NCBI RefSeq assembly: GCF_002208115.1
Contig: NZ_CP020946.1
Location: forward strand, 620,001-684,000
DNA: 64,000 nucleotides
Direction of reading: 5' to 3'
Source: Bdellovibrio bacteriovorus
GTDB lineage: Bacteria; Bdellovibrionota; Bdellovibrionia; Bdellovibrionales; Bdellovibrionaceae
Shown here: positions 1 to 64,000 of the stretch, in pieces
How positions within the stretch are numbered: the first letter of the stretch is position 1
Layout: the number at the start of each line of letters is the position of its first letter
Program-made: the position numbers and the translations under genes
The notes under the pieces: generated by a model
What the model was told of the DNA's origin: nothing
Databases searched by the model: none
The model's input: the letters and a program-made list of their open reading frames with translations, nothing else

Positions 1-884
1 TAAACTTTTTTACCGTTTTTGTATTTGCTTGGTTTCTTGGTCGTTTTCACTTTGGAAGCCGGTTTTGCAGTCTTCTTTTCAGAAGTCGCACGGCCTTTGT
101 AAGTGCGTTTTGTCTTGATCTCTTCCGGATCATCCGCAAGGAACACGCGTTGAACTGCGGCATCGTTCAGGTAAACCAGCTCGCCGGTTTTCACAGCACC
201 CATGCGCAGGCGGCCAATGGCCACACGCTGAAGTCTCATCACATCGAAACCGATTTTCGCGAACATCTGACGGATCTGACGGTTTTTACCCTCGGTGATC
301 ACGATTTTGTACCATTCGTACTTTTCAGATTTGTTGTCGCCGGTTTTTTTGATTTTCTCGATATGACGGGCAGACACTTTACCGCCCACGATGGAAACGC
401 CTTTTTTAAGCTTTTCCAGTTGGAATGGTTCAGGTTTTCCGTTCAGTTTCACAAGGTAAGTTTTGGTTACTTCAGCCTTTGGATGCATGACCTTGTTGGC
501 GAAGTCACCATCGTTGGTCAAAAGCAGCATGCCTTCAGAGTCCCAGTCCAGACGACCTACCGGGAACACACGCACCGGCAGTTCGGTCAGGTATTCCGCC
601 ACTGTGGGACGGTCGTGTGGGTCATCCATGGTGGTCAGAACGCCGGTGGGTTTGTTCAGGATGGCGTAGATTTTCTGAGTCAGGGGTTTGCGCAGAGGCT
701 TGCCGTCGACAAGAATACGGTCGCTTTGCGGATCAACTTTGATACCCAGCTCGTAAACGCGTTTACCGTTTACGGTCACAAGGCCCTCTTCGATCATGCG
801 GTCTGCATGACGACGGGATGCCAGTCCACTGTCAGCAATTAGTTTATTAAGTCGAACTCTTTCAGAGGAGTTATTTTCAGACAT
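1..884 (-). CDS. rluB: RsuA/RluB-family 23S rRNA pseudouridine synthase (3' edge of window)
   Basis: This enzyme isomerises a uridine in rRNA to pseudouridine; RluB-type members act on helix 80 of 23S rRNA. The N-terminus is an S4 RNA-binding domain (RLNKLIADSGLASRRHADRM) and the catalytic motif GRLDWDSEG carries the active Asp. The C-terminal tail is rich in Lys, Thr and Ala. I chose ATG at 884 because a GAGG lies about 10 nt upstream and the S4 domain follows directly. The first 45 bases overlap the end of the upstream gene, so the two are probably co-transcribed. Reading reaches the window edge at GKKV followed by TA, which may be the first two bases of the stop. RluB is preferred to RsuA because of the basic C-terminal extension, but the substrate is inferred. 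Confidence 0.88.
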   Translation of the reverse strand, partial: MSENNSSERVRLNKLIADSGLASRRHADRMIEEGLVTVNGKRVYELGIKVDPQSDRILVDGKPLRKPLTQKIYAILNKPTGVLTTMDDPHDRPTVAEYLTELPVRVFPVGRLDWDSEGMLLLTNDGDFANKVMHPKAEVTKTYLVKLNGKPEPFQLEKLKKGVSIVGGKVSARHIEKIKKTGDNKSEKYEWYKIVITEGKNRQIRQMFAKIGFDVMRLQRVAIGRLRMGAVKTGELVYLNDAAVQRVFLADDPEEIKTKRTYKGRATSEKKTAKPASKVKTTKKPSKYKNGKKV

Positions 885-1888
885 TCTTCATCGGCCTCGG
901 GTAATTGTTGAGTGATCAATATATCACCACTCAGGCCGGAAGAGGAGATATTCTTACGGTTGTACTCGGCGATGGCATGGCGGAGGTCGCGAGCCAGCAG
1001 AGTCATGAGTTTATCTCCCAAAAAGACGTTGTCCACGGCGGTTTCCGCCTTGCTCAGAACGATGGAGGACCATTTTAGGGCCTCAGAATCACCTTGTTGG
1101 ATCAGGGCGCAGGTTCTTTCAAGCTGGCTGACCAGGTCTTGATAGTAAGGATCGGTACGGCGGTCGACAAAGAACTGCTCCAGACGCTTGATCGGGAAAA
1201 GCAGGCGGGTCTGTTCCTGCAGCGGCTCGTTTTTCATTTCAAGCAGCTTTTGGAAAACATAACCACGCAACAGGGAACCGGTGACTCTGTCGCCCACCAC
1301 GCGGAACTGGGCAGTAATATACGGAGCCACCTCGATTTTGTGGGTGTGCTGCGAGCTCAGTTCCAGGTCGGAGTTATAATAAAGAACCAGGTCTTTGCGA
1401 AGAGGCTCTAAAAGACCGTCACGGATCGTGAATTTGCGGTCGAAAGTGCGAACTTCCAGGGATTTGTCTTCACGCAGGATGATGGCAATGGCTCTTTTAT
1501 TCTGATCTGGCAGGATGCGGAACTTCTCGCCTTCGGCGCACTGAGTCTTAAGATAAGAGCCCACCGCGTCAACGAGGTCGGAGAAATGTTCAATTTCGAT
1601 CAGTTGAACTGATTGCGGGAAGCGAATCGGATTCAGGTCAAATTTCTGCTGATAGAACCCGTTGAAATTCTCCAGCAAAAACTGAACTTCATGACCCAAT
1701 TGCTGCTTATTGGACGCCCAGTGCGGGTAATCCATGCAGTAATTGAAGAACATTTCGATCAATTCAGGGGTCAGAACGTCGTCGGGATGAGGGAAACCGC
1801 GCAGGAAATTGAAGAAAGACAAACGCGTCGGTGTATTCTGAGGATTCAGATCAGAAACAAACTTCAAAAGTTGTCCTACTTTAAGCAT
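839..1888 (-). CDS. conserved hypothetical protein, 349 aa
   Basis: I do not recognise this protein. It has no signal peptide or membrane segment, so it is probably cytoplasmic. It starts MLKVGQLLKFVSDLNPQNTP and is mixed helical and strand-like, with many charged residues. AAGGAG upstream of ATG at 1888 supports the start. It overlaps the pseudouridine synthase start by 46 bases in another frame, which implies translational coupling and a shared transcript. It is divergent from the coiled-coil gene at 1999. The function is unknown. Confidence 0.8.
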   Translation of the reverse strand: MLKVGQLLKFVSDLNPQNTPTRLSFFNFLRGFPHPDDVLTPELIEMFFNYCMDYPHWASNKQQLGHEVQFLLENFNGFYQQKFDLNPIRFPQSVQLIEIEHFSDLVDAVGSYLKTQCAEGEKFRILPDQNKRAIAIILREDKSLEVRTFDRKFTIRDGLLEPLRKDLVLYYNSDLELSSQHTHKIEVAPYITAQFRVVGDRVTGSLLRGYVFQKLLEMKNEPLQEQTRLLFPIKRLEQFFVDRRTDPYYQDLVSQLERTCALIQQGDSEALKWSSIVLSKAETAVDNVFLGDKLMTLLARDLRHAIAEYNRKNISSSGLSGDILITQQLPEADEECLKITPLKEFDLIN

Positions 1889-1929
1889 TTTTTTCTGTCT
1901 CCTTCCCTCGGGCCCTAAAGTATGAACAT

Positions 1930-1958
1930 TTGAATTTTTAGTCCAGAGAAAATATAAT
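1930..1958 (+). promoter_or_regulatory. sigma70-type promoter of the coiled-coil gene
   Basis: TTGAAT (1930-1935) and a perfect TATAAT (1953-1958) are separated by exactly 17 bases. Transcription would begin near 1965. That rules out the in-frame ATG at 1957, which lies inside the -10 box, and selects the ATG at 1999 as the start. Confidence 0.7.
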
Positions 1959-1998
1959 GGAAAAGAAGAATTTTTTAAGTCCTATGGAGGGGCCCGAT

Positions 1999-2502
1999 AT
2001 GCATAAAGAATTGAATCCGGAATTGTTTGGGGAAAAGAAAGTGGCCAAGAACACCGCTATGGACAGCGTTTCTGCCGTGGGGACATCCCCGAACAGCTAC
2101 CTGAATACAGACCGCCAGATTTTTGAAATCAAAGCCCAGAACCAGGCCCTGGCCGACCAGTTGAACAAGGTCGTCGCCACTGTCAACGAACTGATAAAGA
2201 CCTCCAACATCAAGTTTGAAAAGCAACACCACCTTTTGAACCGTCTGGAGCAAAGCCACAACGGCCTTGCCACTGAAGCCGGTCAGAAGATCACCCAGCT
2301 TTCCCAGCGCGTGAATGAACGCAAAAGTTTTGACCTGAAAGTTCAGGAGATGGTCGACCGTCACAACAACGTGATCAAGAGCTTTGAAGTGCGTATGAAC
2401 CACCTGCAAAAGCTTCTGGCCGAAAAAGAAGCGCAGATGATTTCCAGTCAGGCGGCTTTGAATGAAGCCAAAATGGAAATCGCGCGCCTGAAACGTCTTT
2501 AG
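1999..2502 (+). CDS. coiled-coil protein, 167 aa, function unknown
   Basis: A small cytoplasmic protein, MHKELNPELFGEKK onward. From about residue 40 it is predicted almost entirely helical, with heptad-like spacing (QNQALADQLNKVVATVNELI, then LQKLLAEKEAQMISSQAALN), ending ARLKRL. It has no signal peptide and no membrane span. The reading frame is open from an ATG at 1957, but ATG 1999 has a strong GGAGGGG six bases upstream and the likely promoter overlaps 1957. Coiled coils of this kind serve as scaffolds in cell-pole or division complexes, but nothing here identifies a partner. Confidence 0.78.
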   Translation: MHKELNPELFGEKKVAKNTAMDSVSAVGTSPNSYLNTDRQIFEIKAQNQALADQLNKVVATVNELIKTSNIKFEKQHHLLNRLEQSHNGLATEAGQKITQLSQRVNERKSFDLKVQEMVDRHNNVIKSFEVRMNHLQKLLAEKEAQMISSQAALNEAKMEIARLKRL

Positions 2503-2545
2503 AATTGGGAAGCGGCAAAGGGGGCTTTGTTCCGCCCCCGCTGCG

Positions 2546-2758
2546 CTACATCTTCATGACCTTTTTATAGCGGCAAGTATTAAGACCGAAAATTTGATAA
2601 GCCGGACACCAGCCGATCAACCCTGTTATCAGGGGGATCGCTCCCAGCAAGAACCAGGGATTGGCGGGCCCCACGAACGCCAGGCTGATCAGCACCAATC
2701 CCACCACCACCCTCAGAGTCCGATCCAGAGAGCCTTCATTTTTTGGAAAGACAGACAT
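2546..2758 (-). CDS. DUF2892 / YgaP-type inner-membrane protein, 70 aa
   Basis: A small membrane protein with two hydrophobic segments (about 17-31 and 33-50) that fits the DUF2892 family. The family signature is visible as an N-terminal NEGSLDRTLRVVVG and a GWCPAYQIFGLNTC motif near the second span. In some bacteria this domain is fused to rhodanese, and here it stands alone. The two conserved Cys suggest sulfur or redox handling, which is inference. AAGGAGG lies six bases before the ATG. A TATAAT on the minus strand at about 2780-2785 is a plausible -10 box. Confidence 0.85.
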   Translation of the reverse strand: MSVFPKNEGSLDRTLRVVVGLVLISLAFVGPANPWFLLGAIPLITGLIGWCPAYQIFGLNTCRYKKVMKM

Positions 2759-2797
2759 AAGAACCTCCTTACCTGCTCATTATAACGCCGAACAGAT

Positions 2798-3022
2798 TTC
2801 GGGGAACATGATCACGGACATAGTTCCCGAACTAAAAGCAGCTTTATGTCTGTGGACCTCTGTCGGGATCTCCCCCAAGGGGGCTGACCGAAGTTTAGTC
2901 AGTGTCAGGTTTTACCGTTTTTGCCCGCCGCGGTTGGGGAAGTCGTTAATACCACGGCTGAAATTCAGAATGAGACAATGCAAAACCCGGTGAACTTTAG
3001 ACAGGTCACCGGGTTTCTTTTT
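2798..3022 (+). ncRNA. candidate structured small RNA ending in a terminator
   Basis: The 341-base gap between the DUF2892 gene and the vWA lipoprotein gene holds no convincing ORF but a chain of inverted repeats. TTCGGGGAAC/GTTCCCGAA (2798-2807/2823-2831) and GACATA/TATGTC (2817-2822/2845-2850) are mutually exclusive. CCCCC/GGGGG lies at 2872-2883, CTGAC/GTCAG at 2884-2888/2898-2902, and GCCGCGGT/ACCACGGC, with one mismatch, at 2927-2934/2951-2958. An 11-bp terminator follows. I do not recognise 6S, tmRNA, SRP or RNase P signatures. A TATAAC at 2781-2786 could be the -10 box. Expression is unproven. Confidence 0.4.
2983..3022 (+). terminator. rho-independent terminator
   Basis: A perfect 11-bp stem, AAACCCGGTGA (2983-2993) with TCACCGGGTTT (3006-3016), is followed by CTTTTT. 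No plus-strand protein gene precedes it closely, so it suggests a non-coding transcript just upstream. Confidence 0.75.
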
Positions 3023-3099
3023 GATTAAGTTCGATCTGGTGGTTGGAACAACCCTTGCCTTAGAAGTCTTCACGCAGTTGATGTAACGGGGTGGAGATT

Positions 3100-4197
3100 A
3101 TGAAAAAGCAATACGTTGTCCTGACCATGATCTTTTTAGCTTCCACTTTTCTTTTTCAGAACTGTTCTCCATCCGGAGTTCAGTTTGAACAGGCTCGTGA
3201 GCTGGCTTCCGTGACTGAGCCTGATGTGGTTTCATCCAGCGGCGAAGCGGAAGCCGAAGAAGAAGCTCCGGAAATCAAAACCAAAACCTTCACGGCCGCT
3301 TCCAAGGAAAAAGCGGTGGACATGGTGTGGGTGATCGACAACTCTGCTTCCATGACCGCGGGCGCGGATATCATTCGCAAGAACTTTGAAAAGTTCGCCC
3401 ACCTGGTGGAAAACGAAGTGGATCTGCGTGTGGCGCTGATTTCCAAAAAAGACGCCTTTTCTTTGCAAACGCATGTGACATTGCCGGAGTCGATGAAAAA
3501 CGGCCAGCAGGTCGACTTTATGGTGCACAGCTATAATCCGTTGCTGGTGGCGGCGGCGGCCACTTGCCCGGAAACGGCGACGGATGCCTTTTGTAAAAAG
3601 ATTCTGGGTAACAGCAAGTATGACAAAGTTTATTCGTCCCTGAATGACTTTTTCCGTCCTCAGGCCCAGAAGGTGTTTGTGTTCGTGACGGACGATGATT
3701 CCGCGGCGAATGCCAATACGACTGTTCAATACGAGGCTGCCAATTCAAACGGTTACGTGGCTACGATCAAGAGTCTGACCATCAACGAAGATTACATCAC
3801 CGCGGCGACATTCAAGGACCGCATGGTTCGCGCCTTCGGTAAAAATGGTTCCTATAAGGTTTTTGGATTTATTGCGGCTGCCGACAGCAAATGCCGTGCG
3901 CGTGAAAGTGCGGCGTATAGTTCGCTGATCTCTTACAGTGGTGGCGTCGCGTTTAATGTGTGCGACAAGGACTGGAGCAAAAATTTCAGTCAGCTTTCTG
4001 AAAAAGTCGTCGACTATGCCAGCACCGAATATTCCCTGCAAAGTGAGAACGTCAAAAAGGTTCTTTCTGTTAAGCTGAATGGGAAAGTTCTGATTCCGGG
4101 TGTGGACTACACGGTGGCTGACGGGAAGGTTGCTTTGAACCCGACTTTGGTCAAGTCGCTGGGAAATTATATCATCGACGTCACCTACACAGAATAG
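3100..4197 (+). CDS. von Willebrand factor A domain lipoprotein
   Basis: An exported lipoprotein. The signal peptide MKKQYVVLTMIFLASTFLFQNC ends in the lipobox FQNC, followed by SPSG. After an acidic Glu/Ala linker (about residues 35-65) comes a vWA-like fold starting VDMVWVIDNSASM, whose DNSAS is the metal-binding MIDAS motif DxSxS. vWA domains bind protein ligands through a divalent metal. The last 60 residues (VLSVKLNGKVLIPGVDYTV) look like a separate beta domain. I start at ATG 3100, although the frame is also open from GTG 3091, because GGAG precedes the ATG and the signal peptide begins there. A surface adhesion or scaffolding role is inference. Confidence 0.83.
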   Translation: MKKQYVVLTMIFLASTFLFQNCSPSGVQFEQARELASVTEPDVVSSSGEAEAEEEAPEIKTKTFTAASKEKAVDMVWVIDNSASMTAGADIIRKNFEKFAHLVENEVDLRVALISKKDAFSLQTHVTLPESMKNGQQVDFMVHSYNPLLVAAAATCPETATDAFCKKILGNSKYDKVYSSLNDFFRPQAQKVFVFVTDDDSAANANTTVQYEAANSNGYVATIKSLTINEDYITAATFKDRMVRAFGKNGSYKVFGFIAAADSKCRARESAAYSSLISYSGGVAFNVCDKDWSKNFSQLSEKVVDYASTEYSLQSENVKKVLSVKLNGKVLIPGVDYTVADGKVALNPTLVKSLGNYIIDVTYTE

Positions 4198-4243
4198 CCA
4201 GTACTTCGTAGGGATATATGAATGCGAGTTGTTTATAGATACT

Positions 4244-4259
4244 TAGGTTGTCTAACCTA
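4244..4259 (+). promoter_or_regulatory. hairpin just before the Tsx-like gene
   Basis: TAGGTT (4244-4249) and AACCTA (4254-4259) form a six-bp stem with a four-base loop. The stem ends inside the AGG of the only Shine-Dalgarno-like sequence before ATG 4266, so it could mask ribosome binding or be an operator. Confidence 0.4.
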
Positions 4260-4265
4260 GGTGGA

Positions 4266-5009
4266 ATGACAAAAAACAAAATTCTATTTCATGTGCTTGC
4301 ATTCGTATTAACGACATCTGTTTCTGCGGTCTCTTCTGCTGCGGACTGGTCACAAACCAACATTCAATTCCTGCATGGGAACGAATACAAAAAAGGCAAT
4401 GACGACAGCTATTCAGCCACCGTCGTGACCTTTGAGCATTTAAGTTCCTGGGCCTATGGATCCAATTTCTTCTTCTTCGACATCACCAGCCCTGACACGG
4501 AAAACAGCACGGCCTATTACGGTGAGTTTTCTCCGGCCCTCAGTCTGGGGAAGACCGGCGTCTTTACGCCGCCGGAAGGGGTGCTGAAGGACGTTTTGTT
4601 GCAGTTGAATTTTGAAATCCCTCAGGGTCCGGCGCGCCGGGTGAACCTGGGCGGGGTGACCTTTGAATGGAAGGATCTGTGGTTTGACTATCTGGGTACT
4701 CAGTTCCTTTATCGCGATGCTTTGGGAATTGACGGGCATACCGGTCAGTTGACGGTGGTGTGGCTGAAACGTTTTGGCGGCGAAGTCTTCCCGCTGGAGT
4801 TTTCCGGTTTCGTGGACTGGGCCGGTCAGGAAGGTCCACTGAAGGACAATGTGCATACTCAGGCCAACTTCCTTTACGACTTCAATCGCCGCACCCAGAA
4901 CAAGGTGCCACTGAAAATCGGCATTGAATACAAATACTGGAACAATAAATACGGCATCGACGGCGTGGTTGAAAACGTGCCCCAGGCCAAGCTTCTTTGG
5001 ATCTTTTAA
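4266..5009 (+). CDS. Tsx-like (nucleoside channel / DUF5020-type) outer-membrane protein
   Basis: A predicted outer-membrane beta barrel of about 247 residues with a cleavable signal peptide (MTKNKILFHVLAFVLTTSVSAVSSA). The mature part alternates polar and aromatic residues and ends in a C-terminal Phe (AKLLWIF), as barrel proteins do. The overall pattern (WSQTNIQFLHG, SPALSLGKTG, GIEYKYWNNKYGIDG) resembles the Tsx channel family, which passes nucleosides. Nucleoside uptake would suit a predator that consumes prey nucleic acids, but the substrate is inferred. ATG 4266 is chosen over the in-frame TTG 4248 because the signal peptide starts there. The chemoreceptor gene follows 12 bases downstream and may share the transcript. 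Confidence 0.7.
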   Translation: MTKNKILFHVLAFVLTTSVSAVSSAADWSQTNIQFLHGNEYKKGNDDSYSATVVTFEHLSSWAYGSNFFFFDITSPDTENSTAYYGEFSPALSLGKTGVFTPPEGVLKDVLLQLNFEIPQGPARRVNLGGVTFEWKDLWFDYLGTQFLYRDALGIDGHTGQLTVVWLKRFGGEVFPLEFSGFVDWAGQEGPLKDNVHTQANFLYDFNRRTQNKVPLKIGIEYKYWNNKYGIDGVVENVPQAKLLWIF

Positions 5010-5021
5010 TAAGGAACGTCT

Positions 5022-6482
5022 ATGAATTTCAAAGCTCAATTTAAAGGTCTGCGTGGAAAACTTCTGGGCGTGGCGGTTCTGCCGTTGATTGCGCTGTCGG
5101 TGACGGCGTGGATCAGCTTTCAGGGCTTCAGTCAGATCGGAGCCATGCTGAACGAATCTTATGAAGTCTATGTTCCGAACATCCGTTTGCTGGGACAGTT
5201 GAATTTGAATCGCGCCAATATTGGCTATTTCACCTTTGCCGCTTTGGCGAATAAAGAGGACATGAAAAACCGCGAAAACTTTGTCGGCCTGCTCGATCGT
5301 TCTGTTGATGCTTACAAGGCCGCGATGGCGGAATATGAAAAGCAGAATTATATTGAGGGCGAAGCAGAGGCATTCCGCGCAATGAAGGACAATTATCCGA
5401 AATATCTAGAGTACACCAAGCAGGTGCGTGAAGCTTTGCTGCGCGGAACTCCGGCGGACTTTGAATATGTGGTGAGCCTTGTGGATAAGGGGGGACCTTG
5501 GCAGGTTCTGCAGATCCAGATCGATCACACCATCACTAAAATTTATCAGATGTACACAGACATCAGTAAATCAAACAATGACCTGCAGAAAAAAGAACGG
5601 GCCCAGAAAGCCTCTTTGATTGTTGGCGTTGCGTTGGGTTCATCGTTGGTGCTGTTCCTGATTATGTTGTGGATTGCAAACCGTGTGTCCGGCTCTGTCG
5701 GTCGTGTTGTCGGGGCCCTGACTGAAATCAGTCAGAATGTCTCTGGCGCGATTTCCCAGCTTTCGGTGGCAGGTCAGGCCTTGTCGACGTCTTCCACGGA
5801 AGCCGCCGCATCCCTGGAAGAAACCGTGGCCTCTTTGGAGGAAATGACTTCCATGGTTTCGCGCAACTCTGACAGCGCGAAACAGGCGTCTTCTTTGGCG
5901 GATGATTCTTCGTCGGTGGCCAAAGAAGGGGAGCGTGAGATCAACGGATTGATTGAATCCATGTCTCAGATTTCCCGCGACTCCAAAAAAATTGAAGAGA
6001 TCATCCACGTTATTGATGATATCGCCTTCCAGACGAACCTGCTGGCGTTGAATGCCGCCGTCGAAGCGGCCCGCGCGGGAGAGCAGGGGAAGGGCTTTGC
6101 GGTCGTGGCCGAAGCCGTTCGGGCCCTGGCGCAGCGTTCAGCCACCGCAGCCAAAGAAATCAATGGCCTGATCAAGGAAAGTGTCGAGCGAACTGAAAAA
6201 GGCAGCGTCGTGGCTGACAATTCCGGCCAGGTGCTGACCCGAATCGTGTCTTCCGTTGAGCAGGTTGTGGTGCTGAACCGCGAGATTGCCCAGGCCAGCA
6301 GCGAGCAGTCGCAGGGCATTTCTCAGATTAGCAAGGCCATGAATCAGTTGGATCAGGCGTCGCAAAGCAATGCGGCTTCTTCAGAGGAAATCGCCGCAAC
6401 AGCCGGGGAAATCGAGCGTCGCGCCCACGAGCTGCAGCAGCAGGTTCAGATATTGAGTTCAGAAGTTCTTGGGGCCAGTTGA
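5022..6482 (+). CDS. methyl-accepting chemotaxis protein, 4HB-type sensor
   Basis: A chemoreceptor that signals to a CheA kinase. Membrane spans lie at about 15-35 and 195-220, bracketing a helical periplasmic region that looks like a four-helix-bundle sensor domain. The cytoplasmic signalling hairpin carries the highly conserved tip [45 protein letters not shown] canonical HAMP is poorly defined after the second span, and no C-terminal NWETF pentapeptide is present (it ends SSEVLGAS). AAGGAA precedes the ATG. It lies 12 bases behind the Tsx-like gene. The ligand is unknown. Confidence 0.93.
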   Translation: MNFKAQFKGLRGKLLGVAVLPLIALSVTAWISFQGFSQIGAMLNESYEVYVPNIRLLGQLNLNRANIGYFTFAALANKEDMKNRENFVGLLDRSVDAYKAAMAEYEKQNYIEGEAEAFRAMKDNYPKYLEYTKQVREALLRGTPADFEYVVSLVDKGGPWQVLQIQIDHTITKIYQMYTDISKSNNDLQKKERAQKASLIVGVALGSSLVLFLIMLWIANRVSGSVGRVVGALTEISQNVSGAISQLSVAGQALSTSSTEAAASLEETVASLEEMTSMVSRNSDSAKQASSLADDSSSVAKEGEREINGLIESMSQISRDSKKIEEIIHVIDDIAFQTNLLALNAAVEAARAGEQGKGFAVVAEAVRALAQRSATAAKEINGLIKESVERTEKGSVVADNSGQVLTRIVSSVEQVVVLNREIAQASSEQSQGISQISKAMNQLDQASQSNAASSEEIAATAGEIERRAHELQQQVQILSSEVLGAS

Positions 6483-8285
6483 TTACTGGCGGCCCTTTTC
6501 CATTCTTCTCAGGAATTCCGGAGCTTTTTCAAACTGAGTCAGAGTCAAAGCATCAATCCACACACCGTGTGGGTTGATGAACACCACCGTCGGCAGGCCC
6601 TGGATGTGATATTTCTTTTTCAGTTCACGCAGTTCCGGTGAATCCTTGGTCGCATCAAACTTCAAAAGCACATAATTTTCGGACATTGCACGCACGCGCG
6701 GGTCGGTGAATGTGTGCTCTTCCAATTCGTGGCAGGCGGCACACCATTCCGCCCAGAAGTCGATGATCACCGGCTTTTGATCTTTGGTGGCTTGAGCCAG
6801 AGCGGCTTCCGAATAAGGCTGCCAGTTCAGTTTCTGGATCTGATTGATGCTGGCGCCACCGATCATCTGCCCGCGGATATACGGGCGCAGATCCAGCACC
6901 GCAATCACGGCGTAACCAATACCCACCACCAGCAGGGCCTGCATCAGACCTTTTTGAATGTGACGAAGGGCGCTTTGGCCTTTCGCGGGCAGGAAGGCAC
7001 CATAGATGCTGGCCAGAACAATCAGGCCGATGGCCAGGGCCCCGTCAAACCAGCGCGCTGGCAGCAGCAGCTCCAGATAATAATAGAACGCAGAAAGCAT
7101 CAGTGTTCCAAGAATGAATTTGAAAGCATTCATCCACGGACCAGAGCGGGGCAGGGCATTGGCCAGTTGGTTGAAAAGTCCCAACACGATGAAAATCAGA
7201 CCCAGCCCCAGGGCGTAAACGAACAGATAAAGGAAGCCCATCATCTTGTTCTGCGTGGAGGCCACATAAGTCAAAATCGCCACCAGCACCGGTCCGACGC
7301 AAGGGCTGGCCACGATACCGGCAAACAGTCCTGTCAGATAGACCCCGATGACACCCTGTTTTTTGGTTCCGCGCCCCAGTTTGTTGCGCAGGAAGGCCGG
7401 CACCTGCAGATCATAAAGACCATACATGGACAGTGCCATTGCCAGGAAGATCGCACACACGACGGTCAGAACATAAGGATTCCCGAGGCTGGCTCCGAAC
7501 AGTCCGCCACTGGAGGCTGCCGCCAGGCCCAGCAGTGAATACGTTGTGGCAATCCCCAGAACATAAATGCAACTGGTGAAAAAGTTCTGCAGACGAGTTC
7601 TTTCGTTGGAATGATTTCCCAAAACAGCCAGTGTGATTGGAATCATCGGGAAGATGCACGGCGTGAAACTGGTGAAGATCCCGGCAAAGAACACAAAGAT
7701 CAATCCGGCGATCATGCTGCTTCCCAGGTATTTCTGGAAGTTGGCCGTATCAAAGAACTCTGTTGGCGCAACCATTGGTTGCACTTCGGCGTCTTTGATC
7801 TGAGCTTCACCTTCCACCATGGTCACCACAATCGGAACTTCAATCAGTTTTGTGGTCGGGAACAGACAGAACTGATCTGAACACGCCTGATAGGTGAGCT
7901 CCATTTTCATTTTGGTGTGTTTTTTCAGGAAACGGTGAGGGGCTTCAATATGCGCAGTGAGGGTTGCGGCTTTTTCCATTCCGCTGCGCATTTTTTTTGA
8001 GAACTTGTCGTGCCACTCAACGATCGGCTCAATCTTGAACGGAGCCACTTTGAAGCCATCTGGTTCAAGAATCACCACGCTGAATTTGTCTTCATAGGCG
8101 TGATATCCTTCGGGGAGCGTCATTTTAATTTCGATATTGCCGCCCTGACCCGGACTCCATTCGTAAGGCACGACTTTGGTTTCAGCCAGCAAAGGGTCTG
8201 TGTCATTGGGATCAGCAGCCCAAGACTTAGGACTTGCGAACAGGGAAAGCAGAATGGCAACAACGTAAAACAGGCTGAATCTCAT
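6483..8285 (-). CDS. dsbD: thiol:disulfide interchange protein DsbD
   Basis: DsbD moves electrons from cytoplasmic thioredoxin across the inner membrane to periplasmic thiol proteins. All three modules are present in 600 residues. A signal peptide and an N-terminal alpha domain carry Cys135 and Cys140 (ACSDQFC). The CcdA-like core of about eight spans has its Cys pair in FTPCIFP (C210) and ASPCVGP. The C-terminal thioredoxin domain carries WCAAC. The frame is open upstream to 8594, but ATG 8285 has AGAGGAAA upstream and starts a clean signal peptide, so I use it. It is divergent from motA, with about 100 bases between. The gene stops on the base after the chemoreceptor stop codon, in convergent orientation. 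Confidence 0.95.
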   Translation of the reverse strand: MRFSLFYVVAILLSLFASPKSWAADPNDTDPLLAETKVVPYEWSPGQGGNIEIKMTLPEGYHAYEDKFSVVILEPDGFKVAPFKIEPIVEWHDKFSKKMRSGMEKAATLTAHIEAPHRFLKKHTKMKMELTYQACSDQFCLFPTTKLIEVPIVVTMVEGEAQIKDAEVQPMVAPTEFFDTANFQKYLGSSMIAGLIFVFFAGIFTSFTPCIFPMIPITLAVLGNHSNERTRLQNFFTSCIYVLGIATTYSLLGLAAASSGGLFGASLGNPYVLTVVCAIFLAMALSMYGLYDLQVPAFLRNKLGRGTKKQGVIGVYLTGLFAGIVASPCVGPVLVAILTYVASTQNKMMGFLYLFVYALGLGLIFIVLGLFNQLANALPRSGPWMNAFKFILGTLMLSAFYYYLELLLPARWFDGALAIGLIVLASIYGAFLPAKGQSALRHIQKGLMQALLVVGIGYAVIAVLDLRPYIRGQMIGGASINQIQKLNWQPYSEAALAQATKDQKPVIIDFWAEWCAACHELEEHTFTDPRVRAMSENYVLLKFDATKDSPELRELKKKYHIQGLPTVVFINPHGVWIDALTLTQFEKAPEFLRRMEKGRQ

Positions 8286-8339
8286 GAGTTTCCTCTTAGT
8301 ATCTCTCCGGACCATGGGCAAGTTTATTTGCGACTGACT

Positions 8340-8366
8340 CAATATTAACACAGTTCGGTCCGATAG
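8340..8366 (+). promoter_or_regulatory. possible sigma28-like promoter of motAB
   Basis: TCCGATAG at 8359-8366 matches six of eight bases of the flagellar sigma28 -10 box GCCGATAA. The matching -35 position (CAAT, 8340-8343) is poor. The idea rests mainly on the -10 and on motAB being typical late flagellar genes. Confidence 0.25.
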
Positions 8367-8388
8367 AGAAACTGAGAGGTCATATCTT

Positions 8389-9255
8389 ATGGGTTTTGTA
8401 GGTATATTAGTTGTATTCGTGATGGTGTTCGGCGGCTTCCTTATAGCCGGCGGTAACATGTCCGTGATCATCAAGGCGGCCCCTCTGGAGCTGATGATTA
8501 TCGGGGGCGCGGCCCTCGGAGCGTACATTATTGCCAATCCGATGAAGGTTATCAAAGCCGGATTCAAAATGAGTATCAAAGCAATGACGGCCAAAGGACC
8601 TCAAAAGCAGGACTACGTCGAACTGTTGCAGATGATGTTCCAGTTGTTCCAGGCTTTCCGTAAAGAAGGTCCTCAGGGTATTGAAAAACACATCGAGGAA
8701 CCGGACAAGAGTGACATCTTTAAAGCTTATCCAAGTTTCATGCACAATCATCATGCGGTTCACTTTCTTTGCGACACGATGAAAATCACGCTGTCTGCAG
8801 AAATGTCCCCTTACGATGTTGATGATTTGCTGGATGCCGACATCAAAGCGATTCACCACGAAGAACACATGGCGGTTCACGCCGTGCAAACAGTGGCCGA
8901 TGGTTTCCCGGGTCTGGGGATCGTTGCCGCGGTTTTGGGTATCGTTAAAACGATGGCCCACTTGACGGACGGGGTTGAAAAGATCGGTGCCTTGGTTGCA
9001 AGCGCCCTGGTTGGAACGATGTTGGGGGTTTTCGGTGCTTACGGTCTGATTGGTCCGACGGCGACGAAGATGGGTGCCGATATCGATGCTGAAGGCCGTT
9101 ACCTTGGCTGTATCAAAGCGGCGATGGTGGCTTTGCAGCGTGGTGCGCCTCCGATTGTGTGTGTCGAGTACGCTCGCCGTTCTATTATGCCTGAAGAAAG
9201 ACCTTCTTTTGAGGAAGTTGACAAAGCTACCAAAGAAATCAAGAAAGCAGCTTAA
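8389..9255 (+). CDS. motA: flagellar motor stator protein MotA
   Basis: The stator channel subunit that surrounds MotB and converts ion flow into flagellar rotation. The 288 residues show the four-span MotA layout: two N-terminal spans ([21 protein letters not shown], then [16 protein letters not shown]), a charged cytoplasmic loop, and spans three and four ([49 protein letters not shown]). GAGAGGT lies eight bases before ATG. motB follows after two bases. B. bacteriovorus is known to carry three motAB pairs; whether this pair uses H+ or Na+ cannot be told from sequence alone. Confidence 0.96.
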
Positions 9256-9257
9256 TC

Positions 9258-10214
9258 ATGGCAGAAAAGAAACAGACGATCGTTATCAAAAAGATCATAG
9301 TTTCCGGCGGCGGTCACCACGGGGGTTCCTGGAAGGTGGCCTTGGCCGACTTTATGACGGCCTTGATGGCGTTCTTCCTCGTTATGTGGCTGGTGGGGCA
9401 ATCTGAAGAAACCAAAAAAGCGGTTTCCGATTATTTCTCCACGCCTTCTGTTATTGAATACAACTTCCAGAACTTCGGTGCTGAAATCACTCTGGAAAAA
9501 CTTTTCCTGGATATTCTGAATGAGCCGTTGAAGGCCTTCCAGAGTTTCATGGAGCCGGCAGATAAAACTCCGAACCTGCTGGACATGGGCTCCACAAAAG
9601 TGGTGGCGGCTTATCTTGCGGATCAGATGACAGATGTGGCGAAGAACGTCACGGTCACTCCGGATGGGTATGACTTTGATATTCCTGACTACATGCTGTT
9701 TGAGCGTGGCACATCCACGCCGAATGCAAACTTTGTGAAAGTCATGGACAAGATCAAGGGAATCACCACCGGTTTGAAGGATGCGGATATCAAGCTGACT
9801 TCGGGTCTGTTCATTCAGGCGGTTCCGGATGGCAGTGTGATGTCGGCGAACAAGGTGGCTTCTGAGCGCTTTGACATTGTTCGTGCCAAAATCATGGCTT
9901 CACTTGAAAACAACACGGTGAATGTTTCCGGTGGCATCAGTGTGAAGGAAAAGCGCGGTGAAATTGATCCAGCCAAACTGGTTGGTTTTATCCGTGTGAA
10001 GATCGCGCAGAAAGAAATCACTTCCGACGGTCATAAGCCACGCAAGCTCGAAACCCTGTTTGGCCCGTCCCGTGTGGATATGTCTGTGTATGACAGCTTT
10101 GTGAATCAGATCAGCAACCGCAAAGCGGCTGAAAAGAAGGACCTGAAACAGCAAGTGGATCAGGACCTGAAAGAAGAAACGGGTATTACAGATCCGTTGA
10201 TGCAGACAGAATAA
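9258..10214 (+). CDS. motB: flagellar motor stator protein MotB
   Basis: The stator subunit that anchors the motor to peptidoglycan and carries the ion-binding site. One span ([23 protein letters not shown]) holds Asp31, matching the essential Asp32 of E. coli MotB. The C-terminal OmpA-like domain is recognisable only weakly ([29 protein letters not shown]), so peptidoglycan contacts may differ. A basic, Gly-rich N-terminus ([20 protein letters not shown]) precedes the span. It is co-transcribed with motA. Its last 29 bases overlap the convergent porin gene. Confidence 0.94.
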
Positions 10215-10869
10215 AGAAATAATCTCCAGCCCCGTCAAATTGGGAGCTTTCACTGGTCGCGGTGAGGGCTCCTTCAAAGAAGATCACACCCCATTTTGTT
10301 CCCAGCCCGGTTCGTGCATCAAAGTACGGATTGATTGTTTCCACGTCCGGTGTGTTGTAACCGATTTCGTTATTCCACTTCCAGCCGCCGAAGACATCCA
10401 TGATATTGCCGAAAGCAAAGCGTTCGGATTTTTCATGAGTGGCTTCCCAGTTGGAGTTCGTGTCGTACATGATGCGTGATTTCCACAGATTCAGATGCAG
10501 GCTGAGCAGGTCCCCATTGTGGTCGCCACCATTGTAGTACTGACTTTTGGTGTAACCGATTTCCAGTTGTGCATTCTGTGAGAAGTCCACTTTCACTTCC
10601 GCATTCATGCGCAGGTTGAAGTGGTCGTCACCATGTTCATAGTTCGTGTTCGAGCCCCAAACCCCCAGGCGGAACTGGGAGCCGAAGTTGAACCAGAATG
10701 ATCCCTGCAAAGCCGGGGAGTTGTCGGATTGAGAAAGACCGTGCTCCACATAGTGGGAAAGCAGGCTCACATCACCGGACAGCGCAAAGGTTGGAGACGT
10801 GCTGGCTTTGGCGGCCGTGGCCCCCAAAGTGCTGATCAGAATAATGGCAAAAGCAATGTATCTTCGCAT
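10186..10869 (-). CDS. TorF / Gcw_chp-family putative porin
   Basis: An outer-membrane barrel of 227 residues with the signal peptide [22 protein letters not shown]. The segment [28 protein letters not shown] matches the Gcw_chp/TorF signature (S-x-Y-x-x-x-G-x-S-Q-S-x-x-x-P-A-x-Q-G). Members are thought to be porins, and their substrates are mostly unknown. The chain ends in alternating strands ([12 protein letters not shown]). The stop overlaps motB by 29 bases. It is divergent from the exonuclease-WYL gene. Confidence 0.82.
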
Positions 10870-10941
10870 AGATAGTTCGCCTAATTGTGACTTAGTCCTG
10901 CCGGAAAAACAAAGTTTTCGCGCGGGGCCTGCACGGGGAAC

Positions 10942-10970
10942 TGGACCAACAGCCCCAAGAAAGGTAGATT
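10942..10970 (+). promoter_or_regulatory. promoter giving a probably leaderless exonuclease mRNA
   Basis: TGGACC (10942-10947) and TAGATT (10965-10970) are spaced by 17 bases, each matching four of six consensus positions. The start site would fall on or next to ATG 10979, which has no Shine-Dalgarno sequence. Confidence 0.4.
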
Positions 10971-10978
10971 AGCCCGCT

Positions 10979-11809
10979 ATGAATCTTGATTTGCCACTGA
11001 ATGAATACACATATGTCGCCTTTGATACCGAAACCAGCGGAGCTTATCCGGTCGGGCATGACGTGGTCGAGTTTGGCGCGGTGAAGTGGTATAAGGGTGA
11101 AGAAGTCGGCCGTCTGCAGTTTTTGTTCAAGCCGCGCGAACTGATGACGGATTTCATTATTGGCATTCATGGCATCACCAATGAAATGGTGGCTGATGCT
11201 CCGTTGATCACCGAAAAGATCCGCGAGATTCATGAATTCTTCAAAGGCGCGATTGTGATGGCCCACCACGCTCCGTTCGATTTGGGCTTTATGGCCATTG
11301 ATTTTGAAAAAAACCAACTGCCGTTGTTGCCCGAACCGGCATTGTGCACCAGCCTTCTGTCCCGTAAATGGATTCATGGCGTGGAAAACCACAAGCTGCA
11401 AACTCTGGTCAGACATCTGAATATTGATGGGGGCCAGGCTCACCGCGCCTATGACGATGCGAAGGCCTGCCTGCAAGTGGGCTTGGCGTGTTTTGCAAAG
11501 ATGCCGCCAGAAATGACTTTGGCCGGAGCCATCAAAAGTCAGGGGAAGAATCTGTGGTGGAAGGATTATTCTTTGGCGTCCTTAAGCGCGCCCCAGTTTA
11601 AGTCCATCATCGAAGCGATTCAGACCAAAAAAGATGTCGATATGGTTTACGAGGGTGGATCAGACCGAGGTTCCACCCGTCGTGTGACCCCGATTGGTAT
11701 TGTCAGAAATCCGGACGGGGATTACCTGCAGGCGTTCTGCCACAAGGATCAGGCGGCCAAACGTTATTATTTGAACCGCATCAGCGATGCCCAGATCATC
11801 TGGATCTAG
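10979..11809 (+). CDS. DEDDh 3'-5' exonuclease (DnaQ-like) fused to a WYL domain
   Basis: Residues 1-170 form a DnaQ-type exonuclease with all motifs: FDTETSG (Exo I), HHAPFD (Exo II) and HRAYDDAK (Exo III, DEDDh type). Residues about 200-276 match a WYL domain (IEAIQTKKDVDMVYEGG, RRVTPIGIV, DYLQAFCH, KRYYLNRISDAQI), a module that binds nucleic acid or small ligands in many transcription and defence regulators. The pair suggests a nuclease whose activity is controlled by a bound ligand or nucleic-acid end. Polymerase III epsilon proteins lack this tail, so a repair or nucleotide-salvage role is more likely than proofreading. It stands alone, divergent from the porin. Confidence 0.85.
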   Translation: MNLDLPLNEYTYVAFDTETSGAYPVGHDVVEFGAVKWYKGEEVGRLQFLFKPRELMTDFIIGIHGITNEMVADAPLITEKIREIHEFFKGAIVMAHHAPFDLGFMAIDFEKNQLPLLPEPALCTSLLSRKWIHGVENHKLQTLVRHLNIDGGQAHRAYDDAKACLQVGLACFAKMPPEMTLAGAIKSQGKNLWWKDYSLASLSAPQFKSIIEAIQTKKDVDMVYEGGSDRGSTRRVTPIGIVRNPDGDYLQAFCHKDQAAKRYYLNRISDAQIIWI

Positions 11810-11833
11810 GGCGCACGCTGGACAATGAATTTG

Positions 11834-13300
11834 TTATTCTTCGTCGATGTTCCAACTGAGCTTTTTCTTTTTGCCTTTGCCTGGGGCCAGACCGAAGCGT
11901 TCTTTGATTTGCTCCAGGTCTTCTTTGCGAGCGCGAACTTTCAGCATCACGCCGTTGGCTTCATAGTTTTCTGAAAGCACGCGCATTTTTGCGCGGATGT
12001 CACCGATGGCACCCTGAGTGGTGTACGGGATCAGAACATCTTCTTCGACCATGGCATTTTCAAAGTGCTTCACAAGTTTGGTGTGCAAAGCTGCGATGTC
12101 GTCAGGATTCTTTGCAGACATGAAGTGAGCTTCCGGGAACTCCTTCGCAAGTTCCGCCTCTTCTTCCTGGGACAGGCGATCACGTTTGTTGAAGATCAGC
12201 ATGCTTGGGATGTCCTGCGCGCCGACCTCTGCCAGGACGGTGCGGGTGACTTCCAGTTGAGAACGGAAGGTCGGGTCAGAACAGTCCACTGTATACAACA
12301 GCAAAGAGGCATTCGCCGCTTCATCTAAAGTGGATTTGAAGGACGCCACCAGATCATGCGGCAGTTTTTTAATGAATCCGACGGTGTCAGAGACAAGCAT
12401 CTTGGGGCGGGTTTCCGGATAAAGAACACGAACGGTGGTATCCAGAGTTGCAAACAGTTTGTCTGCCACCAGCACGTCACTGCCAGTCAACGCACGCATC
12501 AGGGAAGACTTGCCGGCATTGGTGTAGCCCACCAGCGCGATGGTCAGTTCCTGTTCACGGCGCGCGCGGCGAGTATCAAGTTCCTGGGAAATTGAGGCCA
12601 GTTCCTGCTTCAGTTCCTTGATGCGGTCGCGGATCTTACGACGATCCAGCTCGATACTGGTTTCACCAGCCCCTTTGCCGCCACCACCTTGACGGTCATC
12701 GCCGGCGGTGGACTCACGCATGCGTGGAGCCACGTACGTCAAACGCGCAATTTCAACCTGCAGACGGGCGGCGCGAGTGCGTGCGTGGCGACTGAAGATT
12801 TCAATGATCACCCCGGTGCGGTCCAAAACCTGGGCACCGGTGGCGCTTTCAAGGTTGCGCAACTGGGACGGGGAAAGATCGCAGTCAATAACCACAACCT
12901 GGGCTTTTTCCTGCGGAGTTGTGTCGCCGGAAGAATCCATGTCTTCAGCGCCTTCTTCAACCTCGAAGACTTCTTCGACGTCATCACCGAAAAGATCGTC
13001 TTCTTCCTCGTCTTTTTTAAAGCGAAGGGCGGCCTTGTGCTTTTTCTTAACGAAGTTCGGGCTGACTTTGCCGGTTCCACCAGTCCACTGCGCCAGCTCT
13101 TTCAGTTTGCCATCACCCAGGACGTTCGCGGTTTTTGTAGAGCTGCGACGCTGGGACATCTGACCGACAACTTCATAGCCAAGGGTTGTGACCAGACGGG
13201 AAAGTTCGGTCAAAGAACCTTTGAGTTCCTGATCTGAAGTGCGTTGAAGTTGAATGCCGACAAGGACGGCCTTAAGAGGGGTGGTTTCGTTTTCGTTCAT
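11834..13300 (-). CDS. hflX: ribosome-associated GTPase HflX
   Basis: HflX binds the 50S subunit and splits stalled ribosomes under stress. Residues about 10-75 and 133-190 form the glycine-rich N-terminal domain. The GTPase carries the P-loop GYTNAGKSS (258-266), the G3 motif DTVGFI and the G4 motif NKRD. An insert at about 90-133 is strongly acidic (KKDEEEDDLFGDDVEEVFEVEEG) and is not part of the usual family core of about 420 residues. A C-terminal domain ends in KGKKKKLSW. It reads as a single gene with its own start near 13300. Confidence 0.95.
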   Translation of the reverse strand: MNENETTPLKAVLVGIQLQRTSDQELKGSLTELSRLVTTLGYEVVGQMSQRRSSTKTANVLGDGKLKELAQWTGGTGKVSPNFVKKKHKAALRFKKDEEEDDLFGDDVEEVFEVEEGAEDMDSSGDTTPQEKAQVVVIDCDLSPSQLRNLESATGAQVLDRTGVIIEIFSRHARTRAARLQVEIARLTYVAPRMRESTAGDDRQGGGGKGAGETSIELDRRKIRDRIKELKQELASISQELDTRRARREQELTIALVGYTNAGKSSLMRALTGSDVLVADKLFATLDTTVRVLYPETRPKMLVSDTVGFIKKLPHDLVASFKSTLDEAANASLLLYTVDCSDPTFRSQLEVTRTVLAEVGAQDIPSMLIFNKRDRLSQEEEAELAKEFPEAHFMSAKNPDDIAALHTKLVKHFENAMVEEDVLIPYTTQGAIGDIRAKMRVLSENYEANGVMLKVRARKEDLEQIKERFGLAPGKGKKKKLSWNIDEE

Positions 13301-13439
13301 GGCGAACGGTATAACACAGGGCTCGGCAAAATCCAGCGGGACGTCAAAAAAGTCTTTAAATTCGGGGGGATCGGCGCATCATGATGTAGCAAATACCCGG
13401 ATCAAGATCCTTGGAAGCGAGGAGTCCTTAAAAGCCCGT

Positions 13440-13838
13440 TTATTTGCGCGGGCGCAAATAGTGGCGCACCAGTTCGCCGGTGCTTACATAAGACCCGTCC
13501 TTAAAGACACAGCGATCCAGGGCGAACCATTCCTTAGAGGCTTCAAACTCCAACAGTTCCGGTTTGCCGCCCAGTTTGCGGCACAGGTTGAAGCCGGGAT
13601 TGCTTTTTTGATCCAGAATGTCCGCCGTCTTTACTTCGATATCGACAGTGAAAGCCGTGCATTTGCGGTCCTGGCAGTCTTTGGAGTAAAGTTCGGTGCG
13701 ATCCTCGTTGAAGCAATAAGTCTGCGCTTCAACAACTTTGGTTTCAGCATTGTATGGCATACGGAAGCTGCCTTTTTGGCAGGTCAAATCCGCAGCAAAG
13801 ACGGGCGTTGTCAGAAACAGAATCAGACTACTTAACAT
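13440..13838 (-). CDS. small secreted protein, function unknown
   Basis: A 132-residue exported protein: signal peptide MLSSLILFLTTPVFAA, then a mature part with six Cys (TCQKG, TYCFN, KDCQDRKC, NLCRK, DRCVF) that suggests three disulfides. I recognise no domain. ATG 13838 is preferred to GTG 13847 because the signal peptide begins cleanly there and AAGG sits about nine bases upstream. The start overlaps the end of the papain-like protease gene by 11 bases, so it is translated with it and could be a partner, inhibitor or chaperone. That is inference from position only. Confidence 0.68.
   Translation of the reverse strand: MLSSLILFLTTPVFAADLTCQKGSFRMPYNAETKVVEAQTYCFNEDRTELYSKDCQDRKCTAFTVDIEVKTADILDQKSNPGFNLCRKLGGKPELLEFEASKEWFALDRCVFKDGSYVSTGELVRHYLRPRK
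13441..13460 (-). other. hairpin at the end of the 133-aa secreted-protein gene
   Basis: TATTTGCG and CGCAAATA form a perfect eight-bp stem around CGGG, lying within the last codons. It is followed on the minus strand by AAACGGGCTTTTAAGG, so it may terminate or stabilise the protease operon mRNA. Confidence 0.4.
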
Positions 13839-15096
13839 ATGTTGCACCCTTGCCTCGTTTTACGATATCCGCTTTAGGAATCCAGATGTTGCCCTCTTTG
13901 CACTGGTAAGAAGGATCATAGTAACCACAACTGCGGCCCCAGGAATTTCTTAGCAGGTACTCGCACTGCCCGGATTTTTCATTGAATCTGCGGCCGACCA
14001 GAACACTCGCGTGCATTCCCAGTTGGGAATAGTCGCGGCGGTCGCCCAGGCCCTGTGCATCGTAACTGAGAACAACCGGATTTTTCGCGCTCAGTTGTTC
14101 ATCGATTTCATCACCCAAAGATTTTTCGCGGAAGGTCCATGGAGAGGAGACCTTCAAATCTGTCTTGATGCGCTGTTTGCATGTGCGGTTGGCCATCTGG
14201 TCGATGAAATCCGCGCGCGAAGAAGTTTTCAGGATGTGTTCCAGATCCTTGGTGCTGACGTTCGGAAACAGACGGCGCGAGGTCTGATAGACCTTTTCAC
14301 AGTTCGGGGCCGACCACGAAGTGATCTCGTCCCGTCCTAGTTTGTCGATCTGGGTGATCAGTTCCTGAAATTCACCGTTGATGTTGTCTTCGCTGGGGAA
14401 GTCTTTCTCAAGACAAAGGCCTTTTTCGATGGCCCCTTCCAGGGCGCTGGACGGGAAGCCGCCCTCAAGGCTGCCGGCTTTGACGCCGACGTATTTGGCC
14501 CCGGTGTTGAACAGGCTGTCGTTATAGTTGACGGCGATGTCCGCGGCCGAGATTTTCTTTTTCAGTTTGAAGGACAATACATCCGCAGCAGCAAAGGCAT
14601 AACACCAGCCGATCGAATCCTGATTTCGCACCGGGCCCATTTCTTTGCTGACGTCCATGGGTTTGCAGGATTGTTTTTCGCGCGCATAGGATTTTTCAGC
14701 CTTCGCTTTCAGGCCGTTCGTGAAGGACTTCAGAATGTTCGGAGGAAAACCCAGGGCTTTACCGTAGGCGGTGTAGGCCTCGACAAATTCATTGATTCGA
14801 CCTGTGTTCGCATATTGTTCCATGTCGACCTGGATGCGGTTGAATTCAGCTCGAAGTGTTTGCGTGCGCAGGGTCGGATAGAAAGTTTCAGGCACACCCA
14901 GTCTGCGGCTGGGAATCTTGCATCGCTGCATGCGACCGGTCAGTGAGTCGATCTCCATCGACATATCGTATTTTTGATAGCCCTGGGCAATCTGCTTTGC
15001 CTGAAGTTGGATGCTGGAAATGCTGCAGTTATCGGCATGAGCCTGTGGGAAAGGAAAAGCCGTCAAAAATAGGATTACGATCAATGTGCTGCGCAT
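13828..15096 (-). CDS. secreted papain-like (C1 family) cysteine protease
   Basis: A 422-residue exported protein with signal peptide MRSTLIVILFLTAFPFPQAHA. After a helical region of about 120 residues that may be a propeptide, the C1 signature appears. NQDSIGWCYAFAAADVLS holds the oxyanion Gln and catalytic Cys, MHASVLVGRR the catalytic His, and LLRNSWGRSCG the catalytic Asn. C1 proteases hydrolyse peptide bonds and are usually activated by propeptide removal. In a predator it is likely to degrade prey protein, which is inference. The 133-aa gene overlaps its 3' end. Confidence 0.9.
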   Translation of the reverse strand: MRSTLIVILFLTAFPFPQAHADNCSISSIQLQAKQIAQGYQKYDMSMEIDSLTGRMQRCKIPSRRLGVPETFYPTLRTQTLRAEFNRIQVDMEQYANTGRINEFVEAYTAYGKALGFPPNILKSFTNGLKAKAEKSYAREKQSCKPMDVSKEMGPVRNQDSIGWCYAFAAADVLSFKLKKKISAADIAVNYNDSLFNTGAKYVGVKAGSLEGGFPSSALEGAIEKGLCLEKDFPSEDNINGEFQELITQIDKLGRDEITSWSAPNCEKVYQTSRRLFPNVSTKDLEHILKTSSRADFIDQMANRTCKQRIKTDLKVSSPWTFREKSLGDEIDEQLSAKNPVVLSYDAQGLGDRRDYSQLGMHASVLVGRRFNEKSGQCEYLLRNSWGRSCGYYDPSYQCKEGNIWIPKADIVKRGKGATYVK

Positions 15097-15163
15097 GATT
15101 TGTTTATCGGAATTCAGAGCGAAAACCTGTGGATTTACGCGGAAATCAGGACCAAAAGAGGGG

Positions 15164-16096
15164 CTAGCCCTCTTCTTTGTATTCGATGACGTTTACGGTG
15201 CGTTCTTTTTTAATCTGATGCAGGCGTTTGTTGATCTCGTCCGCCAGTTCTTCGAGATGTTTGAACTCGTCCCCGGTACGAAGTTTCAGATGGGCGTCTG
15301 CCTTGCCTTCCAGGGCCTGATGCAGGAAGCGCTCAAAAGCATAAAGGGGACCGGCGATGCGGTGGGAAATCAGACGGCCCACCGCAAACAAGATCGCGCA
15401 GAACGCAACTGAGATGATCATGAACGTGATCACAAACGGCACCAGGAATTTATTCAGCAAAAAGGCGTTGTTTCCCACCAGTTCCTGAATCGTCACACGC
15501 ATGTAGGTATAGGAAAACACCGAGCAGATCAGTGTCAGGCTTAATCCCACACCCATCAGGATAAAGCAGTACTTCAACTGAAACGGCATGTTCACCCAGT
15601 ACTGTTTGCGCACGTTGTTTTCGGGCCACAGCAGTTCGCCTTCACGAATGATGGCATAGACGATCAGTCCATACCCCACCCACTGCAGGGCATCGGCGAC
15701 GTTGAAAGCCGGGCTGGACAAGGACGGCGTGCCGACCACGATAAAGTCCACCACGTAACCCCAGATGATGCGGTCGGTGACGTTCCCGATGATGCCGCCA
15801 ATCAGAATGGAAAGACCCGAGCGCAAAGTGAGGGATTTAATTGGAAGCAGGTATTGAATCAAAGCATAAGTCGCCAGCAAAAACGCGCCACCCGTGGAAA
15901 GGGACACGATACGCAGCACCGATGGCAGATCCGAGAACAGTCCCAGCATAGCCCCATGGTTATGATGAAGAACGAAGTGCACAGGACCATAGGATTTCAA
16001 CTGCGTGATTCCTGTTGCCCAGATCTTGGTGATGCGGTCCAAGGACCACGTCGCCAGAAGTGGCAGAATCACAATTAGCCATTCACGTTTTTTCAT
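15164..16096 (-). CDS. lspA: signal peptidase II fused to a HAMP-like membrane module
   Basis: Residues 1-155 are a lipoprotein signal peptidase with four spans and both catalytic motifs: GNVTDR, with Asp108, and FNVADA, with Asp135. The usual family length is 150-170. Here 155 more residues follow: two further spans at about 175-197 and 217-240, then a HAMP-like segment (RLISHRIAGPLYAFERFLHQALEG, then LKLRTGDEFKHLEELADEINKRL). HAMP domains relay signals in sensor proteins and have no known place in LspA. The organism has many lipoproteins, so the enzyme is likely needed. It is divergent from dacB. Confidence 0.88.
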   Translation of the reverse strand: MKKREWLIVILPLLATWSLDRITKIWATGITQLKSYGPVHFVLHHNHGAMLGLFSDLPSVLRIVSLSTGGAFLLATYALIQYLLPIKSLTLRSGLSILIGGIIGNVTDRIIWGYVVDFIVVGTPSLSSPAFNVADALQWVGYGLIVYAIIREGELLWPENNVRKQYWVNMPFQLKYCFILMGVGLSLTLICSVFSYTYMRVTIQELVGNNAFLLNKFLVPFVITFMIISVAFCAILFAVGRLISHRIAGPLYAFERFLHQALEGKADAHLKLRTGDEFKHLEELADEINKRLHQIKKERTVNVIEYKEEG

Positions 16097-16189
16097 GAAC
16101 TTCAGTCTAACAAGTGACTGTTGGACTTGCGAAAGAAAAACAAGAACATTACCATCGTCCAGACACTTGGTTTTTATGAGGAGAGTTGA

Positions 16190-17614
16190 GTGAAAGCTTT
16201 ATTGATTTCTTTGGTCGTTGCGCTGATTTCTTTCAACGTTCACGCGGACGATAAGTTTAAGGATATATCCAAAGAGTTTGAGGCGCTGGCTAAGAAATAC
16301 GGGGTTAATTCCAAGGATCTTGGGATTTATGCGACGATCGGGGAAGGCGAAGAGCTGAAAACGGTTTTGGATGTGAACGGGAACAAGATGATGGTCCCGG
16401 CCTCCATTTCAAAAATTGCGACGGCTTCGGCGGTTTTGGCGTCATTTCCTCCGGGGACTAAATTCAAAACTCAGCTTTTGATCGGCGGGGACCTGAAAAA
16501 CGGAACTTTGAAAGGGACGTTGTATCTGAAAGGGGGCGGGGATCCTTCGTTCGTCTCTGAAAACATGTGGTATCTGGTCAATGCTTTCACCCGCACTAAA
16601 ATCAAAAGAATTGAAGGCGATATCGTCGTTGATGACTCTCTGTTCGACAATGTCCGATACGACATGAGCCGTCAGAAAGAGCGTGTGGATCGCGCTTATG
16701 ATGCTCCGGTCGGGGCGATGAGCTTTAACTGGAACTCCGTGAACATTTTTGTGCGTGCGAACGGGGCGGGGAACGGTGCTGACGTCACCATTGATCCGGA
16801 AAATGACTATATCCGTCTGGTGAACAAGGCAAAAACTGTGGGCGGTTCAGCGAACAATCTGCTGGCAGATCGCCAGGAGGACAAAAAATTCCCGGGTGAT
16901 GTGATTCACGTGGGAGGCAGCATTGGTCAGGGTTTGAAGGAAGTGGTGGTCTTTAAAAACATCACGCAGCCGGACCTTTGGGCAGGGTACAATCTGAAGG
17001 CTTTCCTGGCACAAAGAGGAATTCAACTCACCGGTACGATCAGGAACGGTGTCACACCAGAGAAAGCAGAACTTGTCGCTGAATCGGAAAGCAAACCGAT
17101 TGAGCAGATGGTGGCCGACATGAACAAGTTTTCAAACAACTATGTTGCCGAGATGCTGACCAAGAATCTGGGTGCGGTGAAAAAAACAAAAGGCGCAACA
17201 CTGGCTGACGGCGTGCTTGTTATCAATGAGCACATGCAAAGTCTGGGTGTTCCCGCGGATCAATACAATCTGGAGTCACCTTCAGGTTTGTCGCGCCAGA
17301 ACAAACTGTCATCATTCGCGATGTGGAAGGTCCTGCAGCATTTACGCAACGACTTCCGGGTCCAGCCGGAGTTCCTGACATCCTTGCCGATCGCAGGGGT
17401 TGATGGCACGCTTAAAAAACGCATGAAGAATTCCCCGGCAGAACGTTGGGTGCGTGCGAAAACGGGATTCCTGACAGGCGTGGTCTCATTGGCGGGTTAT
17501 GCGGGTTTGGAGGACGGGCGAGTTGTGACTTTCTCTTTCGTTTACAATGGTTCCACGGATGAGACGAAGATTCGCGCGTTTTTTGATAATTTACTTATCT
17601 ATCTTGTAAAATAA
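16190..17614 (+). CDS. dacB: D-alanyl-D-alanine carboxypeptidase/endopeptidase, PBP4 (S13) family
   Basis: A periplasmic penicillin-binding protein that trims or cuts peptidoglycan cross-links. The signal peptide is MKALLISLVVALISFNVHA. The three serine-acyltransferase motifs are visible: S72-I-S-K75, S-N-N in NKFSNNYVAEML, and K-T-G in VRAKTGFLTG. The long insertion between the first two motifs fits PBP4. Start is GTG 16190, six bases after GAGGAGAG. Two HD100 relatives of this family, Bd0816 and Bd3459, are known to loosen the prey wall early in predation; whether this copy acts on prey or on self is not shown by sequence. A lytic transglycosylase gene follows after 31 bases. Confidence 0.93.
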   Translation: MKALLISLVVALISFNVHADDKFKDISKEFEALAKKYGVNSKDLGIYATIGEGEELKTVLDVNGNKMMVPASISKIATASAVLASFPPGTKFKTQLLIGGDLKNGTLKGTLYLKGGGDPSFVSENMWYLVNAFTRTKIKRIEGDIVVDDSLFDNVRYDMSRQKERVDRAYDAPVGAMSFNWNSVNIFVRANGAGNGADVTIDPENDYIRLVNKAKTVGGSANNLLADRQEDKKFPGDVIHVGGSIGQGLKEVVVFKNITQPDLWAGYNLKAFLAQRGIQLTGTIRNGVTPEKAELVAESESKPIEQMVADMNKFSNNYVAEMLTKNLGAVKKTKGATLADGVLVINEHMQSLGVPADQYNLESPSGLSRQNKLSSFAMWKVLQHLRNDFRVQPEFLTSLPIAGVDGTLKKRMKNSPAERWVRAKTGFLTGVVSLAGYAGLEDGRVVTFSFVYNGSTDETKIRAFFDNLLIYLVK

Positions 17615-17645
17615 GCCGATTGAAATGGTGGAAGGTGGACCTCCC

Positions 17646-18830
17646 ATGATGAAACTCAGTGTCTCAGTTCTATACGTTTTTATGCTAGGCGCTCCTGTGG
17701 CAATGGCCCAGGGGAATATCGCCGAGCAAGTGGTGCCGCAGGTGCTGGGAAGAAGCCCGGAAGAAAGCCGTCCTTGGCGTGCTCCGGTATTCTCTGACCA
17801 GGCTGCCTCCTTGGGTTACCATGAGACCGCTTTCTCCATCCCAAAGGGCATGGACAAGCAAGTTCAGTTCTGGATTGATATCTACACAAAGTATTCCACC
17901 AATCAGGGCGTGATTCACGATTCTGAAAATGTTGAGAAGGTTTACGAGATCGTTGATCTGACGGGCCTGACAACAGAGCGTGCGAAGCAAAAGCGCGTCG
18001 ATGAAGTAAAAAAGGAAATTGCGCTGAAACTGAACTCGCCGGAAGCGGCGGATCGTCTGCGTTTCCAACTGGGTCAGAAGGACCGCATGCAGGATGCGAT
18101 CTTCTATTCCGGCCGTTATCTTGAAGACATGGAAAAAATCTTCCGCGATGCCAAAGTTCCGGTGGAACTGACGCGTCTGGCGTTTGTTGAAAGTTCTTTC
18201 AACATCATGGCGCGCTCCAAAGTGGGGGCCAGTGGTCTGTGGCAGATCATGCCTTACACGGCAAAACCTTATAAAATGATTTCTGCGACCGTGGACAACC
18301 GCAATCACCCGATGGAAGCCACAAAACTGGCGGCGAAACTTCTTCGTCAGAACTATTCCATGCTGAACTCCTGGCCGCTGGCGGTGACGGGTTACAATCA
18401 TGGTCCCACAGGTGTGCGCAAGCTGACTGAAAAGTACGGCACACGTGAACTGGGTCAGTTGGTGACGGATGTAAAATCCAGCAAGACCTTTGGTTTTGCG
18501 TCCCGCAACTTCTATGCAAGCTTCCTGGCGGCATTGGAAGTGGAAAAGAACGCGGGCAAGTATTTCGGTTCTGTGGTGTGGTCCAAGCCGCTGGATTCCC
18601 AGGATCTGAGGCTGCCGGTGTCTGTGAAGTACAAAGAGATCGTGGCCTGGTTTGATGGCGATGACCGCAAGGCGCAGATCTTCAATCCGCACCTGACCTT
18701 CAAGGCCCGTAAAGGCCACCCGATCCCGGCTAAAACTGTGATCGCGGTTCCAAAGGACAAATACAATGTCGCTTTGATCACCCTGGCCCGCCGTGACCGC
18801 ATGGTGGCGATGGAAGATAAAAGAAAATAG
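17646..18830 (+). CDS. soluble lytic murein transglycosylase (SLT domain)
   Basis: A periplasmic enzyme that cleaves MurNAc-GlcNAc bonds to give 1,6-anhydro ends. It has a signal peptide (MMKLSVSVLYVFMLGAPVAMA). The SLT domain is clear: the catalytic Glu in LAFVESSFNIMARSKVGASGLWQIMPYTAK, then the substrate groove motif LAVTGYNHGPTGVRK. It resembles MltD-type enzymes but ends without an obvious LysM repeat. ATG 17646 follows GGAAGGTGG at good spacing; an in-frame ATG at 17625 lies too far upstream. It is co-oriented with dacB, so the two likely work together on the same wall substrate. A terminator follows directly. Confidence 0.92.
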   Translation: MMKLSVSVLYVFMLGAPVAMAQGNIAEQVVPQVLGRSPEESRPWRAPVFSDQAASLGYHETAFSIPKGMDKQVQFWIDIYTKYSTNQGVIHDSENVEKVYEIVDLTGLTTERAKQKRVDEVKKEIALKLNSPEAADRLRFQLGQKDRMQDAIFYSGRYLEDMEKIFRDAKVPVELTRLAFVESSFNIMARSKVGASGLWQIMPYTAKPYKMISATVDNRNHPMEATKLAAKLLRQNYSMLNSWPLAVTGYNHGPTGVRKLTEKYGTRELGQLVTDVKSSKTFGFASRNFYASFLAALEVEKNAGKYFGSVVWSKPLDSQDLRLPVSVKYKEIVAWFDGDDRKAQIFNPHLTFKARKGHPIPAKTVIAVPKDKYNVALITLARRDRMVAMEDKRK

Positions 18831-18854
18831 AAATCAGAGATTGGAAATTGGAAT

Positions 18855-18890
18855 AAAAAAAAGCCGGGATTGTCTCCCGGCTTTTTTATT
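18855..18890. terminator. bidirectional terminator (transglycosylase / TetR)
   Basis: A nine-bp stem, AAGCCGGGA with TCCCGGCTT, carries an A-run before it and a T-run after it, so it can stop both convergent transcripts. Confidence 0.85.
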
Positions 18891-18908
18891 TTCGAATGTA
18901 CGGATGGC

Positions 18909-19586
18909 TTAGATGAAATCGCCTTTACTGCGATTTACTGCCGCCACCGGAGCGGGACCGCCCAGATCCAGATACTTGTGGAAGAGCTGGTAGATCTCTT
19001 CAACCACGGCTGTATCGTGGATGGCGGTTGGATTATCGATCGCCATCGTATTGGTCAGGCCGATGAAGGCGTTAACCATGATGTAAGAGATCTTTTCCAT
19101 GTCGCGGCCCGGGATCTGTGGAAGGTTGTAGCGGACAACCTCCTGGAAGAAACGGATTGTCTCGGACATATAAGCAGCTTCGGCAACATAGTACTGAATG
19201 GTGGTCAGTTTAGAGCGAAGTTCCGAGTTGCGACGAGTGGTTTCAACAGCCAGTTCAATCATGCCTTTCACACGCTGCTCGGGTGGCAGTGGGGAAATAG
19301 CGCGCATTTTTTCGCTGAAGATGCGTTTGTCTTCTTCAAGGATGTTTTTCACAACCGCTTGTACAACAGACTCTTTGTTACCAAAGAACTGATACAGTGA
19401 ACCGATGCTGACACCGGCTTCTTTGGCGATTTTGTCAGTCGTGATGGAGTAGAAACCTTCACTAACCAGAAGGCGAGAGCATGCATCCAGGATTGTTGCT
19501 ACTGTCTGGCGAGAACGTTCTTGTGTGGGAGCCTTTACAATAATCTTAGTTTTCTTCGTTTTTTCTTCAGATGACATCATGTTCAC
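18909..19586 (-). CDS. TetR-family transcriptional regulator
   Basis: An N-terminal helix-turn-helix (ATILDACSRLLVSEGFYSITTDKIAKEAGVSIGSLYQFFGNKESVV) is the typical TetR DNA-binding domain, followed by a variable helical ligand domain. The ligand is unknown. The start is uncertain. GTG 19586 has AAAGGG six bases upstream, and a weak promoter (TTGCCC, 17 bases, TATTCT) would begin transcription near 19615, which disfavours the ATG at 19616. A Lys-rich N-tail (EEKTKKTKIIVKAP) precedes the HTH. The gene is monocistronic, and no target is obvious nearby. Confidence 0.88.
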   Translation of the reverse strand: MNMMSSEEKTKKTKIIVKAPTQERSRQTVATILDACSRLLVSEGFYSITTDKIAKEAGVSIGSLYQFFGNKESVVQAVVKNILEEDKRIFSEKMRAISPLPPEQRVKGMIELAVETTRRNSELRSKLTTIQYYVAEAAYMSETIRFFQEVVRYNLPQIPGRDMEKISYIMVNAFIGLTNTMAIDNPTAIHDTAVVEEIYQLFHKYLDLGGPAPVAAVNRSKGDFI

Positions 19587-19711
19587 GGAAAACCCTTTCT
19601 GAGGACCTAGTTCCATGAGGACAGAATAGGATTGAGTGGACGCGGGGGCAAGTCTGGTTTTTTGCAAACCTGTAATGTTTGTAAATAAATAATGAAGAAA
19701 AACGCGAGGTT

Positions 19712-20515
19712 TTATTCGCTGTAGGCTTGAGCGTCCTGAAGAACCTCAGGACCCCACATCACAGTGTCGCCGGAGCTGATGTAGTTCTGAAGAAAGTTCG
19801 ACAGATCCGAAGCGCCTTCGTTCAGCCAATACATCACACAATCAGAATTGGTTGAATGGGCTCCATGAGCCGTGTCCTGATGAGCCGTGACCATCGGAAC
19901 GCCGTTGTTCACAAATCCCAGGGCGTGACCCATTTCATGCACCAGCGTGCTTTGCTCAACGTATTTCGGGACTATGCCGTTGGGGTTTGCCCCCGAGCTG
20001 CGCACGACATCCTTAAAGATCGCGATGATGGGTGTGCCGCCAAGGCTGACACCAATGACTCCGGTTTCAGGGCCGGATCCGGTGCTGTAGTTTCCGTCCA
20101 GGAAATAAAGATAGAAACGGGATTCAGCACTGGTGGGAAGCTGACTGTGATACTGCTTGTGCAGATTGACGATATCGATGCCGGTCCATTCCGTTTTTCC
20201 CTGCGCCGGGATTGCCGTCATTTCAGCCAGAGTTTTTGGAACAGCGATGGCCGGGGCAGAGCTGCGGTACTGAAAGATCGCCGTCAGGTTGTCTTCCAGA
20301 ATCTGCCAGTAGTTCATTCCGCCGGCTGTGGTGCCGGTGAAAGGCTCGGACCCTGTTTCATAATAAATCTCCATCGAGATTTTTGCCGTGCTTTTGAAAT
20401 AGATGCGGGAGTTTGAATAAGGGAAGCTGGATTCAGAACCAGAGCTGCCACCGCTGCAACCAGCGGCCAGAAAAACACAGATTGTAACAAAAGATCCCAG
20501 CAACGTCTTAACCAC
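19712..20515 (-). CDS. zinc metalloprotease lipoprotein (metzincin-like)
   Basis: A lipoprotein with signal MVKTLLGSFVTICVFLAAGC and a Ser/Gly-rich linker. It carries a zinc motif HEMGHALGFVNNG, with two His ligands and the general base Glu, and a downstream CVMYW that resembles a Met-turn. The third metzincin ligand position after HExxHxxG is Asn, so the third ligand is probably one of the His residues in VTAHQDTAHGAH. The N-terminal half is a beta-rich region of unknown role. It is likely surface-attached and acts outside the cell. Confidence 0.82.
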   Translation of the reverse strand: MVKTLLGSFVTICVFLAAGCSGGSSGSESSFPYSNSRIYFKSTAKISMEIYYETGSEPFTGTTAGGMNYWQILEDNLTAIFQYRSSAPAIAVPKTLAEMTAIPAQGKTEWTGIDIVNLHKQYHSQLPTSAESRFYLYFLDGNYSTGSGPETGVIGVSLGGTPIIAIFKDVVRSSGANPNGIVPKYVEQSTLVHEMGHALGFVNNGVPMVTAHQDTAHGAHSTNSDCVMYWLNEGASDLSNFLQNYISSGDTVMWGPEVLQDAQAYSE

Positions 20516-20575
20516 AGATTCATTTTAGACTGGCTGGCCGCCGTTGCCTAGATCTGGTTTCAAAACCGGACAATG

Positions 20576-21025
20576 TTACTGCAGTTCCTGCTCGCAATAA
20601 ACCTGGGCGCGCTCTTCATTGGCTGGATAGCTCATGGATTTGGCCAGTTTCTGGCATTGTTTCTTGGTGATCGTGCGGTTGTACTTGCGCAGGCACTCCC
20701 AACGGGCCTCATCGCCCGTATCCGGGAATTCCATCAGTTTGGTGATGGAGTGACATTCTTTTAGATTGGATTGCTGGCGCAGATCGTACAGGCACACCAG
20801 ACGGGCTTCTTCTGCGTTGGTGGAATACTCCATAGAGGACGCGACACCCAGGCACTGGGTCACGCTGATTTGGTTCTTTTTCTGCTTCAGGCATTTCAAG
20901 CGCAGATCATCGCGCTGATCCATGGCAAGTTTCGTGGACTTGGCCACATGGCAAAGTGGGGCGGCCTCCGCACGGAAAGCACCCAACCCAATAATCGCAG
21001 CTACAACCAACAAGAGCTTCATCAT
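20576..21025 (-). CDS. secreted protein made of four 33-residue Cys repeats
   Basis: After a signal peptide (MMKLLLVVAAIIGLGAFRAEA) the whole mature chain is four repeats of exactly 33 residues. Cys falls at 25, 58, 91 and 124 and again at 45, 78, 111 and 144, always 20 apart within a repeat. A typical unit reads C-x(6)-M-E-[YF], a short turn, then E-A-R-x-x-C. Two Cys per unit suggest one disulfide per repeat. I do not recognise the family. The same unit, in four copies, forms the C-terminus of the CHAT-like protein at 56634-58457. The function is unknown; it may be a small binding protein in the periplasm or outside the cell. Confidence 0.82.
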   Translation of the reverse strand: MMKLLLVVAAIIGLGAFRAEAAPLCHVAKSTKLAMDQRDDLRLKCLKQKKNQISVTQCLGVASSMEYSTNAEEARLVCLYDLRQQSNLKECHSITKLMEFPDTGDEARWECLRKYNRTITKKQCQKLAKSMSYPANEERAQVYCEQELQ

Positions 21026-21197
21026 GTTCGCACTCCAATAAGCACTGGTGTCCTAATCAGCAAGGTTCTGGCCAGATTTATATGCAAATAAGAGCGGTCT
21101 GAAATCAAATGACTGTCTCATAATTTGACAGTCGACATTCTTTGGAAGCGCCAGGCGTCCTTTAACAGGGCCTGACGCCGGGGCTGCGGGGCACAGC

Positions 21198-22778
21198 TTA
21201 ACGAGCTTCCACAGAGGCATCAACGGCGGCCTGGGCATTGACCAGACCCGAACCGTAGCGATTGTCGCCGTTCGGAAGAATCGGCGTGGCGGTTTTCATC
21301 AGCAAAGTCTTCACTTCGGAAGGCTTTAATTTTTTATTGGCCGCCTTCACCAAAGCAGCAACGCCAGCGACATGTGGGGTCGCCATCGAGGTGCCGAAGG
21401 TTTCTTTGTAACTTGTGAGATCTGACTTCAGGCTGACCAAAGTATTTGGGGATCTTTTGATGGCGGCGCGGATTTTTTCCCCTTCAGCCTGCTCGACAAA
21501 AAAGCCCACCGCAAACAGCACGTTGTCTTGTTCAAACAGACGCGTTTCGATCAGGCCCGGTCTGTTGTTGGCGACAATCACGCTGGTGGCGCCGGCGCGC
21601 ATGGCATTGCGGATCTGGTCCTCAATCGGAGTGACGCCGCTTAAAGTGACCAGCACGTGCTTGTCTTTGACGTCTTTCCCGGCAAAGTCTGCGAGCTCTC
21701 CCAAACCGCAGTCCACAACAGGGCGGGTCTGCTCCAGGTACGGAGTTGCGGTGCCCTTAAAGTGATAAGCTTTAAGAGTCTGCGGTCCATGGGTGTCATT
21801 AAGGGTCACCGTGCTGAAACGGCCCGAGCCCACGGGGATTGTTGATACGATTTGAACTCCAGGCGCCACCACGGCCACTTCCGGTCCGTACTGGGAAAAC
21901 ACCGCGTGCTTCAGGTTCTTGTCAACGGCACCCACTGCGATCACAGACGGGGCGGAGGCGGGGAAGTAGACTTCGTTGATGCCATAGTTGCCGGTTGCTG
22001 CCACCACGGTGATGCCGGCCTGATCTGCACGCAACAAAGCGGCTTTTTCCGCAGGGGACCCGCTTGGGCTTCCCAAAGAAAGATTCATCACGTCCACTCC
22101 CTGATCAATCCCCCAGGAAATGCCAGCGACGATGGCGGTGTTGGAACAACCTGAATCCACACAGACTTTGGCGGCCAGCAGTTTTGCATTCGGTGCAACA
22201 CCGGAAAAGCCACTGCCATCTTCTGCAGCGGCAATGGTGCCGCCCACATGGGTGCCGTGACCGGTGCGGTCGTAGAAATCATTGATGCCATCTTCACCCG
22301 TGAAGTTGCGGCCTCGTTCAAAGTTCGGCGCCAGCGAAGGATGAGACGCATTCATTCCGCTGTCCAACACCAGAACGCGGATGCCCTCGCCTTTGTTGGA
22401 TTTGCTCCATGCTTGCGGGGCTTTCACCGCTTCAAGACCCCAAGGGGTGCCGGGATGAACGACATCGATGTTGGCAAGAACCGCGCCCTCACTGATGCGT
22501 GGGGGAGCCGGATGGAAGTATTCTTTTTCGACATACGCCACGCCCGGAGCGGATTTCAGGCGTTCGATGTCAGCGGGGTTTTCCGTGTCGACGATGAAGG
22601 TGTGAAGTTGCGGAAGACTTTTTTCGATCGTGCCGGGCAGGGACTGGGACCACGTGCCACGGGTGCTCAGTGTGCGCTGGAAAGCCGAGGCATCTTTCAT
22701 CATCACAATCGCGCGTGCCGCCAGGGCCTGGGAACTGGTGGAAAGAACGAGCAGAAAAGAAAAAAAGGTGAACTTCAT
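21198..22778 (-). CDS. secreted subtilisin-like serine protease (S8) with PA domain
   Basis: A 526-residue exported protease: signal peptide MKFTFFSFLLVLSTSSQALA, an inhibitor-I9-like propeptide (about 20-85), then the subtilase domain. Catalytic motifs are VLVLDSGMNASHPS (Asp), GHGTHVGGTIAA (His) and GTSMATPHVAGVAAL (Ser). Between the His and Ser regions lies a protease-associated insert (about 335-440, HVLVTLSGVTPIEDQIRNAM), common in subtilases and thought to bind substrate. It probably cleaves prey or surface protein. The start codon sits in the loop of a perfect hairpin, so translation may be regulated. Confidence 0.93.
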   Translation of the reverse strand: MKFTFFSFLLVLSTSSQALAARAIVMMKDASAFQRTLSTRGTWSQSLPGTIEKSLPQLHTFIVDTENPADIERLKSAPGVAYVEKEYFHPAPPRISEGAVLANIDVVHPGTPWGLEAVKAPQAWSKSNKGEGIRVLVLDSGMNASHPSLAPNFERGRNFTGEDGINDFYDRTGHGTHVGGTIAAAEDGSGFSGVAPNAKLLAAKVCVDSGCSNTAIVAGISWGIDQGVDVMNLSLGSPSGSPAEKAALLRADQAGITVVAATGNYGINEVYFPASAPSVIAVGAVDKNLKHAVFSQYGPEVAVVAPGVQIVSTIPVGSGRFSTVTLNDTHGPQTLKAYHFKGTATPYLEQTRPVVDCGLGELADFAGKDVKDKHVLVTLSGVTPIEDQIRNAMRAGATSVIVANNRPGLIETRLFEQDNVLFAVGFFVEQAEGEKIRAAIKRSPNTLVSLKSDLTSYKETFGTSMATPHVAGVAALVKAANKKLKPSEVKTLLMKTATPILPNGDNRYGSGLVNAQAAVDASVEAR

Positions 22779-22798
22779 GGGTCAGAAGTTCACCTTTT
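22763..22798 (-). promoter_or_regulatory. perfect hairpin over the subtilisin start codon
   Basis: A 13-bp inverted repeat (AAAAGGTGAACTT with AAGTTCACCTTTT, loop of 10) spans the start. The only Shine-Dalgarno-like AAGG lies in the 5' arm, the ATG begins in the loop, and the 3' arm is followed by more T, as in a terminator. It could block ribosomes or stop transcription in one state. Confidence 0.6.
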
Positions 22799-22851
22799 CG
22801 TGTCTATATGTAAAGGGGCTGTCGGGGCCTCGTGAAAGCTTTTCCCGGGTG

Positions 22852-23520
22852 TCAAAACACTTTACGGGGAGTTTTCTCTTTCAAAGCTTCCTCGACCCAG
22901 AATTGCACGCCATGGTGATCCTGGATGTTCTTCATATAGGCTTTGACCATTTTGTCTTTGATCTGAATTTTGTAAGACAGGAAACGGAAGACAATCGGCG
23001 CAAAGAAGGCATCGGCGATGCAGAAATCACCAAACAGGTAAGGCCCTTCGCTGACTTTCAAAGCCGTGGTCCACATTTCCAGGACACGGTTGATGTCGGC
23101 GATGGTTCCTGGAGTCAGATGGCGGATTTCTTCAGAGTGTTTCAAATCCATGCTCAGTTGGGAGCGCAGGGAGGCAAAACCGGAATGCACTTCCGCCGCG
23201 TAAGTGCGGGCCAGCGCGCGGGCCCCGATGTCTTCAGGCCACAGTTTGGCTTCCGGGGAAAGCTCATTCAGGTATTCGGCAATCGCCAGGGAATCCCACA
23301 GGATAATTTTACCTTGTTTCAAAGCCGGCACTTTTCCGGATGGAGAGAACTTGGCGATCTGAGCCGCCGTTTTCGGCTGATCCAGGGTGATATTGATTTC
23401 ACGGAATGGCAGGCCGGATTGCACGGCCACCAGCCACGCCCGCATGGACCACGATGAAAAGGTTTTGTCTCCGATGATCAGGTCAAAATACGGTTTGTCG
23501 CTGTGAACGTGATAGGCCAC
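22852..23520 (-). CDS. glutathione S-transferase family protein
   Basis: A 222-residue cytoplasmic protein with an N-terminal thioredoxin-like GST domain (FDLIIGDKTFSSWSMRAWLVAVQSGLPFREINITLD, then SPSGKVPALKQGKIILWDSLAIAEYL) and an all-helical C-terminal domain. The SPSGKVPAL cis-Pro and D-S-x-A-I-x-E-Y-L motifs bind glutathione. Start is GTG 23520 after GGAGGT. The substrate is unknown; roles in detoxification or redox balance are typical. Confidence 0.9.
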   Translation of the reverse strand: MAYHVHSDKPYFDLIIGDKTFSSWSMRAWLVAVQSGLPFREINITLDQPKTAAQIAKFSPSGKVPALKQGKIILWDSLAIAEYLNELSPEAKLWPEDIGARALARTYAAEVHSGFASLRSQLSMDLKHSEEIRHLTPGTIADINRVLEMWTTALKVSEGPYLFGDFCIADAFFAPIVFRFLSYKIQIKDKMVKAYMKNIQDHHGVQFWVEEALKEKTPRKVF

Positions 23521-23560
23521 TTCAATACCTCCGGGTATGGGAATGGCCTAGAGTGTAGTC

Positions 23561-24262
23561 TTACGCAGCCGCCTCGGCAAGGGTCAGCTCAAATGGAGGC
23601 GGCGAGGCAGAAGTTTGAGCAAGTTTTTCGGCTTTGTGGTGAGTGTATTTTTCCCACAGCTTGCGCACCCAGTGGTGAGTCAGTGGATTTTCAAAGGTTC
23701 GCTCAACTTTTTTCTCAAAGACGGCAATCGCGCATTTGTAATTCATTTTTTCGACGTGACCCTGGATGGTGGCTCCCAGTCGTTCACACATGGAATCGAC
23801 CTTTAAATCCACGCGCGGGGTTCCGACGACAAAGTCCGCCGGGGACTGATCCATATAGAACAAACCCAATCCCGTCAGAATTTCCCCCCAGGGGATTTCC
23901 TGGGACTGCTTGCGCCACAGCGGGGCCAGGGTGAAGTATTCCATCGTCATGATCTTGTTGCCTTGTTTGGTCACTGATTTCACAAACTGCGGATCGAGTT
24001 CCTTGAAATAGTTGTGATTTTGATGCGCACGCAGATTCAGATCGAAAGTGGTGAAAAGATTGAATCCGACAATTTCGTTTTTATACAGCAGCACGCCGGC
24101 AGCATGGCAGCGGAAGAAATCATCGTGATCAAGTTCAACGCCGGCGCGGTTCAGGACACGCCCGAAGGTTTCCTCCCACAGTCCGTAAACTTCGTTCAGA
24201 AGTTCTTTTTGAGAATCGCACACGTGGTGAAGCGGAATGATTTGATAGCTGATTTTTGGCAT
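23561..24262 (-). CDS. possible GNAT-fold acyltransferase-like protein
   Basis: I do not firmly recognise this protein. It has no signal peptide. The middle part (EIVGFNLFTTFDL, then GNKIMTMEYFTLAPLWRKQ and a helix) resembles the strand-helix order around the acyl-CoA site of GNAT or N-acyl amino acid synthase folds, but the family motif Q-x-x-G-x-G/A is not clear. Start ATG 24262 has no good Shine-Dalgarno sequence. The C-terminus is a low-complexity tail (AQTSASPPPFELTLAEAAA). It follows the M14 carboxypeptidase gene on the same strand, with a terminator between. Confidence 0.6.
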   Translation of the reverse strand: MPKISYQIIPLHHVCDSQKELLNEVYGLWEETFGRVLNRAGVELDHDDFFRCHAAGVLLYKNEIVGFNLFTTFDLNLRAHQNHNYFKELDPQFVKSVTKQGNKIMTMEYFTLAPLWRKQSQEIPWGEILTGLGLFYMDQSPADFVVGTPRVDLKVDSMCERLGATIQGHVEKMNYKCAIAVFEKKVERTFENPLTHHWVRKLWEKYTHHKAEKLAQTSASPPPFELTLAEAAA

Positions 24263-24362
24263 ACACCAAGCATGAAGTCGGTCCGGCATCTTCTGACAGT
24301 CCAATTGATTTTTTTTGGACCTTTGCTAAGTAAATTTCAAATATTCCATGTTGAACGACAAT

Positions 24363-24389
24363 AAAAAAGGCGACTTGCGCCGCCTTTTT
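24363..24389 (-). terminator. terminator after the M14 carboxypeptidase gene
   Basis: AAAAAGGCG and CGCCTTTTT form a nine-bp stem with an eight-base loop, ending in a T-run on the minus strand. The 3' end of the carboxypeptidase gene lies just before it. Confidence 0.7.
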
Positions 24390-24413
24390 CAGAGTTAATT
24401 TTGATTCGATAAA

Positions 24414-25652
24414 CTAGGGTTTGAAGATTGGACCGTTGCCATCAAGCACGCGATAAGGATTGTCAGCGTATTCGATCATGTAAAGAACCGGCTCCAGATT
24501 CTTTCTTTGCACCTCAGGAATGATCTGCGCACCGGGATAGAATCCACCCGAGCCCCAGCCGCTGTTGGCCGGATCCAGTTCGAAGGTGAAGGAAATGATC
24601 TTGTGTTCACCGTAAGACCAGTCTGTTGTGTCACCGCTGGCGATATACAGACCTGAAGACTGCTTCGGTTCGTAGCCGTTCCACTCCGCCATTTTTTTTG
24701 CCATCACTTCGTGAACTTGTTTGTCACGGGTGTTGGAGATTCCTTCGTACTGGTGGCCCCAAGGATAAAGAATCAGTTGCGAGAACGTGTGGAAGGAAAG
24801 AAGGCTTGTGATGTTCTCGTGGGACTCAACATAGTTTTTGATGGCCTGGGTTTCCGGTTCACTGAAGGCTGCAGGTCCGCGGAAGGTGTCACTGTTTGGA
24901 TTGGTGCTGGCTCCGCCGCCGCCCCAGCCGTAACCATAGTTGCGGTTCAGATCCACACCATAAGTTCCGTTGCTGTTTTGTTTGCGGTTCTTTCTCCAGG
25001 ATTTATAGCTGCCGGTGGAAATGTCGAATTCCGCTCCGTCAGGGTTCACCATCGGGATGAAGTGCAGATCGCGGGCGTTGATCAGGCGCTGGATGCGCGG
25101 ATTGCCGTTGGCGTACTCGGTCAGAAGGTACTGCACATAATAAAGAGGCAACTCGATGGACAGATGCTCACGCGCATGGTGACCGCCCATAAAAATCGCC
25201 GCTGGCAATGTGTCTGCATTGGCAAGATCGCCGGAAATGCGGATGGCCCAGATGTCACGGCCTTCAACCGACTTCCCGATGGAATTCATCTGGGAAATAT
25301 CCGGGTGTTGGGAAGTCAGAGCTCTTAGTTTCTCGGTCATTTCTGCATAGTTATGGAAGGCGGCATCTTTGGCCGGGAAATCCATGGCGTCAGTCATCGG
25401 GAAGCTGACTTCAAGCAATCCCAGTTTCTCGACGGCGTTTTTTTCTTCCAGGCTGCCGACGGCGATGACGTAGTCTTCACGCGTGGCTTCGATGGAAGCG
25501 CCCGTGTTGGCAACAAGGCTTCGCTGGAATTTGTCTTCGGCGCGAACCTTCATCCAGTATTGAGTGGTATCTACGGATTGTGCATTTTGCAGCGGCAAAA
25601 AGCTGATAGCGGAAATGGCAACAGCCGCCATCCACATGGTGGTCTTCTTCAT
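24414..25652 (-). CDS. secreted zinc carboxypeptidase (M14)
   Basis: An exported 412-residue metallopeptidase that removes C-terminal residues from peptides. The signal peptide MKKTTMWMAAVAISAISFLPL is followed by a propeptide-like region (to about 95). The M14 domain shows zinc ligands in GGHHAREHLSIELPL (H-x-x-E), substrate-side residues in NPDGAEFDIS, RKNRKQNSNGTYGVDLNRNY and LLSFHTFSQLILYPW (third His), and a Glu in FTFELDP that fits the catalytic base. The family and layout are typical of bacterial digestive carboxypeptidases. Confidence 0.92.
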   Translation of the reverse strand: MKKTTMWMAAVAISAISFLPLQNAQSVDTTQYWMKVRAEDKFQRSLVANTGASIEATREDYVIAVGSLEEKNAVEKLGLLEVSFPMTDAMDFPAKDAAFHNYAEMTEKLRALTSQHPDISQMNSIGKSVEGRDIWAIRISGDLANADTLPAAIFMGGHHAREHLSIELPLYYVQYLLTEYANGNPRIQRLINARDLHFIPMVNPDGAEFDISTGSYKSWRKNRKQNSNGTYGVDLNRNYGYGWGGGGASTNPNSDTFRGPAAFSEPETQAIKNYVESHENITSLLSFHTFSQLILYPWGHQYEGISNTRDKQVHEVMAKKMAEWNGYEPKQSSGLYIASGDTTDWSYGEHKIISFTFELDPANSGWGSGGFYPGAQIIPEVQRKNLEPVLYMIEYADNPYRVLDGNGPIFKP

Positions 25653-25760
25653 AACCCCTCCTTGGGCTTCTGAGGCAGAACTCAGATACCATATTGTGAG
25701 AGGTTTTTGTGTTAGGGTACAAGGCTTAGGTAGGGGAGCTGAGACTAAGGTCTAGGTTCG

Positions 25761-25778
25761 GGACCGCAGAAGCGGTCC
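25761..25778. other. hairpin in the gap between carboxypeptidase and murB
   Basis: GGACCGC and GCGGTCC form a seven-bp stem with loop AGAA, in a 190-base stretch with no gene. No T-run follows, so it is not an ordinary terminator. I saw nothing else of note in the gap. Confidence 0.35.
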
Positions 25779-25842
25779 ACGAGGATCTGCAGTCCTTATC
25801 GCAGAAAAATACATGCACTGAGTTTGTCGTGAAGAATGTCTG

Positions 25843-26853
25843 TTACCAGCGGATGGGTTCGGCTTCGATTTCGACGCCGAACTGAGTGTGAACGTCCGAA
25901 GACACCTGGCGAGCGAGCTTCCATACGTCGTCGGCGGTGGCGCCGCCGTGGTTGACCAGCACCAGGGCCTGCTTTTCGTACATGCCCACAGGGCCCAGTT
26001 TTTTGCCCTTCCAGCCGGCGCGATCAATCAGCCAACCGGCTGCAAGCTTGAAGCGGTCTTCGTAAGGGAAGCTGACAAGGTCATTGTGTTTGGAAAGCAA
26101 ACCATCGCGCAGCTCTTTGCTGACAATCGGGTTTTTGAAGAAGCTTCCGGCATTGCCGATGACTTTTGGATCGGGCAGTTTGCTTTGGCGGATGTTGATC
26201 ACGGCCTGAGCGATGTGGCGGGGATCTTGCGGCCAGTTGTTGCGTTCAACCTCTTTGCGGATGTCGCCGTATTCCAGGTGCAAGGTGTTTTTCTTTGGCA
26301 GACGGAAGGTCACATCCCAGATCAGATAGCGGCCCGCGCCTTCTTGTTTGAAGTAACTGTCGCGGTACGAGAAGTGGCATTCTTTGTTGCTGAAGATTCG
26401 TGGTTCGCCCGTTTGCAGATCCAGAGCATGGACTTCCCACAGGGTGTCTTTGACTTCCACGCCGTAAGCACCGATGTTTTGAATCGGAGCGGCTCCGACT
26501 GTGCCAGGAATCAAAGAAAGATTCTCAAGGCCCCAATAGCCTTCTTCCAAAGTCCACTGAACAAAGTCATTCCAGATTTCTCCGGCCTGGGCTTTCACGA
26601 ACCAGTAATCCGGATCTTCATGAATCAACTTACGACCGAGGTTAGAGACCTTCAGCACCAGGCCTTCAATCTGAGAAGGCAATACCAGATTGCTGCCGCC
26701 GCCTAGAATCTTCCAGGGAAGCTTTTTTAGGTCAGGATTCATCAGCAGGGTGGACAGATCCGCAGGGGTATACAGCTCCACAAAGTGCTCTGCTTGAGAG
26801 CGCAGTTGAAGGGTGTTGGAAGAGCTGAGGTCGTGAGAGTTTTGGATCTGCAT
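25843..26853 (-). CDS. murB: UDP-N-acetylenolpyruvoylglucosamine reductase MurB
   Basis: MurB reduces UDP-GlcNAc-enolpyruvate to UDP-MurNAc with NADPH and FAD, the second committed step of wall precursor synthesis. The FAD-binding core shows ILGGGSNLVLP, SLIPGTVGAAPIQNIGAYGVEV and HFSYRDSYFK, and the catalytic region ends in GNAGSFFKNP and AAGWLIDRAGWKG. The length (336) and these motifs point to the E. coli-like type I form. In this genome region murB is outside the dcw cluster, about 10 kb away. A PilZ gene ends 15 bases upstream on the same strand. Confidence 0.95.
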   Translation of the reverse strand: MQIQNSHDLSSSNTLQLRSQAEHFVELYTPADLSTLLMNPDLKKLPWKILGGGSNLVLPSQIEGLVLKVSNLGRKLIHEDPDYWFVKAQAGEIWNDFVQWTLEEGYWGLENLSLIPGTVGAAPIQNIGAYGVEVKDTLWEVHALDLQTGEPRIFSNKECHFSYRDSYFKQEGAGRYLIWDVTFRLPKKNTLHLEYGDIRKEVERNNWPQDPRHIAQAVINIRQSKLPDPKVIGNAGSFFKNPIVSKELRDGLLSKHNDLVSFPYEDRFKLAAGWLIDRAGWKGKKLGPVGMYEKQALVLVNHGGATADDVWKLARQVSSDVHTQFGVEIEAEPIRW

Positions 26854-26868
26854 GATCCAGAGATCTTA

Positions 26869-27183
26869 TTAGAAGGCTCCGGCTTTGGCCATCATTCTTT
26901 CAAGGATTTGATCCTTGTTGATAAAGCAAATGCCCAGGCCCAGTCCTTTGCTCCATATCACTTCGGCCGCCACGTTGTGCGTACGATCGACAGTGTCTAA
27001 CTTGACTGTAAGGTTCAGAAGGTCCCCTTTTTGCGGGACATAGTCTCCTTGCGAGACTTCCAGAAAGGCGCCGGTCTGCGAAATATTACGAAGCTTGGCC
27101 ACCAGAATGCCAATGTGGCCGTACACTTCGATCGAAGCCATCTCTTTGGTTCTGAATCGTTTCGCGGTCTGGGAAGAACTCAT
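26869..27183 (-). CDS. PilZ-domain protein upstream of murB
   Basis: A 104-residue single-domain PilZ protein, a fold that binds cyclic-di-GMP and then changes partner binding. The downstream motif LRNISQTGAFLE fits the second c-di-GMP motif [D/N]-x-S-x-x-G. The first motif, R-x-x-x-R, is degenerate here (KRFRTKEMAS ends in Lys), so c-di-GMP binding may be weakened. ATG 27183 has GGAG upstream; the frame is also open earlier, to 27264. It lies 15 bases before murB, which links c-di-GMP or a related state to wall synthesis. That link is inference. Confidence 0.8.
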   Translation of the reverse strand: MSSSQTAKRFRTKEMASIEVYGHIGILVAKLRNISQTGAFLEVSQGDYVPQKGDLLNLTVKLDTVDRTHNVAAEVIWSKGLGLGICFINKDQILERMMAKAGAF

Positions 27184-27285
27184 AAGGCACTCCGGGATTA
27201 GCGTCTTACCTCTATTCTCGGAAAAAATATCGCGTTGGTAGAGTCCAAATTGAATCAGTCTCAAGATGGGACTTGATTCTGGACC

Positions 27286-27795
27286 CTACTTGCGCAAGTA
27301 CGTCAGAAACGAAAAAGGAATAGGCGTTTCGATGTCACGTCGCTCGGTCTGAGTGAACACCTTTTCGTCGATTTCAGGGTAATAAGTGTCCCCCGGAAAT
27401 TCACGATGGATCAGGGTCAGATAGATTTTGTCGGTGATTGGCATCGCTTGTTTGTAGATTTCGCCGCCGCCAATAATGAATACTTCATCGCCCCACTTTG
27501 CCGTCAGGGGTTCTGCGTGTTTTACCGCTTCTTCGATGGAAGAAACAAAAACCACAGGGCTTGATTCGGTGGAATTAAAACTTTGTTTGGACGGATCGCG
27601 GGTTACCACAATGTGATAGCGGTTGGGAAGGGCGCGGCCGTTGAAAGAATCAAACGTCTTGCGCCCCATGATCATGATATGACCCTTGGTGGTTTCGCGG
27701 AAGAACTTCATGTCCTCGGGCAGATTCCAGGGAAGTCCCCCTTGCGCGCCGATAACACGGTTCTGCGAACAGGCCACCACATGAGTCAAAATCAT
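27286..27795 (-). CDS. folA: dihydrofolate reductase FolA
   Basis: FolA reduces dihydrofolate to tetrahydrofolate with NADPH. The 169-residue chain carries the family pattern [28 protein letters not shown] and GRKTFDSF, with a C-terminal [11 protein letters not shown]. It is translated right behind thyA, whose product makes dihydrofolate, so the overlap is a metabolic pair. The start codon ATG 27795 overlaps the thyA stop by four bases. Confidence 0.96.
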
Positions 27796-28586
27796 ACTGC
27801 CACCTCAGCCTTGATAGCCGGGTGCGGATCGTAACCGATGATTTCGATGTCTTCGTAAGTGAAGTCGAAAAGATCTTTCTTGGCCGGGTTCAGTTTCAAC
27901 TGAGGCAGTGGACGGAATTCACGGGTCAGTTGCAGGTTCGCCTGTTCAAGGTGATTCAGGTAAAGATGCGCATCACCCAGGGTGTGAACAAAGTCACCCA
28001 CTTCAAGATCGCAAACTTGCGCGATCATATGGGTCAGCAATGCGTAGCTGGCGATATTGAACGGCACACCCAGGAAGATATCAGCACTGCGCTGATACAG
28101 TTGGCAGGATAGTTTTCCGTTCGCCACATAGAACTGGAAGAAAGCGTGACACGGTGGCAATGCCATCTTGTCTACGTCACCCGGGTTGAACGCTACCACC
28201 AGCATGCGGCGGGAGTTCGGATTCTTTTTGATTTGCTCGACGACGTTGGTGATCTGATCGATGGTGCGACCGTCAGCGGTTTCCCAGGAGCGCCATTGTT
28301 TTCCGTACACCGGGCCCAGGTTGCCGTTTTCATCTGCCCATTCATCCCAGATCGTCACTTTGTTGTCGTGAAGATACTTGATATTGGTTTCGCCTTTCAG
28401 GAACCACAGAAGCTCATGGAAGATAGAGCGCGTGTGAAGTTTTTTGGTGGTCAGCAGAGGGAAGCCCTCTTGCAGATTGTAGCGCATCTGATAACCGAAC
28501 ATGGAAATGGTGCCGGTGCCGGTACGGTCCTCTTTTTTCACACCATGTTCTAGAACTGTTTTGATGAGATCGTGATACTGCTTCAT
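27792..28586 (-). CDS. thyA: thymidylate synthase ThyA
   Basis: ThyA makes dTMP from dUMP and methylene-tetrahydrofolate. The 264-residue length is typical. Motifs: [44 protein letters not shown], the catalytic Cys in [10 protein letters not shown], and [27 protein letters not shown] precedes the ATG. The stop overlaps folA by four bases. The gene is thus a classic thyA-folA pair. Confidence 0.97.
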
Positions 28587-28646
28587 TCTGCCTCCTTGCG
28601 GGTACCGTACTGTGGGAAAGTTATGGTCCCTTTGTCGCTGAACATT

Positions 28647-29519
28647 CTATTTTAGCTTCTTGCCTTGTCCACGTGAAAAATAGTCCCAGATGAATTTGCC
28701 GCAGGGGCCAAGCTCCTTGGAGCCATGTCGACCAATAGCGGCGTGCAGAGGGATGGGTTTTAATCCCAGTGTCACGAGGGATTTTTGCTTGATTTCCTCT
28801 TTAATTGCGAAATCAGGCATGCGCCCATAACCCAGGCCACCTTCCAAAAAGACTTTCTTCGTCTGCAGATCCTGAACGCTGATGGTGTTTGCCGGATTCA
28901 CAACACCTCCGGAGCGATTGGAGCTTTTCACTGTGCTGGAAAGAACAATCTGAGGATATTTCTTCAGACCCTCGGTGGTGGCTTTTTTCAGCTTCGCCAG
29001 CGGATGCTTGGCAGCGCAGACCATCACCATGTTCACAGTGAAAAGCTCCTCAGTGATGAGAAGCCCTTTGTCGTTAAAAATCGTGCCCAGGGAAATGTCG
29101 GCGTGATCCTCCAGCAAATGTTCATCGGCACTCAGAACATCGTGAATAATTTTGATCTCCGTCTGGGGGAAACGGGAGGAGAATTCCTTCAGCGCACTGA
29201 CCAAATTCGGGAGGGGCCACAGAGCGCTGACGGCCAGACGGATGATCGGTTCATGTCCTCTTTTCAATAGTTCTGCAGTTTCCCCCAGTTCATCGAACTG
29301 AAGGATCAGGTCGTCGGCTTTCTTTAAGAAAGCGCGGCCCTGAGGGGTCAAGGTCGGGCGGTACTGGTCACGGCTGAAAATTTTAAAGCCCAGCTCACCT
29401 TCAAGGGTGCGCATGGCATAACTGACCGCGCTTTGTGCGCGATGCAATTCCTGGGAAGCGGCCCGGAAGCTTCCCGATTTAACTATGGTTTGAAGTACTT
29501 GCAGTTGATCCAGTGTCAT
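28647..29519 (-). CDS. LysR-family transcriptional regulator, divergent from pirin
   Basis: A 290-residue LysR protein with an N-terminal winged helix-turn-helix (LQVLQTIVKSGSFRAASQELHRAQSAVSYAMRTLEGELGFKIF) and a periplasmic-binding-like effector domain. LysR proteins usually activate a divergent gene when an inducer binds. Here the divergent gene is a pirin at 29681. The 161-base intergenic region holds repeated AT-rich operator candidates. The inducer is unknown. Confidence 0.94.
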   Translation of the reverse strand: MTLDQLQVLQTIVKSGSFRAASQELHRAQSAVSYAMRTLEGELGFKIFSRDQYRPTLTPQGRAFLKKADDLILQFDELGETAELLKRGHEPIIRLAVSALWPLPNLVSALKEFSSRFPQTEIKIIHDVLSADEHLLEDHADISLGTIFNDKGLLITEELFTVNMVMVCAAKHPLAKLKKATTEGLKKYPQIVLSSTVKSSNRSGGVVNPANTISVQDLQTKKVFLEGGLGYGRMPDFAIKEEIKQKSLVTLGLKPIPLHAAIGRHGSKELGPCGKFIWDYFSRGQGKKLK

Positions 29520-29533
29520 ACCTCAGAAAGTAT

Positions 29534-29576
29534 ATCAAAAAATTAGATCATGTTAATCAAAAAATTATAATTTTTT
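29534..29576. promoter_or_regulatory. LysR/pirin divergon operator candidate
   Basis: ATCAAAAAATTA occurs twice, at 29534-29545 and 29556-29567, 22 bases apart (two helical turns). A perfect palindrome AAAAAATTATAATTTTTT (29559-29576) overlaps the second copy. This is a plausible binding site for the LysR protein. Confidence 0.55.
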
Positions 29577-29609
29577 TAGATCGTCTAGTTGTGTAATATT
29601 ATTTACGAA

Positions 29610-29665
29610 GAAATGGAGTTCCTGCCGAAGCTAGAGCAGACAACCAACAACCAAGTCTCCATTTC
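29610..29665 (+). other. inverted repeat in the pirin leader
   Basis: GAAATGGAG (29610-29618) and CTCCATTTC (29657-29665) are perfect complements 38 bases apart, just before the GGGAGGT ribosome site of the pirin gene. It may shape the 5' leader. Confidence 0.35.
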
Positions 29666-29680
29666 AAGTGGGAGGTCATT

Positions 29681-30379
29681 ATGATGTATCAACGCAAATC
29701 CGAAGACAGAGGCTACGCAGAGTTCGGTGGCTGGCTGAAATCCATGCACACGTTTTCTTTCGCCGACTACTACGATCCAAAGTTCATGGGTTACCGTGAC
29801 TTGCGTGTGATCAATCAGGACTGGATTGCAAAATCTTCCGGATTCCCTGCACACCCGCACCGTGACATGGAGATCATCACCTACGTGCTGAAAGGCGCCG
29901 TGGAGCACAGGGACAGCCTGGGTAACGTCGGTCAGATCAAAGCCGGAGAAATTCAAACGATGCACGCCGGAACCGGCATGCGCCACAGCGAATACAATCC
30001 GTCCGAGACTGAGGACCTTCAACTGTTCCAGATCTGGATCATGCCTGACGTGGTCGGAGCGACACCGGGTTACACCCAGCAGTCCTTCACCCGTGAACAG
30101 AAATTGAATCAGTTCAAGCTGATCGTTTCCAAAGACGGTCGCGAAGGCAGTCAGAAGATCAACCAGGATGCGGATCTGTATGCGTCGGTCTTTACCGAAG
30201 GTTATGAACAGGAATTCGCTTTACGTTCCAAACGTGGAGCCTGGCTGCAATTGGCCGAAGGTGAACTGGAAGTGAACGGTCAAATTCTGAAATCAGGGGA
30301 TGCCCTGGTGGTGGAAGAAGAAAACCTGAAGATCAAAGCTTTAAAAGAAACTGAATTCTTGCTCTTTGACCTGCGCTAG
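29681..30379 (+). CDS. pirin-family bicupin protein
   Basis: A 232-residue pirin-like protein (YhhW type). The N-terminal cupin has the metal-binding set in FPAHPHRDMEIITYVLKGAVEHRDS and GEIQTMHAGTGMRHSEYNPS. Such proteins bind Fe or Ni and some have quercetinase activity; in bacteria they often answer to stress. GGGAGGT lies before ATG 29681. It sits divergently next to the LysR gene, which probably controls it. The substrate is unknown. Confidence 0.93.
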   Translation: MMYQRKSEDRGYAEFGGWLKSMHTFSFADYYDPKFMGYRDLRVINQDWIAKSSGFPAHPHRDMEIITYVLKGAVEHRDSLGNVGQIKAGEIQTMHAGTGMRHSEYNPSETEDLQLFQIWIMPDVVGATPGYTQQSFTREQKLNQFKLIVSKDGREGSQKINQDADLYASVFTEGYEQEFALRSKRGAWLQLAEGELEVNGQILKSGDALVVEEENLKIKALKETEFLLFDLR

Positions 30380-30390
30380 GTCTTAAAACG

Positions 30391-30419
30391 AAAAAAGGCG
30401 GAGTGAATGCTCCGCCTTT
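30391..30419. terminator. bidirectional terminator (pirin / PCu(A)C)
   Basis: GGCGGAG and CTCCGCC form a seven-bp stem flanked by A6 and TTT between two convergent genes. Confidence 0.8.
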
Positions 30420-30441
30420 CCTATTTCACTCACTGTTGGGA

Positions 30442-30900
30442 CTAGTGATGGTGGTGATGTTCCTCTTTTTTGGTCTCCACGCGGGGGATGACTTTGAAGT
30501 CGAAGGATTCAACCTTGCCGTTCACTTTCAAAGACACTTTCAGTGTCTCGTCGGCTTTGACTTCGCGGGTGGGGTCAAACAGCATGATGTGGTTGCCGCC
30601 GGGTTTTAGTTCCGCGGATTTCTTCGCCGGGATGGTCAGCTTTTCCACCTTCTGCATGGCCATGCGACCGTCTTTTTCCACGGTTTCGTGCATTTCAACT
30701 GCTTTGAAGGGCTCGATCCTTTCAACCGTGACAGTCACTTCCTTGTCGGTCGTGTTGGTGATCACGCCATAACCTGCTGTCGCATTGGTGCCTTTGATTG
30801 GCGCAAAGATGCGGGCGTCAGAAATAGTGACTGGGGATTTCGCGGCAAACGCAACAGGGCTCAGTGCCGCTGTCAAAGCTGCAAGTACGATGGCTTTCAT
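30442..30900 (-). CDS. periplasmic copper chaperone PCu(A)C
   Basis: PCu(A)C proteins deliver Cu(I) to cytochrome c oxidase. The signal peptide (MKAIVLAALTAALSPVAFA) and the family copper motif H-(M)x10-M-x21-H-x-M are visible: MHETVEKDGRMAM, then GGNHIMLF. The chain ends in KKEEHHHHH, a natural run of five His that could add metal binding. The start overlaps the Sco1 stop by four bases (ATGA), so the two copper-delivery genes are translated together. Confidence 0.92.
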   Translation of the reverse strand: MKAIVLAALTAALSPVAFAAKSPVTISDARIFAPIKGTNATAGYGVITNTTDKEVTVTVERIEPFKAVEMHETVEKDGRMAMQKVEKLTIPAKKSAELKPGGNHIMLFDPTREVKADETLKVSLKVNGKVESFDFKVIPRVETKKEEHHHHH

Positions 30901-31478
30901 AGGTTCTCCTTAATTTTAGTTGTAATTTCATCGGCAGAGCGCGGGCTTTGGATGCTGTCGACGACAATGCCTTTTTTATTCAAAAAAAATACGCGGTCGG
31001 TGTGCGAGATCGAATAGCCCAGATAGGACTTCGGATCTTTTTCCACGATGTAGCTGGCGCCAAAGGGTTTGATCGCGGCATCGATTTCAGCCGTGGTGCC
31101 AGTCAGGCCGATAAATTCCGGATTGAATTGGTGAGCGTAAACAGACACCGATTCTGCCGTGTCGTTTTCAGCATCCACGCTGATAAAGATCAGTTGAACA
31201 TTTTCACGTTCTTTGTCCGTCAGTTGTTTGAAGGCCTGGGCAGAATAACTTAAAGCCATCGGGCATACGTCCGGACATTTTGCGTAACCAACATAAAGAA
31301 GATTCAGCTTTTTTGCGTTTTCAGAAAACTGCCACGTCTTACCGTTGTGGTTCAGTTTAAAGTCGCCACCCATTGTTGGCGGACGCTGAGTGTACCAAAG
31401 TAGAAAAGCCAAAAGCCCCAGGGCGGATAAGGCCGCGACAAGCGAGCGAATTAACTGTGTTTTTATCGAAGTCTTCAT
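30897..31478 (-). CDS. SCO1/SenC-type copper metallochaperone
   Basis: Sco proteins help assemble the CuA centre of cytochrome oxidase. A membrane anchor at about 8-28 is followed by a thioredoxin fold with the copper motif AKCPDVCPMALSYS (C-x3-C) and the His in YSISHTDRVFFL. ATG 31478 fits the anchor and follows GGGGGG; the frame is open upstream to 31616. It overlaps the PCu(A)C start by four bases, and the two form a copper-delivery operon. Confidence 0.93.
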   Translation of the reverse strand: MKTSIKTQLIRSLVAALSALGLLAFLLWYTQRPPTMGGDFKLNHNGKTWQFSENAKKLNLLYVGYAKCPDVCPMALSYSAQAFKQLTDKERENVQLIFISVDAENDTAESVSVYAHQFNPEFIGLTGTTAEIDAAIKPFGASYIVEKDPKSYLGYSISHTDRVFFLNKKGIVVDSIQSPRSADEITTKIKENL

Positions 31479-31560
31479 CCCCCCAGTTATAGAGAATTCA
31501 GCCCGGTTCGCCAAGGTGTAGAATGTCAGACGCAACATCAAATTGCGGGGGAGTTTTCTT

Positions 31561-31589
31561 TTGACTTTCATCTGCGGCCTTCGTAAGTT
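31561..31589 (+). promoter_or_regulatory. promoter for the Mn riboswitch transcript
   Basis: TTGACT (31561-31566) and TAAGTT (31584-31589) are 17 bases apart. Start near 31596 would place the riboswitch at the very 5' end of the mRNA, as expected. The -10 is weak. Confidence 0.5.
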
Positions 31590-31597
31590 GGCCGGGT

Positions 31598-31756
31598 AGT
31601 TAGGGAGTAGTCGCAATCTTTCCCAAGATTTGATTTAAACCGACATACTGAGTGATGAACTCCGGTTTAAATGCCTAAGGACCCAAAAGTCCTTCTGTTG
31701 ACGAGACTGACACGAGTGTTTTTAACAAAGCACCGTGTGGTCTCGTTTTCTTTTTG
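31598..31756 (+). ncRNA. yybP-ykoY manganese riboswitch
   Basis: The region between the copper operon and the GDT1-type gene begins with GGGAGTAG, as the family does. It continues with a first hairpin, a central stem containing CCGACATACTGAGTGATGAACTCCGG, a second hairpin (AAGGAC/GTCCTT) and the closing CTGTTGACGAGAC. These parts follow the order of the Lactococcus yybP-ykoY structure as I recall it. The riboswitch binds Mn(II) and turns on exporters. A terminator hairpin (31702-31756) follows and would be the switch that Mn(II) disrupts. Confidence 0.88.
31702..31756 (+). terminator. riboswitch-controlled terminator
   Basis: CGAGAC (31702-31707) pairs with GTCTCG (31740-31745), with further pairing CACG/CGTG inside, then a TTTTCTTTTT run. 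The 5' arm is part of the conserved aptamer end, so the two structures compete. Confidence 0.8.
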
Positions 31757-31793
31757 AAGCAAGCCCCCACGGTCATAACCGTATCGAGGGCAC

Positions 31794-32345
31794 ATGGAAG
31801 CAATCATCAATTCATTCTTACTGGTGGCCGCCACAGAAATGGGCGACAAAACTCAGCTATTGGCGCTGGTTCTGGCATCAAAGTTCAAGAAACCATGGCA
31901 TGTGATGGCCGGGATTTTCACAGCAACAGTTCTGAATCACGCTTTGGCCGCCTGGGCGGGTGAGTGGATCGCCGCCACCGTTCCAGGGCAGTGGTTGAAC
32001 TGGGCGCTGGCTTTGACGTTCTTTGGTTTTGCTCTGTGGATTCTGATTCCGGATAAGGATGACTCGAATGCCGATAATATGAAGTGGGGCGCCTTCTGGA
32101 CAACCACCGTGTTGTTCTTCTTTGCTGAAATCGGCGACAAAACCCAGCTCAGCACGGTGGCTTTGGCGGCGAAATATCAAAACATTCTGCTGGTCACTTT
32201 GGGCACGACCGCCGGGATGATGTTTGCGGATGGATTGGCGGTGGTCTTCGGTGAAAAACTCACTCAGAAGATTTCAATGAAGTGGATTAACTACGGGTCG
32301 TCGCTGCTGTATGTGCTTTTCGGTGTCGGCATTCTGATGCGCTAA
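31794..32345 (+). CDS. GDT1/UPF0016-family divalent cation (Mn) transporter
   Basis: A 183-residue inner-membrane protein with about six spans. Both halves carry the family signature E-x-G-D-K-T-Q (ATEMGDKTQL and AEIGDKTQL), thought to line the ion path. UPF0016 proteins are Mn(II) and Ca(II) exporters in bacteria and the Golgi. Here the upstream manganese riboswitch supports a Mn(II) export role. ATG 31794 lies 38 bases after the terminator. Confidence 0.92.
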   Translation: MEAIINSFLLVAATEMGDKTQLLALVLASKFKKPWHVMAGIFTATVLNHALAAWAGEWIAATVPGQWLNWALALTFFGFALWILIPDKDDSNADNMKWGAFWTTTVLFFFAEIGDKTQLSTVALAAKYQNILLVTLGTTAGMMFADGLAVVFGEKLTQKISMKWINYGSSLLYVLFGVGILMR

Positions 32346-32454
32346 AAGCCTTGCAAAGGCCTGTGTGAAGTTTTGACAGGCAGCTTTTTCATGGTGGCTA
32401 AGTGTATGAAATTAAATGGCTCTTTCGGGTTTCGGAAGGGCCGTTTATTGCCTC

Positions 32455-32483
32455 TTTAAAGGGGCTTCAAGCCCCCCTATACT
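32455..32483 (+). promoter_or_regulatory. promoter giving a probably leaderless mRNA
   Basis: TTTAAA (32455-32460) and TATACT (32478-32483) are spaced by 17 bases. The start site would coincide with ATG 32491, and no Shine-Dalgarno sequence is present. Confidence 0.5.
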
Positions 32484-32490
32484 GCGCCCT

Positions 32491-32973
32491 ATGAAAAAGC
32501 ACATCTTTGCCATTAGCGCCGTTATTCTGTTTTTTGGGACCGTGACTTTCGCTGCGACGGAAGTTTCCAAATCCACGAAAGAGGTCCTTGGGTTTTCCAA
32601 TCTGTTGAACACAGATGCGACGTCTTGTGATTATTCCGTGGAAAGGCAAAAAGACGGCAAGGGTGCCGTGGTTGTTTCCTTGCGTTCCGATAAAGAAACC
32701 GGCATTCAGGATTCCATTCGTATTGCGGCGGCTCAGTTGCCTTTGAAAGAAGGCGTGCTGTTGGCGCGTCCGGGCTTAAGCATCACGTACCGTGATGGTG
32801 TTCTGACCAAGAAAGAAAAGCTGGCGACGATGGGTCCGGAAGGCCAGGACTATCAGGTTCTGATGCTGAAGGTGTCCCCGGATCTGAAGGACATTTCTTT
32901 GGGTTACGCCCTGGATTCAGTGAAGACGATCTTTAAAGAAAAAGTTCTGGCTGAAATGAACTGCAAGTTCTAA
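32491..32973 (+). CDS. secreted protein of unknown function
   Basis: A 160-residue protein with a clear signal peptide (MKKHIFAISAVILFFGTVTFAA). The mature part is hydrophilic, with Cys in TSCDYSVERQ and at the end (AEMNCKF), which may bond. I recognise no domain. The frame opens upstream at 32416 but the ATG at 32491 is chosen, because the signal peptide starts there and the promoter places the transcript start at this codon. Confidence 0.72.
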   Translation: MKKHIFAISAVILFFGTVTFAATEVSKSTKEVLGFSNLLNTDATSCDYSVERQKDGKGAVVVSLRSDKETGIQDSIRIAAAQLPLKEGVLLARPGLSITYRDGVLTKKEKLATMGPEGQDYQVLMLKVSPDLKDISLGYALDSVKTIFKEKVLAEMNCKF

Positions 32974-32994
32974 TCAGCAACAGATCCTGAAACG

Positions 32995-33023
32995 AAAAAA
33001 GGAGCCTTGAGGGCTCCTTTTTT
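32995..33023. terminator. bidirectional terminator (secreted protein / hpt)
   Basis: GGAGCC and GGCTCC form a six-bp core extended by A6 and T6-7, between convergent genes. Confidence 0.85.
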
Positions 33024-33043
33024 TATTTGTGCAGTTGTCTTGC

Positions 33044-33574
<531 letters not shown>

Positions 33575-33591
33575 GGTCGCCCTTTCTCCAA

Positions 33592-34380
33592 CTACACGAA
33601 GGAGTTGTTCATGATTTCGCCGAAGCCGCCGCCGCCGGGAACGATGTATTGCTTTTCGTTCAGGCCGCGTTCTTGATCCCAAAATTGTCCGGGAGTTGCA
33701 TCTAAAACTGCCTGAGGGGACAGTCCCCGGTCAAGTCTTAAGGCATAGATTACGACCTCTGGGTGTGCAGCCAGTACATTCTTCAAATACTCGGGCGTCA
33801 CAATCAGGTTCAGGGCGATAAACTTGCGGGCTGGACCCTCAATATGGGTCTTATAGTGGTCAATGGCGGTGACCATGGTGTTGCCGGTGGCTCCCATAGG
33901 GTCGGGGAAGATCACATGGGCGTCTTTGACGTCGCCCCCGATCTTCATGCCACCGAACTCGGCCCCGGTCACAGCGTCTTTGCTGTTTGTCACCCGGGCG
34001 GCAAAGATATGGTCCTGACGCACGTTTTTCCCTGGCAGGGAAAAGTGCAGGAAGTTGTAACAGATATGGCTGGGATAAGTTCCGGCGCGGGCCAGGTTCA
34101 CACTGACGGCTTTTTGCTCCGGGTTGATGCGTGAGCCAGACAGTTTTTTATCCGGGTGCATCGCGGTCATGCGGGTTTCCTGCTCGAACCTCTCCATCGC
34201 AAACTCATTGTTGATCGTGATGGAAATCATGTGGGTGTAAAGCACTTCCACAATGCGGTTGATTTCAGGTTGATAAGTGTCGGGGTGGCAGAGTTTGGCT
34301 AAAAGACCGTTAAGGAAAGGGCTGTCAATGATGTGTACCTGAGGCCCATAGTGGTGTCTCAGTTCCTGTTGAAATGCCAT
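33592..34380 (-). CDS. upp: uracil phosphoribosyltransferase-like protein
   Basis: Upp turns uracil and PRPP into UMP. The PRPP loop appears as VIFPDPMGATGNTM (the family form is DPMLATG) and the uracil-binding C-terminus as KQYIVPGGGGFGEIMNN (the family form is Y-I-V-P-G-L-G-D-A-G-D). The length, 262, is longer than the usual 208, and the first 60 residues look divergent. It sits between a zinc-ribbon membrane protein gene and hpt. A nucleotide-binding regulator with the same fold cannot be fully excluded. Confidence 0.8.
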   Translation of the reverse strand: MAFQQELRHHYGPQVHIIDSPFLNGLLAKLCHPDTYQPEINRIVEVLYTHMISITINNEFAMERFEQETRMTAMHPDKKLSGSRINPEQKAVSVNLARAGTYPSHICYNFLHFSLPGKNVRQDHIFAARVTNSKDAVTGAEFGGMKIGGDVKDAHVIFPDPMGATGNTMVTAIDHYKTHIEGPARKFIALNLIVTPEYLKNVLAAHPEVVIYALRLDRGLSPQAVLDATPGQFWDQERGLNEKQYIVPGGGGFGEIMNNSFV

Positions 34381-34398
34381 GCTGCTGCCTTTGGTGAA

Positions 34399-35427
34399 TC
34401 AGTTGCCTTTTTCGAACTCAACAAAGATCACGAAGTCGCTCTCGCCGGAACGGAACTGGGGAGAGCGCAGGATCTTGTAAATATCAAAGCTCATCAACTG
34501 GTCTTCTTCCGGGCCCATGTTTGACACCGGAGGCATCACGCCAGACATGAAGAAACCAGTCTCGCCGCCGATTTCAAAAATCGCCGGGAAGGATTTGCGC
34601 TGAAGCTCAAACCCGCCGCCGGGAGCCGGCTCGCGCCAGTTTCTTTGGATTTCCAGGTTGCCGCGCAGGTTGTTGTTATCAAAGTCATTCAGCTCAAAGA
34701 ACGTGGTCAGGCCGATTTCAATGGCCGGATTTCTGCGGTCTTTCAAAGTGTAGGACCACTGCAGGGTTCTTGAGGCTGTCAGGGGGCGGTCTTCCTTGTG
34801 CAGAATCTTGATGTCCGGGCGGTTCATCACGTTCTTTTCAAAGTCCGGCAAAATCCCTGCAGAGTACTCGTTGAAATTCATGAACTGTCCGGTGGATCGG
34901 CTGGCGCCAAAAATGGTATTCAGGCGGCCGCGGGAAACTTCGGTGTAATAGACAATCAGGTGAGCCCCGGCTTTGGCAACGGCACGGCCCGTGCGATCCG
35001 TCAGTTCCGGAGCGGCGGCCGCTGCCACCGCAGTCACTGCGGCAGGTGTCGGCTCCACTTTATAAGCATCGATGGTGCCGTCTGCAGCTTCAGAAGATTG
35101 TGTTGCTTCCTCTGTTTCCTGATTGGCAAAGTTCGCGGTGTCCTCGGGTGGGGGGACATCCACGGGTCCGCCGGCAGAGTTGATCTGCACTGTGGATTTC
35201 AGATAGCTCACCCGGCGTTCCAGGTTCTGCTGGCCTTTTTTATAGAGAGTGATTCCGACACCGCCTGCAACAACGACCACCAAAGACAATTGAATCAGGG
35301 GATTGCCGAAAAAGCGTTTCCACGCCGGTGGAGTTGCGGGTTTAAAGCTTTCCATATCAACGCCACACTGCGCGCAGTATTTGTCTTTAGGTTGTTGAAA
35401 ACCACAGCGGGGGCAGTTGATAAGCAT
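34399..35427 (-). CDS. zinc-ribbon membrane protein, function unknown
   Basis: The N-terminus has a four-Cys zinc ribbon (INCPRCGF and YCAQCGVD), then one span at about 47-65 (PLIQLSLVVVVAGGVGITLY). The rest, about 280 residues, lies outside. It has a low-complexity Ala/Val/Glu/Pro region (about 95-135) followed by a folded beta-rich part. ATG 35427 has AAAAGGA seven bases before it; the frame is open from 35442. It leads the upp-hpt group. I do not recognise the extracellular part. Confidence 0.75.
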   Translation of the reverse strand: MLINCPRCGFQQPKDKYCAQCGVDMESFKPATPPAWKRFFGNPLIQLSLVVVVAGGVGITLYKKGQQNLERRVSYLKSTVQINSAGGPVDVPPPEDTANFANQETEEATQSSEAADGTIDAYKVEPTPAAVTAVAAAAAPELTDRTGRAVAKAGAHLIVYYTEVSRGRLNTIFGASRSTGQFMNFNEYSAGILPDFEKNVMNRPDIKILHKEDRPLTASRTLQWSYTLKDRRNPAIEIGLTTFFELNDFDNNNLRGNLEIQRNWREPAPGGGFELQRKSFPAIFEIGGETGFFMSGVMPPVSNMGPEEDQLMSFDIYKILRSPQFRSGESDFVIFVEFEKGN

Positions 35428-35480
35428 CGAAATCCTTTTCAATACGAAGAAGCCTTAAAAACAGGTTAAGGCAAAGCGAC

Positions 35481-35509
35481 TTGACGCTCAATAGAATAAT
35501 TCATACCTT
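35481..35509 (+). promoter_or_regulatory. possible promoter before rsmH
   Basis: TTGACG (35481-35486) and TACCTT (35504-35509) are 17 bases apart; the -10 is poor. The dcw cluster begins here without an mraZ gene upstream. Confidence 0.3.
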
Positions 35510-35552
35510 GAATCATCTAATAGCCCGAAAACTATAGCGAAAGCGCGCGCCC

Positions 35553-36539
35553 ATGAAGAAGTACAAGCCCAAATCCGGTGAACGAATTGAACGTCAGGAA
35601 GAAGTCATCCCGCCGAAGGTCGAGCTTCCCTTTGAATTCTCTCCTGAACACTATCCCGTTCTGCTTCAGGAAGTGCTGGCGGCGTTTTATCCTCTGCGAG
35701 ACAAAAAAGAACTGAGCTACTTCGACGGGACTTTTGGCCGGGGCGGTCACTACATGGCGCTGAAGTATGCTTACCCCCAGATGAAAGCCACGGTCATGGA
35801 CCAAGATCTGACTGCGATTGCCTACGCGCAAAGCCGCTTCCAGACTGAAGTCGAGAAGGGCCAGTTAAACGTAATCCATGGTAATTTCACGCAGTTTTCA
35901 GAACACAATCTAAATAACTTTGATATGATGCTCTTAGATCTAGGTGTGAGTTCTCCGCAATTGGACCAGGGAGAACGAGGCTTTAGTTTTTATAACGACG
36001 GCCCCCTGGATATGAGAATGAACCAGCAGCAGGGACTGACAGCTGAGGTGCTTATTAATACGGCTTCTGAGGATGAGCTCATTCGAATCTTCAAGGAATA
36101 CGGCGAGGTCTATCGCCCTTCCCGAGTCGTACGTGCGATCGTCAATGACCGCAAAACAAAAGCATTCCAGACAACAGGTGCCCTGGCAGGGCTGATTGAA
36201 CGCGTGGACGGATGGCAGGTCAAAGGCCATCACCCGGCCACGAAGTATTTCATGGCTTTGCGACTGGCGGTGAATTCCGAACTGGAAGTGGTGGCAGAGG
36301 CGATTCCGAAAATGATTCGCGCGCTGAATCCCGGCGGGCGACTGGCGGTGATCTCTTTCCACTCTCTGGAAGATCGTATCGTAAAAAATATTTTCCGTGA
36401 GTCCGAGGATTTAGGCCGCACGGTGACTAAGAAAGTAATTGTTCCCACTCAGGAAGAGTGTGACAGAAATTCTCGCTCACGCTCTGCGAAGCTGAGAATA
36501 TTCGAGAGGAGTGCTCAGGATGAGCTCACAAAACTTTAA
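35553..36539 (+). CDS. rsmH: 16S rRNA (cytosine1402-N4)-methyltransferase RsmH (MraW)
   Basis: RsmH methylates C1402 of 16S rRNA. It has the SAM site SYFDGTFGRGGHYMALK, the motif LDLGVSSPQLDQGERGFSF, DGPLDMRMN, and the C-terminal ISFHSLEDRIVKNIF. A basic N-tail of about 30 residues (KKYKPKSGERIERQEE) precedes the core. It is the first gene of the dcw cluster. Its stop overlaps ftsL by 20 bases. mraZ, which usually lies upstream, is not seen here. Confidence 0.96.
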   Translation: MKKYKPKSGERIERQEEVIPPKVELPFEFSPEHYPVLLQEVLAAFYPLRDKKELSYFDGTFGRGGHYMALKYAYPQMKATVMDQDLTAIAYAQSRFQTEVEKGQLNVIHGNFTQFSEHNLNNFDMMLLDLGVSSPQLDQGERGFSFYNDGPLDMRMNQQQGLTAEVLINTASEDELIRIFKEYGEVYRPSRVVRAIVNDRKTKAFQTTGALAGLIERVDGWQVKGHHPATKYFMALRLAVNSELEVVAEAIPKMIRALNPGGRLAVISFHSLEDRIVKNIFRESEDLGRTVTKKVIVPTQEECDRNSRSRSAKLRIFERSAQDELTKL

Positions 36540-36855
36540 GCAGCTAAAACCTTTCTTCAGTATTCTTATTGTCATCTTTACTTTGTTTTCAATCGTGTTC
36601 CTGCAGATGGAAGAACGCCGTATGGGTTACAGCGTTCTGAAGCTGACCCGTGAACACAAAAAAGTCTGGGAAGAAAAACGCACCAAGGAAATCTCTTTGG
36701 CAAAAATCACTCGTCCCCAGCTTTTGGATTCCGTGGCTCAGCAAAAATTCACTCTTAAAAAGGTTCAGGCCAATCAGATCATTCATCTGACCGGCCCGCT
36801 GGCTTCTGAGATGAACACTGTGGCTGAAAAAGGCATCGCAAAAAAGGATCTGTAA
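36520..36855 (+). CDS. ftsL: cell division protein FtsL
   Basis: A small bitopic division protein that, with FtsB and FtsQ, activates septal wall synthesis. The 111-residue chain has a short cytoplasmic tail, one span (about 14-33, PFFSILIVIFTLFSIVFLQM) and a periplasmic helix with coiled-coil spacing. Sequence identity in this family is low, so the call rests on size, topology and position between rsmH and ftsI. ATG 36520 has GAGGAG upstream and overlaps rsmH. Confidence 0.85.
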   Translation: MSSQNFKQLKPFFSILIVIFTLFSIVFLQMEERRMGYSVLKLTREHKKVWEEKRTKEISLAKITRPQLLDSVAQQKFTLKKVQANQIIHLTGPLASEMNTVAEKGIAKKDL

Positions 36856-36856
36856 G

Positions 36857-38839
36857 TTGAAATCACGTATTGTTGTCATCTTCGTCGGAATTCTAGTGTT
36901 GTGGTCCGCTTTGGCGATGCGCGCAGCCTATCTTCAATTTCTTCCCAACGACCGCTTGAATGCTTTGCAAAACCGTCAATTCCAAACGAAGGTTTCTTTG
37001 CCCGCGCGCCGTGGGGCGATTGTCGACAGCAATGGCCGTGACCTTGCCATGTCGGCGGCGGCTTACTCTTTGTATGCCGATCCAAAGCTTTTGGAAAACC
37101 GCAAACAGGTGGCGAGGAAGCTGGCAAAGGTTCTGAATCAATCGCCTGAATCCGTTTACGCAAAGATCAAGGACGGCAACCGCCGCTTCGTTTGGATTCA
37201 GCGCATGCTGGAACAAGACAAAGCTGACGAAATCAAATCCTGGGACATCCGCGGTCTTTCCTTTGTGGAAGAATGGCGCCGTGTTTATCCAAATGAAACT
37301 TTGCTGGCACAAACCCTGGGTTTCCTGGGCAGTGAAGGGCAGGGACTTGAAGGTCTTGAGCTGGGTTACAACCAGGCTCTGACCGGGAATAAAAAGAAAG
37401 TTCTGGTAAAGCGTGATGCTCGTGGCCGCCCGCTGATCAACGACGGTTTGATGTTCATTGAAAATCCGGAAGGGACTGAGCTGAAGCTGACTGTGGATTC
37501 TGATTTGCAGTACCGCCTTGAAAGTGAACTGGCGAACGCGGTTTCCCAGTTTGAAGCGGATCATGCAGTGGGTGTGATTCTGGATGCGAAGACTTCCAAA
37601 ATTCTGGCGTTGGCATCTGCCCCGACATTTGATGTGAACAAAGCTGCCAAGGCGCCGTCTGAATATCGCCGTAATAAAATCGTCACCGACGCATTTGAGC
37701 CCGGGTCCACGATGAAAGCTTTTGTGATCGCCGCAGCTTTGCGTGATGGTCTGATTCAGCCCAACACCAAGTTCTATTGTGAAAAAGGCAGCTTCAGAGT
37801 CGGCGACCGCATCATCAAAGAAGCCGAAACCAGAGAGAAGTTCGAGGACCTGACTGTTTCTGAGATCCTGGCAGTGTCTTCCAACGTCGGTACCACCAAG
37901 ATCGCTTTCAAAATGGGTCAAGAGCGTTTGCGCCAGGGCCTGCTTGATTTCGGATTCGGTCAGCGCTTGGGTGTGGATCTGCCGGGTGAAGCCCGCGGAA
38001 TGGTGCAGGGGCTTCCTTGGAGACAGCATTTGCTTTCCAATATCTCTTTCGGTCACGGGATTTCCACGACACCGTTGCAGATTGCCAATGCCTTTGCGGC
38101 GATTGCCAACGGTGGTGTTCTGAATACTCCGTACATTGTACAAAGCATGCGTGATGCGGAAACCGGCGAGCTGGTTGAAGTTCAGCCAAAACCCATCCGC
38201 CGCATTCTTTCCCCCGAACAAGCCGCACAAATGCGCGCGATGTTGGTGGGAGTGACCACCAAAGGTGGTACTGGTGGTAACGCCCGCGTCGATGGTTTCA
38301 TGGTGGCGGGTAAAACCGGGACAGCTCAAAAAGTAAATCCGAACGGGCGTGGCTACCTGCGTGGCGCCTATATCTCCAGCTTTGGCGGATTCATCCCAGC
38401 CAACGATCCGAAGTTCGTGATCTATGTGGCGGTGGATTCCCCGCGCAAATCCTATTACGCGGCCACAGTGGCAGCTCCAGTGTTTTCTCGAATTGCCTCT
38501 TATGCTGTTCGCAAAGAAGGCATTGCTCCATTGCAGTTGGCTGAAGAATCCACAGTGAATCCAAAAGTTCGCCGAGTGGCTTCTGAACCAAAAGCCGTCA
38601 AGAAAGCCGAAGCTCCAAGAGCGATCCTGACTGCGACTGAACTGGATAAGGTCACGAACGTTGAAACCGGTGACACCGTTCCCAACCTGATGAATCTGAC
38701 CACGCGCGAAGTTCTTCGCAAAGTCAGCGGTCAGGATCTGAAAGTGAAATTCGTAGGGCAGGGCACCGTCAGCGAAGTCTTCCCAACCGCCGGCTCCCAA
38801 GTCCCCGAAAGCAAAGAAATCACCGTCATCATGAAATAG
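36857..38839 (+). CDS. ftsI: septal transpeptidase FtsI (PBP3) with PASTA domain
   Basis: FtsI cross-links septal peptidoglycan. It has an N-terminal span, a PBP-dimer domain (LPARRGAIVDSNGRDLA) and a transpeptidase domain with S284-T-M-K287 (EPGSTMKAF), S-S-N (VSSNVGTTK) and K-T-G (VAGKTGTAQK). The last 55 residues (DTVPNLMNLTTREVLRKV to the end) form one PASTA domain, common in Gram-positive PBPs but absent from E. coli FtsI. Start is TTG 36857 after AAGGAT. A near-perfect long hairpin follows its stop by one base. Confidence 0.95.
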   Translation: MKSRIVVIFVGILVLWSALAMRAAYLQFLPNDRLNALQNRQFQTKVSLPARRGAIVDSNGRDLAMSAAAYSLYADPKLLENRKQVARKLAKVLNQSPESVYAKIKDGNRRFVWIQRMLEQDKADEIKSWDIRGLSFVEEWRRVYPNETLLAQTLGFLGSEGQGLEGLELGYNQALTGNKKKVLVKRDARGRPLINDGLMFIENPEGTELKLTVDSDLQYRLESELANAVSQFEADHAVGVILDAKTSKILALASAPTFDVNKAAKAPSEYRRNKIVTDAFEPGSTMKAFVIAAALRDGLIQPNTKFYCEKGSFRVGDRIIKEAETREKFEDLTVSEILAVSSNVGTTKIAFKMGQERLRQGLLDFGFGQRLGVDLPGEARGMVQGLPWRQHLLSNISFGHGISTTPLQIANAFAAIANGGVLNTPYIVQSMRDAETGELVEVQPKPIRRILSPEQAAQMRAMLVGVTTKGGTGGNARVDGFMVAGKTGTAQKVNPNGRGYLRGAYISSFGGFIPANDPKFVIYVAVDSPRKSYYAATVAAPVFSRIASYAVRKEGIAPLQLAEESTVNPKVRRVASEPKAVKKAEAPRAILTATELDKVTNVETGDTVPNLMNLTTREVLRKVSGQDLKVKFVGQGTVSEVFPTAGSQVPESKEITVIMK

Positions 38840-38841
38840 CC

Positions 38842-38916
38842 AAAAGGTACCTGCTTACTTTTGCAGAAGCATTGCGCCAGATGCGCCGCTTCGGAAAAAG
38901 TAAGCAGGTACCTTTT
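38842..38916. terminator. long hairpin between ftsI and the beta-lactamase gene
   Basis: A perfect 21-bp inverted repeat: arms at 38842-38862 and 38896-38916, built on AAAAGGTACCTGCTTAC. The 33-base inside also pairs (GAAGC/GCTTC, GCGC/GCGC). It begins one base after the ftsI stop and ends right before the stop of the converging beta-lactamase gene. It probably terminates both transcripts. Confidence 0.8.
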
Positions 38917-39771
38917 TTACCAGAGGTTTTCCTCTTTGAGCAGATTGATGGTCAGTTGTTTGGCGAGGCGGCTGCCGAATTCGGCGTTTTCCACGTCCAC
39001 GGTGTCGATGTAGTTTGTTGCAAAAACATACTGGCGATCAGGTGTTTTGATGAATCCCACGAACCAGCCGATGCGGCGTTTTTGAGCTTCATCCGTATAG
39101 CCCGATCCGGTTTTTCCGCTGAACTCATAACCCTTCGGGGTCTTTTCCAGGAACATGATTTTCTTGGTCAGTTCCTGCGAGCGTTTGGTCGCCGGCAATT
39201 TATCGTACAAAAGTTTTTTCAGGAAGTCGGTCTGTTCAAATCCTGAAATGCGCAAAGAGAAGCCTTTTTCATCCGGGGTGAAAGAGGCTGGCGTCAGCCA
39301 CGCGGTTTTGATGCCGCCGGAAATATCCTGATTGCCGTAATCAAACTTGCGCAGATACGTTTGCAGCTTTTGAAAACCCATCTTGCCGGTCAATACCTGG
39401 GAATACCACACAGTGGAGTTTTTCATCCATGAAGCGGCCGTCTGATCTTTGTTCCACTCGGGGATGGAGTGCTTTTTGCCGTTCCATTTGAATTTCGTGC
39501 TTTCATTTTTCAGAATGCCGGAATCAAAGCCCATCACTGCCAAGGGAACCTTGAAAGTCGAACACGCCGGACGCTGCACCTGACAGTTTTCCTCATTGAT
39601 GGATTTCTGAATCTGGCCGGTTTGGGCATCAATCAGCAAAAAACAGACGGCCTTGTCCGGGTAAGGATCCGCTGCGACTGGCGCGGCTTCCTTGGCTGGA
39701 GCCTCTTTCGGGGCAGGGGAGGAACAACCCAGCAGCAGGGCAGGAATCGTTAGAAATGAGAGTGCCTTCAT
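38917..39771 (-). CDS. class D (OXA-type) beta-lactamase lipoprotein
   Basis: A 284-residue lipoprotein (MKALSFLTIPALLLGC) with the class D motifs: S-T-F-K (ACSTFKVPLAV), S-x-V as STV in NSTVWYSQ, Y-G-N (FDYGNQDISGG), and K-T-G (FSGKTGSGY). Class D enzymes hydrolyse beta-lactams by a carbamylated Lys, and this one has the STFK Lys. ATG 39771 with GGAG upstream starts the lipoprotein signal; the frame is open upstream to 40122. It lies inside the dcw cluster between ftsI and recQ, on the opposite strand. Lipidation and a chromosomal place next to ftsI suggest an intrinsic role. Confidence 0.93.
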   Translation of the reverse strand: MKALSFLTIPALLLGCSSPAPKEAPAKEAAPVAADPYPDKAVCFLLIDAQTGQIQKSINEENCQVQRPACSTFKVPLAVMGFDSGILKNESTKFKWNGKKHSIPEWNKDQTAASWMKNSTVWYSQVLTGKMGFQKLQTYLRKFDYGNQDISGGIKTAWLTPASFTPDEKGFSLRISGFEQTDFLKKLLYDKLPATKRSQELTKKIMFLEKTPKGYEFSGKTGSGYTDEAQKRRIGWFVGFIKTPDRQYVFATNYIDTVDVENAEFGSRLAKQLTINLLKEENLW

Positions 39772-39964
39772 AAAAACTCCTTCGGATTTATAGGTTCGCA
39801 TAAATTGCGGGGCAGGTCTTGCAAAATTTTTCCGACTGGAATTCGGAAACCACCGGGAACTTCCGAAGGATTCAGGGCACTTAGGGCCTCGCCTTGTTCT
39901 TGCTGCCTGTTTGCGCGGCAGCACAAGAAGCCGTGCAATCTTGTTGAAATCAAGGGGTGTTTGA

Positions 39965-41557
39965 ATGAAAGTGTCGTTTATGGAAATCGCCGTCCGTCCG
40001 CAGGAAAACCAGCTCAAAAAATACTTCAATCTTTCCGGTTTCCGACGCGGGCAAAAAGAGATCATCGATTCGGTGATGGGCGGCCGGGATGTTCTGGCCG
40101 TTCTGCCGACCGGTGGTGGCAAATCCCTGTGCTATCAGTATCCGGCGGTTGCCACACAAAAGCTTGTCATCGTTATTTCCCCGCTGATTGCTTTGATGAA
40201 GGATCAGGTGGCTTCTTTGCGCCGTTATGGCATTCCGGCGGGCGCCCTGCACTCCGGACAAAGTGATGACGACAAACGTGAGGTCTTCGCCGACATCAAC
40301 AAGGGCGGCGCCTTCGTGTTGTATCTTTCCCCGGAGCGCGCTCAGAAAGAGGGCTTCCATCGCTGGGTGCAAAACCGTCAGGTCGGCCTTTTTGCGATTG
40401 ATGAAGCTCACTGCGTGTCCCAGTGGGGGCATGACTTCCGTGAAGAATATGCGCAGCTCAATGTTTTGAAAAAGCTGTGCCCGGATGTTCCCGTGCTGGC
40501 ACTGACCGCGTCGGCGACACCGACCGTCTTGGATGATATTTCCAAGCATCTGAAGCTGCAAAAGCCCGAGCGCATGGTTCACGGATTCTACCGTTCCAAC
40601 CTGTACTATCAAGTGGAGCTGTGTGAAGACGAAGACGCCAAGCTTCTGCTGCTGCTTCAAAGTATCAAACAAACCCCTCAAGGGCGCATTATCGTTTACT
40701 GTGGGACTCGCAAGGTCACTGAAAGCATTGCGGCTTTCCTGCAAAAGAAGTTCGGTAAAACTGTGGGCTACTATCATGCCGGTCTGACTTCCGAAACTCG
40801 CACCAGCACCCAGGAAGCTTACGCCAAAGGGGAGCTGCGCATTCTGGTGGCGACCAATGCCTTCGGTATGGGTATCGATCAGCCGGATGTGCGTCTGGTG
40901 GTGCATTTCCAGATTCCTGCCAATATCGATGCTCTTTATCAGGAAATGGGACGTGCGGGCCGTGACGGCGAGCATTCGACCTGCCTGACTTTGTATTCGA
41001 AGAAAGACAAGGGTCTTCAGTCCTTCTTCATTCACAGCTCGGAAGCACCGGATGAAATCAAAGACGCGCGCTGGAGAAATCTGGACGCCCTGGTGAACTA
41101 TTCCGAAGGTGGAGAGTGTCGTCACGCCGAGATTCTTACTTACTACAAAGACTCCCAGCGCATCGAGCGCTGTGGGCACTGTGACAGTTGTGATCCGAAA
41201 TCAAGTCGTCGCATCCAGAAGTCTGTGACTCCGCTGGCGAAGATGGATCAGGTTGTCACCAAACTGAAAAAGGCCTCCAGCAAATCCAAAAAAATCACCA
41301 ACACCGACGATATCGTGCTGGATGAGATTCAGGAAAAACGTATGGAGCTTCTGAAGCGCTGGAGACGTGAAAAGGCGAAAGAGCTGGATGTGCCAGCCTT
41401 CGTGGTCTTCGGTGATTTGACCCTGCGCCAACTGGCGGTGAAAAACCCACGCACTCTTGATGAGATGAAAAACATCTATGGCATCGGGGATTCCAAGCTG
41501 GAAAAGTTCGGATGGGATATTCTGGCGGAACTGGGTGATCCTACACGCCGCCTTTAG
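39965..41557 (+). CDS. recQ: ATP-dependent DNA helicase RecQ
   Basis: RecQ unwinds DNA 3'-5' in recombination and repair. Motifs: the aromatic-rich entry FRRGQKEIIDSVM, Walker A LPTGGGKSLCYQ, DEAHCVSQWGHDFR, TASATPTV, the QxxGRxGRDG motif VI (YQEMGRAGRDG), a zinc-binding four-Cys set (ECRHAEILTYY, RCGHCDSC), then a basic linker and a C-terminal HRDC domain (LRQLAVKNPRTLDEMKNIYGIG). Length 530 is slightly shorter than E. coli RecQ because the winged helix is reduced. It is the only plus-strand non-wall gene between ftsI and murE. Confidence 0.95.
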   Translation: MKVSFMEIAVRPQENQLKKYFNLSGFRRGQKEIIDSVMGGRDVLAVLPTGGGKSLCYQYPAVATQKLVIVISPLIALMKDQVASLRRYGIPAGALHSGQSDDDKREVFADINKGGAFVLYLSPERAQKEGFHRWVQNRQVGLFAIDEAHCVSQWGHDFREEYAQLNVLKKLCPDVPVLALTASATPTVLDDISKHLKLQKPERMVHGFYRSNLYYQVELCEDEDAKLLLLLQSIKQTPQGRIIVYCGTRKVTESIAAFLQKKFGKTVGYYHAGLTSETRTSTQEAYAKGELRILVATNAFGMGIDQPDVRLVVHFQIPANIDALYQEMGRAGRDGEHSTCLTLYSKKDKGLQSFFIHSSEAPDEIKDARWRNLDALVNYSEGGECRHAEILTYYKDSQRIERCGHCDSCDPKSSRRIQKSVTPLAKMDQVVTKLKKASSKSKKITNTDDIVLDEIQEKRMELLKRWRREKAKELDVPAFVVFGDLTLRQLAVKNPRTLDEMKNIYGIGDSKLEKFGWDILAELGDPTRRL

Positions 41558-41563
41558 TGGCGG

Positions 41564-42319
41564 CTAAAGCCCCTTATCAGCTTCAAACTGAGTCAGAACC
41601 ACATCCTGGCTTGTAATGCCGATATAGGTCGGCGAAATCATCCAGGAACCGCTGTTGAAATACCTTCCTTGGGGCAGATCAATGGTGCCGGGATGGTGAG
41701 TGTGACCAAAGATGATGGCATCAAAGCCGCGGGAGCAGATTTCTTCAGCCGCGATCACAAAGTCCGGATGTTCCCCGGGCAGGCATGGAACTTCGCTGCT
41801 GCCGCGGAAGCGCCGGCGCAGACGGGACTTTATTTCTTCAAACTTAATCCAGGCTTTATAAATTCGCGGGCTGACCATCAGGGCAAAACCACCCAGCCAG
41901 GTCAGGAACTCATACAGATCGGGGCGTTTCACAAAGAACGGGTCGTACAAGTGGCCGTGCTCGATGCGAATGCGCTGCTTGCCACACTGAACATTTAAAA
42001 ATGGCGCCAGGGTTAACGGGCCCCAGTCCTCCAGAAAGTTTTCAAGGACGATGTCGTGGTTTCCGACGACGTAAAACACGCGATTTCCAGCTTTGGTGAT
42101 GGCTTTGACGGCGCGAAACACCTCGGGCACATCTTCCGCCATTTTACGGAAAGACACTTGCGCGATTTCCAGACCGTCGCCATTGATGCAGACGTCGTAT
42201 TTGTTTTCCGCCGCCCAGTACAGAAATTCAATCAGGGATTTCTTTGCCTCAGAAAAAGGATTCCCCAGATGCAGATCTGAAATGACCACCATTTTCTCTG
42301 TGGTGACATCAATAATCAT
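41564..42319 (-). CDS. LpxH-like metallophosphoesterase
   Basis: A calcineurin-type phosphoesterase. Metal-binding motifs are ISDLHLGNP (D-x-H), CINGDGLE (G-D), VVGNHDI (G-N-H-D), IEHGHLYDP and FGHTHHPG (G-H-x-H). The family layout resembles LpxH, which cleaves UDP-diacylglucosamine in lipid A synthesis, but other phosphoesterases of this type exist. The start overlaps the end of the cyclic-nucleotide-domain gene by four bases. The stop lies seven bases past the recQ stop. Confidence 0.85.
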   Translation of the reverse strand: MIIDVTTEKMVVISDLHLGNPFSEAKKSLIEFLYWAAENKYDVCINGDGLEIAQVSFRKMAEDVPEVFRAVKAITKAGNRVFYVVGNHDIVLENFLEDWGPLTLAPFLNVQCGKQRIRIEHGHLYDPFFVKRPDLYEFLTWLGGFALMVSPRIYKAWIKFEEIKSRLRRRFRGSSEVPCLPGEHPDFVIAAEEICSRGFDAIIFGHTHHPGTIDLPQGRYFNSGSWMISPTYIGITSQDVVLTQFEADKGL

Positions 42320-42762
42320 AAAACGGATTCCGTAATGTCTTGCAGATCATCTTTGGAAAGCTGCTCAGCCGCCATCAATGTGATCAACTTTTCATTGGTC
42401 TGACGAATGCGTCCGCTCAGTTGCTTCATCAGCTCAAAGGCAAAAGTTGGATCGCGGCGGATCTTCAGCAGAAAACTTCCCGGATCAAACATCAGCAATG
42501 TCGTTTCACCCACAGCCTGAGCAGAAGCGGATCTTGGCAGGGATTCCAGCAAAGACATTTCACCCACCATGCTGCCACGGTCGATGCGACTTAAAATCAT
42601 GGTGCGGCCTTCGACTCTTTTAAAGACTTCGATGGCGCCTTTTTGTACGATATACATCTCGCGGCTCAGATCCCCTTCACGGAAGAGGACGTCACCATCG
42701 GACAGTTTAACGATCTGCTGATCGACGAATTTTTTGCCCTTGGAAGCTTTTGAATTGAACAT
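42316..42762 (-). CDS. cyclic-nucleotide-binding-domain protein
   Basis: A 148-residue single-domain protein of the CRP/cNMP-binding fold. The phosphate-binding cassette is GSMVGEMSLLESLPRSASAQA, close to the family form. There is no DNA-binding helix-turn-helix; after the cassette come two helices and a short tail. It may therefore sense a nucleotide and act on the partner protein, here perhaps the metallophosphoesterase whose gene overlaps it. ATG 42762 is chosen because the fold begins just after it; no good ribosome site is visible. Confidence 0.85.
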   Translation of the reverse strand: MFNSKASKGKKFVDQQIVKLSDGDVLFREGDLSREMYIVQKGAIEVFKRVEGRTMILSRIDRGSMVGEMSLLESLPRSASAQAVGETTLLMFDPGSFLLKIRRDPTFAFELMKQLSGRIRQTNEKLITLMAAEQLSKDDLQDITESVL

Positions 42763-42884
42763 AGGTGGATAGATTATCAAGGATTTTTGACCATTCCACC
42801 GGGCATGAATCGGTCTGGTCGAAGGTACCGCGAGCAAGTGCAGACAGTGGGGCCGCAATGGGCCCTTCGTCTGTGAAAAGAAAC

Positions 42885-44627
42885 TTAGATTGGTTTGGGA
42901 TGACCATCCACGCGCAGTTGGAACAGGAAGTAAGGCGGAATGCACACGCCTTTTCCGGACTGGGTTTTGTTGCAGATATAGTCGGCCCGGCAGGAGGTGT
43001 TGTCATCGCAGGCCTGCAATCCCGCAGGTCGGGTGTTCTGCGCCAGGCATTCTCCGAAAGGACGATTGCGCGCCAGACAGTCGTTGAAGCCCTGAAGAAT
43101 CGCGATGGCTCCGCACGCTTCACCCGAAGCCAACTGTTCGCAGCCTCCAGAACACATGCCGCCCGGGAAACCCACCTTCGTGGTTTGGCAGTACTGATGT
43201 GACGGGCAGGATGTTCTGGTTCCGGCCTTCATCAGATCGCGATGAGAATTTGCGGTTTGAGAAATCGTCCCCGGCTCGCAGGGGTTGCCAGCCATCGGTT
43301 GTTCCGGCAGGCATTCGCCGATTTCTTTGGAGGTTTCAGGCGTGACAACCGCCTGGCATTTCAATCCAGTCGCACAAGTCCAAGCCTGATACTCTGAACC
43401 CGGCAATCCACAGTGGGCATTCATGGAGCCCGGTGTTTTCGGGTCACGCTCTGAGAAGGGACGAGAGCTGTCGGCCGTTTTTCCCTGGAAGACATTCTGG
43501 AAGTATATCTGACGGCGCTTCTGTTCCTGCATCATGTGCGGAGATTGGGATGAGAAGACCGAGTTGGCAAAGATCGTTGATTCCGGGTCTTTCCCCAGAA
43601 AGTGGAAGCCCGCAATCGTGCGTCCCTGATGGCAGCCCGCACAGGAAAGGTCGTTCAGGCGGCGACGGAAAGACGACGGGCCATAAATGTTTTCCAGATC
43701 CGACAGCTTCAGATTTTTAAAGTCGTCTTTCTTGAAAATCTGATCAAACGGTCGATTGGCCAAGCGGTTCATTCCGTGCAGGGCAAAGGAAGAGCCCTTG
43801 TTGGTCAGGAATTTTTCTGGAATGTTCAGGGTCCCGGCATCCAGAGCCTTGATATTTTCCGGCGTGGAAATCCAGGCCAGCAGTTCTGTGCGCAGGGCGG
43901 AATCATTTTGCAGACGGGCCACGTCCGGGGTGTTTTCCATCGGGGCTGGCACAAAGATTTTATTTTTTAATTTATACACGCGCAGGAAATATTCCGCATG
44001 TCCGCCCATGTCCCCCCGAATGGTCGACGGCCAGCGTACGGCTTGCAGATTCACTTCCAGTGATTTCAGGTTCGCCAGCGTCACCCAGTTTTTCAAAGGA
44101 GGCTTTTGCTGAGAGGACCATTGTTTTGCCACCGTCTGGCAGTTTGGTGTTGCTGGAAGTTTGAAGACCGCATTGAGGGTCATCGGCAGACGCGACTGAA
44201 TCAGGGTTTGGTTCTGGGTTTTCGCATAGGACAGGCGATAGATCAGGCGCACCTCGCCGCAGGTGCCGGGATTAAATACGGTGCGATCCATGCGGTTGAC
44301 AACGCCCACCAGTTCAAAGCGGGCCGTCGGGGTTTTTAGCCAGCGGATATCAAACAGGCGGTGAACATAGTTCATGCCCACACCCAGCTTGGCATCCTGA
44401 GTCTTGAGGGCGTCCAGGTCTTTCTCCAAATCGGCAACCAAAGAATTGTAAGCAGGATGTTCCAAAAGTTTCTTATTGTCTGCGCCAGGAGCAGAAAATA
44501 AAACGGCGCCAAGATTGAATTCAGCTTCGTCAAGGGCTTGAACTTCAGAGGGTTCTTCCAGAACCAGACGGTGCGCAGAGGCCGCACAAGCGGACAACAA
44601 CAAGGCCATAAAAATAAAATTTTTCAT
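42885..44627 (-). CDS. Cys-rich lipoprotein with a CxxCH motif, function unknown
   Basis: An exported protein of about 580 residues with lipobox LLSAC in MKNFIFMALLLSAC. Its N-terminal part (to about 340) is unfamiliar. At about 340-350 it has LSCAGCHQGRTIAGF, a CxxCH of the kind that binds heme c. The C-terminal 170 residues hold many Cys (about 20), arranged in EGF-like or tight disulfide repeats. I start at ATG 44627; ATG 44645 is also in frame. If the heme is attached, the protein may work in electron transfer or redox sensing. It lies between the cNMP gene and the esterase, on the minus strand. Confidence 0.75.
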   Translation of the reverse strand: MKNFIFMALLLSACAASAHRLVLEEPSEVQALDEAEFNLGAVLFSAPGADNKKLLEHPAYNSLVADLEKDLDALKTQDAKLGVGMNYVHRLFDIRWLKTPTARFELVGVVNRMDRTVFNPGTCGEVRLIYRLSYAKTQNQTLIQSRLPMTLNAVFKLPATPNCQTVAKQWSSQQKPPLKNWVTLANLKSLEVNLQAVRWPSTIRGDMGGHAEYFLRVYKLKNKIFVPAPMENTPDVARLQNDSALRTELLAWISTPENIKALDAGTLNIPEKFLTNKGSSFALHGMNRLANRPFDQIFKKDDFKNLKLSDLENIYGPSSFRRRLNDLSCAGCHQGRTIAGFHFLGKDPESTIFANSVFSSQSPHMMQEQKRRQIYFQNVFQGKTADSSRPFSERDPKTPGSMNAHCGLPGSEYQAWTCATGLKCQAVVTPETSKEIGECLPEQPMAGNPCEPGTISQTANSHRDLMKAGTRTSCPSHQYCQTTKVGFPGGMCSGGCEQLASGEACGAIAILQGFNDCLARNRPFGECLAQNTRPAGLQACDDNTSCRADYICNKTQSGKGVCIPPYFLFQLRVDGHPKPI

Positions 44628-44724
44628 GGCTTTATTTTGACTCATACTTGGTTTTTGTCACGTTGCAATTAGGAGAGAGTCGCTCCCGCAAGTTTTGCTC
44701 TTCAACTTCGGCCGGGAGCTTGAT

Positions 44725-45405
44725 TTAAGGAATGGAGTTTAGATATTCCCCGATTTGGGTGATGACTGGCATCGGGATTTCATGGCCTCCGCGGAAGCCC
44801 ATCAAAGAACCCTTCATGCCGTTTTGAGTCAGTAAAGTTTCCAGTTGCTGGGCTTGCTTGAATCCGAGGACTTGGTCGGCCACGCCATGGCTTTGGAAGA
44901 ATCTTTGGCCCGCGCGATTCGGGATGTGTTTTTTCCATTCTTCCTGATGCACCAAAGTGCCGGACATGATCACAAGTCCTTTTGGAGTTTCCGGTGCACG
45001 CAGATAGATTTCGGTCGCCAGCATCGCGCCCTGGCTGAATCCGCCCAGCACGATTTTGTTCCACGGAACCTTCATCTGGCGGATCATCTCCATGGCCAGG
45101 TCGTAAGCTTTGCTCATGCCTTTCGGGGTGTCGTTGCTGAAGTCGCGGTGTTCACCGCGTTCCTGCGCACGCTGAATTTCCATCATGTCAATTGTCCACC
45201 AGGCGCGGCCCATCCAAGCCGGGCCGATGGGTACTTCCAGATTTCCGTTCGGAAATAACCAGTTGTATGTCTTCTTGGTTGGGATGATTTCCCCCAGCGA
45301 AAACAGGTCGTTGGCATCAGCGCCGTAGCCGTGGAAGAAGATGACCCATGGCGCATCGTCGTTATGATTTATTTCTTGGCAATGTAGTTTTCCGAGTTGT
45401 CTCAT
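44725..45405 (-). CDS. alpha/beta-hydrolase, carboxylesterase/phospholipase type
   Basis: A 226-residue alpha/beta-hydrolase of the Abhydrolase_2 (carboxylesterase/lysophospholipase) group. The oxyanion motif is VIFFHGYGADANDLF, the nucleophile Ser sits in GGFSQGAML, an Asp in GVADQVLG and the His in GGHEIPM. No signal peptide is present, so it acts in the cytoplasm. It is divergent from murE and shares a palindromic promoter region with it. The substrate is unknown; short-chain esters or lysophospholipids are typical. Confidence 0.9.
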   Translation of the reverse strand: MRQLGKLHCQEINHNDDAPWVIFFHGYGADANDLFSLGEIIPTKKTYNWLFPNGNLEVPIGPAWMGRAWWTIDMMEIQRAQERGEHRDFSNDTPKGMSKAYDLAMEMIRQMKVPWNKIVLGGFSQGAMLATEIYLRAPETPKGLVIMSGTLVHQEEWKKHIPNRAGQRFFQSHGVADQVLGFKQAQQLETLLTQNGMKGSLMGFRGGHEIPMPVITQIGEYLNSIP

Positions 45406-45414
45406 ATCTGAGAC
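45399..45414. promoter_or_regulatory. palindrome in the esterase/murE divergent region
   Basis: GTCTCA and TGAGAC form a perfect six-bp inverted repeat around TATC, overlapping the start of the esterase gene 19 bases before the murE GTG. It could be an operator for either gene. Confidence 0.35.
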
Positions 45415-45432
45415 CTAAGTTACTCTTAGTGC

Positions 45433-46923
45433 GTGAAACTGCAACATCTCTTTTCCATTCTGCCGGGGATTCCTGAAAACGCATTCTCTCATATTGAAGT
45501 GACAGGGGTCTTTAACGACGCACGCCTTGTCGTGCCGGGTTCAGTATTTGTCGCGATTCGCGGCAACAAACTGGACGGGCACACTTTTATTCCTGATGCC
45601 GTTGCTAAAGGTGCCGCCGCCCTGGTGGTGGAAGATCGCGCGAAAATTCCGCAAGGGTACGAAGGCGTTGTGTTGCAGGTGCCAAACTCCCGCGAAGTGC
45701 TGGATGTTCTGGCCAGCCGTTTTTACTGGGATCCGGGGCAGGAGCTTTTCTGCGTCGGCGTGACCGGCACCAACGGAAAAACTTCTGTCACGTACATGGC
45801 CGAAGCCATTTTGAATCACGGCAAAATTCCCACCGGGGTGATCGGCACGGTCAATCACCATCTGGGTGATCAGGTATGGCCTTCTGAAATGACCACACCG
45901 GATCCGGTGTTTTTGCAAAAGCGTCTGCGCGAATTCCGTTCGGCAGGGGCTTTGGCCGTGGCGATGGAGGTTTCCTCCCACGCTCTGGACCAGCGCCGTG
46001 TGGACAGTGTTCCGTTCAACACCGTGATCTTTACGAATCTGACACGTGATCATTTGGATTATCACAACACGATGGAAAGCTATCTGGAGGCGAAGCAGCG
46101 CCTGTTCACGGATCTTTTGTGGAAGACCCACAAGCGTCCGTGCTTTGCCATCGTCAATACCGCTGACAAGTTTGGCCGTCGCTTGCGTGTGGCTGATCCG
46201 GCGGTGCTTTGGACTTACGGTGAAAAAGATTCTGACATTCGCTATGAAATTCTGAAGATGGACTTTGCCCTGACCCACTTCAAAGTGTGGACCCCGGTCG
46301 GGGAGGGTGAAGTGCGCTTGCCGATGTCCGGGACTCACAATGTGATGAATGCCCTGGCGGCCTTGGGTGCGGGATTGTCTGCGGGGCTTCCGCTGAATAT
46401 CTGCATCGAGGCTTTGGATCGTTTTACTGGTGTGCCGGGCCGTCTGCAGTCCGTGCCCAATGATAAAAATCTTTCGGTCTTTGTTGATTACGCCCATTCG
46501 CCGGATGCATTGGAAAACGTGCTGACGGCTTTGAACAAGGTTCGTGAAAACCTGCAATCCAAAGCGCGCATCTGGACGATCTTTGGCTGCGGCGGGGATC
46601 GTGACAAAGGCAAACGTCCTTTGATGGCTGAAATGGCCTTGAAGTATTCAGACGAAGTCGTGATCACTTCCGACAATCCTCGCACCGAAGATCCGCAAGC
46701 GATCATTCAGGATATTCTGGCCGGAGTGGCCGGATCTGCGAAAGCCAAAGCCACGACCGTGGTGGACCGCAAGGACGCCATCACTCAAACCCTGAAACGG
46801 GCCCAGGAAGGCGATGTGATTCTGATCGCTGGCAAAGGTCACGAAGACTATCAAATTATCGGAACACAGAAGTTCCCCTTCAGTGATGTGAAGGTGGCCG
46901 AAGAGGCCTTGCAAGGGAGATAA
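45433..46923 (+). CDS. murE: UDP-MurNAc-tripeptide ligase MurE (meso-DAP type)
   Basis: MurE adds the third amino acid to the wall precursor. ATP site GVTGTNGKTSVTYM, the middle domain motif NLTRDHLDYH, and the substrate pocket SDNPRTEDP are clear. The DNPR motif is typical for meso-diaminopimelate as substrate, as in Gram-negatives. The start is GTG 45433, close to a weak TACTCT at 45421-45426 with no ribosome site, so the mRNA may be leaderless. murF follows after two bases. Confidence 0.96.
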   Translation: MKLQHLFSILPGIPENAFSHIEVTGVFNDARLVVPGSVFVAIRGNKLDGHTFIPDAVAKGAAALVVEDRAKIPQGYEGVVLQVPNSREVLDVLASRFYWDPGQELFCVGVTGTNGKTSVTYMAEAILNHGKIPTGVIGTVNHHLGDQVWPSEMTTPDPVFLQKRLREFRSAGALAVAMEVSSHALDQRRVDSVPFNTVIFTNLTRDHLDYHNTMESYLEAKQRLFTDLLWKTHKRPCFAIVNTADKFGRRLRVADPAVLWTYGEKDSDIRYEILKMDFALTHFKVWTPVGEGEVRLPMSGTHNVMNALAALGAGLSAGLPLNICIEALDRFTGVPGRLQSVPNDKNLSVFVDYAHSPDALENVLTALNKVRENLQSKARIWTIFGCGGDRDKGKRPLMAEMALKYSDEVVITSDNPRTEDPQAIIQDILAGVAGSAKAKATTVVDRKDAITQTLKRAQEGDVILIAGKGHEDYQIIGTQKFPFSDVKVAEEALQGR

Positions 46924-46925
46924 AC

Positions 46926-48347
46926 ATGAGAGCCATGGACCTGCAAACCATCGTTAAAGTCACAGGTGCAAAGATCCTGAGCCAGAAAGAAACCCATTTT
47001 GCTGGCATTGGCACCGACACCCGCGCCCAGTTGCAGGGCCAGCTTTTCATCGCGCTTAAAGGTGAGGCTTTTGACGCCCACAACTTCCTGGACAAAGCGG
47101 TGGAATCAGGCGCCGCGGGTTTGATGGTGCATGAAGAAAACGCTCACACCGAAAAACTTCAAGACAAAGCCACGATCCTGCTGGTTCCTGATACTTTGAA
47201 AGCATTGCAGAAGCTGGGCAATTGGGCTCGTCACGAATCCAGCGCCCGCATTGTCGGGATCACGGGTTCCAATGGCAAAACCACCACCAAAGAATTCACG
47301 GCGGCGCTGGTGGGTTCTGCCATGGACGTTCACTACAACAAAGGCAGCTTCAACAATCATTGGGGTGTTCCTTTCACGTTGTTGCAACTGCCTCCGAAAA
47401 AGGATGTTGCCATCATTGAGATGGGGATGAATCACGCCGGTGAAATCACCGAGCTGGTGCATATTGCCGAACCGGACGTGGTGGTTTGCACCATGGTGGG
47501 GCGTGCGCACATGGAATTTTTCGGCACCATCGAAAAGGTGGCGGAGGCCAAAGAGGAAATCTATGAAGCTTCCGGTGATCAGACTGTGCGTATTTACAAT
47601 CTGGACAACACACAAACCCACAACATGTACGTGAAGGCGCGCGAAAAATTCCCGAAAGCGCGCATCCTGACGTTCTCTTCCGAAGATCCGCGTGCGGATG
47701 TGCACTTGATGATTTCTTCCATGAACATGAATGAAATCTCGATCAAGGGTTCCATCGGTGGCGAAGCGGGAACTGCGCGCGTTCAGGTGTTCGGTGCTCA
47801 AAATCTGACGAACCTGATGGCGGCGGCCAGCGTGGGGCTGGCGGTGGGAATGACTCCAGCGCAGGTGTGGGCGGGGCTTCCTGCCTGCAAGACCAATTGG
47901 GGGCGTAACCAGTTGGTGCACTTGAAATCCGGTGCGCAGATGATCTTTGATGCTTACAACGCAAATCCTGACAGCATGAAGGCTCTGATCGACAATATGA
48001 AACTATTGACCGTTCCGGGTCGCAAAGTCGGTGTGTTCGGTCAAATGCGTGAACTGGGATCTGCATCCGCGAACCTGCATGAAGAGCTGGGCACCTGGGT
48101 CGGCCAAGCAGGCTTTGATAAAGTATATTTCATTGGTGATGACGCCGAAGCCTTCGCCAAAGGTTTGAACAGCACCGGATACAAAAATCTGGCGCTGATT
48201 GAAAAAGACTATAAAGATTCTTCCGGCCAGGATCTGGCGGGCTTCCTGAAAGCTGGCGACATCGCCGTCGTCAAAGCCTCACGCGGGACAAAGCTAGAGC
48301 GCTTCGTCTTCCCGTGTGAGCCTTTGGATTTCGCCGAAAAACAGTAA
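46926..48347 (+). CDS. murF: UDP-MurNAc-pentapeptide synthase MurF
   Basis: MurF adds D-Ala-D-Ala to the wall precursor tripeptide. Motifs: GITGSNGKTTTKEF (ATP), EMGMNHAGEITELVHI, and the C-terminal DAYNANPDSMKALI. It begins two bases behind murE with GGGAG upstream. After its stop the motif CAAAAGGTTCCTG appears, close to the arm of the hairpin behind ftsI. Confidence 0.96.
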   Translation: MRAMDLQTIVKVTGAKILSQKETHFAGIGTDTRAQLQGQLFIALKGEAFDAHNFLDKAVESGAAGLMVHEENAHTEKLQDKATILLVPDTLKALQKLGNWARHESSARIVGITGSNGKTTTKEFTAALVGSAMDVHYNKGSFNNHWGVPFTLLQLPPKKDVAIIEMGMNHAGEITELVHIAEPDVVVCTMVGRAHMEFFGTIEKVAEAKEEIYEASGDQTVRIYNLDNTQTHNMYVKAREKFPKARILTFSSEDPRADVHLMISSMNMNEISIKGSIGGEAGTARVQVFGAQNLTNLMAAASVGLAVGMTPAQVWAGLPACKTNWGRNQLVHLKSGAQMIFDAYNANPDSMKALIDNMKLLTVPGRKVGVFGQMRELGSASANLHEELGTWVGQAGFDKVYFIGDDAEAFAKGLNSTGYKNLALIEKDYKDSSGQDLAGFLKAGDIAVVKASRGTKLERFVFPCEPLDFAEKQ

Positions 48348-48364
48348 TCCCAAAAGGTTCCTGG

Positions 48365-48835
48365 TTAGACTCCGGCTTGTCCGACCAGATAGGCGGTTCG
48401 TTGCAGCAGGGGATTTGAGAACAAATCTCCCAACACCCATGGGGCGTCCGAGGACTCATCTTTTTTCAGAATCTGATCCAGCAGCACCAGCATGTCTTCC
48501 GAAGTCACGATGCCGACAACTTCATCGTCTTTTGTGATCAGAAAGGCCGAAACCTTTTCTTCAATCATCGCATCAACGACGGCTTTCATCGGGGCTTCGA
48601 TCGGGAATGTTTTTAAGGGTGAACTCATGAGCTTTCCAACAGGAGTTTCGGCGTGCGGAGAACGCAACAGATCCCGCTCGGAAAGCATACCGACGATATA
48701 ATCCTCTTCTTCATCCATGACGGGAAGGTGACGAATCCAATAGTTGGTCATCAGGCGCAAAGCTTCTGAAGCTGTCGCGTCCTTACTGACAGTGATGAGT
48801 TTTCGGGTCATATGGTCTTTCAACGCAATTTTCAC
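48365..48835 (-). CDS. two-CBS-domain protein
   Basis: A 156-residue protein with a pair of CBS domains (VKIALKDHMTRKLITVSKDATASEALRLM, and VGKLMSSPLKTFPIEAPMKAVVDAMIEEKVSAFLITKDDEVVGIVTSEDML). CBS pairs bind adenine nucleotides and regulate other proteins. GTG 48835 is the start because GGAGGT lies four bases before it; the frame is open further upstream. It is an insert in the dcw cluster between murF and mraY on the other strand. The partner is unknown. Confidence 0.88.
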   Translation of the reverse strand: MKIALKDHMTRKLITVSKDATASEALRLMTNYWIRHLPVMDEEEDYIVGMLSERDLLRSPHAETPVGKLMSSPLKTFPIEAPMKAVVDAMIEEKVSAFLITKDDEVVGIVTSEDMLVLLDQILKKDESSDAPWVLGDLFSNPLLQRTAYLVGQAGV

Positions 48836-48932
48836 AACGACCTCCTTGCTTGCTCTTATTTTAGCACTTTCAAGGGCGCGGAACATGAGCCCTGTCATAT
48901 CACAGATAATTCTTTAAACATTAGTGATTACA

Positions 48933-48976
48933 TATACTTACGAACTTTCGCTTGATTTTTGTCCAGCGAATATGCT
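48933..48976 (+). promoter_or_regulatory. mraY upstream region with promoter-like elements
   Basis: The 201 bases before mraY hold a TATACT (48933-48938) with a weak -35 and an inverted repeat TTCGCT/AGCGAA (48947-48952/48965-48970) followed by TATGCT. These could be a promoter and operator restarting dcw transcription after the CBS insert. Confidence 0.3.
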
Positions 48977-49036
48977 AAACCCTTTAAGTTCCTAGCAAAT
49001 TTAAATTTTTAGGTCACAACAGGGGATCAGCGCAGC

Positions 49037-50113
49037 ATGCTTTACCAATGGCTTTACTCAATGGCGGATGAATTCTCGCCACTGAACGTTTTCAGGTACA
49101 TCACGGTCAGAACCTTTATCGCCTTCTTCACAGCCTTTTTGCTGTGCTGGATTTGGGGTCCGCATTTTATCAAACGTCTTCAGTTGAAGCACTTTGGTCA
49201 GGCGATCCGCGATGACGGTCCTCAAACTCACAAAAAGAAAGCCGGCACACCAACCATGGGTGGTGGTTTGATTCTTCTTTCCACTTTGATTCCCTGCCTG
49301 TTGTGGGTGGATATGATGAACCCGCTGGTGTGGGGTGTTCTGATTATCACTTGGGGCTTTGGTTTGATCGGTTACATGGATGACTGGTTGAAAGTCAGCA
49401 AAAAGAACTCCAAGGGTCTGTCCGGTAAAATCCGTCTGGCTGGCGAGTTTCTGATCAGCGGACTTGTGGTTTTGGCCCTGGTTCACTTCCACGGTCTGAG
49501 CACCGCAGTCACCATTCCATTTGTAAAGTCCGTTGCTATTGATCTGGGTTACTTCTATGTGATCTTTGCTGCCCTTGTTGTGGTGGGCACCGCCAATGCG
49601 GTGAACCTGACAGACGGTCTGGATGGACTGGCGATTGTTCCGGTGATGATCTCGGCGGCGACTTTGGGTCTGTTTGCCTATGTGACGGGCCACTTCTCGA
49701 TTGCGAACTATCTGCAAATCCCTCACGTCGTGGGCGCAGGGGAGCTGACCATTGTGGCGGCGACCATCGTGGCGGCGGGCATGGGCTTCCTTTGGTTCAA
49801 TGCGTATCCGGCGCAAGTTTTCATGGGTGACGTGGGTTCGTTGTCCCTGGGCGGTTTCCTGGGTTCCATGGCTGTCATCACTCAAAATGAGTTGTTGATG
49901 CTTGTCCTGGGCGGGGTTTTCGTGGTCGAAGCATTGTCAGTGATCACTCAGGTGATCTCTTTCAAAATGACCGGTAAAAGAGTTTTCAAAATGGCGCCGA
50001 TTCATCACCACTTTGAATTGGGCGGATTGACCGAAACCAAGATCATTGTTCGTTTCTGGATCATTTCCATTTTGCTTGCAGTATTAAGTTTGGCCACTCT
50101 GAAGTTGAGGTAA
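49037..50113 (+). CDS. mraY: phospho-MurNAc-pentapeptide transferase MraY
   Basis: MraY makes lipid I on the inner membrane. The 358-residue chain has about ten spans and the family motifs [12 protein letters not shown], the Asp-rich [31 protein letters not shown] and the HHHFELGG loop. The AGGGGA lies about ten bases before ATG. murD follows after four bases. Confidence 0.97.
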
Positions 50114-50117
50114 GAAG

Positions 50118-51506
50118 ATGTATAAAGAGTATAGTGATTTAAAAGACAAACGCATTTTGGTTGTGGGATTGGGCAAGACGGGTGTTTCCCTGGCTCACTT
50201 CCTGACCAAACATGGCGCACAAGTGACAGTGACAGACCACAAATCCAAGCCGGAGCTTTCTGCTCAGTTGGAGCAACTGGGTGATTTGCCAATCAAGTTT
50301 GAGCTGGGCGGCCACAGCCCGAAAACTTTCATTGCTCAGGATCTGGTGATTCTTTCTCCGGGCGTTCCAAGCAATCTGAAAATCTTTGATTATGCCCGCT
50401 CCCAAGGCATCAAGATCACCGGAGAGTTCGAATTCTCTGCCGGCTTTATCAAAGAGCCGATCATCGGTCTGACTGGTACCAACGGTAAAACCACAGTCGC
50501 GAAAATCACTGAGGCGATCCTGACTGAATCCGGTGTAAGAACCTGGGTGGGCGGGGCGAATGAAAAGCCGCTGGTGGATTACCTGCGTCTGGATGACAAA
50601 GCTCAAGTGGTGATCGCGGAAGTATCAAGCTTCATGCTTGAACACTGTGACACTTTCAATCCAGGCAACATCGTGTTCACGAACCTGGCTGAAAACCACC
50701 TGGATCGTTACCGTTCCATGGAAGAATACGTCAATGCAAAACGCCGTATCTTCAAAAACACCAACCAGGCAACCACCAGCATTCTGAATGCGGATGACAA
50801 CGCGGTTGTTGAGTTGGCTCGTGATCCGGCAGTTCAGCGCGGTCGTATCTTCTACTTCTCCCGCAAACCGGCTTTGGAACCTCAAATCATGAACATCGGT
50901 GGCGCTGTGAATATCGGCGACGAAATCCGTGTTCGTACCGGCCCAGAGATCGAAAGCTTCAATATCAAGGGCATGAAAATGCGCGGTAAACATTCCGTGG
51001 AAAACATCATGGCGGCGATCCTGGCATCCCGCGAACATGGTGCAACCCGTGAAGCGGTTCAGAAAGTGATCAACACTTTCACCGGTCTGCCTCACCGTAT
51101 CGAATACGTGCGCAAAGTGGGCGGGGTGATGTTCTACAACGACTCCAAGGCCACCAACGTGCATGCGGTTCTGCGCGCTTTGGACACTTTCGATGAAAAC
51201 GTGATCCTGATCGCCGGGGGTAAAGATACGAATCTGAATTATGAGCCTTTGCGCACTTCCGTGAAACGCAAGGTGAAAACCCTGATCTTGGTCGGGGAAG
51301 CCAAAGAACGTATCAATCGCGACCTTGGTGACTTCTCTGAAACCTTCCTGATCGGTACATTTGAGGAGGCGGTTTTGATCGCTTACCAAAAGTCGAGAAT
51401 CGGGGACGTTGTCCTGCTTTCTCCGGGCTGCTCAAGCTTCGACATGTTTGACAGTTTCGAAGAACGCGGCGATTATTTCAAAGAAATCGTGAGAAAGTTT
51501 CACTGA
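50118..51506 (+). CDS. murD: UDP-MurNAc-alanine-D-glutamate ligase MurD
   Basis: MurD adds D-Glu to UDP-MurNAc-L-Ala. An N-terminal Rossmann-like domain (ILVVGLGKTGVSLAHFL) precedes the ATP site GLTGTNGKTTVAKI, NLAENHLDRY and the C-terminal YNDSKATNVHAVL. Length 462 is typical. It is separated from mraY by four bases. A hairpin and a lipoprotein gene separate it from ftsW. Confidence 0.97.
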   Translation: MYKEYSDLKDKRILVVGLGKTGVSLAHFLTKHGAQVTVTDHKSKPELSAQLEQLGDLPIKFELGGHSPKTFIAQDLVILSPGVPSNLKIFDYARSQGIKITGEFEFSAGFIKEPIIGLTGTNGKTTVAKITEAILTESGVRTWVGGANEKPLVDYLRLDDKAQVVIAEVSSFMLEHCDTFNPGNIVFTNLAENHLDRYRSMEEYVNAKRRIFKNTNQATTSILNADDNAVVELARDPAVQRGRIFYFSRKPALEPQIMNIGGAVNIGDEIRVRTGPEIESFNIKGMKMRGKHSVENIMAAILASREHGATREAVQKVINTFTGLPHRIEYVRKVGGVMFYNDSKATNVHAVLRALDTFDENVILIAGGKDTNLNYEPLRTSVKRKVKTLILVGEAKERINRDLGDFSETFLIGTFEEAVLIAYQKSRIGDVVLLSPGCSSFDMFDSFEERGDYFKEIVRKFH

Positions 51507-51530
51507 TAATTTACAATCAAGAAACAAGCA

Positions 51531-51556
51531 AAGGGCCCCGAGGATGAGGCCCTTTG
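51531..51556 (+). other. hairpin after murD
   Basis: AAAGGGCC (51531-51538) and GGCCCTTT (51549-51556) form a perfect eight-bp stem. Only a short T stretch follows, so it is at best a weak terminator, or a processing or stability site. Confidence 0.45.
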
Positions 51557-51584
51557 AGTATTAACATTGCCAGGAGGGCTCCCC

Positions 51585-51959
51585 GTGTCTCGTCGTCTTT
51601 TCCTTTTATTCTCTTCAAGCGTATTGGTTCTTTCCGGTTGTGCTTCCGGATCTTTCAAGGCCCGCCAGGAACAACGTGAAAAGATGGCAGCCAGCACAGG
51701 CATGTTCTGCGAATTCCTCAGTGGTGATGTTTACCATGATCTGGATGTTGAACTGAGCATGAAAATGGCCAATCGCTGCGACGCCAACCGCAACTTCTCT
51801 ATCACCAACTACAAAAACACTTCCGATCAGAATGGTGTGATCTATTGCTGCGCTACAGCCGGACGTGGGGAGCGCAAAGCTGCCGCTCCGAAAAAGGCTC
51901 CAGTGACACCTTCCAAACAGGAAGCAGAGCAGTCTGACGCTGAAGTGATCTCCGAGTAA
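51585..51959 (+). CDS. small lipoprotein inserted between murD and ftsW
   Basis: A 124-residue lipoprotein with the signal MSRRLFLLFSSSVLVLSGC, lipobox LSGC. GTG 51585 is selected by GGAGGG six bases upstream. The mature part has Cys in GMFCEF, ANRC and IYCCATAG, then a Lys/Pro/Glu-rich tail (KKAPVTPSKQEAEQSD). I recognise no domain. It is the only plus-strand small insert inside the dcw cluster, so it probably shares the transcript, and a role in the envelope is likely but not shown. Confidence 0.75.
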   Translation: MSRRLFLLFSSSVLVLSGCASGSFKARQEQREKMAASTGMFCEFLSGDVYHDLDVELSMKMANRCDANRNFSITNYKNTSDQNGVIYCCATAGRGERKAAAPKKAPVTPSKQEAEQSDAEVISE

Positions 51960-52057
51960 TCGGGTCCAGCTTTTTTCCGACCCGATAGACCTTAATCTGG
52001 ACTTCTGATTAACTTAGAAAGTGGCTGGTGAAGCCACTTTCTCGGGAGTCCACGTTT

Positions 52058-53200
52058 ATGTTGAGATATCTGTCCAGCAGCCTGTTTCTTGCCATCATCA
52101 CTCTTTTAGGAATCGGGCTGGTTCAAGTTTATTCTTCCAGTTTTATCTTCGCGATCGAATCCTATGGCGACGGTCTGTTCTTCTTCAAACGACAATTGAT
52201 TTTCACGATTCTGGCCATGGGCGTGCTGGTGACCACCATCCATATTCCATTCCGTTACATTGAAAAATACGGTTGGGCTTTGTGGCTGGTGGCGACACTG
52301 GGGGTGTTGGCGACTTTCGTTCCGGGCCTGGGGGTTCGTGTGGGTGGAGCGATCCGCTGGATTCAGTTGCCATTCGGGGTGCGCTTTGAGCCGGGCGAAC
52401 TTTTGAAAATCGCCTTCAGTGTGTGGTTTGCAAGTTTGCTGTGCCGTCAGGAAAACTTCCTGGGGCGTGTTAAGTGGCACTGGATTTTTGTGGCCCTGGT
52501 GGCTCCGATGGCGTTGCTGCTGAAACAACCTGACTTTGGAACCTTTGCCATCATCGTCATGGTGGCGGTGACTTTGTTGTTTGCCTTCGGTTTGCAGTGG
52601 AAATACATCATTGGTGCGGTGGCGGTGATGATTCCGGCGTTCTATTTCCTGGTGATGAGTGTGCCTTACCGCCGCGCACGTGTTCTGGCCTTCCTGGATC
52701 CATGGGCGGACCCGGCGCAAAAAGGCTTCCAGGTGATTCAAAGTATGCTGAGTTTCCATTCCGGCGGATTGACCGGCGCAGGTCTGGGGCAAGGGCAGGG
52801 GAAACTGTTCTTCCTTCCAGAGGCGCACACCGACTTCACCCTGGCCGTGCTGGGTGAAGAAATGGGCTTTGTCGGTTTCGTTCTGATTTTGGCATTGTAC
52901 GGTTTTGTTGTTTTCCGCGGAATGCAGATTGCGGTCAAAGCTGAGGAGCCATTCAAAAGAGCATTGGCTCTGGGTTTGTCAGTGACATTTGGCTTGAGTG
53001 TATTTATCAATGCAGGGGTGGTGATGGGACTTCTTCCCACCAAAGGTTTGACTCTTCCGTTCTTGAGTTACGGGGGAAGCTCTTTGGTGTCCCTGTGCTT
53101 TATGTTTGGACTTATTCTGAACATCGAGAACTCTTTCGAAGAAGACAAGTTTTCCCGTCGCTTTGGTTCCCGTTGGACAGCTTCAAAGGTGAAAAATTAA
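52058..53200 (+). CDS. ftsW: septal peptidoglycan polymerase FtsW
   Basis: FtsW is the SEDS-family glycosyltransferase working with FtsI at the septum. About ten spans and the motifs KRQLIFTILAMG, RWIQLPFGVRFEPGELLKI, GLGQGQGKLFFLPEAHTDFTLAVLGEEMGFVG and the C-terminal FLSYGGSSLV are present. ATG 52058 has GGGAG upstream; an in-frame start at 52028 gives ten extra residues. murG follows after one base. Confidence 0.96.
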   Translation: MLRYLSSSLFLAIITLLGIGLVQVYSSSFIFAIESYGDGLFFFKRQLIFTILAMGVLVTTIHIPFRYIEKYGWALWLVATLGVLATFVPGLGVRVGGAIRWIQLPFGVRFEPGELLKIAFSVWFASLLCRQENFLGRVKWHWIFVALVAPMALLLKQPDFGTFAIIVMVAVTLLFAFGLQWKYIIGAVAVMIPAFYFLVMSVPYRRARVLAFLDPWADPAQKGFQVIQSMLSFHSGGLTGAGLGQGQGKLFFLPEAHTDFTLAVLGEEMGFVGFVLILALYGFVVFRGMQIAVKAEEPFKRALALGLSVTFGLSVFINAGVVMGLLPTKGLTLPFLSYGGSSLVSLCFMFGLILNIENSFEEDKFSRRFGSRWTASKVKN

Positions 53201-53201
53201 A

Positions 53202-54275
53202 ATGACTGTTAAGAAAAATATCGTGATCGCCGGCGGAGGCACTGGCGGACACATCTATCCGGGTATTGCCATCGCCCGGGCTTTGCAAAAGCTTGATCCC
53301 AGCATCGAGGTGCACTTTGTCGGCACGGCTCGGGGTCTTGAAAGCAAGATTGTTCCTCGCGAGGGTTTCCCTCTGCATCTGATCGAATCCGGTCAATTAA
53401 ATGTGAAAAGTCCGATTCAGAAACTGAAGACCCTGTTGAAGATTCCGGTGGGTCTGTGGCAATCCATCCGTTTGCTGGGGCAGCTAAAGCCTTTGTATGT
53501 GATCGGGGTGGGTGGTTATGCTTCCGGTCCGTTTGTGCTGGCAGCCAGCATTATTGGCTTTAACACGGCGGTGTGGGAACCCAATGCAATGCCAGGCATG
53601 GCCAACCGTATCTTGTCCCGCTTTGTCGACAAGTGCTTTGTGGTTTTCAACGAAGCTAAAAAACATCTCAAGGGTGACAGCATCATCCAAACCGGTATGC
53701 CGGTTCGTGCTGAAATCGAAGCGGCTGTGCACAGCACCTCTGAAAATCAAAAATTCCACCTGCTGGCTTTTGGCGGCAGTCAGGGATCCCGTATCATCAA
53801 CAACTGTCTGAGCGATGCCGTGATGAGCGGGGGGGAATGGGTGAAAGACCTTTCTGTCGTTCATCAGTTGGGCAGCGCGGATCTTGAGCGAGTGACTGAA
53901 AAGTACAAAAATGCGCCGTGCGAAGTGCAGCCGTTTGAGTTCATCTATGACATGGCCAAGTATTATCAGTGGGCTGACATCATTGTCTGCCGTGGTGGGG
54001 CCAGCTCGATTGCGGAAGCGGCGGCGTTTGGCATTATTCCTATCATTGTGCCTTTGCCGGCTGCGGACGACCATCAGCAGAAGAATGCAGAAAGCCTGGT
54101 GCAGAAAAATGCCGGCCGGATGATTCTGCAGAAAGATTTAACGCCGGAAAGGTTGATTTCAGAAGTCCAATCTTTGCGGGCCGATAAAGATTTGCGCGAT
54201 CAAATGGTTCGGAATATAAAGAACTTCTATATCCCTCATTCTGCGACCGTGATCGCAAAGGAAATCCTGCAATGA
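53202..54275 (+). CDS. murG: UDP-GlcNAc transferase MurG
   Basis: MurG adds GlcNAc to lipid I to make lipid II. The family signature is IAGGGTGGHIYPGIAIARAL at the N-terminus, GVGGYASGPFVLAA, WEPNAMPGMANR, FGGSQGSRIIN, and a C-terminal CRGGASSIAEAAAFG. It ends overlapping murC by four bases. Confidence 0.97.
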   Translation: MTVKKNIVIAGGGTGGHIYPGIAIARALQKLDPSIEVHFVGTARGLESKIVPREGFPLHLIESGQLNVKSPIQKLKTLLKIPVGLWQSIRLLGQLKPLYVIGVGGYASGPFVLAASIIGFNTAVWEPNAMPGMANRILSRFVDKCFVVFNEAKKHLKGDSIIQTGMPVRAEIEAAVHSTSENQKFHLLAFGGSQGSRIINNCLSDAVMSGGEWVKDLSVVHQLGSADLERVTEKYKNAPCEVQPFEFIYDMAKYYQWADIIVCRGGASSIAEAAAFGIIPIIVPLPAADDHQQKNAESLVQKNAGRMILQKDLTPERLISEVQSLRADKDLRDQMVRNIKNFYIPHSATVIAKEILQ

Positions 54276-55633
54276 AGTTACAGCACGCCAAATTCCATTT
54301 CGTAGGTATTGGAGGCATCGGTATGTGCGGCCTCGCGGAGCTGTTGCACAATATCGGCGCGAAAGTATCCGGCAGTGACCAGGCTGAAAACGCCAACACG
54401 GAAAGACTGAAAGAACTGGGTGTGAAGGTCTTTAAAGGCCACGCTTCCAGCAACGTGGGGGACGCTGACGTTGTGGTCTATTCCAGTGCGATTCAATACG
54501 GAAACCCCGAGATCTCCGAAGCGCGCGCTCGGCAGATTCCTCTGATCCCGCGTGCCGAGGCTTTGGCGGAAATCATGCGCCTGAAGCGCGGTATCGCAGT
54601 GGCGGGGACGCACGGAAAGACCACCACAACGTCCATGACTTCTGCGATTTTCCTGGAGGCCAACCTAAGCCCGACGATTGTGATCGGCGGCCGCTTTGAA
54701 CTGATCAAGTCCACAGCGATGCTGGGTTCCGGTGAATGGCTGGTGGCCGAAGCCGATGAGTCCGACGGAAGCTTCCACAAGCTGTCCCCGGAAATTGCGA
54801 TCATCACCAATATTGACTCGGACCACCTGGAACACTTCAAGACCTTTGAAAATGTGCAGAAGTCTTTCCACGACTTCGCGATGAAAGTTCCTTTCTATGG
54901 CAAGGTCATCGTGTGTGGCGATGATCCGCTGGTTCGTCAGATCTTTGAAAACTTCCCGAAAAGAATCCTGTTCTATGGCTTCGATGAAAAGAACGATTTG
55001 GTTGTGACCGGAGAGCAGGGGCACTATGCGGTTCACCGCAATGATCGTCTTCTGGGTACAAAACATCTGGTGGGTGAGTTCAATCTAAAGGTTCCGGGTC
55101 GTCACAATGCTTTGAATGCGGTGGCGGCGATTTGTGCGGGTGTGGCCGCGGGGATTCCGTTTGCAACATGCGCCAAGGGTCTTCAGCGCTATGAAGGCGT
55201 GGATCGTCGATTCCACTTCAAGGGCGAGAAAAAAGGCATCAAAATTTACGATGACTATGGTCACCATCCGACTGAAGTGCGCGCCGTTTTGCAGGCCTTC
55301 CGTGAAAAGTATCCGAAGCAGAGACTGGTGGTTTTCTTCCAGCCGCATCGTTATTCCCGCACACAGCACTGCTGGCATGACTTTACCACGGCCTTTATGG
55401 AAGCCGATCAGGTTCTGCTGACAGATATCTATCCGGCGGGTGAAGCGCCAATTCCAGGCGTGACCAGTGAAAAGCTGGCTTCAGAAATGAAACATGAACA
55501 CGCCCAGTATTTTGTGCGTGATGAAAAAGCGACTCAGAAAATTCTGGGCATGTTGAAAGAAGGCGACGTGTTTGTCACCCTCGGTGCCGGAGACGGCTGG
55601 AAACTGGGACTGGATGTCCTGAATCAGCTTTAA
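54272..55633 (+). CDS. murC: UDP-MurNAc-alanine ligase MurC
   Basis: MurC adds L-Ala to UDP-MurNAc, the first peptide step. Motifs: FVGIGGIGMCGLAELL, VAGTHGKTTTTSM, EADESDGSFHKL, NIDSDHLEHF and YDDYGHHPTEVRAVL. The stop overlaps the converging dehydrogenase gene by four bases. In many bacteria murB and ddl follow here; neither is present. Confidence 0.97.
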   Translation: MKLQHAKFHFVGIGGIGMCGLAELLHNIGAKVSGSDQAENANTERLKELGVKVFKGHASSNVGDADVVVYSSAIQYGNPEISEARARQIPLIPRAEALAEIMRLKRGIAVAGTHGKTTTTSMTSAIFLEANLSPTIVIGGRFELIKSTAMLGSGEWLVAEADESDGSFHKLSPEIAIITNIDSDHLEHFKTFENVQKSFHDFAMKVPFYGKVIVCGDDPLVRQIFENFPKRILFYGFDEKNDLVVTGEQGHYAVHRNDRLLGTKHLVGEFNLKVPGRHNALNAVAAICAGVAAGIPFATCAKGLQRYEGVDRRFHFKGEKKGIKIYDDYGHHPTEVRAVLQAFREKYPKQRLVVFFQPHRYSRTQHCWHDFTTAFMEADQVLLTDIYPAGEAPIPGVTSEKLASEMKHEHAQYFVRDEKATQKILGMLKEGDVFVTLGAGDGWKLGLDVLNQL

Positions 55634-56589
55634 TACAAAGAATCCCCGGGGCGTTGGCCTTCCAGCGCCGCGGTGACATTGTCCAAAGCCCGGTGACCCA
55701 TGGCGGATCGGGTTTCGACCGTCGCACTTCCCATGTGCGGAGTTAAAAACACATTCGGAAAATCACGCAGCTTCAAGTTGTAATCAGGTTCATGGCAGAA
55801 CACATCAAGTCCGGCCGCAAACAGATGACCGCTTTGCAGCGCTTTGATCAAAGCATCCTCATTCACCAGATTCCCGCGCCCTACATTCACCAGCACCGCG
55901 TTTTTCGGTAGCAGCGAAAAGCTTTTGCTGTCCATGATGCCATTGGTTTCCGGAGTGCTGGGTGCATTTAAGGAAATGATCTGACAGTGCGGAAGCATGT
56001 TGTGGAAGTTTTTAAAATACACGGCATCTTTTTCAAGTTCCGGCGGCAATCGTTTGTTGTTGCAATAGATGATCTTCATGCCAAAACCGCGGGCGCGGTC
56101 GGCAAGAGCCCGGCCGATGCGGCCCATGCCCAGAATCCCCAAAGTTTTGCCGCTGACCTGCAGGCCCAGCATGTCCGTCTGGCTGTAGGTTTTTCTCCAG
56201 CCGTCCTGCATGATGGACAGATACTCGCGTCCGCGACGGCAGGCATTTAAAAGCAGCATCATTCCCAGATCCGCCGTGCACTCGGTCAGCACTTCCGGAG
56301 TGTTACTAAGAAGGATGCCGCGCTCTTTGGCGGCACTGATATCCAGGTGTTCAAATCCCACACTGGAGGTGGCGATGATTTTTACGGAATCGGGCAGAGC
56401 TTTAATGACATCGGCAGTAATTTTCTGACGGGGTACAACCACGATGGCAGCAGGCTGGATCTTGTGAACCTGATCCAGCATTTCTTCGACGGAAAGTTCT
56501 TTGGCCGAAATCGTGGCTTTGAACTGACTTAATGCGCGTTCAAGGACCGAAGCCGGTGGCAGAAAGGAAAAGAGCAGGATGTGTTTCAT
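55630..56589 (-). CDS. D-isomer-specific 2-hydroxyacid dehydrogenase
   Basis: An NAD-dependent dehydrogenase. The nucleotide site is LGILGMGRIGRALADRARGFGMK, the catalytic Arg sits in VNVGRGNLVNEDAL, Glu in DVFCHEPDYN and His in TPHMGSATVETR. Length 319 and pattern are close to glyoxylate/hydroxypyruvate reductases, but the substrate is not certain. It starts the minus-strand block between murC and ftsQ. Confidence 0.92.
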   Translation of the reverse strand: MKHILLFSFLPPASVLERALSQFKATISAKELSVEEMLDQVHKIQPAAIVVVPRQKITADVIKALPDSVKIIATSSVGFEHLDISAAKERGILLSNTPEVLTECTADLGMMLLLNACRRGREYLSIMQDGWRKTYSQTDMLGLQVSGKTLGILGMGRIGRALADRARGFGMKIIYCNNKRLPPELEKDAVYFKNFHNMLPHCQIISLNAPSTPETNGIMDSKSFSLLPKNAVLVNVGRGNLVNEDALIKALQSGHLFAAGLDVFCHEPDYNLKLRDFPNVFLTPHMGSATVETRSAMGHRALDNVTAALEGQRPGDSLY

Positions 56590-56633
56590 CGAGGCCTCCA
56601 GTGTTTACGTTGTAAACCCCGCAGGCCTTCGGG

Positions 56634-58457
56634 TCAATTTGCTATACGATTCATGCAATTCCAGTTGGCTTTGAAGCGGTTGCCTTGAATTTTCATTGAA
56701 GAGGCCAAAGCAAGACATTCGGACCGGCTCAATTGTTTTTGTTCAGACAATTTGGACCAGCAGTACCAACGAACATTGTCGGAACTCTCTACATCGGCAT
56801 TGCGATCGGCCGCTTCAAGACACGACCCCAGGTGGATATCGTGGTTAAATCGGGTCAAACAATTCCAGTCGACGCCGGTCACACTTTGTGTTTCAAAACG
56901 GCGGGCGAAAAGATGACATTTCAAAGGATTGTCAATCAGCGGTTCAAACTGGTTGTAACAATACCAGCGATAGCCATCGCGGGATTCAGCGTTGTCACCG
57001 GAAGCCGCTTTCTGCAAACATGTTTCCACCATTTGCGGCAGCATTTCTGTCGGGGCCTTCAGGCCGATGCTGTAGCTCATGTCCAGACGGTCGCGTTGTG
57101 GCCATTGGGCCGAGGCTTTCAGCAACTGACTGAAATCGTGGGAATACAAACGGCCCTTGAGCGCGCGCAAAGCTTCGCGACGAATCGGGGATTCGTTGCT
57201 GTACATCATCTCTTTCAGAAGGCCTTCGATGCCCATGTCATAGCTTCCGAAGCATTGGGACAGGCGCGGGATGAATTGCCATGCATCGGAAGTATATTGC
57301 AGCCAACTGGCTTTCAGCTCGGTGGTCTTCAGCAGATCCTTCATGGCGCAGAACTGGTCTGTCACGATAAAGTTCAAACCGTCCCCTAGTCGCTGACGGA
57401 TCAGGCGTTCCTGCTGTTCAGCTTTCACCATATCCGGGAGAAGTCCCAATTGCGCCTGCAGATCCAGGAATTGCATTTTCATTTTCAGTGGCAAAGAGCG
57501 CGCAGAGCCGATTTGCAGGAAGAAGTTTTCAAAGTTGCGGGTGGCTTCAGCCGAAGCACGCAAAGTGTCCTGCAGCAGCGCCATGAACAGCGGATTCTGG
57601 GTCGCTTCCAAAAGAGGTTCATAGTATTTCTTCAGATGCAGTTTCTTGGCCAGGAAATGGATGGCTTCGCGATTTTCGTTGATGCTTTCAGAATACGCGT
57701 TGCAGGTCAGGGCCTTGTAGTTTGGATCGGACTCGGTCTTGGGTGCGACGATGCGATAGCTCATCCCGGCAAAAAGCTGATTCAGCTTTTTTGTATCCGG
57801 GCCTTTGCTGAACAGAGTCTGTGCGCTGGTGTCGCGCAGGGCTTTCTTCAGCAGGGGGCCTGCGACTTTTCCCATGGGTCCGGTGCTGGTGAAACCATGC
57901 AGGCGCTCGACGTTGTTAAAGGCCGAAGAAAAGATCTGACTGATGCTCATGCCGTATTCGGAATAGCGGGAAAAAGCCACGCGTTCAGCAAGGTCACGGG
58001 GAAATCCGTTCTTGATCAGAACTTCCACGTACTCTTCAATCGAGCGTTTGTCCGGGGTTTTGCTGGAAAGGGTGTTGCAGCCCATCAGGAAGACGTCTTT
58101 GGGTTTGCTTAAAATCCCCGGGCAGGAGTTTTCGCAGCTCAGCCTTTCGATTTCCTTCAGATCCAGAGTGGTGCTGTTGCCTTCCCCAAAGAACACGCCC
58201 CCAAAGTGGCCGGAAATCAAAAGCACGTCACATTGAATGCCGGAGTTGCAGGCGTTTTGCAGCCAGCGGGGGTTCTTGCCTTCCGTGGGAACAAGCTCGG
58301 TGATCTCGACATCCTGGGAAGCGTAAAGCTGTCTCAACGCCTCTTTTTCGTCCGCGGAATTCAGGGTCATTGTGCAAATGCGTTTGGTGGCCGCTTCGAC
58401 AGAAGGGCTCCCAAGCATAACCAGCAGTCCAAGACAGAGCAGGGATTTCAGTTTCAT
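56634..58457 (-). CDS. secreted CHAT/caspase-like protein with C-terminal Cys repeats
   Basis: A 607-residue exported protein (signal peptide MKLKSLLCLGLLVMLGSPSVEA). Residues about 25-150 resemble the clan-CD caspase/CHAT fold: a core strand CDVLLISGHFGG with candidate catalytic His84, a strand-helix DLKEIERLSC, and DVFLMGCNTL with candidate catalytic Cys127. Residues 150-475 are helical and unfamiliar. The last 130 residues are four repeats of about 33-35 residues, each with two Cys 19-20 apart and ending R-W-Y-C or D/N-W-N-C. These are the same units as in the 149-aa protein at 20576-21025. Activity is inferred and untested. Confidence 0.72.
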   Translation of the reverse strand: MKLKSLLCLGLLVMLGSPSVEAATKRICTMTLNSADEKEALRQLYASQDVEITELVPTEGKNPRWLQNACNSGIQCDVLLISGHFGGVFFGEGNSTTLDLKEIERLSCENSCPGILSKPKDVFLMGCNTLSSKTPDKRSIEEYVEVLIKNGFPRDLAERVAFSRYSEYGMSISQIFSSAFNNVERLHGFTSTGPMGKVAGPLLKKALRDTSAQTLFSKGPDTKKLNQLFAGMSYRIVAPKTESDPNYKALTCNAYSESINENREAIHFLAKKLHLKKYYEPLLEATQNPLFMALLQDTLRASAEATRNFENFFLQIGSARSLPLKMKMQFLDLQAQLGLLPDMVKAEQQERLIRQRLGDGLNFIVTDQFCAMKDLLKTTELKASWLQYTSDAWQFIPRLSQCFGSYDMGIEGLLKEMMYSNESPIRREALRALKGRLYSHDFSQLLKASAQWPQRDRLDMSYSIGLKAPTEMLPQMVETCLQKAASGDNAESRDGYRWYCYNQFEPLIDNPLKCHLFARRFETQSVTGVDWNCLTRFNHDIHLGSCLEAADRNADVESSDNVRWYCWSKLSEQKQLSRSECLALASSMKIQGNRFKANWNCMNRIAN

Positions 58458-58552
58458 ACCCGCAAAAACTGCAAAGGGCTGTCCAGCGCCAGTTAAGAAT
58501 CAGGCAAGGAGGAGCGTCCATGGCTTGCGCATATGACAAAATGGGGAAGACG

Positions 58553-58586
58553 AAAAAAGGGTGTCTCGTTTTGAGACACCCTTTTT
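58553..58586. terminator. terminator after the heme-MCP gene
   Basis: GGGTGTCTC and GAGACACCC form a perfect nine-bp stem flanked by A6 and T5. The chemoreceptor gene ends 12 bases away on the minus strand. Confidence 0.85.
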
Positions 58587-58598
58587 GGGGGATAAAAA

Positions 58599-60128
58599 TC
58601 AGGCGGCTTTGCGACCTTCGACGACCGAGATCAGTTCCTGAACCATCGAATCCATCTGCTGGGATCGCTGGGCAAGCTCTTCAGCGGCCGAGGCACATTC
58701 ACCCGCGGCCGAGGCATTGTTCTGGGTCACACGATCCAGTTCATTGATGGACATGTTGATCGAGCTGACCCCCTGGGACTGCTCCGTGCTGGCGGTGGAG
58801 ATTTCAATATTCAACGCCGTCAGTTTTTCGATCTGCACCACGATTTCATTCAGCATCGTGCCGCTGGCCTGAACAACCTCGTGACCGCTTTCAATTTTGT
58901 GAACGCTGTCCTCGATCAGGGTGGCGATCTCTTTGGCGGACGTGGCACTTCTTTGTGCCAGTGCGCGCACGGCCTCCGCAACTACGGCGAAGCCTTTGCC
59001 TTGCTCTCCGGCGCGGGCCGCTTCCACTGCCGCATTCAGGGCCAGAAGATTGGTCTGGAAGGCGATATCGTCAATAACTGAGATGATCTCTTCGATCTTC
59101 TTGGAGCTCTTCGCAATGTCATCCATGGAAAGAATCAGCTTTTCGACCTCATCTTTGCCATGGCGGGCTTTGACCTGCGCGGTTTCAGCCAGTGAGCGGG
59201 CTTCGTTGGTGTGTCCGGCATTCAGCTTGATCATGCTCGACATTTCCTCGGTGGCCGAAGTCGTCTGTTCGATGGAGGCCGCGGCCGTCGTGGCGGCGCT
59301 GCTGAGGTCTTGAGAGGACTTGGAGATTTCAGAGCTGGCTTGGGCGACACTGGTGCCTGTTTCTTTCAGTTTCACCGCGATGCCGGAAAGGGCCTTCATT
59401 GGGCGGTTTAACACCACAAAGGCCAGGCCCATGGCAACAATCGACAGGCCCACGGCAACAAGCACGATGTACATGGTGGCATCGGTAGCTGCGGCTTTGA
59501 CTTTGTCTTTGCTTGAAATCACAGCGAAACCGCCATGCAGTTTACCGTCGGACCAGTCTTCCATGGGATAGCCCAGAATGTCCTTGCCGTTTTTCCAAGG
59601 GGACTGGGAAGGGGAGCCGTGGCAGTTCATGCACCCCTGACTGGATGAAAGGCGCACCGGACGGTATACGATCACGTGATTGTCGGTGGTTGCCGTGAGC
59701 TCTTCCAATTTTGGATCGGCCTCAAATTTTTTCAGAATGTCCATTTCTTCCTGAGTGGCGCGATTGTCCGAATTGCGCGGTTCACCCGAGAAAATGCGGA
59801 AAGTATAGCCTTCCTTTTCAGCGCCTTCAGCGCCCACTTTCATTGCGGCAAAGATGGGAACCTGCTTCAGGATGGCCATTTTGGATTCTTTGGAAAGATT
59901 GCCATCAGGATGATCCTCGATGGCCTTTTCGATGCTGGCTTTTAATCCACCCTGGGAAGCCACGTAAGAGCGCACGGCTTCCAGGCGGGAAAGGATCGCT
60001 TCTGATTTTTCGACCAGATGGGATTCGCCTTCGTGCGAGATGCGGGATGATGCCACGATCACAGCTGCGGTCGTGCAGATCACGCAAGCAGTGCCAATAC
60101 TGATCATAACTTTGGTGCTGAACTTCAC
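58599..60128 (-). CDS. chemoreceptor with c-type heme sensor domain (Tll0287-like)
   Basis: A 509-residue methyl-accepting protein. Span 1 lies at about 7-28; the periplasmic domain, of the DUF3365/Tll0287 kind, carries the heme c site C166-M-N-C-H170 and the following [23 protein letters not shown]. Span 2 at about 214-236 leads to the signalling hairpin with [43 protein letters not shown]. Covalent heme suggests redox or gas (O2, NO) sensing. Start is GTG 60128 after AGGTTT. A close paralogue lies at 61349-62887, on the other side of the UspA gene. Confidence 0.93.
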   Translation of the reverse strand: MKFSTKVMISIGTACVICTTAAVIVASSRISHEGESHLVEKSEAILSRLEAVRSYVASQGGLKASIEKAIEDHPDGNLSKESKMAILKQVPIFAAMKVGAEGAEKEGYTFRIFSGEPRNSDNRATQEEMDILKKFEADPKLEELTATTDNHVIVYRPVRLSSSQGCMNCHGSPSQSPWKNGKDILGYPMEDWSDGKLHGGFAVISSKDKVKAAATDATMYIVLVAVGLSIVAMGLAFVVLNRPMKALSGIAVKLKETGTSVAQASSEISKSSQDLSSAATTAAASIEQTTSATEEMSSMIKLNAGHTNEARSLAETAQVKARHGKDEVEKLILSMDDIAKSSKKIEEIISVIDDIAFQTNLLALNAAVEAARAGEQGKGFAVVAEAVRALAQRSATSAKEIATLIEDSVHKIESGHEVVQASGTMLNEIVVQIEKLTALNIEISTASTEQSQGVSSINMSINELDRVTQNNASAAGECASAAEELAQRSQQMDSMVQELISVVEGRKAA

Positions 60129-60280
60129 TTTGAAACCTCTTGTTCCTTATTTTGTTTAATTGGAATGAGGCTCTTATCGAACAAAAGCTCTGTAATCTTC
60201 CTTACAAATGTGAGAAGCCATCTCCACCGGGCGGGGGATATTTCTTAATAACTTGTCCGGCGAGCGTTTAAAATTGAAGT

Positions 60281-60311
60281 AAAAAAAGGCAGGTGACTAA
60301 GCACCTGCCTT
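60281..60311 (-). terminator. terminator after the UspA gene
   Basis: AAGGCAGGTG and CACCTGCCTT form a perfect ten-bp stem; on the minus strand it is followed by a run of seven T. Confidence 0.85.
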
Positions 60312-60343
60312 GGGCAATGAATTTGTAATAAAAGGTCGAGCTG

Positions 60344-61270
60344 TTAAGATCTCACAACAATTACAGGAACGGGGGATTTTGCGATCATGTCGCGAAGGTT
60401 GGATCCCAGAAGCGTGCCCAGAAGTCCGCCGTGGCTTTCATCACCCATGCAGATCAGATCGCAGTTGCCGGCAGGTCCCGCAAGGAAGGTGTCCACCAGC
60501 GGAGTTTTTTCCTGCTCAATGATGCCCTCGCAGGAAATGCCCTTGCTGCGCAGACGCTCCAGTTTTTTCTCCATGGAACTCTGGGCGTCTTTTTTGATGT
60601 CAGTATAGATGGTGTCGATACTTGGAGTCGCTTCCCCAGCAGCAAACATGTATTGCTCTACCGTGCGCAAGGTTTCTGCGACGGAATGATAAAGAACAAC
60701 GTGGGCACCCAGTCGTTTCGCCAGACTGACGCCATAGGTTTCAGAGGCGCGGCACTTTTTCGTCAGATCGGTGACGATGGCGATGCGCAGGTCCTTTTTG
60801 GTCGGCAGGCTGTAGTCGTCGCGCTGAGTGCCGGGGCCCAGGATGTAAACGGGCCGCTTCACATTGCGCACTACTTCCTCGGCCACGCTTCCCAGGAAGA
60901 ACCGGTCCATCCCTTTGAGTGCGCGGGACCCGACGATCAAAGCTTCAACGCTGTTGGTGTCTTTGACGGCGTCAGAGATTTCTTTCACTGGCGAGCCGAA
61001 CTTCACAATCAACTTTCCGGGAACAGCAAAGTTGTTCATGACCGGGGCCAGTTGATGATGTTTGTGGCTGATGATTTTGGCTTTTTCAGCATAGGAAAGT
61101 GCCAGTCGTCCCGGAATGTCTTTGAGTGTTTTGATATACAACAAAGACACCGGGCAATTCAGGCGGACAGACAGGTCCGAGGCGAAGCGACGGTTCACCT
61201 GGGATCTTTTCAAAGAGGCTTCGTCTTTATGTTCCAGTTCGTCGGCAATAAGAAGTGAATGAGTGGTCAT
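60344..61270 (-). CDS. tandem universal stress protein (UspA)
   Basis: A 308-residue cytoplasmic protein made of two UspA domains. Both carry the nucleotide-binding end motif G-x2-G-x9-G-[ST]: GSRALKGMDRFFLGSVAEEVV in the first and GDESHGGLLGTLLGSN in the second. UspA proteins bind ATP and help cells survive stress. It stands between two heme-c chemoreceptors on the same strand with terminators around it, which suggests a shared redox or energy signal. That is inference. Confidence 0.9.
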   Translation of the reverse strand: MTTHSLLIADELEHKDEASLKRSQVNRRFASDLSVRLNCPVSLLYIKTLKDIPGRLALSYAEKAKIISHKHHQLAPVMNNFAVPGKLIVKFGSPVKEISDAVKDTNSVEALIVGSRALKGMDRFFLGSVAEEVVRNVKRPVYILGPGTQRDDYSLPTKKDLRIAIVTDLTKKCRASETYGVSLAKRLGAHVVLYHSVAETLRTVEQYMFAAGEATPSIDTIYTDIKKDAQSSMEKKLERLRSKGISCEGIIEQEKTPLVDTFLAGPAGNCDLICMGDESHGGLLGTLLGSNLRDMIAKSPVPVIVVRS

Positions 61271-61348
61271 GCTATCCTCCTTGTCTTGAAGGATAGCACT
61301 TTAACTGCGCGGGTCTATGATTCCCGTCATCATTTGTCTATTTTTGGG

Positions 61349-62887
61349 TCACGAAGCGGCCTGGTCTGAGTTTCCGCTAATAATAACATTCAGTTGCTGG
61401 ACTGCTTCTTCCATAACAGATGACTGGCGCGTCAGCTCTTCTGAAGCAGCAGCGCACTCTTCGGCTGCCGCTGCGTTGGCTTGTGTGATTTTATCCATGT
61501 CGGTCAAGGCCTTGTTAATTTGCAGAATGCCCTGTTCCTGTTCTGAGCTGGCGCCGGATATTTCCGTATTTAGGGCGGACAGCTTTTCGATGGTGGTTAC
61601 GATTTCTTTTAATGAATCTGCACTGGATCGAACAACTTCGTGACCTGACTCAATCTTTTCAACACTGTCGTTGATCAGATTGGAAATTTCTTTGGCGGAA
61701 GTGGCGCTTCGTTGTGCCAGGCTGCGAACGGCCTCTGCGACGACAGCAAAGCCTTTGCCATGTTCACCGGCACGGGCCGCCTCTACAGACGCATTCAAGG
61801 CCAGCAGATTGGTCTGGAAGGCGATATCATCAATCACCGTGATGATCTCTTCGATTCTTTTTGAGCTGGAAGTGATTTCATCCATGGATGTCGTCAGCTT
61901 CTGAACCTCGCGTTCACCGATGCGCGCCTTTTCCTGGGCGGTGTGGGCCAGGTCGCGGGCTTTGGAGGCGTGCTGGGAATTCATTTTCACCATGCTGGAG
62001 ACCTCTTCAGTGGAAGCGGAGGTTTCTTCGATGGAAGCCGCCGCCTTCACGGCGGAATTGCTGAGGCTTTGGCTGGAGCTGAAGATTTCATTGCCGGTGG
62101 TCGACACCTGCGTGCCGGCGCGGTTGAGGGTGGCAATCGCCTCCAGCAGTGCGCCCAGAGGGGAGCGCAGCAGTGCATAGGAAACGGCCAGAATCACGAC
62201 CGTGATCAGCAAAGCCCACAGCAAAATAGAGTAGGTGGTGTTGCTGGCGGCCTCGGCGACACGGTCTGTGGAAGAGGTCACTGCGAACACACCGTGAAGC
62301 TTGTTGTCGCTCCAGTTTTCCATGGGGTAACCCAGAATGTCTTTGCCGTTGCCCCAGGGACTGTTGGCAGGATTTCCGTGGCACAGCAGGCAGCCTTGCG
62401 ATTCTGACAGACGCACGGGACGATAGACCACGACCTCGTGATCGCCCCGGGTGATGATCTCTTTCAGTTCAGGTTCTGCTTCAAAGCGCTTCAGGATTTC
62501 CAGTTCAGAGGTTGTGGCTTTGTTGGATTCGCGGCGCGGGGCTGCGGTGAAGACCCGGAATTTGTAGCCGTCTTTTTCTGCATTCTCAAAACCCACGGCC
62601 ATTGATGCGACGATGGGAACTTTGCGCAGCAGTTGTTTGCGCACTTCTTCAGGCAGGTTGCCATCCGGATATTTTCCGACGGCCTGGGCAAAGTCCTCTT
62701 TCAGATTTCCGGAGGTTGCCACATATCCACGCATGGATTCAAGGCGGGAAAGAATCGCCTGGGATTTGTCGACCAGTTGGTCGCGTCCCTGTTCGTGGAT
62801 TTTGGAAGAAGAGATTCCCACCGCTGCCAGAGTGCAGACCACACACGATAAAGCGACGTTTAAAATGACCTTGGTGCCAAACTTCAT
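61349..62887 (-). CDS. second chemoreceptor with c-type heme sensor domain
   Basis: A 512-residue paralogue of the neighbouring heme chemoreceptor. The same layout is seen: span 1 (about 7-28), sensor domain with C166-L-L-C-H170 and [23 protein letters not shown], span 2 (about 213-236), then the signalling hairpin with [46 protein letters not shown] 62887 has AGGAG five bases upstream; the frame is open from 62932. Small changes (N-A-S-V, G-E-H) in the tip separate it from its twin. Confidence 0.93.
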
Positions 62888-63080
62888 AGAATCTCCTTCG
62901 CTGCTATCTATCGGTAATGAGGTCGAAAACAATATGGACTAAAGCTCGTTTTGTTGCGGTTTGAAAACCTAAGTGCACAAAGGTCCAGTGAAAGACCTTG
63001 GTCTTGTTTTGCGGACAGCGTTTCATTGTTGGCGATCTTGTTGCTAATCTAAAATTCACGACAGCAGAGGATTTCCGACT

Positions 63081-63827
63081 GTGAAGAAGCTCGTTTTGAA
63101 ACTTATTTTTGGATTCATTGTTCTGCCTGCAGCACTTGCGGGAACGCTTTTTTATCTGAATGAAAACGGCTTTTTCAACATTCGTACAGTCGAGGTGGTG
63201 CTTGAAAATCCACCCGCGGGGCAGGAGCAGTTTTTGCGCCCGCACGTTGATCGACTGGAAGCAAGTCTGGCCCGTTACAAGGGCGTTTCTCTTTGGAATA
63301 TCAAACTTAAAAAAGTGTCTCGTGAAGTGGATGCCCTGAACTGGGTGGAAGGTTTGAACATCAAAAGAAGCTGGCCGACGACGTTGTCTGTGCGCGTGCG
63401 CCCGCATGAAGTGAAACTTCTGTTCATGGCCAAGGGTGGAAAACTTGTTCCGATCATTAAAGACGGGACTTTCCTGGATCCGGTTGAAAGCAAGCAGGCT
63501 CCCGATGTTGTGTTGCTTGACGGAGAAGGTTTTGTGAAAAAAACAGAACTTCGCAAGAAGGCTGTTGATGTGGTTGAGCAAATTCCTGCTGAAGGATCGT
63601 TCAGCAGAAAAACAATTTCTGAAATTCGTTACGACAATAAAGAAGGCTTCTGGATGACCATGATCAAAACGGGAATCCAGGTGAAGATGGGTGAAGACCA
63701 AGTGTCTTTGAAGTCTGCACGAGTCAGCCAAGTCGTCGATTATCTCGAATCCCGCCAGTTTGACGCGCGCGTCATAGACGCGAATCTGTCAAAGAAAGTC
63801 CTTGTCAGGTTGCGTAAGGATCCCTAA
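63081..63827 (+). CDS. ftsQ: cell division protein FtsQ
   Basis: FtsQ links cytoplasmic and periplasmic division proteins. It has one N-terminal span (about 6-26, LKLIFGFIVLPAALAGTLFYL) and then a POTRA domain (FFNIRTVEVVLENPPAG through LNWVEGLNIKRSWPTTLSVRVRPHEVK), then the FtsQ/DivIB beta domain (about 120-235). Sequence conservation is low but position before ftsA and topology are decisive. Start is GTG 63081. The 193 bases upstream lie between divergent genes and should hold its promoter; a TAAAAT near 63050 is a weak candidate. Confidence 0.93.
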   Translation: MKKLVLKLIFGFIVLPAALAGTLFYLNENGFFNIRTVEVVLENPPAGQEQFLRPHVDRLEASLARYKGVSLWNIKLKKVSREVDALNWVEGLNIKRSWPTTLSVRVRPHEVKLLFMAKGGKLVPIIKDGTFLDPVESKQAPDVVLLDGEGFVKKTELRKKAVDVVEQIPAEGSFSRKTISEIRYDNKEGFWMTMIKTGIQVKMGEDQVSLKSARVSQVVDYLESRQFDARVIDANLSKKVLVRLRKDP

Positions 63828-63881
63828 GCTTAAGTCTGGAAGACCGATCAAAGTCGGGTAGATGCCCCCTTTCGAAGCCCC

Positions 63882-63924
63882 TTAAAATGATTTTAACGGG
63901 TGGTCTTTCCTGAAGCTTTATAGT
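63882..63924 (+). promoter_or_regulatory. palindrome and possible -10 box before ftsA
   Basis: TTAAAATGATTTTAA (63882-63896) has two seven-base arms around a G. A TATAGT at 63919-63924 fits a -10 box with no clear -35. This lies in the 121-base gap between ftsQ and ftsA. Confidence 0.3.
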
Positions 63925-63948
63925 TTAGGCATCCGTGAGGACTTAAGG

Positions 63949-64000
63949 ATGAGTACATCAAAACCCAAAGCTCCGGTATTGGCTGGCTTGGACATTGGTT
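63949..64000 (+). CDS. ftsA: cell division protein FtsA (5' end, cut by window edge)
   Basis: Only the first 17 codons are present: MSTSKPKAPVLAGLDIG. The L-A-G-L-D-I-G strand is the first phosphate-binding motif of the actin-like FtsA family, which anchors FtsZ to the membrane. GAGG lies about eight bases upstream of ATG 63949. Its place right after ftsQ supports the call. Confidence 0.85.
   Translation, partial: MSTSKPKAPVLAGLDIG

Follow-up and report, generated by a model that had tools for sequence, protein, structure and literature searches.

The 149-aa protein P0001 of Bdellovibrio bacteriovorus and the C-terminus of its 607-aa protein P0002 carry homologous sets of a cysteine repeat, as judged from sequence and profile comparisons, and we propose that a single repeat, which we named the Cx19C hairpin, would build both. 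The genes lie about 36 kb apart on the minus strand of the window, that is, the whole 64,000-nucleotide stretch of DNA that was analysed. The short gene (20576..21025) encodes a putatively exported four-unit protein with a Sec-like N-terminus (residues 1-22, with AEA followed by A at its end); the N-termini of both proteins were judged by eye to resemble Sec signal peptides. Cysteines of P0001 occur at 25/45/58/78/91/111/124/144, giving spacings of 20, 13, 20, 13, 20, 13 and 20 that are exactly 33-periodic. Scattering eight cysteines randomly along the 127-aa mature protein would produce exact alternation, whatever the two distances, with a probability of about 2e-8. Unit 1 (Cys25-Cys45) is encoded at 20891..20953, unit 2 (Cys58-Cys78) at 20792..20854, unit 3 (Cys91-Cys111) at 20693..20755 and unit 4 (Cys124-Cys144) at 20594..20656, all on the minus strand. 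The sequence check upheld the cysteine positions, the exact 33-residue units and the 20-residue cysteine spacing given for P0001 in the original prediction.

The long gene (56634..58457, minus strand) encodes a caspase/CHAT-like protein, also putatively exported, whose C-terminal module (residues 480-601, 56655..57020, minus strand) comprises four units with Cys480/500, 514/533, 546/566 and 581/601. These eight cysteines are spaced 20/14/19/13/20/15/20, with intra-unit distances of 20/19/20/20 and periods of 34/32/35. Hence, of the claim that P0002 has the same cysteine spacing, the four related units held and the exact spacing did not. P0001 and P0002 matched each other in pairwise BLASTP with an E of 2e-4, and genome searches with one protein as the query reached orthologs of the other with E down to 3e-6 and 5.6e-7. 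A profile of 18 short-protein regions aligned to a profile of 10 long-protein regions over 125 columns, with all four units in register and an E of 2.2e-9. The supposition that two distant genes share a module was thereby confirmed, and the two sets were found to align significantly.

In the window's own genome, the module is present on just these two genes. A P0001 ortholog was found in 24 of 24 Bdellovibrio genomes, and the module occurs on the CHAT-like protein in about 16 of the 24 (nine with four units, seven with three). The search of the phylum for further repeat proteins, which had been suggested beforehand, was carried out with a two-unit profile and did find more: the module is present in 59 of 368 genomes, distributed over 12 of 181 genera and three families. 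Family architectures range from 2 to 7 units, either stand-alone or C-terminal on an exported caspase/CHAT-like protein, with 2 units in about 100 aa (L131, L132), 6 in L130 and about 7 in L129. When 84,980 species genomes were scanned with one narrow pattern, matches were confined to Bdellovibrio and Bdellovibrionaceae. A mobile or viral origin of the module was set aside, given that P0001 had no match in plasmids and the P0002 module had no relative in viral contigs. From 78 distinct family proteins we parsed about 290 units with both cysteines; the intra-unit distance was 20 in 232 of the 290, the inter-unit distance was 13 in 156 of about 212 gaps, and the modal unit was 33 residues. Among P0001 orthologs, constancy is limited to the Cx19C spacing within units 2-4; unit 1 varies between 19 and 21, and the linker joining units 2 and 3 between 11 and 13.

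Close pairs of P0001 orthologs showed a dN of 0.01-0.06 versus a dS of 0.3-0.7, which indicates strong purifying selection. In aligned genus orthologs, orthologous units were 41-64% identical across the genus, whereas units inside one protein were 11-36% identical, so that every unit has preserved an identity of its own. Such distinct units would fit specific surfaces better than a spacer.

AlphaFold2 models predicted helical hairpins for both proteins. The P0001 model (9 sequences) had a pLDDT of 88.7, with 94-98 over most of the repeat region. The model of P0002 residues 465-607 had a pLDDT of 88.4 and was computed from an alignment of 10 sequences built from P0001 relatives, so its agreement with the P0001 model is supportive and not fully independent. 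In P0001, helices A and B span residues 55-63 and 68-80 in unit 2, 88-96 and 101-114 in unit 3, and 121-129 and 134-147 in unit 4; unit 1 has helix B at 35-48 and no predicted helix A. The cysteines fall at position 4 of helix A and position 11 of helix B in P0001 units 2-4 and in P0002 units 3-4, the other exceptions being P0002 unit 2, with its cysteine at helix B position 9, and P0002 unit 1, with its cysteine at helix A position 6. The Cx19C unit of about 33 residues would then consist of two helices joined by a loop, a short helix A with a cysteine in fourth place and a longer helix B with a cysteine in eleventh place, and such hairpins, each with its own disulfide, would stack into a short alpha-solenoid. 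In these models the fold of the module is a generic alpha-hairpin stack. Regarding the disulfide-linked helical hairpin expected by the original prediction, the hairpins appear in both models, while the disulfides are what we infer from the behaviour of the cysteines in the family.

Helix positions alone do not single out one pairing, because the helix B cysteine and the helix A cysteine of the next unit, 13 residues apart, could likewise be close; in the P0001 model, the former comes 2-3 residues ahead of the end of its helix, and the latter is at position 4. Cysteines could accordingly pair between neighbouring hairpins, as in the Hcp proteins of Helicobacter, and the repeat would be a divergent Sel1/TPR-type solenoid. 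We consider this unlikely on the following evidence. Three units lack cysteines, unit 3 of L139 (changed to F and Y) and units 1 and 3 of L118, and each lacks both; no unit with a single cysteine was seen among the 78 family proteins. Loss of both cysteines from one unit would leave orphans in both neighbours if pairing were between hairpins, and the terminal cysteines, which are kept in the family, would stay unpaired despite their conservation. Since every loss took both cysteines of a unit (three units in two proteins) and the conserved terminal cysteines would be single under inter-unit pairing, one disulfide per hairpin is favoured, and a separate bond probably closes each of them. A role of the cysteines in redox or metal chemistry instead of structure would account for two invariant cysteines per unit; however, they are not accompanied by a conserved CxxC or His/Asp ligand pattern, the proteins look exported, and some units drop both cysteines while the rest of the repeat stays, which makes such a role very improbable.

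Within-hairpin disulfides would be formed by DsbA/VKOR-type machinery. DsbA homologs and a VKOR-type protein are present in the genome, compatible with an oxidising envelope, and DsbB had no match there. At G000:C1:1793653-1794807, an open frame of 416 aa combines VKOR and DsbA-type domains. This frame, together with the missing DsbB match, points to a VKOR-type disulfide pathway in the genome.

The module had been described as one that could not be named, and this was borne out: sequence searches of Pfam, NCBIfam, PHROGs, PADLOC and the PDB returned no family at a usable score, no catalogued repeat was matched, and literature searches yielded no description of it. Sel1-like repeats are 36-38 residues long and the disulfides of Hcp proteins lie between repeats (PMC3851747), against a modal unit of 33 here. 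Sel1 (PF08238) did not match P0001 or P0002 at E up to 10 and was absent from the families listed for sets of 12, 40 and 21 family members; no TPR family appeared among the Pfam matches of the same proteins, which also speaks against a divergent Sel1/TPR solenoid. Among the closest known parallels are Helicobacter HcpB/HcpC, which are likewise exported tandem helix-turn-helix repeats forming a disulfide-stabilised alpha-solenoid; the family described here differs from them in its 33-residue Cx19C unit, in a pairing that is probably within the unit, and in having no Pfam match. In general terms, an exported alpha-solenoid stabilised by disulfides is an architecture already known from Hcp proteins; the novelty lies in the sequence family itself, in its 33-residue Cx19C unit with a probable staple inside each hairpin, and in the caspase/CHAT-like link. 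VIA-align gave designed repeat proteins as its best matches (Z 10.4, rmsd 3.2, 128 residues), which reflects the generic alpha-hairpin stacking shared with TPR, HAT and designed helical repeats; this Z is within the range that common helical repeats reach by arrangement alone, and no TPR match accompanied it. Foldseek found no match with E of 0.001 or lower in the PDB or BFVD. The best E for DUF7645 was 0.0021, in 3 of 12 members, and was judged a chance match; where printed, the match was short, at 19 residues.

The most useful clue to a remote kinship, and a lead that is not established, is a fold resemblance to DUF4476 (PF14771), from which the repeat might have arisen as a cysteine-stapled offshoot of small helical hairpins. 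Several BFVD fold matches were giant-virus proteins annotated as DUF4476, the two best with probabilities of 0.97-0.99 and TM of 0.46-0.52, although with Foldseek E of 0.15 or worse. Weak Pfam matches to DUF4476 were seen (best E 0.018 in 2 of 12 members, and 0.11 in 1 of 21), but none for P0001, and no family member among the 12 and 21 scored above the gathering score. For a direct comparison we used two real plasmid-borne DUF4476 proteins, found with a bacterial probe that itself scores Pfam DUF4476 with an E of 4.7e-18. Alignment to real DUF4476 proteins set the QC/EC of the family at the QC/QV position of DUF4476, two of the profile alignments agreed in their register, and a similar Q-[CV]...F/M-x-F/Y motif was apparent by eye. 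Against this, hhalign with a 3-sequence DUF4476 profile was not significant (probability at most 2.2, E 0.022-0.14), the family HMM could not tell DUF4476 sequences from shuffles, DUF4476 has no paired cysteines, and its FxF spacing is 30-31 in a Bacteroides protein versus 33 in the family. Descent from DUF4476 hairpins is, in our estimate, doubtful.

The N-terminus of P0002 carries a His motif (SGHFGG, His84) and a Cys motif (GCN, Cys127), both invariant in all 12 diverse sequences aligned for this region. P0002 alone matched caspase-3 with an E of 0.0027, and the profile matched caspase-2 with an E of 0.09, the His and Cys motifs aligning to the caspase-2 SHG and AC motifs; together with their invariance, this places the two motifs in a caspase arrangement. 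The Pfam CHAT family matched 1 of the 12 members with an E of 0.048, under curated cut-offs, and P0002 itself had no CHAT or caspase match in Pfam. Motif conservation combined with these weak database scores makes the CHAT-like label previously given to P0002 a reasonable one, and on sequence grounds caspase/CHAT-like remains the best label for this N-terminus, with a putative proteolytic activity. P0002 thus resembles caspase and CHAT proteins (peptidase C14, PF12770) in its His and Cys motifs, and it differs from them in scoring under curated cut-offs and in having a putative export signal and C-terminal cysteine hairpins. Caspase/CHAT-like paralogs free of cysteine hairpins also exist (L050 and L060 in G004, L057 in G010, L058 in G014 and L059 in G021), with open frames of more than 900 aa in G004.

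Conserved elements precede both genes. Upstream of P0001, a sigma54-like -24/-12 element, CTGGCCAGAACCTTGC (21060..21075, minus strand), has an invariant G and TTGC in 23 of 23 orthologs; the invariant G lies eleven bases before the G of TTGC, which is a sigma54-like arrangement. Just upstream of P0002 lies a sigma54-like TGGACAGCCCTTTGCA (58470..58485, minus strand), a GG-N10-GC with TTGC found close to the start codon in 9 of 9 four-unit orthologs. An rpoN gene is present in the genome, and in strain HD100 it is bd0843 (PMC11209729). The single-site sigma54 pattern was just slightly enriched genome-wide (110 matches versus 77 for the control), and several orthologs of the short gene have a Shine-Dalgarno-like stretch immediately after the element, an arrangement at odds with a sigma54 start there. 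We regard both elements as conserved, and as putative promoters. In the region ahead of P0002, an intrinsic terminator, GGGTGTCTCAAAACGAGACACCCTTTTTT, was also observed at window 58495-58530, between a chemoreceptor-like gene (58599-60128) and P0002.

A palindrome, CTGTC-N9-GACAG (21113..21131, with no strand assigned), also lies upstream of P0001; it starts 67-68 bp before TTGC in 22 of the 23 orthologs aligned and is present in the 24th ortholog as well (L024). It is likely a regulator binding site. Co-regulation of P0001 and P0002 through this palindrome was rejected, as its match upstream of P0002 is a terminator stem (GGGTGTCTC...GAGACACCC TTTTTT). Downstream, the short gene has a conserved neighbour that encodes a TetR-type regulator (18909..19667, minus strand); most Bdellovibrio genomes share this arrangement, as do genera g11 and g20. 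The idea that the palindrome is the operator of this TetR is disfavoured, since several g17 genomes keep the palindrome and lack this neighbour, and in g11 and g20, where the neighbour occurs, no such palindrome was found. In another genus (L125, L128, L134, L185 and L187), the 19-bp palindrome (CTGTCTCAAAGTTAGACAG in L128) likewise precedes the short gene, with no adjacent TetR found. Because the palindrome is kept where a TetR neighbour was not found, the gene for its regulator probably lies at another place. Between P0001 and the TetR gene, at window 19712-20515, we noted a lipoprotein-like gene with a zinc-metalloprotease-like HEMGH motif, present at that spot only in the window's genome and G001 among the genomes checked. 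A palindrome and TTGC element like those of P0001 (window 21060-21131) also precede two further genes (L203 and L201), at G000:C1:202978-203047 and G000:C1:16967-17035, whose ORFs of 162 and 307 aa have signal-peptide-like starts. The combined pattern had 16 genome matches versus 6 for a control pattern, and it is possible that it marks a small regulon.

The shared module, the putative export signals of both proteins and the sigma54-like element upstream of each would suit a dedicated inhibitor or immunity partner, P0001 binding the caspase/CHAT-like P0002 through like-with-like hairpin stacking. However, the short gene is present in 24 of 24 genus genomes versus about 16 for the module-bearing CHAT-like gene, six f12 genomes (G027, G028, G039, G040, G045 and G124) have only the long form, and the genes are about 36 kb apart. 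As the two architectures do not strictly co-occur across genomes, P0001 need not be the partner of P0002, and we think a dedicated partnership quite unlikely. A fuller scenario, in which phylum-restricted hairpin repeats with one staple each would provide recognition for an exported caspase-type predation protease, the universal short protein would be a soluble regulator and both genes would be read from sigma54-type promoters, is at present speculative and improbable as a whole. The reading that we favour, with reasonable though incomplete confidence, is that the Cx19C hairpins form a disulfide-stapled alpha-solenoid that would act as a stable binding scaffold, for a putative ligand, in the oxidising envelope or the prey compartment. 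Most likely, this scaffold would bind proteins, whether in the periplasm, on the cell surface or within the prey compartment, which is rich in proteases. As part of P0002, the hairpin module may serve an exported caspase/CHAT-type enzyme as its arm for recognition or docking, and the stand-alone hairpin protein may be an adaptor, decoy or inhibitor. An uncatalogued repeat family is kept under strong selection in every sampled Bdellovibrio genome and is tied to a putatively exported caspase/CHAT-like protein. The regular Cx19C hairpin offers a simple natural scaffold for comparison with Sel1/Hcp and designed helical repeats, and P0001 and P0002 are concrete targets for learning how predators act outside their own cytoplasm.

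Follow-up and report, generated by a model that had tools for sequence, protein, structure and literature searches.

A perfect hairpin covers the start codon of a secreted subtilase gene of Bdellovibrio bacteriovorus and is read, with a probability of about 0.6, as the terminator of the upstream glutathione-S-transferase (GST)-like gene merged with the protease start, serving as a stop signal and as a lid on read-through RNA; a damping effect on the protease mRNA is also probable. The locus lies in a stretch of 64,000 nucleotides of contig NZ_CP020946.1, referred to as the window, and its features are given in Table 1. As proposed here, the hairpin and its U-tract would form an intrinsic (Rho-independent) terminator of the GST gene, which in the short intergenic gap would have become fused with the protease's translation start. 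The 5' arm would double as the Shine-Dalgarno (SD) region of the protease, while the 3' arm and the U-tract would double as the first signal-peptide codons. RNA polymerase leaving the GST gene would be halted at the hairpin, and in read-through RNA the ribosome site would be paired away, so that no secreted protease would be made from GST transcripts. For the protease itself, transcription would be driven by a separate conserved promoter about 35-65 nt 5' of the ATG. Its own transcript would probably start near the foot of the hairpin and thus carry it, with a low protease output unless the stem is opened.

Table 1. Features of the GST-protease junction, with positions in the window
Feature	Position	Strand	Remarks
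Secreted subtilase, 526 aa	21198..22778	-	Domains Peptidase_S8 and PA; MKFTFFSFLLVLSTSSQALA taken as signal peptide by eye
U-tract TTTTTTTCTTTT	22755..22766	-	Overlaps the end of the 3' arm
3' arm GAAGTTCACCTTTT	22763..22776	-	Carries the G of the ATG and codons 2-6; four species have identical codons 1-6
Loop TGACCCAT	22777..22784	-	8 nt in the window; 3' end is A and T of the start codon
5' arm AAAAGGTGAACTTC	22785..22798	-	Contains SD-like AGGTGA (22790-22795); identical in 5 of 6 orthologues
Promoter-like element AAAGCTTTCA-N14-CCCCTTT	22812..22842	-	Conserved in six orthologues
GST-like gene, 222 aa	22852..23520	-	Directly upstream of the protease, same strand

As read from the sequence, the minus-strand hairpin (22763-22798) has 14 perfect pairs and a loop of 8 nt, and the scan tool counts 15 pairs with one G-T pair allowed. 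The perfect hairpin that the earlier note placed over the subtilisin start is real, but its length is 14 perfect pairs and not 13. In the other three species with a perfect hairpin, the loop measures 9 nt. The surroundings are also as the earlier note described them, with the ATG at the loop edge and the 3' arm within the signal-peptide codons: the start codon (22778-22776) has its A and T in the loop and its G as the first base of the 3' arm, the remainder of this arm encodes codons 2-6 (K F T F F), and the T-run TTTTTTTCTTTT comes after it. Directly after the 3' arm, the minus strand reads TTTCTTTTC. The terminator scan gave 15 pairs (5 G-C), a loop of 8 and at least 5 T in 8; with 5 G-C among the 14 stem pairs, the G-C content is rather low. 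On the plus strand, 22763-22798 has the tail TTTTCGTG, without a good T-tract, and because of this poor tract the hairpin is not efficient-looking as a bidirectional terminator.

A chance origin of the 14-bp stem is excluded, since no equally long stem, nor any of at least 13 bp, occurs in 40 random 64-kb sequences (first-order Markov, same dinucleotide make-up). The window itself holds four perfect stems of at least 13 bp, counting the hairpin under study, and two of at least 14 bp with a loop of 3-9, the second being at 58554-58586. The fold of 116 nt reaches -30.4 kcal/mol vs -19.9 for shuffles (z -3.3), with 0 of 200 shuffles as good. No alternative fold of 22740-22855 was seen, the minimum-energy structure being equal to the centroid structure, and no Rfam family matched in the window at gathering scores.

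Sequence features of an intrinsic terminator are found at this site: a G-C-containing stem, a short loop, an immediate U-rich tract and a position after a same-strand gene. This same-strand gene had not been considered in the earlier note. The GST stop codon ends at 22852, which is 73 nt from the protease ATG and 53 nt from the hairpin, and a consensus scan found no second terminator-like hairpin on the same strand in the gap. The next same-strand terminator-like hairpin, at 24391-24362, has a matching style with an A-tract, a stem and a T-tract. In having a stem, a short loop and a U-tract after a same-strand stop, in the A-tract/U-tract style of 24391-24362, the hairpin is like other intrinsic terminators; unlike those, it lies over the start and first codons of the next gene and not in the gap. 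The shape, the position after the stop and the phylogenetic association are as would be expected for a terminator of the GST gene.

A census of T-tailed hairpins (perfect stem of at least 10 bp, loop 3-9, at least 6 T in 8 near the 3' end) covered 20 stretches of 20 kb across the genome and the window, together 464 kb with 430 genes according to a simple own caller. Tallied per strand, so that many places count twice, the census total is 47 hairpins: 43 intergenic, 3 within genes and 1, the hairpin under study, over a start codon. In the 400 kb outside the window, none of the 39 comparable hairpins overlaps a start codon. A distance of at most 100 nt after a same-strand stop is seen for 37 of the 47, the hairpin under study being at 53 nt after the GST stop, and 40 of 47 have AAA at the beginning and TTT at the end. 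Because of these figures, the hairpin is considered ordinary in form and exceptional in place.

According to PMC2965389, rimP-leader type 5' terminators are likewise short and conserved, precede a gene and have no larger conserved sensor domain. That motif, however, is located in the 5' UTR, whereas here the start codon is inside the hairpin, and the distance from the end of the preceding same-strand gene is 53 nt. The filter described in PMC2965389 discards terminators that are nearer to the upstream than to the downstream gene, to set aside the terminators of upstream genes, and it targets the same ambiguity as that of the GST-protease hairpin.

Subtilases of the same kind are present in 24 of 24 genus genomes, but an orthologue in only six. 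These six form one clade (support 100/99), and the orthologue set is this clade only, the other matches in the genus being paralogues or weaker; L015 and L025 (frames cut or broken) were excluded from the tree on account of their length. Outside the genus, no further orthologues came from a family-wide search of 66 genomes at E 1e-150, and the search among named relatives yielded one distant locus (L032), which was left out. The perfect hairpin is found in the window genome, G001, G006 and G007, with a GST gene directly upstream in all four, i.e. in 4 of 4 GST-linked genomes vs 0 of 2 with another same-strand upstream gene. In G023, one of these two, the 5' arm is identical and the 3' arm is changed, giving one mismatch and two G-U pairs, and in the other, G019, the hairpin is absent at the ATG. 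Instead, the promoter spacer of G019 contains AAGGGG...CCCCTT (L005 3099-3119, minus strand), a terminator-like hairpin followed by U-rich sequence, and its 3' arm is the CCCCTT of the promoter-like element. As the loop limit of the terminator scan is 8, the L007 hairpin (loop 9) is missed by it; the degraded L006 hairpin is unreported as well. The pattern of orthologues and GST genes fits a terminator that would be needed after the upstream gene and that, in the lineage with the GST link, came to lie over the protease start.

Elsewhere in the genus, nine GST orthologues (73-80% identity; a tenth homologue, more distant at 44% identity, is not counted) are not followed by this protease. By our own reading of the sequences, six of these nine have a clear T-tailed hairpin within approximately 120 nt of the stop, one is ambiguous and two are without a hairpin. 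The four GST-linked genomes form one group (94/92) in the GST tree, which captured 7 of 13 GST rows, and because of this grouping the association of GST and hairpin may go back to a single event in their ancestry. In the protease tree, G007 is placed outside the other five with weak support (87/75) and long branches.

Codons 1-6 (18 bases) are the only identical run of at least 12 bases across the four perfect-hairpin coding sequences. Among the 32 five-codon windows with all residues shared, the codons are identical in two, beginning at codons 1 and 2. For comparison, the codon identity at shared residues is 0.39-0.70 among the four species, and between the window and G007, which share 52% of residues, 43% of the codons are identical at shared residues. 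Covariation in the arms across relatives, which the earlier note had put forward as a check, is absent: the score is reached by 417 of 500 shuffles, and the single cell changed on both sides is that of G019, which has no stem. As covariation is absent, the case for selection on the arms would be one of strict conservation and not of compensation, with the rest of the same coding sequences as baseline. Poor arm conservation in close relatives had been named as a refutation; the arms are kept in the close group but not in the two orthologues with other upstream genes. Several observations count against the GST-terminator reading, namely that G023, which has no GST, keeps an identical 5' arm and part of the stem, that the stem G+C is on the low side (5 of 14), and the missing covariation.

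The promoter-like element (AAAGCYTTCA-N13/14-CCCCTTT) is located 5' of the hairpin position in 6 of 6 orthologues, whichever gene is upstream. With a spacer of N12-16, it occurs once per genome in the six protease-bearing genomes and 0 times in the other 18. The fuller element at 22812-22857 on the minus strand is TTTTGACA-N6-AAAAGCTTTCA-N14-CCCCTTTA, where the TTTTGACA 5' of the two-block element is also invariant. We infer from this conservation that the element is the protease's own promoter or a control site. The -10-like block CCCCTTTA presumably resembles sigma-32 sites. No sigma-70 promoter was found in the GST-protease gap by consensus scan. As given in PMC3627812, the attack-phase FliA consensus is TTAAG-N16-CCGATA, and an attack-phase TSS mapping exists for HD100. 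A FliA (sigma-28) promoter was rejected, this motif being absent from the gap by eye. With a conserved promoter-like element 5' of it, the hairpin is probably part of the protease's own transcript; if the element is a promoter, transcription would start at about -25, with the whole hairpin at the 5' end of the mRNA. If correctly placed, this promoter would put the terminator in the protease mRNA too, a cost for which the terminator reading has the weakest explanation. An mRNA carrying the hairpin would leave room for the earlier idea of a switch.

That the only SD-like site is hidden, as claimed in the earlier note, agrees with the folds. The 5' arm includes AAGG (22796-22793), which is 14 nt 5' of the ATG, and on reading the sequence no SD-like stretch other than AGGTGA (22795-22790) is present near the protease ATG. 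A protease start further upstream is ruled out by an in-frame TGA two codons before the ATG. The predicted probability of the SD being unpaired is about 0 in the four perfect-hairpin species for transcripts starting at or before -16, and the stem is predicted to collapse only with transcript starts at about -11 or later. Folded from -30 to +33, the protease start region is the third most paired of 391 sampled genes, in a ranking where the gene starts come from a crude own caller and the top two may be mis-called. In the closed state, the SD of the protease is thus predicted to be paired. SD-sequestering hairpins, e.g. RNA thermometers, have the SD and the AUG in or beside the stem. This is also the case here, but unlike in such hairpins the stem is perfect and very stable, with a U-tract behind it.

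The earlier note proposed an RNA switch or attenuator, i.e. a 5'-leader attenuator or SD-hiding switch of the protease itself that is opened only in some predation phase. Such a device is possible but rather unlikely. It agrees with the SD predicted to be fully paired, a start region that is the third most occluded of 391, the U-tract, the arms invariant in four of the six species, and the promoter-like element kept upstream in 6 of 6 orthologues, from which the mRNA probably begins before the hairpin. The same element is kept in G023 and G019, however, where the stem is degraded and absent, respectively, and a plain GST terminator accounts for the same features. In an attenuator, the hairpin lies between the promoter and the coding start; here the promoter-like element is upstream, but the hairpin includes the start codon. 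Neither an attenuator or riboswitch sensor domain or Rfam match (in the window) nor an exclusive alternative structure (in folds of 22740-22855) was found, and a sensor in trans is possible. The pairing of an SD switch should be kept with compensatory changes, but the perfect stem is present in 4 of 6 orthologues and the covariation that a switch would leave is absent.

An unlikely, more elaborate variant is a 'double lock', where one element would combine the GST terminator, the ribosome-site lid and the signal-peptide coding. Expression of the protease would then need both the firing of its own promoter and the opening of the stem, for instance by a loop-pairing RNA or a phase-dependent factor, and short RNAs from the promoter to the U-tract would arise as a by-product. 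It is improbable that the hairpin is unselected, with the SD-like AAGGTGA and the N-terminal K-F-T-F-F merely happening to be complementary: G023 does keep the 5' arm despite partly lost pairing, as if the SD itself were selected, but 14 perfect pairs are unexpected by chance (0 in 40 random 64-kb sequences) and the identity of codons 1-6 in four species compares with 0 such runs elsewhere in the coding sequence. Very improbable is a DNA operator, in which the inverted repeat GGTGAACTTC-N8/9-GAAGTTCACC, perfect and just 3' of the promoter-like element, would serve as the downstream binding site of a dimeric regulator; this was rejected as there is no other close site in 24 genomes (none elsewhere with fewer than 2 mismatches; at N8 spacing and at most 3 mismatches, G000 has the locus site and 5 others, each with 3 mismatches; with N5-12 spacing and a variable 3' half site, the sole match outside the locus is one in G006), the loop length varies between 8 and 9, and G023 loses the 3' half.

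Returning to the GST terminator merged with the protease start, such an arrangement would be of relevance for a predator that carries many secreted proteases and has to avoid their untimely production. With a terminator fused to the start codon of one of them, a single 14-bp stem, partly in codons, would give both gene insulation and translational silencing. It would also be an example of a terminator that constrains how the following coding sequence begins, an effect open to misinterpretation in codon-based analyses. According to PMC6060812, inverted repeats in E. coli are depleted just before start codons, and a conserved exception is for this reason noteworthy. Judged by title and abstract, no description of the locus or of a terminator over a start codon was found in the open literature, nor, for protease expression, a publication naming the gene.

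A conserved leader is also present at a paralogous subtilase (G000:C1:1642834-1644553, plus strand; locus L031) and in the L008-L030 paralogues. Its 19-base block GGTTCCAAAAGAGTACTTG occurs exactly once per genome in 20 of the 24 genus genomes, with a 7-bp hairpin (GGACTTC...GAAGTCC) and a G-rich SD (GGGGGG) behind it. In many single-sequence folds, this GGGGGG is predicted to pair with an upstream CCTCTCC-like stretch. The covariation in the paralogue leader hairpin is slight, with a compensatory change in 1 of 7 pairs. As a putative SD-hiding RNA switch, the L031 leader makes a stronger candidate than the hairpin at 22763-22798.

Follow-up and report, generated by a model that had tools for sequence, protein, structure and literature searches.

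What does the gene lying between murC and ftsQ in this stretch of Bdellovibrio bacteriovorus DNA encode, and where would its product act? Within the window (the whole stretch analysed, 64,000 nucleotides), the gene runs on the strand opposite to the wall genes, an arrangement also seen in close strains, and had been described by a first-pass annotation as a secreted CHAT/caspase-like protein with a Cys-repeat tail. Its open frame divides into the following parts:

56634..58457, minus strand: gene of the predicted exported caspase-fold protein, an open frame of 607 amino acids with an ATG start
58392..58457, minus strand: Sec signal peptide, residues 1-22, from the sequence and a hydrophobic leader in homologues
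57813..58391, minus strand: predicted clan CD (caspase-like) domain, residues ~23-215, from an AlphaFold2 model and Foldseek
58206..58208, minus strand: His84, predicted catalytic histidine in an SGHF motif, from its invariance and its place at the end of strand beta-3
58077..58079, minus strand: Cys127, predicted catalytic nucleophile in a GCNTL motif, from its invariance, its place at the end of beta-4 and the lack of a co-varying Cys partner
57048..57812, minus strand: all-helical solenoid, residues ~216-470, with Cys252 and Cys370/Cys402, from the model, HEAT repeats in relatives and Cys co-occurrence
56637..57047, minus strand: Cys-repeat tail, residues ~471-607, helical with 8 Cys, from the sequence and Cys columns gained or lost together

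The signal peptide, read from the sequence as MKLKSLLCLGLLVMLGSPSVEA, would be cleaved after ...SVEA, and the tail cysteines (480, 500, 514, 533, 546, 566, 581 and 601) sit in a helical W/R-x-C repeat. Each element that had been picked out earlier, namely a signal peptide, ISGHFGG with His84, FLMGCNTL with Cys127 and a Cys-rich C-terminal region, is present in the 607-residue frame. Evolutionarily, the gene is under strong purifying selection: comparison with its two closest orthologues gave dN/dS values of 0.048 and 0.039, and the ratio is low across the domain, the solenoid and the tail. All homologues examined (71/71), some of them ~20% identical, keep His84 and Cys127; given this selection and this invariance, the motifs and the tail lie beyond chance. 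A scan for promoters and terminators around the gene gave no signal above chance.

Structurally, the protein escapes the domain libraries, since Pfam and NCBIfam gave only noise-level matches and hold no model that covers the domain. A full-length AlphaFold2 model, built with 28 homologues as input, reached a pLDDT of 87.7 and a pTM of 0.79, with the solenoid mostly at pLDDT 85-95, and its fold search returned mainly helical-repeat proteins, none a good match; residues 23-245 were therefore modelled separately with 70 homologues as input (pLDDT 93.2, pTM 0.90). Searched against the PDB with Foldseek, this second model found chains of caspase-9, caspase-8 and CED-3 (peptidase C14 type) as its first seven matches, the best with an E-value of 1.3e-4 and a probability of 1.00, followed by weaker matches that included legumain, MALT1, the C11 peptidase iotapain (6nag) and the Clostridioides difficile toxin protease domain, with unrelated folds among them. 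All of the proteins named here belong to clan CD. TM-scores were moderate (0.4-0.5), and the relation to caspases is therefore remote. Both model and Foldseek recover the alpha-beta-alpha fold of the caspase/hemoglobinase type, with a conserved His after beta-3 (His84, at the end of strand 78-85) followed by a conserved Cys after beta-4 (Cys127, at the end of strand 121-127), and on this model the front domain very probably has a caspase-type fold. The caspase-like clan CD fold and His84/Cys127 dyad proposed by the first-pass annotation on the strength of motifs are thus borne out by the structure match and by the invariance of both residues, which holds in 70/70 homologues of the alignment as well.

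That alignment of 70 rows has only four strictly invariant columns, Glu37, Ser82, His84 and Cys127. The His-Gly and Ala-Cys motifs that are usual, though not universal, in clan CD were not found: the residue after His84 is Phe in 65/70 homologues and His in the other five (5/70), and the residue before Cys127 is Gly in 67/70 and Ala in 3/70. Clan CD enzymes usually carry Gly after the catalytic His, and its backbone helps to form the oxyanion hole. Two residues before Cys127 stands Met125, a position that is Met or Phe in the homologues and an invariant Asp in the C14 set of the phylum. By sequence search, phmmer matched the protein weakly to a caspase-3 structure (E 0.0027); in the caspase-3 alignment printed from the family profile Cys127 was aligned and His84 fell one column off the caspase His, for which reason we count this match as weak support.

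Export appears to be a trait of the whole family, as a hydrophobic leader-like stretch precedes the domain in 70/71 homologues (the remaining one is truncated at a contig edge), and in two relatives (L063 and L064) the leader is lipobox-like. Across 65 sequences, Cys108 and Cys252 are both present in 60, both absent in 5 and mismatched in 0, and Cys370 and Cys402 are both present in 54, both absent in 10 and mismatched in 1, while among the most divergent members Cys28/Cys76 were lost together in 2/2 cases and Cys70/Cys112 in 4/5, counts that may exceed the number of independent events where losses share an ancestry. Because these cysteines are lost in pairs, we predict disulfides 28-76, 70-112, 108-252 and 370-402, which would fit an oxidising, extracytoplasmic site; the predicted disulfides in turn leave Cys127 as the sole unpaired invariant cysteine, as expected of a nucleophile. 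This last point, together with the dyad's persistence down to ~20% identity, which pseudoenzymes seldom retain, tells against a caspase-fold protein with little or no catalytic activity, in which domain and solenoid would form an exported receptor or scaffold for binding. Such a protein would account for His-Phe in place of the clan's His-Gly and for large helical repeat scaffolds that make up most of the length, yet we consider it unlikely and take the domain to be a predicted peptidase.

To which family would such a peptidase belong? By fold and dyad the protein is a member of clan CD, in a family that the libraries searched do not name; none of the Pfam clan CD families, including the gingipain C25 and separase C50 profiles, matches it. 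The His-Cys spacing is 42-43 in 59/70 homologues; for the phylum's C14 proteins it is mostly 42, and for the C11 members compared it is 50-63. By motif (SGHF...GC at a spacing of 42-43) the nearest family would be C14. The protein shares with C14 (PF00656) the caspase-9/-8/CED-3 fold, the SGH of the phylum's C14 members and the spacing, but differs in its His-Phe and in lacking the Asp two before Cys, and its leader, predicted disulfides and solenoid are features of its own; PF00656 matched neither the protein nor the homologue domains, nor anything else in the window genome. A C14 metacaspase-type protein does occur in a Bdellovibrio genome without the family (L123, G017:C13:239926-240561). 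Profile-profile comparison with the phylum's C14 and C11 alignments gave no match, and its positive control, C14 against C11, gave none either.

Secreted clan CD peptidases are known, among them the C11 enzymes iotapain and clostripain and the gingipains of C25, and the protein resembles these in being exported with a clan CD fold, iotapain having been among its structural matches. Unlike them it has a C-terminal solenoid, and it is further set apart from C11 by its shorter spacing, by the absence of a PF03415 match in the protein or the window genome and by the lack of an identifiable propeptide loop. Since such enzymes exist, and prokaryotic caspase homologues have already been noted to carry probable signal peptides (PMC3501461), export as such is not new, and the earlier suggestion that an exported caspase-like protein would be a novelty was overstated.

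The CHAT assignment of the first-pass annotation did not hold: PF12770 failed to match the protein, reached only 1/70 homologue domains (E 0.044) and had 0 matches in 114 genomes of the phylum and none in the window genome, and CHAT was rejected. CHAT, TPR-CHAT and Craspase proteins do share with it the general clan CD design and attached helical repeats, and the GC(N/S)T-like context of Cys127 is one that we take to resemble CHAT and separase. Separase (C50) presumably resembles the protein also in the G-H and GC-S/N context of its dyad and in its attached helical repeats; however, it is a eukaryotic cytoplasmic or nuclear enzyme whose repeats precede the catalytic domain. In contrast to CHAT effectors, the 607-residue protein is exported, is predicted to be disulfide-bonded, carries HEAT-like repeats at its C-terminus rather than TPR upstream, and is without defence neighbours. 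Caspase-like and CHAT proteases that carry repeat domains commonly serve as defence effectors, and a cytoplasmic-style effector of this kind might have been misread as exported, but the near-universal leader and the co-varying cysteines make this hardly credible, and PADLOC, which has no model covering the domain, yielded two noise-level matches and nothing else. Among the loci compared, no sensor, nuclease or other gene of that sort was a conserved neighbour, and searches of plasmids and viral contigs found no relatives; with the PADLOC, neighbourhood and plasmid/viral searches all against it, the defence effector was rejected.

From a genomic-context perspective, the murC-ftsQ interval that the gene occupies here and in close strains could suggest a role in the cell wall or in division, tied to the adjoining mur and fts genes. 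Opposed to this are the gene's orientation on the other strand, the adjacent dehydrogenase and chemoreceptor genes, which come and go among close strains, and the location of the gene elsewhere in G013 and in all more distant species examined, with no neighbours shared beyond close kin. Because only close strains retain the gene at this position, the murC/ftsQ neighbourhood is uninformative, and the weight once given to the adjoining wall genes is unwarranted; on synteny the linkage was rejected, and we hold a wall factor to be highly improbable. Downstream by 44 bases on the same strand lies a 2-hydroxyacid dehydrogenase gene (55630-56589), which only the closest strains have at this position and which is possibly co-transcribed with the caspase-fold gene. 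On the other side (58599-62932), a universal-stress-protein gene has a chemoreceptor gene on either side of it, and the number and order of these genes vary in close strains, with one chemoreceptor in G006 and two, without a universal-stress-protein match, in G019.

Full-length orthologues (56-100% identity) were found in 9/24 of the genus genomes searched, and the family-profile search of cellular genomes, which covered the phylum Bdellovibrionota, found the domain in 96/369 genomes, about a quarter. The window genome holds a single copy of the family, while two near-complete Bdellovibrio genomes (G007 and G018) are without the gene, which is therefore dispensable for life in the genus. Architecturally, HEAT repeats follow the domain in some relatives (5/28 in one set and 11/39 in another); the solenoid of the 607-residue protein, all-helical in the model, has diverged beyond Pfam recognition.

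Taking these lines together, we posit as the probable reading an exported clan CD cysteine endopeptidase with a scaffold that positions a specific substrate. The chain would be exported through Sec and would then fold either in the periplasm, which is oxidising, or extracellularly, where disulfides 28-76 and 70-112 would brace the catalytic domain and disulfide 108-252 would tie it to the helical solenoid. Cys127 would remain free as the nucleophile with His84 as general base, and the solenoid and the Cys-repeat tail would probably pick out a specific protein substrate or hold it in position. A predicted role in narrow processing is more likely than one in digestion, since the genome has one copy, the scaffold is large and an operon partner is lacking.

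Where this predicted peptidase would act, and on what, we can address only conditionally. One version has it process envelope proteins in the predator's own periplasm rather than aim at prey, and we give that version a little less than an even chance: the family extends across the phylum, beyond Bdellovibrio; the lipobox-like leaders of L063 and L064 would anchor those relatives in their own envelope; and some Bdellovibrio genomes do without the gene. On the phylum-wide spread and the lipoprotein-like forms we lean slightly towards the own envelope over prey. A broader proposal, in which a new clan CD family characteristic of Bdellovibrionota, its catalytic domain locked by disulfides and steered by an exported HEAT-like or Cys-repeat solenoid, would make regulated cuts in chosen prey or predator envelope proteins at set stages of the predatory cycle, is at present speculative, as is any part of the protein in predation.

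The characterised exit proteases of Bdellovibrio, Bd2269 and Bd2692, are serine proteases. A predicted caspase-fold peptidase that is exported and was missed by the domain libraries searched would bring a separate class of enzyme into predator-prey biology and would give clan CD a new family with an unusual oxyanion context (His-Phe); if true, the reading would bring caspase-like proteolysis, regulated rather than digestive, into interactions between bacteria. Our literature search returned no report on the gene, no mention of Bd3193-Bd3197 with Bdellovibrio and no CHAT domain with Bdellovibrio, and 'caspase-like' or 'metacaspase' occurred with Bdellovibrio only in papers on other subjects. 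The main text of a predation proteome study names ftsZ as Bd3189 and ftsA as Bd3190 and no other Bd319x or Bd320x locus, and the same source reports ~150 predicted proteases for Bdellovibrio (PMC12546842). Counted on from ftsA, the orthologue in B. bacteriovorus HD100 would probably fall near Bd3194.

Several relatives of the gene or of its parts occur in other settings. Exported proteins of 158-186 amino acids that consist solely of the Cys-repeat module of the tail occur in other Bdellovibrio (L119, L120, L121 and L122) and make up an uncharacterised helical Cys-repeat family. At L171 (G067:C13), a divergent family member and the gene of an exported C11 (clostripain-type) peptidase stand head to head (6419-7918 and 8091-9323). 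Three exported family members lie in tandem at L170 (G226:C43, 8509-16389; also L099), and at least one of them has a WD40 propeller behind the domain, at its end; the L170 members are interleaved with two near-identical proteins of ~130 amino acids (8104-8496 and 13645-14034).
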